Shown in pieces: positions 1 to 28,007 of a stretch of 28,007 bases of DNA. This DNA comes from a virus. Positions within the stretch are counted from its first letter, which is position 1. The number at the start of each line of letters is the position of its first letter. The stretch spans positions 1-28,007 of the IMG/VR virus record IMGVR_UViG_3300043429_000833; one strand, given 5' to 3'. The notes below the pieces were generated by a model. It ran no database searches, was not told where the DNA came from, and saw only the letters and a list, made by a program, of their open reading frames with translations. The translations under genes were made by a program, and so were the position numbers.

Positions 1-3000
1 ATCACCACGGTACAAGATCAAGTCACCGGTAGCAAAGTATGTATTTGCATCCGTAATTGCAATTGTATCGTTAGTATTGGATACACCAGTATTAGAATTA
101 ATTGCTACAGAGAAGTAAGCGGCTACATTTGTTGTTGGCGCATAACCTGTTGGTGTGCTATATTGAAACTCTTTAAAGTCATTTCGATCGACACGGCTGC
201 TAACTACACCTTCAGGTGTGGTCTGCTGCATAAGGGTCCAATATTTATCGTCAATAAGCTCTCCATCTTCCTTATTCAAGAACTTAGCGTAGACCTTGAT
301 ATCGGTCTGATAAGGCTTATAGGCCGACAGATATACTTGCAAGTCTTCCGCATCTTGTCCTTCTGCAAGGACCACTCTCTTTGAAATATACTTTGCGGCA
401 GTGTTGCCACCCGTAGGTAAATCTTCATTTGCAAGCGATGCATTGTTGCTTACATTGTTTTCAATAACTAGCATGTCAGATTTAATATCATCAAATACTG
501 GAGTAACCCTATCTGTATCTGTAGATACGTTGATAGATACCTGCATGGTCTTGCCTGTACCATTTTGTAACTCTATAGATCTAGACTTTACGTTTCGATC
601 CTTGTCAGTAAAGAATGTCTCAATGTCTGAACCTACAGTTGTGAATGAGCTATCAAGTGCAGAATCATATCCCTTAATCTTGATCTGAGCTGTAGAACCA
701 TTCGGCACAATGTAAGAAAACTGCGGAATGACTACGCTATAGTCAACACTATCGACTGATACCAAATTAGCTCGAGCTCTTGATGTAGCACCAATTAGAA
801 GAGCATTGGCCACTACTGCTGTTGTAAAGTTAGAGATTGCATTTGCGGTGCTTTGCTCTAGATGTATTAGATTGGAGTCAGAATTCCAGCGAAGCAAAGA
901 ACCTGTAAGTTGTCCGTTGGCCTTTAGAACACCAATAGAACCATTGGATTCTCCAAATGACAACGGTGCATTGAGTGTAATCTGATTAGCATTAGGTATG
1001 CCTGTAATTTGTCTAATATCAGTTAACTGTCCATTTTCAGAAGAAATATACACCAATGAATTTGTAGCAAACAACAATTGGGTATTTGTTCCAGTTGCAA
1101 CAGCATTAATTGTATTGCTGGTAGTATTTCCAATAACGTTAGCAGAGACACCAACTACACCATTAGAGACGTAGACGGTCTCACCCGGTAGGAATGTTCC
1201 CAAGAAGTTATTAGCTGTCATGTACTCAGTGTTGCTATTGGTGTAAACAATTGTTCCTGAGGACTTGATATATCTGTGGCGATTGATAGCAAACTTAATA
1301 TCTTCTTTCTGGAAAGGTGTCCAGACTCTATTTGTAGAAGAGGTGAAAAGCACACCTGTAGAATTATTCACAAATATAGGAGTATTTGTAGTAATATCAG
1401 TTCCACTGAGCTCTGCACACCAGATATTATAACCATCGTTGCTTCCGATTGGCATCACGATAAAGCAATATTCATCACCAGACTTCAAAAATACTGGCGT
1501 ATCAAATGTAAATCTGGTTGGAGAAGTTGCATCACTGCTTGTGTTAATTTCATTTGCATTGAGCACCTTTCTACCAAAAGGAACAATCTTGAGAGTTGGA
1601 AAGCCATTTTCCATTTCTCTGATTTGAACTTCAACACCCAAGTCAGCATGAGCAGTGCTGAAGTAAAGATCAATGCTATCAATGTAAACGCCGCTATTCT
1701 CTCCACCATCTGCAATCAAGAAAGACTGTGCAATAGGATCTCTAGCAGGTGCCCTGGGCGTTGGTGGTCGTATAACAGGAGGAGTTACTGGTCTTGGTGC
1801 TGGAATTGACACACTGCTTGTCATAGTAGAGACAAGCCTTGAAGATATAGTTGTATTTGTTACTGTAGTTGAATTAATAGCTATCTGTGGAGTTCTAGTA
1901 GCTAGCTTATGTCTGGCCTTAGTGATAGCAATATTGCTAGCAATATAAGTTGATGCGGCCTGAGTAGTGATAGAGTCTTCTTGAGTGACAATAGATGCAA
2001 CGTCAACAAGCCTGAATACTCTTTCACCAACCTTGAATGTTTGTGCAGGTATAGCAAAAGTACCATATACAAAGCCTGCAGAATCACTGCGAAGCTCGTC
2101 ACCTAAATCACCTGTTGCAACATATGAAGAGTCAGTAGGCGTGCAGTGTTGCGATACTGCTTGTCCATCGAAGAATGCGTACACAATTGTATTAGGCTTG
2201 AGTCCGGAAGCCTTAAACTTAATTAGCTTTGATCTAATGAACTGCTGGATTGATACATCCTGGACTACTTCACCATAGTCAAACGTGTTGTTCAGCGTGA
2301 TTGCGCTGAAGTCAAGCTCATTTCTTCCTGTAGTAGTAGATGTTGTAGCAAAAACGTCTCTAGTAGTTGTCGTTGTAATACCAGACGCTTGAGTACCAGT
2401 TGTAGTAGATGCACTTCTTACACTTTGCACTGTTGAAGTGCTAATGATTCTTTCTGGTGAAATAATGCTTGGGAGAGCATTTGTAAGATCAGTAATACCG
2501 GATAAGTCAATGCTTCCAACTATGTCCGGATTTCTATCAATGTCAGGTTGAGCATCACCACCTGGAGTCAGATCAATATTACCATTCCATGTATAGATAA
2601 TGTTCTCTACACAGTTTCTTGTCTTCGATGCAAATAATTGTTCGATATAAGGAGTGGTATTAGATTCTAAATGGATAAGGCTACCTGTCTTAACTACATT
2701 AGAACTCAATGCAGCATCATAGTCTAGATCAATATATGTCCTAGTAATGGTCGGAGCTAGCTCTTGCATCTTGATGTCAATAGCAGCCTTGTATTCTGGA
2801 TTCTTTGTATCAGAAACAGCAAAGCCCTTAAATGGATCCACAATGAAACCATTCTTAAATCTTTCTAGACCTGCATCATCCTTAATGATTAGTGTCTTTG
2901 CTGATGTCTCAAGCAATGATAGTGAGGTGTAGTATTCTAGTCTTGCTACTTTCTTATCAATTACACCAATATCCTTCATTGTATAGCGGCGATACTGCTG

Positions 3001-5901
3001 TAGATCTAGAGATACACCATATTCTGGGCGGTTAAAGATTCTGACGTCATTTTGTGACAAAGAAGGATAAGGAGGAACAGTTGCAGTACCCAGGGTCATT
3101 GCCCCATCAAGGTCTCTGGGAGAGACTGGGCTAATTGAAGGTGCACCCTCTGTTATATTAATCTTTCCTTCAGAAGATAATGACACCTTATCTTTTCTGC
3201 CGAGATAGTAACTAAATGCAGTTTCCATGCTTTCATCAGCAACAGGAGTGTAGGCTCCATAGATTGGATCAATTAGAGGTGTAACCGTTGAGGAAGGATT
3301 GATAGAAGCGCCTGCAGCAGTGGTGCTGCTGGTTGCTGTATTGGAAGAGTATTGTCTAAAGTCAAGAGAGTCTCTAAGATCGTATACTGATCCTGTCTCT
3401 GATGTATACAGCGGTATATCAGCTGTTTGAATGGCTGAAGTATTGGCGGTATTTACATCATCAATTGGATATGACATTACAGAGAAATAACCGACACCAG
3501 AAGATGTATCAATTGTGAAATGATCAAGTTCAATAGTCAGAATGTCATTTGCACCGATTGTGTGAGATGACCCTGTCTTGATCTGTATAGAAGACAATCC
3601 ATAATGTGATGCTCTTTGTCCACTATCAAGAACAAATTGCGAAGTTTTATTTGAATCTGATGTTGTACCTGTTGTGCCCTGATACACATTTCTGATCTTA
3701 TGTACATCAGGAAGTCCAAGAGACCATGGTCCTCTGGTAGTATTTGGGTGTGTATTGGCCTGGATCTTTACAAAGCGATTCTTGTTAATTTGCTTTGAAG
3801 CATGCACGGCACCTTCACGCAAGGTGTCAAATGCCACATACCCTGTAAAGCCTGCAGCAACGGTTGTACCAATATTGATTGTTGCACTAGTACCATCGGA
3901 AGCTACATTAATATAAGCTGCATCATCTTTCTGGAAACTGATGGGAACTCCAGCAGGGAATCTGCGTGCAATGGATGCAGCTGTATTGGTGAATGAAGAG
4001 GAAGAGTTAATTGTTAATGCTTTGGTGTTTGCAATAGAAGTTACTCTTCGAATGTTCGTATTTGATACTGTACCATCAGAAAAGATGATATAGTCCCCAA
4101 CAGCAACAGTAGAAGTAAATGCAGATGCAGAAGTAATAAGCGTGCAACCACTGGTAACACCTACAGTAGCACCAAGTGAAGCTCCATTCACAGAAGTATT
4201 GGGTACTACAATAAATCTTGATTCATTATCTTCAGATAGAGATCCGCGTGGGAAGATAGTATCCGTGCCACCTGGGTGTGAAGTTGGCGCACTGAGAGTA
4301 GCAACACCATCAGTACCAAATGATAGATCAGTTGCCGTTCTATAGATAAACGACATTACAGCCGTATTAACAGCCTTTACAGCAGAACTACCCAAGCTAA
4401 ACACGAGGTCTGGTGAACCAGTTTCTCTTAATACAGCAAGCCCGCCGTCAAGAACTGCATCTGCATATGCAGGAACACTGCTTGCATTAAGTGCATAAAT
4501 CGACCTTACATCTTCAAATGCTAGTCCTGCTTCATTAATGACTATATCAAATAGATATAACTTATAAACAGCATCTGGTGTACCAGGAATTCCACTGTAA
4601 TATTCAATGCCGCGAACCTTTGCAGTACCTATCTGATTACCAGGTGGTTGCTTCAGCGGCAGTGCACCTACAACAGGGCTGTAGTCTCCGCTTGTGAGAG
4701 TAGTTCCTGCTGCGCTACGCAATGAAACTTCATCTAAATTTCTGAAATCCAGAGGACCTGCAACTTCATTTACAAATACATAGTTGCCATAGTTTGCAGT
4801 AACAATCTGATTGGGGAAGTACACAGTATCCGTGCCCTTCCTCATTGTTACTCTATTCTTGTCTGCAAATTCTACTCTATAGCCGTATACGTAGCCCAGA
4901 CCCTTATCAACTTCTAGTACTAGATTATTTGCATTTGTAGTATTAGAAGTAACAGTGAGTTCAAATGGGTCAATAATATAGTTACCAGACTCTTCGTATG
5001 TACGCTTGGCCATCTCGGCGCCAATCTTAGCATACTGTGGATTAGTAAAGATGGTAACTGGATTGCCATCCTTAAAATTGATAATTGAGAAGAAGTCGGT
5101 TGTAGTTGATGTGTCTTCTGTAGTTTTTACTGCTAGATTTGCAATAAGCTTAAGACGATTTGCACCAGGAGCATTGAAGTTAGTCGAACCTAGTGCGTTG
5201 TCATATAGAGATGCATCGGCATCGGCAGTAACAATCTGTTCTGTCATTACAAAGCCAACTGACAAATTGTCAGGTGCAGTATTGTACTTGGAAACTATGA
5301 GGGTCTGAGGATCTACTCTTACAAAGAAGCCATTCTTAAAAATTGTACCTTCGGATATAGACACTGCATAGCCATTTCCTACTGGATCAAATCCAGATGT
5401 GGCTACACTCACTGATTGTATTAGTGTGTTTTCTGACGTTCTAATTGTCAGCGCTTCACCTGCGTCAAATGTCTTTTGCTGAACACCATTTGCATATGTG
5501 GCTGAATTAAGATATCTTACAAAGATTGTATTGAGGTCTGGGTCGTTTGTCTCAAAGCCTACAACACCATTGACGATAACTGCTTGCAAGTTTGCCGCTG
5601 ATACTACCTTATTGCCAATGAAGTCCGTAACAGTATATGCGGCTCCATTGGCATTAGTATCTTGCAGTTTTACGTACTGGTATTGTGAGTCAAAGTTTAT
5701 TGTGCACCCCTCGACAATCGACCCATCTTTAAAGATGTGGTTGCCAAACTTCTCTAATTGATCCTGCAGAATAGTCTGCATTTGAGTAAGCTCGCGAGCT
5801 TGTACAGCAACGGCGGGCTTAAACAAAATTCTATAAAAGTTAGCATTTGCGTTATAGTCGTCAAAGTATGGAGCGGCATTAAAGCTAGTCTCTAAAGTCA
5901 T
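1..5901 (-). CDS. Giant DUF4815-type tail/baseplate protein (C-terminus beyond window)
   Basis: The minus frame is open from an ATG at 5901 to base 1, at least 1967 residues, so the gene is cut by the window edge. An AGAGGAT ribosome-binding site lies about 8 bases before the ATG. The N-terminus has the layout of the DUF4815 phage tail family: an opening like SFNAAPYFDDYN, then FKPAVAVQARELTQMQTIL and FGNHIFKDGSIV (residues about 6-60). A short Pro/Arg-rich linker near residues 1366-1386 is followed by RDPIAQSF, a signature of long phage tail proteins that precedes a beta-sandwich part. The rest is Thr/Ser/Asn/Gly-rich and beta-like, with no visible membrane segment or catalytic motif. By position after gp8 it stands where T4 has genes 9 and 10, so it may form the baseplate periphery or anchor fibres; that is inference. 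In related phages the family is usually named only virion structural protein. Confidence 0.8.
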   Translation of the reverse strand, partial: MTLETSFNAAPYFDDYNANANFYRILFKPAVAVQARELTQMQTILQDQLEKFGNHIFKDGSIVEGCTINFDSQYQYVKLQDTNANGAAYTVTDFIGNKVVSAANLQAVIVNGVVGFETNDPDLNTIFVRYLNSATYANGVQQKTFDAGEALTIRTSENTLIQSVSVATSGFDPVGNGYAVSISEGTIFKNGFFVRVDPQTLIVSKYNTAPDNLSVGFVMTEQIVTADADASLYDNALGSTNFNAPGANRLKLIANLAVKTTEDTSTTTDFFSIINFKDGNPVTIFTNPQYAKIGAEMAKRTYEESGNYIIDPFELTVTSNTTNANNLVLEVDKGLGYVYGYRVEFADKNRVTMRKGTDTVYFPNQIVTANYGNYVFVNEVAGPLDFRNLDEVSLRSAAGTTLTSGDYSPVVGALPLKQPPGNQIGTAKVRGIEYYSGIPGTPDAVYKLYLFDIVINEAGLAFEDVRSIYALNASSVPAYADAVLDGGLAVLRETGSPDLVFSLGSSAVKAVNTAVMSFIYRTATDLSFGTDGVATLSAPTSHPGGTDTIFPRGSLSEDNESRFIVVPNTSVNGASLGATVGVTSGCTLITSASAFTSTVAVGDYIIFSDGTVSNTNIRRVTSIANTKALTINSSSSFTNTAASIARRFPAGVPISFQKDDAAYINVASDGTSATINIGTTVAAGFTGYVAFDTLREGAVHASKQINKNRFVKIQANTHPNTTRGPWSLGLPDVHKIRNVYQGTTGTTSDSNKTSQFVLDSGQRASHYGLSSIQIKTGSSHTIGANDILTIELDHFTIDTSSGVGYFSVMSYPIDDVNTANTSAIQTADIPLYTSETGSVYDLRDSLDFRQYSSNTATSSTTAAGASINPSSTVTPLIDPIYGAYTPVADESMETAFSYYLGRKDKVSLSSEGKINITEGAPSISPVSPRDLDGAMTLGTATVPPYPSLSQNDVRIFNRPEYGVSLDLQQYRRYTMKDIGVIDKKVARLEYYTSLSLLETSAKTLIIKDDAGLERFKNGFIVDPFKGFAVSDTKNPEYKAAIDIKMQELAPTITRTYIDLDYDAALSSNVVKTGSLIHLESNTTPYIEQLFASKTRNCVENIIYTWNGNIDLTPGGDAQPDIDRNPDIVGSIDLSGITDLTNALPSIISPERIISTSTVQSVRSASTTTGTQASGITTTTTRDVFATTSTTTGRNELDFSAITLNNTFDYGEVVQDVSIQQFIRSKLIKFKASGLKPNTIVYAFFDGQAVSQHCTPTDSSYVATGDLGDELRSDSAGFVYGTFAIPAQTFKVGERVFRLVDVASIVTQEDSITTQAASTYIASNIAITKARHKLATRTPQIAINSTTVTNTTISSRLVSTMTSSVSIPAPRPVTPPVIRPPTPRAPARDPIAQSFLIADGGENSGVYIDSIDLYFSTAHADLGVEVQIREMENGFPTLKIVPFGRKVLNANEINTSSDATSPTRFTFDTPVFLKSGDEYCFIVMPIGSNDGYNIWCAELSGTDITTNTPIFVNNSTGVLFTSSTNRVWTPFQKEDIKFAINRHRYIKSSGTIVYTNSNTEYMTANNFLGTFLPGETVYVSNGVVGVSANVIGNTTSNTINAVATGTNTQLLFATNSLVYISSENGQLTDIRQITGIPNANQITLNAPLSFGESNGSIGVLKANGQLTGSLLRWNSDSNLIHLEQSTANAISNFTTAVVANALLIGATSRARANLVSVDSVDYSVVIPQFSYIVPNGSTAQIKIKGYDSALDSSFTTVGSDIETFFTDKDRNVKSRSIELQNGTGKTMQVSINVSTDTDRVTPVFDDIKSDMLVIENNVSNNASLANEDLPTGGNTAAKYISKRVVLAEGQDAEDLQVYLSAYKPYQTDIKVYAKFLNKEDGELIDDKYWTLMQQTTPEGVVSSRVDRNDFKEFQYSTPTGYAPTTNVAAYFSVAINSNTGVSNTNDTIAITDANTYFATGDLILYRGD

Positions 5902-5927
5902 ACGGTCGATCCTCTGGTTCCAATTTT

Positions 5928-8900
5928 TTAGAACTTTATTACCAATTTAATTTCTTCAGTAGATCCTTGACTTCTATCAATGACTGTATTTGAAGATTCA
6001 GTGTATATAATCTTACCAGACTCTCTTATAAGATCCGGCAGTGTGATTCCTATGCATACCGCAGTAGCACCTGAGTTAGCGCCAGTTAGCTGATTGCTGC
6101 CAGTGGAAAACTGATTAAGCTTAGACATGTCGTATGTAATAAGCACAGAGTACACATTGGCAATGTCAGCATTTGCGGATATGCTATTTATCCTATTCCC
6201 TACAGAGAACTGTTGTGTGTTTGAAACCCCTGTAAGTTTCACATATGTAGAGTTTGCAAACACAGCAGTGCCTACAGCTCCAGTTGTTCCATTGGTAATT
6301 ACGTCACCAATCAAGAACGGATTTATAGAAACTGGGGTCAAAGCAAGATCAAGATCTGAAGTGCCACTCAATACTCTTGCTTTAGCATTAGTAGTACTTT
6401 GAGTTATTACTTCAAAATTTGTAAACGCGGAAGTATTAGACCCAAGGGTCAACCTTCCAGTTTGATTAAATTTAGAACCAAAAGATGTAGTAACATTTCT
6501 TGTTCCGGATTTAATAGAAATAGCATTGACCACAGCCTTTGCTTCTGTATTAGGTGATGTCAGCGCCAATCCATTTGCAAATCTTCCAACTATATTTGAT
6601 ACCTGAATTGTAGTGTTGTTACCACCTACAACTACAGCTGTTGCACCAGTATTTTCTTGACTAATTATGTCACCGGTCGTAAATCTTAATATTGAAGCAA
6701 CAGAAACGTTTGCCGACGCACCGGAAGCATATCCTTCAATCTTTAGTGTATTGTTTGTAGATTGAATAAAACTACCTAGCGTACCATTGAGTGTGATCGA
6801 TGTACTATTTCCAAATACAACCACTCCAGCAGCATTTGTAGATTGTTGTACTACTACTTCTCCATTGGTCCATGTGCCAGATGTATTCAGCAAAGTCAGA
6901 TTTACAACATTAAAGTCCTGTAGAGTCAGTGCAGCATTTGCAAAATATGGATCTTTAATTATACCTGTCTTTCTGAATGAAACATCAGTCGGCAAGAAAT
7001 AAGACTCATTAACTAGTGTATCAAACTTAGTAGTTATGGCCGCATATCTAGCGCCAAGTTCTACTACAGGATCTGCACCGTGACCTAAGAGCGGAGATAT
7101 AGAAGCTGTTACAGAAGCACCATTACCAAAATCAGTATTGGCATATATCTCTATAGTAGCTTCTGTATAGTTGTTACCTGGATTTATAATGGTTATACCA
7201 GATATTGCGTTAGCAGTTCCGTTAGACGTATCAACTTCTGCTACTGCTAATGCTCCCTGTCCATCACCTGTTATCCTTACTGTAGGTCCAATTTCATAAT
7301 CCATTGTTCCGGATATCAAATTAACAACATCACTTAAAATTGCGTTTCCTGTAGGTGTATCTGACGTATCAGTAAACGAGACTGGGAATCCAATGGAGAA
7401 TTGACCATTAGGATTTGTTACTGTAACGCTTGGTGCCTGAATAACTTCATCAATATTAGCACGCTGCAATGAAGTCAAACCCCTGACTTTTTGACCAGTG
7501 GTCCAAGAACCTTGCGCACCCGATATCATTAGAACAGAGTTGTTAGTAAATGATACAGTTCCGTTAGCACCAAGAGCAGTATTGGATGCATCGACCGCTT
7601 GAACCCTTTCACCAATAACAAACGATACCCCACCAAGAGTAAGGTTTGAGATAGAAAACTGTCTAAAGTCAATCGTAGAATTTGAAATTACACCAGATGC
7701 AGAGGAAACACTTATTGTAAGTGGTTCTGTTGCTGTCGACAGCTTAAATGTATTTGCACCGGATTCGGTAGTGATAAACGGAATATCAACCACTATCGAT
7801 GTTGAGTTGGAAAAAGAAACTCTTCTTATGTTATTGTTAGCATTCTGGCCAACTCTAATATAGCTATTAATTGGAAAATCGGTAGCAAAATCCGTTGTTC
7901 CCGTGGAAGAATTTGCAGCTATAATATTTCGAGGCAATATTCTACCTGTGGCAGTTTGACCTTGAATAGAGTGTCCCGTTTCAGTAGGACCTTTAGTCAG
8001 AGCTATTCTATTTGCAGAAACTGTATTTGCAGTTAGAGAGAAAGCAACGTGTGTATCATTTGCAAACTGAATATAGTATTGTGAACCACCTACAAGCCCG
8101 CCAATTGTTGTATTACCAGTGGCTACAGAATATCTTACAATGTCGTTTTGTCTTAGGAATATTGCGGAGGCTAATTCAACAACGTTGTTACTTCCAGCAC
8201 CAGTTCCTGCGGTAACAGCTGTATTAGCATTGAATGTTTGGGCAACAGGTGAAGAAACGGTAACTGTTGGCTCGGTAAGATAACCACTTCCATTGCTAGA
8301 TATTAGAACAGCTGTTATTTTACCAGATGAATTGGCCGAAGCATTTGCAACACCGCCGGCGCCTGTATTGCTTCCAATAGTGATTGTAGCATTTGCTGTG
8401 TATCCCGAGCCCGATGTAAGGAGCAATGTGCTGAACAGAGACGAGTTTGTACTAATATTTACTTTCTTGTCTGCGCTGCTTGAGATGAGCGCACCAGTAT
8501 CACTAGTATCTCTTATAGGGAGTCTTGCACCAAACTCTACACTGCTTATGTATCGTGATACTTTGAGTGTGCTATTATTTGCAGCTAAAACTAACCCCTC
8601 AACACCAGAATCTGTCTGCTTTACATTTGCACCAAAGCTAAAGTAACCAACAGTATTGGATGTTGCAATTGTATCTACAGTCTGTTTTATTATCTCACCG
8701 ACCGATCCGCCGTCCGTTACAAATGTAGTATTAGCTAAATCAAATCTAGTGTATACGTCTATGTCTGCTACTGTTACAGTTTTGGCTACACCATTATAAC
8801 CGGTTATCTCTCTAATTTGTCCTGCGCCATATCCAGACTTTAGATAAATTGATGATCTATTATAGTAACCATTTACAGACGATGAAGTATTGCTGATTTT

Positions 8901-9554
8901 AATTGTGTTTCTGTTGATGATAGCCTGGATCTGGCCTGTCTCATATGCATTATATCCAATGCCACCATTAGCTATATTGATGACGTCGATTGTACCAGGA
9001 ACAGCGGCAGCTTGAACTTCTGTATTTACAGTTACAGGGATAAAGCTAGATGAAGTAAACTTAGTATTTGCTGCTGCATCTACCGTATACATGTACTTCC
9101 AAACATACCCATCGCTGGTTTCAAAAGTACCATCAGTCAATACCAGCGATGGCATAACTGTAGAATTAGCTTCATTATTATTGTATATACACTTGTATAC
9201 ACCATAAGAAGGTGTAGTCAGAACATAGAAATCTTTAGAGTAAAGACTTGCATCGTCTTGGTCATATTGATCATATACAGTATTTGCAGCCCAAACCTTT
9301 TTGGGAATTGCATATGATATATCACCATTAGCAATAAGCTTGCCAAAGATGAGCTCATTGTAAGTATTGAGTTCTACCTGAGATACTGAAGTATTGACTG
9401 CTATAACTGCAGTCTCATCTTCAGAACCATTTCCTGCCAACCAAGGATTTGGTCGAGCTGCAAATAAGTAATAAGCTCCATTGGAGTGTCTGACACTTTC
9501 AATGAAGGTGTTTACCTGATCAATATAATGATTGATGGTTAGCAGTGATGTCAT
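5928..9554 (-). CDS. 8: Baseplate wedge protein gp8-like, enlarged
   Basis: The 1208-residue product is recognised as gp8-like by its N-terminus (residues 1-180): YYLFAARPNPW, then a stretch ending DGYVWKYMYT, both typical of T4-like gp8. A second conserved piece near residues 823-875 (GHGADPVVELGAR and FRKTGIIKDPYF) looks like the end of the gp8 core. T4 gp8 has about 334 residues, so this protein is more than three times longer. The extra length comes from beta-rich insertions between the two core pieces, several with a GSGY-type motif, and a C-terminal extension (about 875-1208) of imperfect repeats of roughly 55 residues built round an FANSTxxxL-like strand. gp8 dimers link gp10, gp7 and gp6 in the T4 wedge. 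The gene lies 18 bases after the previous stop with only a weak ribosome-binding site. The gp8 assignment is firm at the N-terminus; the function of the repeats is unknown. Confidence 0.8.
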   Translation of the reverse strand: MTSLLTINHYIDQVNTFIESVRHSNGAYYLFAARPNPWLAGNGSEDETAVIAVNTSVSQVELNTYNELIFGKLIANGDISYAIPKKVWAANTVYDQYDQDDASLYSKDFYVLTTPSYGVYKCIYNNNEANSTVMPSLVLTDGTFETSDGYVWKYMYTVDAAANTKFTSSSFIPVTVNTEVQAAAVPGTIDVINIANGGIGYNAYETGQIQAIINRNTIKISNTSSSVNGYYNRSSIYLKSGYGAGQIREITGYNGVAKTVTVADIDVYTRFDLANTTFVTDGGSVGEIIKQTVDTIATSNTVGYFSFGANVKQTDSGVEGLVLAANNSTLKVSRYISSVEFGARLPIRDTSDTGALISSSADKKVNISTNSSLFSTLLLTSGSGYTANATITIGSNTGAGGVANASANSSGKITAVLISSNGSGYLTEPTVTVSSPVAQTFNANTAVTAGTGAGSNNVVELASAIFLRQNDIVRYSVATGNTTIGGLVGGSQYYIQFANDTHVAFSLTANTVSANRIALTKGPTETGHSIQGQTATGRILPRNIIAANSSTGTTDFATDFPINSYIRVGQNANNNIRRVSFSNSTSIVVDIPFITTESGANTFKLSTATEPLTISVSSASGVISNSTIDFRQFSISNLTLGGVSFVIGERVQAVDASNTALGANGTVSFTNNSVLMISGAQGSWTTGQKVRGLTSLQRANIDEVIQAPSVTVTNPNGQFSIGFPVSFTDTSDTPTGNAILSDVVNLISGTMDYEIGPTVRITGDGQGALAVAEVDTSNGTANAISGITIINPGNNYTEATIEIYANTDFGNGASVTASISPLLGHGADPVVELGARYAAITTKFDTLVNESYFLPTDVSFRKTGIIKDPYFANAALTLQDFNVVNLTLLNTSGTWTNGEVVVQQSTNAAGVVVFGNSTSITLNGTLGSFIQSTNNTLKIEGYASGASANVSVASILRFTTGDIISQENTGATAVVVGGNNTTIQVSNIVGRFANGLALTSPNTEAKAVVNAISIKSGTRNVTTSFGSKFNQTGRLTLGSNTSAFTNFEVITQSTTNAKARVLSGTSDLDLALTPVSINPFLIGDVITNGTTGAVGTAVFANSTYVKLTGVSNTQQFSVGNRINSISANADIANVYSVLITYDMSKLNQFSTGSNQLTGANSGATAVCIGITLPDLIRESGKIIYTESSNTVIDRSQGSTEEIKLVIKF

Positions 9555-9572
9555 ATTTTTATTAGCCTGTTC

Positions 9573-11816
9573 TTACGCCGTGGCTGTTATTTGAGAGTAA
9601 ACTACAGTAGACTGATCACTTGTGTATGTATCTTGTAATCTAAATCTACCGAATAAAGCTTTACCCGATGGGTGTACTAGGTTTCGGACTAGTTGTTCAT
9701 AAGAGCTAAGCATTCGTTGAGCAATAATTTCGTATGAAAAGTCTTGATAATAGTAACTATCTTGAATCTTCATTTCATCACTTGCAAAGCTTTTCCTGTT
9801 CATCCATCGTCCTTCACCCTTACCAAATGAGTAGATAATAGATGTTCCATTAACTACAGTTTGATTATTGCTAAATGATAGGTTAACAGATTCACCTGGC
9901 AAGTAACCATAACCAGAGTTTATAACTTCTACTGAGGTAACAATTCCGTTGCCGCCTACAATTCTTGAGTCTACTACTGCATTGTGGCCTTTAATGCGAC
10001 CAAATGTATCTGTAATATTTAGTCCCGCTATGGCTGGCTCTATAATATCAATGTGTGGTCTAGTAACAAAATTTGAACCTGGGTTGATACGAGATAGGAA
10101 TGCTATTGTTCCAACTTCCAGTGTAGTAAATGTAAGTCCGTCCGTGAGAATCGTATCTAAGTTCGAGTCCGTTAAACCTAATTTAGGCAATCCCCAATCA
10201 GTTAGTCGAGTAACAGATGAGATAGTAGCACTACCGGTAGCTGACAAGTTGGTCAGTGTTTTTGTAGGAACAAAATAACTATTAGAATCAACTCTGATTA
10301 CCGATGGACTTGAAGATACTATTGTACCATTACCGCTTATAGTTTGTTTTTCAGGAGTCACGGAAAGTTGAATTACAGATGATGAAATGTTGCTTACCAG
10401 AATAGTGCCAACAACAATATTAGCATTATCTAAAGAGCTATCAGTTGATGAAACACACCAGACATGTGTACCATCACTCTTATAAACATATAAATCTGAT
10501 ATACCTACAGATGAGTTTGATAAAGACTCGCCGTTGCTTATTGTATTTGAACCTACGTAAGCACACTCAAGTTGTAGGCTATTTGCAGTGCTAGACACAT
10601 CATCGCCAACACCAAAAGTACCAGTTACTGACGTAACTGCTATATCAAATGTATTGGTTTGTGACTCCAATGGAACACTCAAATAATCTCCAACGTTTTC
10701 AACTACAATATCAACAAACTCACGATTATTGAGTCCACCTACTCTAAACGAAGCTCCGGTTCCAGTTCCACCAGATACACGAGTAACAGTAGCAGATCCA
10801 GTGGATGACGTTACGGATCCACCCTCTGTAAAGGATAGAGATGGGCTGAAGTCTATGATTTGAATAAAAGAACTATTAGCAAATGTTATTGTGCCGTTTG
10901 CATTTGTAGTGGAATCTACTATACTATCTTGTGTGGCAAAGTAACCTACAGGTGAATCAATAAGCAAATTGATTGTTGGCTCTACGGTCACTATTGCATT
11001 AGTAGAGTATCCGGTGCCACCATCAAGCAAAAGAAAGTTTAATGCGCCAGTTGATTCATCAATAACTGATACAACTTTTGCCTGGCCCTGAATACCAGAT
11101 CCTGTAATATCAAGTATGTCTCCGACACTATATCCAGAGCCACCCTGTGATATTGCAATACCCGATAAAGAACCAGTTATAATTGGAGCATTGGCAGCAG
11201 TTATGGCGGTGCCATTAGTTTGATAGATTTTATAGCCCTGTAAGAATTTTCCACGAATATCATCTAACTCTAATATGTTTACTGTTCTACCATTAATGAT
11301 CTTTTTGGAAAAGCTATTCACAATAGCAGTTCCTGCACGACCGGAAGTTTGTATCTCCGTGCCTACAATCTTTGGTAGATTTGAGTTAAACGTGACCTCA
11401 ATATATGTAGGAATTTTCCAAGTATTGTCAGATGGCTTAAAGATATATTCATTAGGCAAATAAATCTCTATATCTTCACCAAATACAAATCTAAAGAGCA
11501 ACTCATGAGCTCTCTTTGTTCCTTTGGATCTATACAAATCTAAAATATGTTTAATTAAAAATCTTTTATCTACGATTGCTGCTTCAGGTAAATTAGCAAT
11601 TAACTCAGATGCAAAATACTTTACAAACTCTTGTAAAGTTTCATCAATATCATTATAGTCAAGAAGAGATCTTGCATGCCCAACGGCCTGGTTGGATTGC
11701 TCTAACCATTCATAATAGGCCTTTACAAATGCTATGAAGTTAGGTCCCTCAGCTTTATAGAACTGAGGGAACTGTTGCGGTATAAATGGGGATACGTATC
11801 TCTCAATGGTTGACAT
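9573..11816 (-). CDS. Baseplate structural protein in the gene 7 position (gpI/TssG-like N-terminus)
   Basis: This 747-residue protein starts with a conserved helical domain of about 135 residues: YVSPFIPQQFPQFYKAEGPN, FVKAYYEWLEQ, and HILDLYRSKGTKRAHELLFR near residues 88-107. The last motif recalls the tail protein I group, to which T4 gp7 is functionally related. The middle is beta-rich, with GGSGYSVGD/GGTGYST repeats and an ANGTITFANSSFIQI segment also seen in its neighbours. The C-terminus carries DSYYYQDFSYEI and VHPSGKALFGRFR (about 685-725), common at the end of this marine phage family. The start overlaps the gp6 stop by one base (TAATG), which implies coupled translation. Position between gp6 and gp8 suggests it replaces T4 gp7 (1032 residues). 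Cyanophage relatives here may carry other names, so the gp7 role is inference. Confidence 0.65.
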   Translation of the reverse strand: MSTIERYVSPFIPQQFPQFYKAEGPNFIAFVKAYYEWLEQSNQAVGHARSLLDYNDIDETLQEFVKYFASELIANLPEAAIVDKRFLIKHILDLYRSKGTKRAHELLFRFVFGEDIEIYLPNEYIFKPSDNTWKIPTYIEVTFNSNLPKIVGTEIQTSGRAGTAIVNSFSKKIINGRTVNILELDDIRGKFLQGYKIYQTNGTAITAANAPIITGSLSGIAISQGGSGYSVGDILDITGSGIQGQAKVVSVIDESTGALNFLLLDGGTGYSTNAIVTVEPTINLLIDSPVGYFATQDSIVDSTTNANGTITFANSSFIQIIDFSPSLSFTEGGSVTSSTGSATVTRVSGGTGTGASFRVGGLNNREFVDIVVENVGDYLSVPLESQTNTFDIAVTSVTGTFGVGDDVSSTANSLQLECAYVGSNTISNGESLSNSSVGISDLYVYKSDGTHVWCVSSTDSSLDNANIVVGTILVSNISSSVIQLSVTPEKQTISGNGTIVSSSPSVIRVDSNSYFVPTKTLTNLSATGSATISSVTRLTDWGLPKLGLTDSNLDTILTDGLTFTTLEVGTIAFLSRINPGSNFVTRPHIDIIEPAIAGLNITDTFGRIKGHNAVVDSRIVGGNGIVTSVEVINSGYGYLPGESVNLSFSNNQTVVNGTSIIYSFGKGEGRWMNRKSFASDEMKIQDSYYYQDFSYEIIAQRMLSSYEQLVRNLVHPSGKALFGRFRLQDTYTSDQSTVVYSQITATA

Positions 11817-13636
11817 TAAGACTGCCTTACCGTGACTTGAATTGATTCTACTTCTATGGCTAATATGTCATTTTGTGTTGCTGTCACATCTTCCGACACT
11901 GGCTTTGCAAAGAATTCTATGCCATCCTTTCCTATAAAATCGGAAATTACAATTGAATTCAATGAGGCCGTCCCAGTACTATAGTTAATAGATCCGACTT
12001 CCGTATACGTTATAGACCCAGATACAGTCAAGTCCTTTAGATATAGTTTAGAAGAACTGTTTATTACCTTAATCTCATTTCCTAGTTGCACGGTAGTAAA
12101 CGTATTATTATTTGGGTTGAAGTCGGTATATTGATACTTCCTTCCATTGGAAGTAAACTCACTGCTATAGAACGACCCAGGAATAATAGCATTTCTGAAT
12201 TGGGCAGTAGGGAATGTAATCGAATTAAGCTGAAGTCGGGCTAACTTCTTGAGAGTAATTTCTGTTTGATTGCTAGATATAGAAAGATGAGAATTATCTA
12301 TTGCTGCTTCTAGCTTAGATGACTTATATTCAATATTGAATGCATTTAGTTGTGTTTCATTAAAGGACTCTATGGCCTGCTTCACTGCAGCTGAAATATC
12401 ACTCGGTGTGCTTTGAGTCTTACTTTGCTGATACTTTACAACAGTCACAGGTATAATATACAGATAATCACTATCAATGATTACTGGCTGTATGCCGAGA
12501 GGACATCTATCTTTCATAAATGTTTCAATGCTAGTCTTTTCAGTGCTTGATAATCTCTCGCCCGAATAAGTCAGCGGAGTTATGAAAACTTTGCCATACT
12601 GCGGGCTTCCCAATATTGTTTCACCGCCATATACATAAGCATCCTTGACGTCAGAAAACTCTTGAACTATGAGAGTAGAATAATCAGAGATGGTTATTGC
12701 TCTCTGTTGGGTCTGATAGGCTCTGGGAGCTCTAAATCTTATTTCCTCTAGCGTCTCTGCACTGCCACCACCAAAACCAACCTGGGCTACATTGATTGTT
12801 GGTATAATAGCATTGGTATATCCGTTATATGTTCCTAGGTTATCATTCAATACAAAGTTTGTAGTGCCATTGCCCTTGGTACCTACAGTAATTCTATAGG
12901 TAGCCACAAGAGTAGATCCATCCTTAGGAATACGTCCAAATGTTCCATCACCAAAAGCTACTTCATATTTTAGATCATCTGTTGCTTGTATGAAATATGA
13001 ATTGGAACTTGCATCAAGCCCAAACAGCGTCGTTGCTCTAGAAAATAAAGTATTTGTCTGGCCATTGTCTTCACTTACCAAGACCGATATAGAACTGGTG
13101 TCAATAGTTTTATTGGACAAAATGAATCTTTGGTTCTCTATTGCATAGTCCATTACAAAGGTATCTGTAATAACGGATCCTTCATAAACTGGCAATGAGT
13201 TGACTGTAAAGGCACCATTCGAAGGATACAATACTATAGATTCGCCAGTAATAAACGTGAACGATCCATTGGAATTTTTGCCAGTAAATTTAGTGTTTAC
13301 AGGTATTGTAAACGAACTCAACCCCGACTGAGGAAATCTAAGATCCAAAAAACTTACGGCTGATTTGGCTGATCTGGGGGTGTAATTTAGCGCCTTGGCA
13401 ATTGATACAGCAGAGTTACGAAGCTGTGCTGAGTCTAAGAACATCTCAGACGCCACCATATTCAAATAGAATGCATTGAGATGTGAGTTATAAGTCAAGA
13501 TGTCAAGAAGCACGGACATATTAGATCCGTCAAAGTCATAGTCAGAAAACTGAGCTTGACCCCTCAGATATGTCTTGAGCTGATTTTTTAAAGTATCAAA
13601 ATCTAAACTCACTAGGCTGATAGAATTATTTGCCAT
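11816..13636 (-). CDS. 6: Baseplate wedge protein gp6 (baseplate J family)
   Basis: The 606 residues are close to T4 gp6 (660). The N-terminal part has the family's LLDILTYNSHLNAFYLNMVA (about 43-62) followed by QLRNSAVSIAKALNYTPRS. Near residues 285-320 comes the baseplate J signature VGFGGGSAETLEEIRFRAPR followed by AYQTQQRAITISDY. gp6 dimers, with gp25 and gp53, form the inner ring that holds the six wedges together and transmits the contraction signal. The gene overlaps gp25 by one base (TAATG) at its start and the next gene by one base at its end, so gp25, gp6 and the gene 7-position protein are probably translated as a coupled set. Nothing looks broken or inserted. Confidence 0.93.
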   Translation of the reverse strand: MANNSISLVSLDFDTLKNQLKTYLRGQAQFSDYDFDGSNMSVLLDILTYNSHLNAFYLNMVASEMFLDSAQLRNSAVSIAKALNYTPRSAKSAVSFLDLRFPQSGLSSFTIPVNTKFTGKNSNGSFTFITGESIVLYPSNGAFTVNSLPVYEGSVITDTFVMDYAIENQRFILSNKTIDTSSISVLVSEDNGQTNTLFSRATTLFGLDASSNSYFIQATDDLKYEVAFGDGTFGRIPKDGSTLVATYRITVGTKGNGTTNFVLNDNLGTYNGYTNAIIPTINVAQVGFGGGSAETLEEIRFRAPRAYQTQQRAITISDYSTLIVQEFSDVKDAYVYGGETILGSPQYGKVFITPLTYSGERLSSTEKTSIETFMKDRCPLGIQPVIIDSDYLYIIPVTVVKYQQSKTQSTPSDISAAVKQAIESFNETQLNAFNIEYKSSKLEAAIDNSHLSISSNQTEITLKKLARLQLNSITFPTAQFRNAIIPGSFYSSEFTSNGRKYQYTDFNPNNNTFTTVQLGNEIKVINSSSKLYLKDLTVSGSITYTEVGSINYSTGTASLNSIVISDFIGKDGIEFFAKPVSEDVTATQNDILAIEVESIQVTVRQS

Positions 13637-14058
13637 TATCGTACTCTTCTCAAGATGACGTCAACGCTTTGTAATTGCATGTTATTTATGAGAAAAAATG
13701 TAATGTCTATTCTAATAGCATTATCTTGATTAGACGGTGAGACTGTAACATCAACTAGATTGGCCCGCGGCTCGTTATTAGTAATAGTTCGGGTAATGCT
13801 GTCGACAATATCATTTTCCAAAAATGCATCATCCGGCTCAAATAAGGATCTGTAAACAGATGAACCTATATTGGGCTGAAAAAGTCTCTCGCCATAGTTA
13901 GTGAGTACTAGATTTCTGATAGACTGTTTAACCGCCTTATCACTTTTAGATCTTGACAAGTCCTTGGTAATAGGATGGGGCGTAAAGTCATCAAGAAAGT
14001 CAGAAAATAAATCTGGTATCTTGTCGAGTTGCGTATATCTATCTGCTCTGGTGGTCAT
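13636..14058 (-). CDS. 25: Baseplate wedge protein gp25
   Basis: The 140-residue product matches the gp25 (T4 gp25, gpW-like, TssE) family in length and motifs: AVKQSIRNLVLTNYGERLFQ at residues 42-61, continuing PNIGS, and the NEPR motif at 95-98. gp25 seeds the sheath at the baseplate by donating a strand to the first sheath ring, and packs with gp6 and gp53. The ATG is 14 bases after the needle stop codon, with an AAAGAAAG-like ribosome-binding site between. The stop overlaps the gp6 start. The family is sometimes labelled lysozyme-like, but no glycosidase active site is present or expected. Confidence 0.95.
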   Translation of the reverse strand: MTTRADRYTQLDKIPDLFSDFLDDFTPHPITKDLSRSKSDKAVKQSIRNLVLTNYGERLFQPNIGSSVYRSLFEPDDAFLENDIVDSITRTITNNEPRANLVDVTVSPSNQDNAIRIDITFFLINNMQLQSVDVILRRVR

Positions 14059-14072
14059 GTCATTTACTTTCT

Positions 14073-14765
14073 TTAGTCGTTCAGTCTGATCTGTGTGCCA
14101 TTAACATATACAACACCTGCTGCTGTAATGGTAATAGGTCCACCGCCCGTGTTGATTGTTATGGAGCTTTCAGCATTAACTATAAAGTTTTTACACTTGA
14201 CTCTAAAGTCGCCATCAATAGACATTTCAATATTTTTGCCACTTACAGACCAATCATTGGCAAGTACATCGGTCTTTGTTCCATTAACCGTAGTCACCAA
14301 AGCACCATCAATATTGCCATTTACATCACCTTTGACTGATGATGTAGATGAACCATTGATGCTTTCAAGCTTGTCCTTTTCGGTATGCAGCTGTCTTACA
14401 CCGCCGACGCCATCAATTAAATCTCCACCAATACCAATAGTTTTATCAGTACCGATGGCTTCATATGATGACTTGTCAACATTAAAATTATATGTGCCAC
14501 CAATTTTAATGTCTGCATGCGAATCAACAGTCATTGCAAAGGTGTTCTTGAAATAATTATATACTTTTTCAACCACTGTCTGCACCCAGCGTCCGGACTT
14601 TTCAATTTCCACATATGTACCGGTAGTGTGTGAAACTTTTAAGCTTTCATTACCAGGAGCATCATTAATATGAAATTCATGGCCGCTTCTAGTTACTGTA
14701 GCTTGATTATATGGGTATGTGGTTGAGAAATTAGATTCTGGGTGGCGTCTATTTGTATCTGACAT
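14073..14765 (-). CDS. Tail spike needle (gp5 C-terminal / VgrG-type beta-helix)
   Basis: The 230-residue protein has no T4 gene of its own; it resembles the C-terminal needle part of T4 gp5 and the VgrG tip. Residues 28-52 (GHEFHINDAPGNE, then HTTGTYVEIEKSG) are the typical segment just before the needle. From about residue 76 on, short alternating beta repeats rich in Asp, Gly and Thr (DIKIGG, IDGDFRVKC, SITINTGGGPITITAAG) indicate a trimeric triple-stranded beta-helix. It ends VYVNGTQIRLND. An AGAAGG ribosome-binding site lies 9 bases before the ATG, and the gp5 stop is 3 bases upstream. It probably forms the membrane-piercing tip on the gp5 OB-fold trimer. No PAAR-type tip gene is visible in the window. 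Confidence 0.85.
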   Translation of the reverse strand: MSDTNRRHPESNFSTTYPYNQATVTRSGHEFHINDAPGNESLKVSHTTGTYVEIEKSGRWVQTVVEKVYNYFKNTFAMTVDSHADIKIGGTYNFNVDKSSYEAIGTDKTIGIGGDLIDGVGGVRQLHTEKDKLESINGSSTSSVKGDVNGNIDGALVTTVNGTKTDVLANDWSVSGKNIEMSIDGDFRVKCKNFIVNAESSITINTGGGPITITAAGVVYVNGTQIRLND

Positions 14766-14768
14766 AAA

Positions 14769-16304
14769 TTATAGCCTTCTGAACGCATTTTCCATTCTTG
14801 CTCTTCTAGTTGCAAGAACTGTTTGCGCTTCTGTAAAACGATTCATTGATTGTTGTATTGCTCCAGAACTTGGTAGTATTGAAGCTGAAATATTAGAATT
14901 AAATACTCCAGTAACTGTAGAATATAGAGACGGCAATAGTTTAGCAGCTAGTAATAAGTTCTGTGCTGGGCTATTGGTACCAACAGATCTCAATAATGCC
15001 GATGCTTGACCTAAGCCGGTCGCCTGTGTTAATATGCTTTGTAGGCTCGATGTGTTTAAATTACCAGTACGCACAGCTTTGGTTAATTCACCCTGTAGAT
15101 ATTTAGATACATCATAGCTGCTGTGTTGTGCAGCAGAGATGTAATTTGGCTGACCGTTACGAGCTGTAAAAACTGGATCACCCTCGCCGCTAGAATCAGT
15201 CCAACGAATATAGCCTGGATATGGATCGCTATCATATGGATAGTATTCTTGTACGTATCCTACTGGGGGACTAATAACTACCGATACTGGAGCAAATGAA
15301 GCCGTAATACCACGTGACAATATATCATCCGATTCTTTTCCAATTACAGCTCGAATATTATTTGAAGCATTGCCAACTTTAGCAGCAGCAGTTTTAATCT
15401 GTGATACTGATTTAGCCAATGCTTGTGTGCCAGATGAAATAGAACTCAAAGCAGCAGGCGCTGCACAGAGTCCGCCAGATTGCAATGCATTAAAGGCGTC
15501 GGTAAAATTATCAAGCGCACCTGCTGCACTATCAATAGCACTCAATACGGTATTTATTCCTAACTGATCTATTATGGATAGTAATGTTCTAGTAACTGCA
15601 TCAGTTAGCATGTTAATAAAGCCAGAAGATATAGAGCCAAGATTAATAGAAAGACTTATTTGAGTAGCACCTGTTTGAAGACACGGTAAAGCTGATAAAG
15701 AACTTGATGGATCAATACTCTGAAGTATTTCTAAAATATCTGTTTGATTGGCATCAGCTGACGCTGTTGTAGGAAGTGTTGCAAATTGCATGCCTTCTTC
15801 TACAGCAGAAGTAATCACAATACCATTGCCCAATTCAATAGCATCAATGTCTGATGCATTTGAGTCTATGGCATCAATTGCAATTCTAGATGGAGCAAGA
15901 CTACTGTATGGATTACTTGTATTATTCTGTGTTGCTCCAGGTATACTACCCAATGCTGTATTGACTGATGGTGCACCGCCCTCAGTCTGTCCAGGTATTG
16001 GTGCTCCAGCACGTCCGACAGTGCCCATGATTAGTGGGTATTGATGATCGTTATCAAGCCAGTTTCCGTATACTCTAGAACCTACTATGAGACCTACAGG
16101 AGCGGTACCAATTCTTCCGCGGGCTGCAGATGTTATGGGTTGCAGTACTTGTGCCCACGGTAGATCTGCATCTGGAATATTAGCAACATCATCGTGTCTA
16201 CCAAATACACGAACTTGTACACGACCGCTTTGGTGCGGATCCATTACATTGACTACTATACCGATCCATGTTTGTACTCGGCTTCCAAAATCTCTTTCAG
16301 TCAT
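14769..16304 (-). CDS. 5: Baseplate hub protein gp5-like, OB-fold, no lysozyme domain
   Basis: Residues 1-100 are the gp5/VgrG OB-fold that caps the gp27 trimer: GRVQVRVFG (27-35), LPWAQVLQP (48-56), VGSRVYGNWLD (74-84) and PLIMGTVG (90-97). The remaining 410 residues are unlike the T4 lysozyme and needle parts. They include an Ala/Ser-rich helical stretch (about 190-330), a Tyr/Pro-rich segment (YYPYDSDPYPGYIRWTD, about 352-370) and a helical C-terminus. I see no lysozyme domain or RNNNPGN-type motif, so this hub protein probably does not cut peptidoglycan, unlike T4 gp5 (575 residues with OB, lysozyme and needle). The needle is encoded by the next gene. The start overlaps the gp27 stop (TGATG), with GAGGAA about 13 bases upstream. 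Confidence 0.85.
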   Translation of the reverse strand: MTERDFGSRVQTWIGIVVNVMDPHQSGRVQVRVFGRHDDVANIPDADLPWAQVLQPITSAARGRIGTAPVGLIVGSRVYGNWLDNDHQYPLIMGTVGRAGAPIPGQTEGGAPSVNTALGSIPGATQNNTSNPYSSLAPSRIAIDAIDSNASDIDAIELGNGIVITSAVEEGMQFATLPTTASADANQTDILEILQSIDPSSSLSALPCLQTGATQISLSINLGSISSGFINMLTDAVTRTLLSIIDQLGINTVLSAIDSAAGALDNFTDAFNALQSGGLCAAPAALSSISSGTQALAKSVSQIKTAAAKVGNASNNIRAVIGKESDDILSRGITASFAPVSVVISPPVGYVQEYYPYDSDPYPGYIRWTDSSGEGDPVFTARNGQPNYISAAQHSSYDVSKYLQGELTKAVRTGNLNTSSLQSILTQATGLGQASALLRSVGTNSPAQNLLLAAKLLPSLYSTVTGVFNSNISASILPSSGAIQQSMNRFTEAQTVLATRRARMENAFRRL

Positions 16305-17539
16305 CAGACTGTTTCCTCATATCTACCCTTAATAGCTTCAATGATACATGTATATCTTGGCTTGTCCATAGCTTCAGCAATTCGGTGATGTACACGCGTA
16401 ATGAGAAACTTGCCAGTGATTAATGGATCTTCTGCTGATGCACCGGTAAATGCTTGCCTGTTGGGCAACTGACAGTTAATGGTTACACCAGCAGTTAATA
16501 TAGTATCGCCGATTACTTTAATCTTTATTGAGTTCTGCATCATAGATGCCATGTATGCTTGAAGATTAGGTGTTGCTTCCGGAATATGAGTTTCCGGCCT
16601 TTGTGAATTATCAACCGGGATCATTGCCTGTGGTGGAATATTTGCGTTAAAATATCTATTTCTAAACGATGATGAGTTCATAGTACCAGTACCGCCATCA
16701 TTGAAAGCAGAATCATCGGTCTGCACGTTACGTGTCTCAAATTCCCATGTAGTAAAATTGAATGTGGTCACTCTTCGTGGCCCACCATGAGCAATTCTGT
16801 CTGTCGAGCTGAACTGATTTGGAATTTTGAATGAAATGATATTATCATCAGCTCTAGCCAATGAATTGATATTAATAGCATCAGACATCTGAAAGTCTTT
16901 TACTGGTGAGCCGGTAAACATCTTCTCCATAGTAACAAAATTAAATGTCTGCTGCTCATTAGTTCTATTTTCAAAGAACATATACAATGACGCATCTTGC
17001 TCAGCCGACACAGAGCGCCGCTTAATAAGATTAATAGCTTCATAGGGGCCTTTATGTGGTATAACAATACGCTGCGGGAGGCGAGTTGGCTCTACAACAA
17101 TCGGCTTAACACTTTTTAGATAATTTGTGTGTATATCCTCAATCATCTCGGAGCAAAGCTGATTGTAACTCTTTTGAACAAAATTGGTCTTAGCAAACAT
17201 TGCTTCTTCAGATACACACTGTAATGTATACATCTTACCTTTTTGTGCACCAACATTTTCTAACTCAGATAGTTTATGCAAGGCAAAGTTGTATTTTGCT
17301 CTTTCACTACCTAGAACATAAAGCTCCATGTATACAAGCTCATCACCCGACAATCTTAGCTGACCGAGCTGGTCATTCATGTCGATGACCTTGATATCAC
17401 ATACAATGCCGGGTGTGAATATGCTCTCGTAGATGGAAGTACTAACCAAAGAATTCAGTAGTCGTGTAGATCCACGCTCAGAATATATGATTAATTCTGA
17501 AATTTCTACATCACCAAGACGATATGTTGTATTTGTCAT
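16304..17539 (-). CDS. 27: Baseplate hub protein gp27-like
   Basis: The 411-residue protein, like T4 gp27 (391), should form the trimeric torus that joins the six-fold tail tube to the three-fold gp5 spike. The N-terminal part (LIIYSERGSTRLLNSLVSTS, then ESIFTPGIVCDIKVID) and the beta-barrel stretch ending YTLQCVSEEAMF are typical of the gp27/gpD/VgrG hub fold. The GPYEAINLIKRRSVS segment (about 168-182) and the C-terminal LITGKFLITRVHH also fit, and the gene sits directly before gp5. In T4 gene 27 lies elsewhere, next to genes 26, 51 and 28; here it has joined gp53 and gp5. It starts 8 bases after the gp53 stop in AT-rich sequence with a weak ribosome-binding site. Confidence 0.87.
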   Translation of the reverse strand: MTNTTYRLGDVEISELIIYSERGSTRLLNSLVSTSIYESIFTPGIVCDIKVIDMNDQLGQLRLSGDELVYMELYVLGSERAKYNFALHKLSELENVGAQKGKMYTLQCVSEEAMFAKTNFVQKSYNQLCSEMIEDIHTNYLKSVKPIVVEPTRLPQRIVIPHKGPYEAINLIKRRSVSAEQDASLYMFFENRTNEQQTFNFVTMEKMFTGSPVKDFQMSDAININSLARADDNIISFKIPNQFSSTDRIAHGGPRRVTTFNFTTWEFETRNVQTDDSAFNDGGTGTMNSSSFRNRYFNANIPPQAMIPVDNSQRPETHIPEATPNLQAYMASMMQNSIKIKVIGDTILTAGVTINCQLPNRQAFTGASAEDPLITGKFLITRVHHRIAEAMDKPRYTCIIEAIKGRYEETV

Positions 17540-17547
17540 TATTATAA

Positions 17548-18423
17548 TTATCTCAATAGTTGCTTAAGCTGTTTAGATACAGTACTGGAGTATTCATTCT
17601 TCAGTACCAGTATTGATTTATTTTGTTCGTTTAGTTCATCTTCATAATCGTAGTATGTAACAGGGCTCCAGAATGATGCCTCGTTGGCAGGTATTGACAA
17701 TATCGAGCTATTGACTGCAGTAAATGCAGTATTTGTTTTACTATCTCGCCCATAGAGATAACTTGATCCAATAGTGCCCGTAGTTACCACACCAGCCATA
17801 TGCTGCAGTATTGTAGTTGTTGTGTTTGCAAATGTTACTTGACCAGTACCTTTTTGATTTGCATTGAAGACTACATCAACAATCTCATCGGTTTCAAAAG
17901 ACGAACCATTGGCAACAGCATAGCTTACTATCTGATTTGTAGTAACGGTCCAATCTTCTTTTCTTCTTGTATACTCAGTAGGATTATTGACTATTTCTCC
18001 ATTGATGGGAACCGGTTCATAATATTTGGTATGATTCGGTGACAATATACTATAAGCACTTGCGCTGATCGTTGGGGTTTGATCACTATACCAGTTATTT
18101 CTATAGAACTTGGTTCTTGTCATTGCTTTGGCCAACGATTCATACTTTTTGGTAATGAAGTCTTGCAGCGTAGCTTGATCCATATACCAGTCATAGTATG
18201 GATCAATTACCTTATTTGATAGATAAAGCAACCACGACATATATTCATCGCCATAGTAGCGGCCGGCAATACCATCGGGACGCTCTGACTGTGCTATGTC
18301 ATATGGATAATAGAACAGAGGATTATTGTAGACAGAGTTAACAAAAGTTGTTCTCTGAGTTATGTTTTTAGCAATAGTATTAGCATAGCTTATTGAGCTA
18401 AATTTCTCGAAGTATCTTTCCAT
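17548..18423 (-). CDS. 53: Baseplate wedge protein gp53 with inserted beta module
   Basis: gp53 clamps adjacent wedges onto the hub. The N-terminal part (YFEKFSSISYANTIAKNIT, PLFYYPYDIAQSERPDGIA, YYGDEYMSWLLYLSNKVIDP; residues about 4-75) is characteristic. The C-terminus (VTYYDYEDELNEQNKSILVL, about 255-274) also fits. The protein has 291 residues against 196 in T4. The extra length is largely a segment near residues 163-240 (17704-17937) with beta character and a GTGQVTFANTTTTI core that recurs in the gp8-like and gene 7-position proteins. The gene is 4 bases downstream of the tube cap gene. The gp53 call is strong; the insert has no assigned function. Confidence 0.9.
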   Translation of the reverse strand: MERYFEKFSSISYANTIAKNITQRTTFVNSVYNNPLFYYPYDIAQSERPDGIAGRYYGDEYMSWLLYLSNKVIDPYYDWYMDQATLQDFITKKYESLAKAMTRTKFYRNNWYSDQTPTISASAYSILSPNHTKYYEPVPINGEIVNNPTEYTRRKEDWTVTTNQIVSYAVANGSSFETDEIVDVVFNANQKGTGQVTFANTTTTILQHMAGVVTTGTIGSSYLYGRDSKTNTAFTAVNSSILSIPANEASFWSPVTYYDYEDELNEQNKSILVLKNEYSSTVSKQLKQLLR

Positions 18424-18427
18424 CAGA

Positions 18428-19315
18428 TTAAGATCTCGGTGCTAGGTTTGGTTGATTGACACTAGATACTGGCTGTGGTACACCTCTTGGTGTTCTAAAG
18501 TAGTCTGCTTTTGTCCATAGTTCAATTTCTTGTAACTCTATAGATAATCCTATGGCTGTTGGCGCTCTAGAGCCTCTATAAAAAGATGGACCTGCTGGTG
18601 CATAGTCAACAGATACATTTTTAACTACACAGGGTTTAAACTTATAAAGATATTCATCATTAGGAAAAATTCGTATCTCTAGTATTTCAGGATAAGTGAA
18701 GAAAGAGCCAGTGGCGCTGAGAGCCGGAGAGCTATGATATTTAAATATTCTAATTATTCTTTCTAATATATCGCTTTCGGGCTTATTGTTCGGCGTGAAC
18801 TTCCATGAAAATGAATGAGTTTTAAATTCTGGTGTCTTAAAGGTTGTTGTTTGATAAGGATTAACAGCCAACCCTGTAGCTGATGTTAATGCTCCCTGGG
18901 CCCGCGAGGGTAGCGCTGACACTGCTTCTGCGCCAACAGCGGCGCCAAAATTATACAAATTTGGTAATGCGCCTGTTTGGCGATTAAATCCTGCTGATGC
19001 CACAGCCTCTGCCGCCATGCCATAAACTGGTCCAAGACTTTCGGTGCTATAAGTCACTGATGTAGTATCAACAAGTTTAGAAGGTATTGGCAACCTTATA
19101 CTGTTTAGAGGATTATAAAAAGGCTGCTCGCGAATTGATCTTCTTGTATATTCAGAGAAACGCATATGAATATATGCATCGGATATATCAGCTGGGAATG
19201 TTAGATTTTGATCAGCTGCAATATACCTGCCTCGATCTCCATATACTGCTGCGGCATCACCTACTGCAAAAAGTGCAGCCGCCCGAAGGCCGACGCCGAC
19301 AAGTGCTCCTGACAT
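18428..19315 (-). CDS. 48: Baseplate tail tube cap / initiator protein (gp48/gp54 family)
   Basis: This 295-residue protein is the first gene of the leftward operon. Its C-terminal half has the tail tube fold features of T4 gp48 and gp54: HSFSWKFTPNNKPESDILER, a FFTYPEILEIRIFPNDEYLY stretch and IGLSIELQEIELWTKADYF. These proteins sit on the gp27 hub and start polymerisation of the tail tube. The N-terminal 60 residues are Ala/Gly-rich. A good ribosome-binding site, AAGGAAG (19320-19326, minus strand), stands 4 bases before the ATG, and a late-promoter-like AATAAATA lies just upstream. gp48 and gp54 are paralogues and I cannot separate them from sequence alone. The 210-residue tube-like protein at 20417-21049 may be the partner. 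Confidence 0.8.
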   Translation of the reverse strand: MSGALVGVGLRAAALFAVGDAAAVYGDRGRYIAADQNLTFPADISDAYIHMRFSEYTRRSIREQPFYNPLNSIRLPIPSKLVDTTSVTYSTESLGPVYGMAAEAVASAGFNRQTGALPNLYNFGAAVGAEAVSALPSRAQGALTSATGLAVNPYQTTTFKTPEFKTHSFSWKFTPNNKPESDILERIIRIFKYHSSPALSATGSFFTYPEILEIRIFPNDEYLYKFKPCVVKNVSVDYAPAGPSFYRGSRAPTAIGLSIELQEIELWTKADYFRTPRGVPQPVSSVNQPNLAPRS

Positions 19316-19328
19316 ATTACTTCCTTCA

Positions 19329-19354
19329 AATAAATAGAGTTTGACTTATTTATT
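19329..19354. promoter_or_regulatory. Two opposed late-promoter-like elements between divergent operons
   Basis: The spacer at 19316-19368 separates the minus and plus operons. On the plus strand AATAAATA lies at 19329-19336; its exact inverted copy TATTTATT lies at 19347-19354, reading AATAAATA on the minus strand. Each matches the T4 late promoter core TATAAATA in 7 of 8 bases, and T4-type late promoters use a single -10 box read by a gp55-like sigma. The plus box is 32 bases before the gp4 ATG and the minus box 31 bases before the tube cap ATG, so both have room for a start site. The boxes point at each other, so the two promoters would overlap. The assignment is by motif and position only. 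Confidence 0.6.
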
Positions 19355-19368
19355 GAGAGTCCAAAGTG

Positions 19369-19812
19369 ATGGCTAAATATTATCAAGGTATGTTTAAACC
19401 AAAAAACCCCGCTAAGTACAGAGGAGACGTCAGTAGCATAACGTATCGTTCAAGCTGGGAGCTTCGGCTCATGAGTCACTTTGACTTACATCCAAATGTT
19501 ATTTGGTGGTCTTCAGAAGAAAAGGCCATACCTTATATATCCCCTGTTGACGGCAGACCCCATCGTTACTTTCCCGATTTTATTATATGTACACAAAATA
19601 CTGCCGGCAAGCAACAAACCATTATGATAGAAGTTAAGCCTCTCAAGCAAACAATGGAGCCAACTAAGACGGACAAGATAAATAAGAAGTATATTAATGA
19701 AGTATATACTTGGGGCGTCAATAGCAGTAAATGGAATGCCGCCAAAGAGTACTGCAAAGATAGAGGCTGGACTTTTCAAATTATGACTGAAAAGGAGATA
19801 TTCGGTAAGTGA
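19369..19812 (+). CDS. 4: Head completion nuclease gp4 (T4 gp50/gp4)
   Basis: The 147-residue product matches T4 gp4 (150) in size and layout. Conserved pieces are FKPKNPAKYRGD, YRSSWELRLMSHFD and YFPDF, then MIEVKPL. They supply a PD-(D/E)xK nuclease signature: Glu31, Pro69-Asp70, Glu88-x-Lys90. gp4 acts on filled heads to finish the neck before tail joining. An in-frame GTG lies one codon upstream at 19366; I prefer the ATG because GAGAG (19355-19359) gives a 9-base spacing. The stop overlaps the next start. It is the first gene of the rightward operon. In T4 gene 4 is also next to genes 2 and 53. Confidence 0.92.
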   Translation: MAKYYQGMFKPKNPAKYRGDVSSITYRSSWELRLMSHFDLHPNVIWWSSEEKAIPYISPVDGRPHRYFPDFIICTQNTAGKQQTIMIEVKPLKQTMEPTKTDKINKKYINEVYTWGVNSSKWNAAKEYCKDRGWTFQIMTEKEIFGK

Positions 19813-20417
19813 CCTCATACATATTTCAGCGCATAGCCAAACTAGGTAAGGCTGAAGGAATTGATCAAACTATTCGGCAAAGAGATGCAAGAACTTGGTT
19901 TCGTACCCGAGCATTGGCGATTACATCCGTCAACCGCCAGAAGCTCATGCAAGATCCTGATGCAGATAATCTGGCTAATATAATTGACGAAAATTCCATT
20001 GGGAGCATGTATTCATTTTTCTATAATCCAAAGCATAAGAAAACTCTACCTTACTATGATTTGTTCCCTCTTATATTTGTAATAGGTCTAAAGCCAGACG
20101 GTTTTCTAGGAATTAATCTTCACTATCTACCACCAGTGCTAAGAGCAAAGTTAATGGATCAGTTGTATGCTATTACCAATAATAAGAAATTTGACTCTAC
20201 TACAAAGCTTAAAGTAAGTTATGAGTTATTAAACAAGGCTGCAAGATTTAGATATTTTGCTCCGTGTGTAAAGCATTACTTGTTTGATCATGTACAGTCA
20301 AAATTTTTAAATATAGAACCTTCGTTCTGGGATGTAGCACTCATGCTTCCGACCGAAAAGTTTGTCAAGACAGACAAAGACACTGTGTGGAACAAGTCCA
20401 GGAGTCAAGTAGTCTAA
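19809..20417 (+). CDS. 2: Probable DNA end protector gp2-like protein
   Basis: The 202-residue protein starts with GTG overlapping the gp4 stop (GTGA); AAGGAG at 19792-19797 is a strong ribosome-binding site 11 bases upstream. The central part (FYNPKHKKTLPYYDLFPLIF, then GFLGINLHYLPPVLRAKLMD, and FRYFAPCVKHYLFDHVQSKF) belongs to a family widespread in T4-like aquatic phages and often annotated as DNA end protector gp2. T4 gp2 binds packaged DNA ends and protects them from RecBCD; it is also a head-completion protein. The T4-like adjacency to gp4 supports the name. I see no membrane segment or nuclease motif. The assignment rests on remembered family annotation and synteny, so a different virion role is possible. 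Confidence 0.6.
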   Translation: MTSYIFQRIAKLGKAEGIDQTIRQRDARTWFRTRALAITSVNRQKLMQDPDADNLANIIDENSIGSMYSFFYNPKHKKTLPYYDLFPLIFVIGLKPDGFLGINLHYLPPVLRAKLMDQLYAITNNKKFDSTTKLKVSYELLNKAARFRYFAPCVKHYLFDHVQSKFLNIEPSFWDVALMLPTEKFVKTDKDTVWNKSRSQVV

Positions 20418-21049
20418 TGGCATTCAATATACAAAATTTTACATCTAATGTAAATAGATATGGCGTACTTCAAACAAATAGATATGAAGTTGTATTTTCG
20501 CCACCTGCAGGACTAGCTAGTTCTTTCGGCAGAGATACATCAGAACTACTGACATACCGTGCAGATAGTGTTAAGATGCCAGGAGTTAATTTTGCTAATT
20601 ATGAAACTAGAAGATATGGCGTAGGTAATGTCGTCAAATCTCCTACAAATGTACAATTTTCTGATATTGATATATCTTTTATAGAAGCAGAAAATCAAGA
20701 AGTCTTTGATCTTTTCTATAAGTGGTCCAATTTAATTGTTAACTACGGCGATCCTATCGCTGGAGTTCCTGTTTCAGAAGTCCCTGGATTATTGAGACAA
20801 TTATATGCAACAAATTATAAGGATACTATTGTTTCAAAGATTGTTGAAATAAAAATATTCAACAATAGAGGTACTAATAAATCTGTAGGTAATACTCCGC
20901 CTCCAGTAATACCTACCGGTATAATAGAACTGATAGATGCATTTCCTATCTCAGTAACGGATAATGCTCTGTCTTGGAGTAATAACAATAATCTATTTAA
21001 AGTTAATGTGCAGTTTGCATTTAATCATTGGCGCTTTAAGCGAGCATAG
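20417..21049 (+). CDS. Tail tube-fold protein (gp19/gp54 family)
   Basis: The chosen ATG overlaps the previous stop (TAATG) and follows AGGAG at 20400-20404; an in-frame ATG at 20387 would sit inside the upstream gene and is less likely. The 210-residue product has the tail tube pattern: TNRYEVVFSPP near the N-terminus, then LTYRADSVKMPGVNFANYE, FYKWSNLIVNYG in the middle and SWSNNNNLFKVNVQFAFNHW before the end. T4 gp19 (163), gp48 and gp54 share this fold. Length and position near the tube cap suggest a gp54-like initiator or a second tube protein rather than the main tube subunit, but I cannot decide. The next gene follows after 15 bases with a clear GGAGA site. Confidence 0.7.
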   Translation: MAFNIQNFTSNVNRYGVLQTNRYEVVFSPPAGLASSFGRDTSELLTYRADSVKMPGVNFANYETRRYGVGNVVKSPTNVQFSDIDISFIEAENQEVFDLFYKWSNLIVNYGDPIAGVPVSEVPGLLRQLYATNYKDTIVSKIVEIKIFNNRGTNKSVGNTPPPVIPTGIIELIDAFPISVTDNALSWSNNNNLFKVNVQFAFNHWRFKRA

Positions 21050-21064
21050 TGGAGAACTAATATA

Positions 21065-21772
21065 ATGGCACTACCTAAAGTAAAGCATTCTATTCACGAA
21101 TTCAAAATACCTTCTACCTCAAAGAAGCAAACATTCAGACAATTCTTGGTGAGAGAAGAAAAGATTCTTCTTATGGCCAAGTCATCTGAAGATTCTGCTG
21201 ATATCTTTAGAGCCATGAAGCAAATAGTAAACAACTGCTGTATGGATGATTCGTTTGATATTGATAAGCTTTCTGTATTTGATCTAGAATATCTGTTCCT
21301 AAAGCTACGATCAATATCAGTCAGCAACATTGTGAAGGTATCTTATAGAGATAACGATGATGAAAGGATCTATGATTTCGAAATTGATCTAGATAAGATT
21401 GAAGTAGAATTTCCGGAAAATGTAGAAAAGGTAATTAAGATCACTGATTCCATGGGTATTGTAATGAAGTGGCCTGCTGCATCTATTTTTGATGATAAGG
21501 ACTATTTTAAGACTAATTCTGCATATTATGAACTGATACTAAGATGTATTGATAAGATCTATGATGGCGAAGACATCTACGAGGCTTCGGATTATTCAAA
21601 TAAGGATGTAGAAGAATTCTTGGATGATTGTAACGTTGCAACACTAGAAAAAATTCAGGCCTTTATGTCTAATACACCCCGACTTTACCATAAGCTTGAA
21701 TACAAGAATTCAAACGGCAAAGATCGTGTCATTGAACTAACGAGTCTGACTGATTTTTTTACATTGGGCTGA
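21065..21772 (+). CDS. 26: Baseplate hub assembly protein gp26-like, zero-frame product
   Basis: The 235-residue zero-frame product resembles the T4 gp26 baseplate hub family (T4 gp26 has 208): LPKVKHSIHEFKIPSTSKKQ, FRAMKQIVNNCC, FDLEYLFLKLRSIS, then an acidic middle and a short helical C-terminus. In T4, gp26, gp51 and gp28 are needed to assemble the hub, and gp26 and gp51 are neighbouring genes, so a chaperone role is likely. GGAGA (21051-21055) lies 9 bases before the ATG. The last codons contain seven T (21754-21760) just before the stop at 21770-21772, where a -1 shift opens a further 61 codons (separate entries). The gp26 family call is firm; the role in tail assembly follows from the family. 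Confidence 0.85.
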   Translation: MALPKVKHSIHEFKIPSTSKKQTFRQFLVREEKILLMAKSSEDSADIFRAMKQIVNNCCMDDSFDIDKLSVFDLEYLFLKLRSISVSNIVKVSYRDNDDERIYDFEIDLDKIEVEFPENVEKVIKITDSMGIVMKWPAASIFDDKDYFKTNSAYYELILRCIDKIYDGEDIYEASDYSNKDVEEFLDDCNVATLEKIQAFMSNTPRLYHKLEYKNSNGKDRVIELTSLTDFFTLG

Positions 21773-21823
21773 ATCACAATACTCTAGAGAACTACTATCA
21801 AATGTTGTTCTCTTTGATTCAGC
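21754..21823 (+). promoter_or_regulatory. Programmed -1 frameshift signal: T7 slippery site plus stem-loop
   Basis: The slippery run T TTT TTT is at 21754-21760 (zero frame gat ttt ttt aca). After a 7-base spacer, GCTGAATCA (21768-21776) pairs perfectly with TGATTCAGC (21815-21823), a 9-bp stem. Above a 9-base bulge against one base, AGAGAAC (21786-21792) pairs with GTTCTCT (21807-21813), closing a 14-base loop. The zero-frame stop lies inside the first stem. The window shared by the two frames is only 16 bases and contains this one slippery heptamer. Spacing and geometry fit known -1 frameshift sites. Pairing is seen directly; its use in the cell is inferred. Confidence 0.8.
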
Positions 21824-21945
21824 ATCACAAGTATTCAATAGCTGAAGTCGAAGACCTTATACCATTTGAACGCGACATCTTTGTACAGATGCTTTTACAA
21901 TTCCTTCAGGAACTTAAAGAGCAGCGCGAAAAAAATGGCAAATAA
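21754..21945 (+). CDS. -1 frame extension of the gp26-like gene (gp51-like part)
   Basis: Slipping back one base after codon 232 (21758-21760) and reading on from 21760 gives 61 residues to a TAA at 21943-21945, for a fusion of 293 residues. The extension reads as real protein: NYYQMLFSLIQHHKYSIAEV, then EDLIPFERDIFVQMLL, a helical pattern like the end of gp26/gp51-type hub assembly proteins in related phages. The frame has no start codon at its 5' end: a TGA at 21751-21753 closes it directly before the T run. An internal ATG at 21802-21804 after AGAGA (21786-21790) could instead start a separate 47-residue protein by reinitiation. The end overlaps the holin start by 11 bases. Confidence 0.8.
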   Translation, partial: FFYIGLNHNTLENYYQMLFSLIQHHKYSIAEVEDLIPFERDIFVQMLLQFLQELKEQREKNGK

Positions 21946-22240
21946 TGTTGAAGAAAATTGGATTAAATCTTATTGGAGGCCAGCTATGGGTTGGCTTTAT
22001 ATGTTGATATGCTTTGTCGACTTTGTTCTTTATCCTGTATTGACCATGGCCATGCCAGTATTTCTACATGCTTTTGGTGTAGAAAATGTTAGCTACATGC
22101 CATGGAGCAGTATTACCTTGACTAATGGTGGTCTCATACACATTTCATTTGGTGCTATTCTAGGCATCACTGCATGGACTCGTGGACTCGAGAAAGTTAG
22201 AAGAAATAGAAGTGTGGATGAAAGAGATAACATAGCATGA
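21935..22240 (+). CDS. Holin-like small membrane protein (3-TM holin family)
   Basis: The preferred ATG at 21935 gives 101 residues; an in-frame ATG 23 codons earlier lies inside the upstream gene and lacks support. Residues 17-48 form one or two hydrophobic segments ([20 protein letters not shown] and following), and 66-82 another ([17 protein letters not shown]), followed by a basic tail KVRRNR (87-92). The WRPAMGW start and the [17 protein letters not shown] ending resemble the three-TM holin family found in marine T4-like phages and gene transfer agents. A holin would form pores in the inner membrane for lysis. It overlaps both neighbours (11 bases upstream, ATGA downstream), so it is made with the tail proteins. 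No endolysin gene is next to it. A virion membrane role cannot be excluded. Confidence 0.7.
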
Positions 22241-25200
22241 AAGAACTACCAAAGCAGCCAAATGAGCAAAAAGTTGGAAGTTCTCGTGCTGCAATAGAGC
22301 GCAATCCTTCTCTTGCCGCTGTTAATAGATTAAAATCTGTCATGAGATCGTTTAAACAAGTCACTAACGATGATGCTATATCTGCGCAAAGATCTAATCT
22401 GTTGCAACAGAGTGGGCAGACTAAAACAGCTGATCTTTTGAGTGGGATGAATATAACATCTGACCAATTGGTCATTGGCGCTGAGCAACAAAATAAACTT
22501 CTTAGAGATATTATTAAACTGTTTGATACGTCTAGCAGTAATACTGGTGTTCCAGATTTTGATCTGGGCGGCCGCCGCAGAAGGGATGCCAGATCTTCTG
22601 GTCAGCGTCGCAATCGTAGTGCACTAAGAAGATTCAGTCCTCGCTTCATCAGAAGAGATGCTCGTAGAATCCAGAGAGCTGTTAGTGGAAAAATAGGAAC
22701 ACTCAGGCGGCATATAACAACATTGACCGCACCTCGTGCTGCAGCACCAGGCCTGTCGTTAGCGGCATCAACACCAAGACCACCAGTAGCACCTGAAGCG
22801 CCAAGAGTACCGGCAAGACCACCAGTAGCACCTGAAGTACAAGCAAGACAAGTAGCACCTGAAGTACAAGCAAGACCACCAGTAGCACCTGAAGTACAAG
22901 CAAGACCAGTAGCACCTGAAGCGCCAAGAGTACCGGCAAGACCACCAGTAGCACCTGAAGTACAAGCAAGACAAGTAGCACCTGAAGTACAAGCAAGACC
23001 ACCAGTAGCACCTGAAGTACCAAGAGTACCTGAAGTACCAAGAGTACCGGCAAGACCACCAGTAGCACCTGAAGTACAAGCAAGACAAGTAGCACCTGAA
23101 GTACAAGCAAGACCACCAGTAGCACCTGAAGTACCAAGAGTACCTGAAGTACCAAGAGTACCTGCAAGACCACCAGTAGCACCTGAAGTACAAGCAAGAC
23201 AAGTAGCACCTGAAGCGCCAAGAGTACCGGCAAGACCACCAGTAGCACCTGAAGTACAAGCAAGACAAGTAGCACCTGAAGTACAAGCAAGACCACCAGT
23301 AGCACCTGAAGTACCAAGAGTACCTGAAGTACCAAGAGTACCTGAAGTACAAGCAAGACCTGTAGTAGCACCTGAAGTACCAAGAGTACCTGAAGTACCA
23401 AGAGTACCTGAAGTACCAAGAGTACCTGAAGTACCAAGAGTACCTGAAGTACCAAGAGTACCTGAAGTACAAGCAAGACCAGTAGCAGAAGCAACAAGAC
23501 CAGTAGCACCAGAGATACCAAGAGCACCAGTAGCACCTGAAGTACCAAGAGCACCAGTAGCACCTGAAGTACCAAGAGTACCTGAAGTACCGGCAAGACC
23601 AGATGCACAAAGAGTAACAGCACCGTCAGTAGAATCTTCTGCAACGCCTAGACAAACTGGAAGAGGACTCACAGCATCAAGATTGCAAGCAGCTGGATTA
23701 GGTGCAATATTCACTGCAATTGATGGGCTTATGCTTGTTACTGAATTGGATCAGATTGAGTACGAATACTCAACAAACCAGATCAATCAAGAAGAATATA
23801 AGAAAAAATACAGCGCTGCTTTTGGTTCTTTTCTAGGATCCACAGCAGGAGCTGCTGCATTGGGTGCAATCGGAGTTGCAATCGGTGCACCGATGTTTGG
23901 TATCGGATCCCTTGTATTAGGAACCATAGGTGGTGTTGTTGGTTCTTTTGCAGGATCACAAGTTGGAGCATGGATAGGTGAAACGGTTGCATCCAGCGTA
24001 CTAAACGATAGTCCTCCTAGAGCTCCTAGTACTAGGGATATGACAACACGTGATCAAGAAGAAATAAGAAATTTACTAGCAGATCAACAATTCAGAAGCT
24101 CTGTTGATCCAAACATTGTAGCAGTGCTAGAGATTATTTCTGATGAATCTCAAATTAATCTGAGAAATAGAACAAGTGCACGTGGTGCCAAAAATATTCT
24201 CAATAATCTTGTACAAGAAAATCAAGCAGCATTTGCACAAGCTTATAGAAGAAGAGAACAACAACCTTCAGCAGCTACACCAGTACCTGCAACACCAGTA
24301 ACACCAGTACCTGCAACACCAGTAACACCAGTACCTGCAACACCAGCAACACCAGTTATACCACCAGTACCTGCAACACCAGCAGTAGCACAGCAGATAC
24401 AACCAATAACTCAACAAGATAATGAAGTTATAAGAACTCCTGGTGAAAGTACACGTGATTATAATCGCAGAGTTAGAGAAGATCAACGAAGAAGATTGGC
24501 TGTTACTAGTTCAATTGTTCAGCCGTCATCACCTACACCAGCTTCTTCAGAAGTGTCTGCTGCTACTCCAGTTGCAACAGAAAGTACTAGACCAAGAACA
24601 ATAGCTGATGCAGAACGAGTATGGCCAACAGGTCATGTAGAAGATCTCAGAGGCCTGGTTCGTAGCCGACTGAACATGGCCAGACAGCCTGAGCGCTTTG
24701 AAGAAGTTATGGAAGCCATGATTGGACTTCTCCCTAATGGATTAGCAAGAAGTAGTTTTCTTAATGAAAGCTTGCTTAGGGATTATCTGAGAGCCAACCC
24801 TGGCAAACGCATTGAAGCAAATAGCTTAATGGATAAAGCAGGCCAAGCAATAATTCAGGGCGGGCAAGAAACACAAGAATTGCTTAATAATGTACCAACC
24901 CCAGATAATACTAGATCTGAACTAGAAACTCGCTTGTCAGCATCACTGCTTGATGACGAACAAGGCCCAGCAAAAGATGCTATTGCTGTGGGTAAAAACT
25001 CTGCTATAGGTATCGATGATAGTGATGCACGCACACATTCAAGCGATCTGCCTTATCCAGAAAACCTAATTGACATGTTGTCTAGAACCGAATTCAATGA
25101 ATTGGCTATTGAGGCGGAAGATATTATATTTGATGGTGAAGTAAATGTTATAAGAGAAGATGCACCAACATTTGGTGCAGCCCCAACACAGCAGCCATTG

Positions 25201-26178
25201 CCATCTACTAATACTAATGATTCATCATACGCTACACCTATTTCCTCTAGTACTTCAAGTTCAACATCAGCATCGACATCAGCAAATCTTGCATCGACCC
25301 CGCCAACAACAGCCATGGCCACACCAAGCACATCTACTGCTGGTGCGCCAGCATCAATGCCAAGCGCTACGCCAGTGGCTGGGGAGATGGCAATGCCTTC
25401 TCTTTCTACAACCACTGCTATGCCTACTGCAGCTGCTTCTTCTGGTTCATCTTCAGAAAGTACTTCTAGTCAAGGACAAATAACAGAAGTTGTTCAAGCA
25501 GGTGCAGGTTTTACAGTGGTTCGTTATTCTGATGGCCGTGTTGAAAGAAGAACAGGTGCTAGAAACTGGCGAAACAATAACCCAGGTAACATAGAATTTG
25601 GTGATTTTTCTAGACGATTTGGTGCCATTGGCACTGATGGTAGATTTGCAATCTTCCCGTCTTATCAAGCAGGAAAAGCAGCAAAGGAAGCATTAATTTT
25701 TGAAGGCAGAAATTATCGTGACCTCAATATAGGACAAGCAATAACACGATACGCCCCGCCATCAGAAAACAATACAGCTGCATATATTAACTCGGTAGTA
25801 CAAGCCACTGGTGCAACACCTAGCACACCAATGCAATCTTTGACTTCTGCTCAGCGTACAAGCATGTTAAATGCTATGGAGCGTGTAGAAGGATTTAGAG
25901 TCGGAAGAGTTGAGGTATTACAACAACCTTCGACAGCTACAGCTGCAGCTATTCCAACTGCTCCTTCGGTCCCAGCGGCTTCCGATGGTCTAGCTCTCAA
26001 TACAGCTGGAACGGAAGCAGCAGTCAGTGACCAAGCACGTTTAAGAAATAGTGGCGCCGCACCTTCTGTAATTGTAACTCCTCCCAATGTCAATGCTCCA
26101 GCTTCCAATATACCACAATCTAGAACAGCAATGGGTGAAGTACCGTTAAATAAAAGATTAGAAGCACAGGTATTGTAA
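22237..26178 (+). CDS. Large tail protein: Pro-rich repeat, glycine zipper, C-terminal RNNNPGN domain
   Basis: The 1313-residue protein is not assignable to a T4 gene. In order: a helical N-terminus (about 1-105, with [15 protein letters not shown]); a strongly basic stretch (113-163, many Arg); a Pro/Val/Glu/Arg tandem repeat (181-458); a glycine-zipper hydrophobic region (about 529-588) able to form two membrane or pore helices; an [11 protein letters not shown] repeat (about 679-718); a charged helical part; a Ser/Thr/Ala-rich stretch (about 995-1080); and a folded C-terminal domain (about 1090-1215) with [14 protein letters not shown] and [23 protein letters not shown] domains are common in phage virion proteins thought to act on or bind peptidoglycan; no enzyme activity is shown. 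It starts within the holin stop (ATGA). It may be a tail interior, tape-measure-like or cell-wall-acting protein. Assignment is open. Confidence 0.6.
22777..23610 (+). repeat. Tandem repeat coding for a Pro/Val/Glu/Arg-rich rod
   Basis: About 834 bases consist of nested 15-18 base units. The commonest encode VPEVPR (gtacctgaagtaccaaga) and APEVQAR; about 20 APEV/APEA/APEI units are present. A higher-order block [19 protein letters not shown] plus VPRVPEV-type units is repeated several times nearly identically. The reading frame is kept throughout. The residues used are almost only Ala, Pro, Val, Glu, Gln and Arg, with alternating charges, so an extended polyproline-like rod is likely. Near identity at DNA level shows recent expansion, and length should vary among relatives. 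All three minus-strand frames are also open here because the repeat lacks stops; those are artefacts. Confidence 0.95.
24271..24390 (+). repeat. Short Pro/Thr/Ala repeat in the same tail gene
   Basis: A 24-base unit, ccagtacctgcaacaccagt plus aaca, recurs at least twice in succession with further partial copies. It encodes TPVPATPV-type units (residues about 679-718) and acts as a second proline-rich linker between the hydrophobic region and the downstream charged segment. It is distinct in codons and residues from the larger upstream repeat. Confidence 0.8.
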
Positions 26179-26179
26179 A

Positions 26180-28007
26180 ATGTCAGATACTAACGAAACA
26201 AAAAAGATAAACGATAGAAGAAGTAACATGGGCTTGCCGCCCATGACGGCACGTGCATCTAAATCAACAAGACAGCTAACTACTGAGGATGTTCGTGAAT
26301 ATCTTGACGAGCTAAAGGCTATTGCCGAAAAGTTATTCCCCAATCAATCTGACAGAGATACATACGTAACAAATGCTAGAGATAGAGTTAAAAAGGAACT
26401 CCTAGCCGAGAAAGTACAGTTGACTGATGATGATCAAGTTCTTATTCTTGACAAGATCACAGGTAAAGTAAAGACTGCCAAAGTTGATATTATCAAGTCT
26501 AAGCAGACTGATGAGCCCAAGCAAACATCAAAAGACTTCTTTAAAGAAAAGAACAAAGATTCTCCTGAATCTGTAAAGCTTCTCGTTGACTTTATCAAGA
26601 ACGATAAAGCAAAATCAAATAGAGATAGAATTGTAGACAATAATAGAACTGCTAGAAATATAGACAAGCTGGATATGCTTTCTGTATCATTTGATTCTCT
26701 TTTGGATAAACAGCAAACTACTATAAAGTTACTAGGTGAATTAAAAAATAAAATCAAAGATTCATCTATAACTGGTGGAGGAAGTGGTAGTGGCCGTAAT
26801 GGTGGCAACAATCGCAGTGGTGGTATTCTTGGTGGTCTTAATAGCCTAATACCAACAAATTGGAGGAGTCATGCAATTGGTCTCTCTCTACTAGCGGGAA
26901 TTGGAGCAGCACGAGCTGTTGGCAATATTGTAGGAGGGGAAACAAGCCCTTCTTCAACACCAGCTATACCACAAGTACAATCTCAAAATCCGCAAAGAGA
27001 ATCAAATCAGCAAGTAGAAATTGCACGTGAGGGAGAGACTGAAGATCAAGTATATGAAAGACTGATACAGCGCTATCCTACTTCTTTTAGGGATGATGTG
27101 AACGTTCAGAATGATATTCGCGCCGAAGCCTCGGCGATGATACAGCAAAGAGATAGACAGCAAACAAGAGAACAACCTGTCAGTACTCCAGGTAATAATG
27201 CTAATGCTCCAGCCGCCGCACCTACAACTTCTACTTTGCCATCTAGAACTCAAGTCACAGCAGCTGCAATACCTCCGCCCCCGCCTGCTGCTCCAGCAGC
27301 CACTCCCGTACCACAAGCTCAAAGTACAAGACCAGAAAATGGAAGTTTTCGCAGTGCTGGGACAGGCGGTAATCTTTCTGTAGAATACAAAAGAACTGCC
27401 GATGGAAAGCACTATATTAATAGTAGAGAAGTAGATGCTCAAACATACAATCGGTTTATACAATTAACTGGTGGTTCTGATCCTAGGCGTGATCCAAGGT
27501 ATCAGCAATACATTAGAGAAAATATTGCACGCGGTGATGATTTTGCTCCTGAAATGGAAGCAGAACGCCGTATTAGAGCTGAAGATAGAGCAGAGTTATC
27601 TAATCTTGTACGTACAATTGAGTTGCAGCCACAGGTATCCATACCAACTCCTACTGCATCACAAGTACCACAGCCAACCCCTACATCGACACCAGATGCA
27701 GTTCCATCATCTGTTGTTACGCCGCGCATAAGCTCTGGTACGCAGCCTAGAATTACCGGTAGACGTAGACCACAAGCTACTTCTACCACAAGTGAAGCAG
27801 CTGCAGCTATGGTTGCTACTCCGGATGATGCTGACGTTGATGCTCTAGGATTACGTCCAGAATCTACACAACAACCAATAAATTCTACAGAACCGCAAAT
27901 ACCAGAAGACGCAACACCAGTTAGATTAGATGGTCGAGTTGTTGGCTATATGCCTGCAGGTGGAGGGCCTACAATAACGTTTGCGGATAACAATCGTCAA
28001 GCGCTTG
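26180..28007 (+). CDS. Large low-complexity tail protein (C-terminus beyond window)
   Basis: The frame is open from ATG 26180, one base after the previous stop, to the window end (609 codons). No good ribosome-binding site is visible; coupling to the upstream gene is likely. The N-terminal 200 residues are charged and helical (REYLDELKAIAEKLF near 39-53; SLLDKQQTTIKLLGELKNKI near 173-192). A Gly/Ser/Asn linker follows, then a hydrophobic Gly/Ala stretch (HAIGLSLLAGIGAARAVGN, about 233-251), then a long Pro/Ala/Gln/Thr-rich part with IPPPPPAAPAATPVPQAQ. The plan (helical start ending in a QQxxxKLL helix, flexible linker, Gly-rich hydrophobic segment, Pro-rich tail) parallels the preceding gene, which suggests a divergent paralogue or functional partner. 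No known domain is recognised. Confidence 0.6.
   Translation, partial: MSDTNETKKINDRRSNMGLPPMTARASKSTRQLTTEDVREYLDELKAIAEKLFPNQSDRDTYVTNARDRVKKELLAEKVQLTDDDQVLILDKITGKVKTAKVDIIKSKQTDEPKQTSKDFFKEKNKDSPESVKLLVDFIKNDKAKSNRDRIVDNNRTARNIDKLDMLSVSFDSLLDKQQTTIKLLGELKNKIKDSSITGGGSGSGRNGGNNRSGGILGGLNSLIPTNWRSHAIGLSLLAGIGAARAVGNIVGGETSPSSTPAIPQVQSQNPQRESNQQVEIAREGETEDQVYERLIQRYPTSFRDDVNVQNDIRAEASAMIQQRDRQQTREQPVSTPGNNANAPAAAPTTSTLPSRTQVTAAAIPPPPPAAPAATPVPQAQSTRPENGSFRSAGTGGNLSVEYKRTADGKHYINSREVDAQTYNRFIQLTGGSDPRRDPRYQQYIRENIARGDDFAPEMEAERRIRAEDRAELSNLVRTIELQPQVSIPTPTASQVPQPTPTSTPDAVPSSVVTPRISSGTQPRITGRRRPQATSTTSEAAAAMVATPDDADVDALGLRPESTQQPINSTEPQIPEDATPVRLDGRVVGYMPAGGGPTITFADNNRQAL

Follow-up and report, generated by a model that had tools for sequence, protein, structure and literature searches.

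Does the gp26-like gene of an uncultured phage end at its own stop codon, with a second small gene behind it in the -1 frame, or are the two frames parts of one gene that is read in two ways? The question arises at positions 21065-21945 (+ strand) of virus record IMGVR_UViG_3300043429_000833, a phage fragment of 28,007 bases that was analysed in full and is referred to here as the window. An earlier note on this DNA had proposed a programmed -1 frameshift, similar to that of lambda G/GT, in a gp26/gp51 gene. This proposal is supported by a slip site kept at every counted locus, by codon bias, by covariation in a downstream stem, and by the alignment with T4 gp51, and the comparative sequence evidence for programmed -1 frameshifting is strong. 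Two forms of a tail assembly chaperone very probably (with a probability of roughly 0.93) arise from this gene by -1 slippage, namely a short form in the zero frame and a long form that ends in the -1 frame.

The short form (TAC-N) is a protein of 235 aa encoded at 21065-21772. It matches Pfam T4_baseplate (PF12322) at E 2e-53, with 181.8 bits relative to a curated cut-off of 24.5, and phrog_150 at 5.7e-57. Its coding sequence ends GAT TTT TTT ACA TTG GGC TGA, with the stop at 21770-21772. In this phase, the seven T residues at 21754-21760 read T_TTT_TTT and have the form X_XXY_YYZ. The -1 frame is closed immediately upstream by a TGA at 21751-21753, and slippage would thus have to occur within the 16 bases between these two stops. 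The run of seven T occurs only once on the + strand of the window, and a single run of seven A is present at 21929. After the slip site, the -1 reading consists of FF and 61 further codons (21761-21945, with a TAA stop at 21943-21945). This extension would supply the C-terminal part (TAC-C) of the long form. It hits PHROG family 634, 'baseplate hub assembly catalyst' (2.7e-22), and the C-terminus of phrog_150 (0.0013), and it aligns with the end of T4 gp51.

A stimulatory structure is looked for 5-9 nt downstream of a slip site, and in the window a 9-bp stem begins after a 7-nt spacer (21761-21767). The arms of this outer stem (21768-21776 and 21815-21823) are perfectly complementary, and they enclose a 7-bp inner stem formed by 21786-21792 and 21807-21813. 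Folding of the 70 nt downstream of the heptamer gives -21.4 kcal/mol (z -5.06), a stability reached by none of 200 shuffled sequences. A search of 20800-22400 found no terminator-like site, and a terminator in place of the stimulator stem was rejected. The first ATG of the -1 frame is at 21802-21804. The positions given in the earlier note for the T run, both stops, the 16-base interval, the stems, the 61-codon -1 frame and this ATG were all correct.

Relatives of the gene were drawn from scans of viral contigs and from named isolates, and 119 loci were put through one junction count. This set includes cyanophages, the KVP40-like V09, Aeh1, phiAS5, Cronobacter phage S13, Caulobacter phage Cr30, DLP6, rhizobial phages, and Xanthomonas phage X1. 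It excludes two-gene phages and four loci already seen to be without the heptamer (L109, L110, L116, and L128); four more such loci (L137-L140) were found later and are likewise outside the 119. The count holds the window's own record (L105) and one identical contig (L001 and L025 represent a single contig, and their proteins are the same). Both were dropped from the merged sets, which retained 103, 90, and 54 loci at 90, 80, and 60% protein identity, respectively.

At all 119 loci, the final part of the zero frame contains T_TTT_TTN in the phase for -1 slippage, with T (67 loci), C (50), or G (2) as its last base. Single fused frames were also looked for, and none was found among the 119. A complete -1 frame of 55-77 residues runs to a stop codon at 116 of these loci, and the other three are contigs that end before the -1 stop is reached (L018, L030, and L045). 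In two rhizobial phages (L111:3681-3687 and L112:3681-3687) the heptamer is T_TTT_TTG, and the zero frame therefore encodes Phe-Leu instead of Phe-Phe, with the slip phase kept. The codon that precedes the Phe pair in the 103 merged loci is GAT in 66, AGT in 19, AAT in 10, TCT in 7, and GCT in 1; it ends in T in every case, as compared to 69.6 cases expected from background usage, and the first Phe is always TTT (103/103 versus 65.5 expected). Other comparable FF/FL pairs within the same genes make T_TTT_TT in only 6 of 99 cases. If the loci were independent, the chance of this codon bias would be 10^-41 (10^-23 for the set of 54), although relatedness inflates such values and they serve as a guide only. 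The -1 residues directly past the slip site are conserved as well, namely L (77%), H (80%), L (89%), Y (86%), and F (92%) across 88 loci.

RNA folding was assessed for the 66 nt that begin at slip+3, in the set merged at 80% identity (89 of its 90 loci). The mean z was -2.74, versus -0.37 in control windows, and z fell below -2 at 59 of the 89 loci compared to 35 of 356 control windows. At 16 of the 89 loci, for instance L011, L069, L084, S13, phiM9, RL38J1, and AG-345, z was above -1 and there was no sign of stable structure in this region. The stem of the window was then considered within a clade set of 45 merged loci that align without gaps and have both TTTTTTT and the window's stop distance (45 of the 48 at that distance). 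RNAalifold alone predicted no consensus pairs from these 45 sequences, and the 9-bp outer stem was therefore counted directly. It is paired in 91.4% of cells, relative to 88.0 +/- 0.5 when shuffled (0 of 500 shuffles as high), and slid versions of the stem reach at most 36.3%. Changes on both sides of a pair were found in 21 cells, versus 5.3 in shuffled alignments (again 0 of 500 as high), and are concentrated at the sixth and seventh pairs. Weaker measures were matched by 20 of 500 shuffles (pairs changed on both sides) and by 17 of 500 (further pair types). Since RNAalifold alone gave no consensus and z is above -1 at 16 of the 89 loci, the 9-bp stem is, on comparative grounds, to be read as a feature of the clade and the heptamer as the general feature. 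Of the features that the earlier note proposed to follow in relatives, the T run is kept at all 119 counted loci and the outer stem within the clade; individual folds, including that of the inner stem, vary among relatives.

The homology of the two forms to T4 proteins bears on what the -1 domain is. The Pfam T4_baseplate profile is covered from 1 to 219 of 219 in both T4 gp26 and T4 gp51, and phrog_150 is covered to position 235 of 282 by gp26 and to 280 of 282 by gp51. Additionally, T4 gp51 matches phrog_634 and T4 gp26 has no phrog_634 match. The two T4 proteins match each other by BLASTP at E 2e-6 (one comparison). In the full alignment, the match of T4 gp26 to the short form extends over the final residues and stops at the Phe-Phe site, and T4 gp51, which also matches the short form, continues through the junction into the -1 domain. 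Single-sequence profile comparison with the short-form alignment gave a probability of 96.0 for T4 gp26 and a non-significant 3.2 for T4 gp51; the relationship of the latter was settled by Pfam and PHROGs. As judged by these sequence matches, T4 gp51 is a full-length gp26 paralogue with a C-terminal domain. The earlier description of the locus as a join of a gp26-like and a gp51-like part is therefore accurate for the C-terminal domain, which corresponds to no more than roughly the final fifth of gp51, and not for gp51 as a whole. In one gp51-like gene (L125:3001-3746), an in-frame stop occurs after 120 codons although the tblastn match spans 247 residues, and the frame is disrupted in that record.

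These observations can be set against other explanations of the two frames. If the -1 frame were a separate small gene, translated either from an ATG of its own or through coupled initiation where the frames overlap, then no fusion would be made. Public annotation does give gp51, or a hypothetical CDS, as a gene of its own in S-PM2, P-SSM2, DLP6, S-RSM4, Bellamy, and phiM9, and the window offers an ATG at 21802. At 17 of 88 loci, the first ATG is reached as early as the sixth codon counted from the slip start. An ATG and the gp26 stop overlap in Vibrio phage K444, in Pseudomonas phage Cygsa01, and in 9 of the 119 heptamer loci (including phiM9, RL38J1, V09, and Cr30); because of these nine, a coupled restart is also possible there. 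However, the median distance from the slip site to the first -1 ATG is 18 codons, and 1 of the 88 loci has no such ATG, and yet the earlier -1 residues are conserved (in a count of ATG starts, with GTG and TTG not weighed). Initiation at 21802 alone, which the earlier note had named as an outcome that would refute its proposal, is disfavoured on the same grounds. A separate gene would also leave the run of seven or six T and the codon bias without explanation, and in T4 gp51 a single protein spans the junction without a break. Therefore, we regard two independently translated genes as improbable.

Slippage could instead take place during transcription, or by both routes. Polymerases can in principle slip on seven T residues, and the run is long enough for this. 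However, the heptamer is TTTTTTC or TTTTTTG at 52 of the 119 loci, the run always stands in the phase that tandem -1 slippage requires, and a stem conserved within the window's clade is found at the spacing typical of ribosomal frameshifting; a transcriptional origin is thus given only a small chance. Homopolymers are also prone to sequencing error, and the long form is encoded in a single frame in T4 gp51, such that a truly single-frame gene might have been broken by an error or by an accidental mutation. This explanation is refuted by the relatives, in which the same frame relation and T run occur at all 119 loci, across many assemblies and isolates and with T, C, or G as the last base, and we consider an error or a decayed gene to be extremely unlikely.

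Programmed ribosomal slippage remains by far the most probable reading for the window's gene. A further eight loci have no heptamer. These are from Vibrio phages SUMAE and K444, Pseudomonas phage Cygsa01, and five Ackermannviridae (SeSz-1, phiEa2809, XF4, 3M, and KP6), and the segments concerned, listed by handle and not in the order of these names, are L137:2272-2295, L138:2350-2373, L139:2239-2262, L140:2284-2307, L128:3718-3741, L109:3706-3729, L110:3700-3723, and L116:3286-3309. Their zero frames end in ATT, CTT, or GTT followed by TTC or TTT (NTT TTY, where N is not T), and a similar -1 C-terminal domain is kept. The four of them that were placed in a tree of 76 rows form one group (99/94). 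Single-tRNA slippage on TTY is possible in these phages, as is coupling where an ATG overlaps the stop. The slip site of lambda is G_GGA_AAG, whereas that of the present gene family is T_TTT_TTY.

The predicted fold of the short form (AlphaFold pLDDT 90.2) may be that of a chaperone. The top Foldseek match in the PDB is 2ob9, the HK97 tail assembly chaperone, with a weak E value of 0.84. In VIA-align, the best matches are 3fgx (Z 8.5, rmsd 3.8, 86 residues aligned), 2ob9 (Z 7.6, rmsd 4.0, 84 aligned), 3klu (YqbN; Z 6.8, rmsd 4.3, 86 aligned), and 5ir0 (Z 4.8, rmsd 4.8, 84 aligned). All four fall on residues 1-95, and the fifth row drops to Z 2.6. YqbN is a chaperone of the XkdN type. The modelled N-domain thus appears to resemble the HK97 chaperone 2ob9, in a match that is weak taken alone (E 0.84, Z under 8). 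At the sequence level, T4_baseplate is the sole Pfam family found in more than one of 44 short forms, and, in contrast to lambda and other siphophage chaperones, no tail assembly chaperone family is present among the 25 of 54 Pfam families listed for these 44 proteins. Solved structures were also sought by sequence; the short-form profile returned none, and gp51 returned two weak and unrelated rows. A model of a T4-type gp51 (pLDDT 80.9) has three extra C-terminal helices at 206-248, which suggests that the C-terminal domain of the present phage is likewise helical. A structure search with the gp51 model found no chaperone match (best Z 4.7).

By its family matches, the window appears to come from a T4-like phage with a contractile tail. 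The local gene order is a gp4-like head closure protein, a DNA end protector, a tail tube/gp54-like protein (20414-21049, +; phrog_45 tail tube, 8.8e-35), the gp26-like gene, a small holin-like protein that overlaps the end of the -1 frame (21935-22240, +; Pfam GTA_holin_3TM, 2.5e-05), and a 1313-aa tape-measure/tail-lysin-like protein (22237-26178, +). The last of these, the presumed client of the chaperone, matches phrog_873 endolysin (3.5e-18) and phrog_2276 tail length tape measure (9.5e-15), and both matches are confined to its C-terminal part. The same gene contains a long tandem array at 22784-23591 that encodes Pro/Ala/Val/Glu-rich repeats with several periods (9 to 180), and this array also opens long, spurious-looking ORFs on the other strand. 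Among other phages, Cr30 has an annotated tape measure protein. The chaperone gene is followed in phiAS5, Aeh1, and V09 by proteins whose families have no assigned role, and in P-SSM2 by a protein without a family match. The baseplate genes of the window are on the opposite strand. Two adjacent minus-strand ORFs in the same frame at 14073-16304 match opposite ends of phrog_430, the gp5 hub/tail-lysozyme family, one the back (325-533) and the other the front (16-141). They are parted by a stop codon and one further codon, and may be either a split gp5-like gene or a gene with a read-through stop. An open frame of 1982 codons on the minus strand continues past the left end of the window (1-5946).

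Under the frameshifting model, the majority of ribosomes would terminate at 21772 and release the 235-residue short form. A minority, aided by the stem beyond the 7-nt spacer, would slip one base back on T_TTT_TTT and continue in the -1 frame to 21945, giving a long form with an extra, putatively helical C-terminal domain. The gene fits the lambda gpG/gpGT scheme in its sequence anatomy, with a short form and a -1 frameshifted long form. In the lambda system, according to a 2016 review, gpG and the rare gpGT bind the tape measure protein, the T part binds the tail tube protein, and neither form is found in the mature virion (PMC5009743). By analogy, the shared part of the two present forms would coat the putative tape measure protein of the downstream gene, and the C-terminal domain, being rarer, may recruit tail tube or hub proteins. 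T4 gp51 is described as needed for assembly and yet absent from the particle (PMC3004832).

The same 2016 review (PMC5009743) states that long-tailed phages, 'except T4', widely conserve the G-T frameshift. The tail assembly chaperones of T4-like phages, with short and long forms, have since been identified (Vladimirov, Gautam and Davidson, Virology 2022, 566:9-15), as the title of that paper and passages citing it indicate. Two later papers that cite this work add that, in place of frameshifting, some T4-like phages carry two chaperone genes, a short one and a longer fused one (PRFect, PMC10885494), and that TAC-N genes of T4-like phages are known to contain poly-T frameshift signals (the Adele paper, PMC12846349). 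The latter also describes, for Pakpunavirus Adele and Vandenendeviridae, a chaperone gene that lies upstream of the tape measure gene and has a poly-T -1 frameshift, where the slip motif is GTTTTT and not T_TTT_TTT. The present gene shares with these T4-like chaperones the predicted short and long forms and the poly-T slip signal, and the two-gene variants found in some phages also recur among its relatives. Vladimirov and colleagues are said to report that the frameshift is kept in several T4-like groups and that genes 26 and 51 are separate in T4. Because frameshifting in T4-like chaperones is already published, the finding is not new in kind, and the window's gene is, from its sequence, very probably a clear further example of the mechanism reported for T4 relatives and not a novel system. 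The earlier idea of a link between the T4 and siphophage systems is thus supported, but it was already in print, as the title of the 2022 paper and passages citing it indicate. What is added here is the breadth of conservation, the covarying stem of the window's clade, which was worked out in the present analysis, and the relatives without the heptamer.

The arrangement of the two parts differs within the T4 group. As the earlier note had it, genes 26 and 51 are separate neighbours in T4, where they are divergent, and the same is true of 44RR2.8t and Proteus phage phiP4-3, whereas the window has one gene with a slip site. V09, Aeh1, phiAS5, and S13, which are Straboviridae by their records, also have one gene with a slip site. 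In the 76-row tree, which is unrooted and leaves the duplication undated, the two-gene gp26 and gp51 sequences each form one group (88/100 and 100/100, respectively), and the single genes make up the rest. The simplest reading of this unrooted tree is that the T4 pair arose by a duplication that replaced the frameshift. A wider proposal is more tentative, and we place it at somewhat less than even odds: one-gene frameshifting would be the older state in the wider T4 group, gp26 and gp51 would have arisen by a duplication that replaced it, and the clade stem, kept by compensatory changes through coding sequence, would set the ratio of short to long form and hence tail assembly.

Overall, the short form matches 622 phage records and the -1 domain matches 551, mostly from cyanophages. 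In the cyanophage and other single-gene records examined, the two parts, where annotated, are listed as separate genes. Reading them as the short form and the -1 extension of one probable chaperone gene would make the labels 'gp26' and 'gp51' readable in hundreds of phage records.
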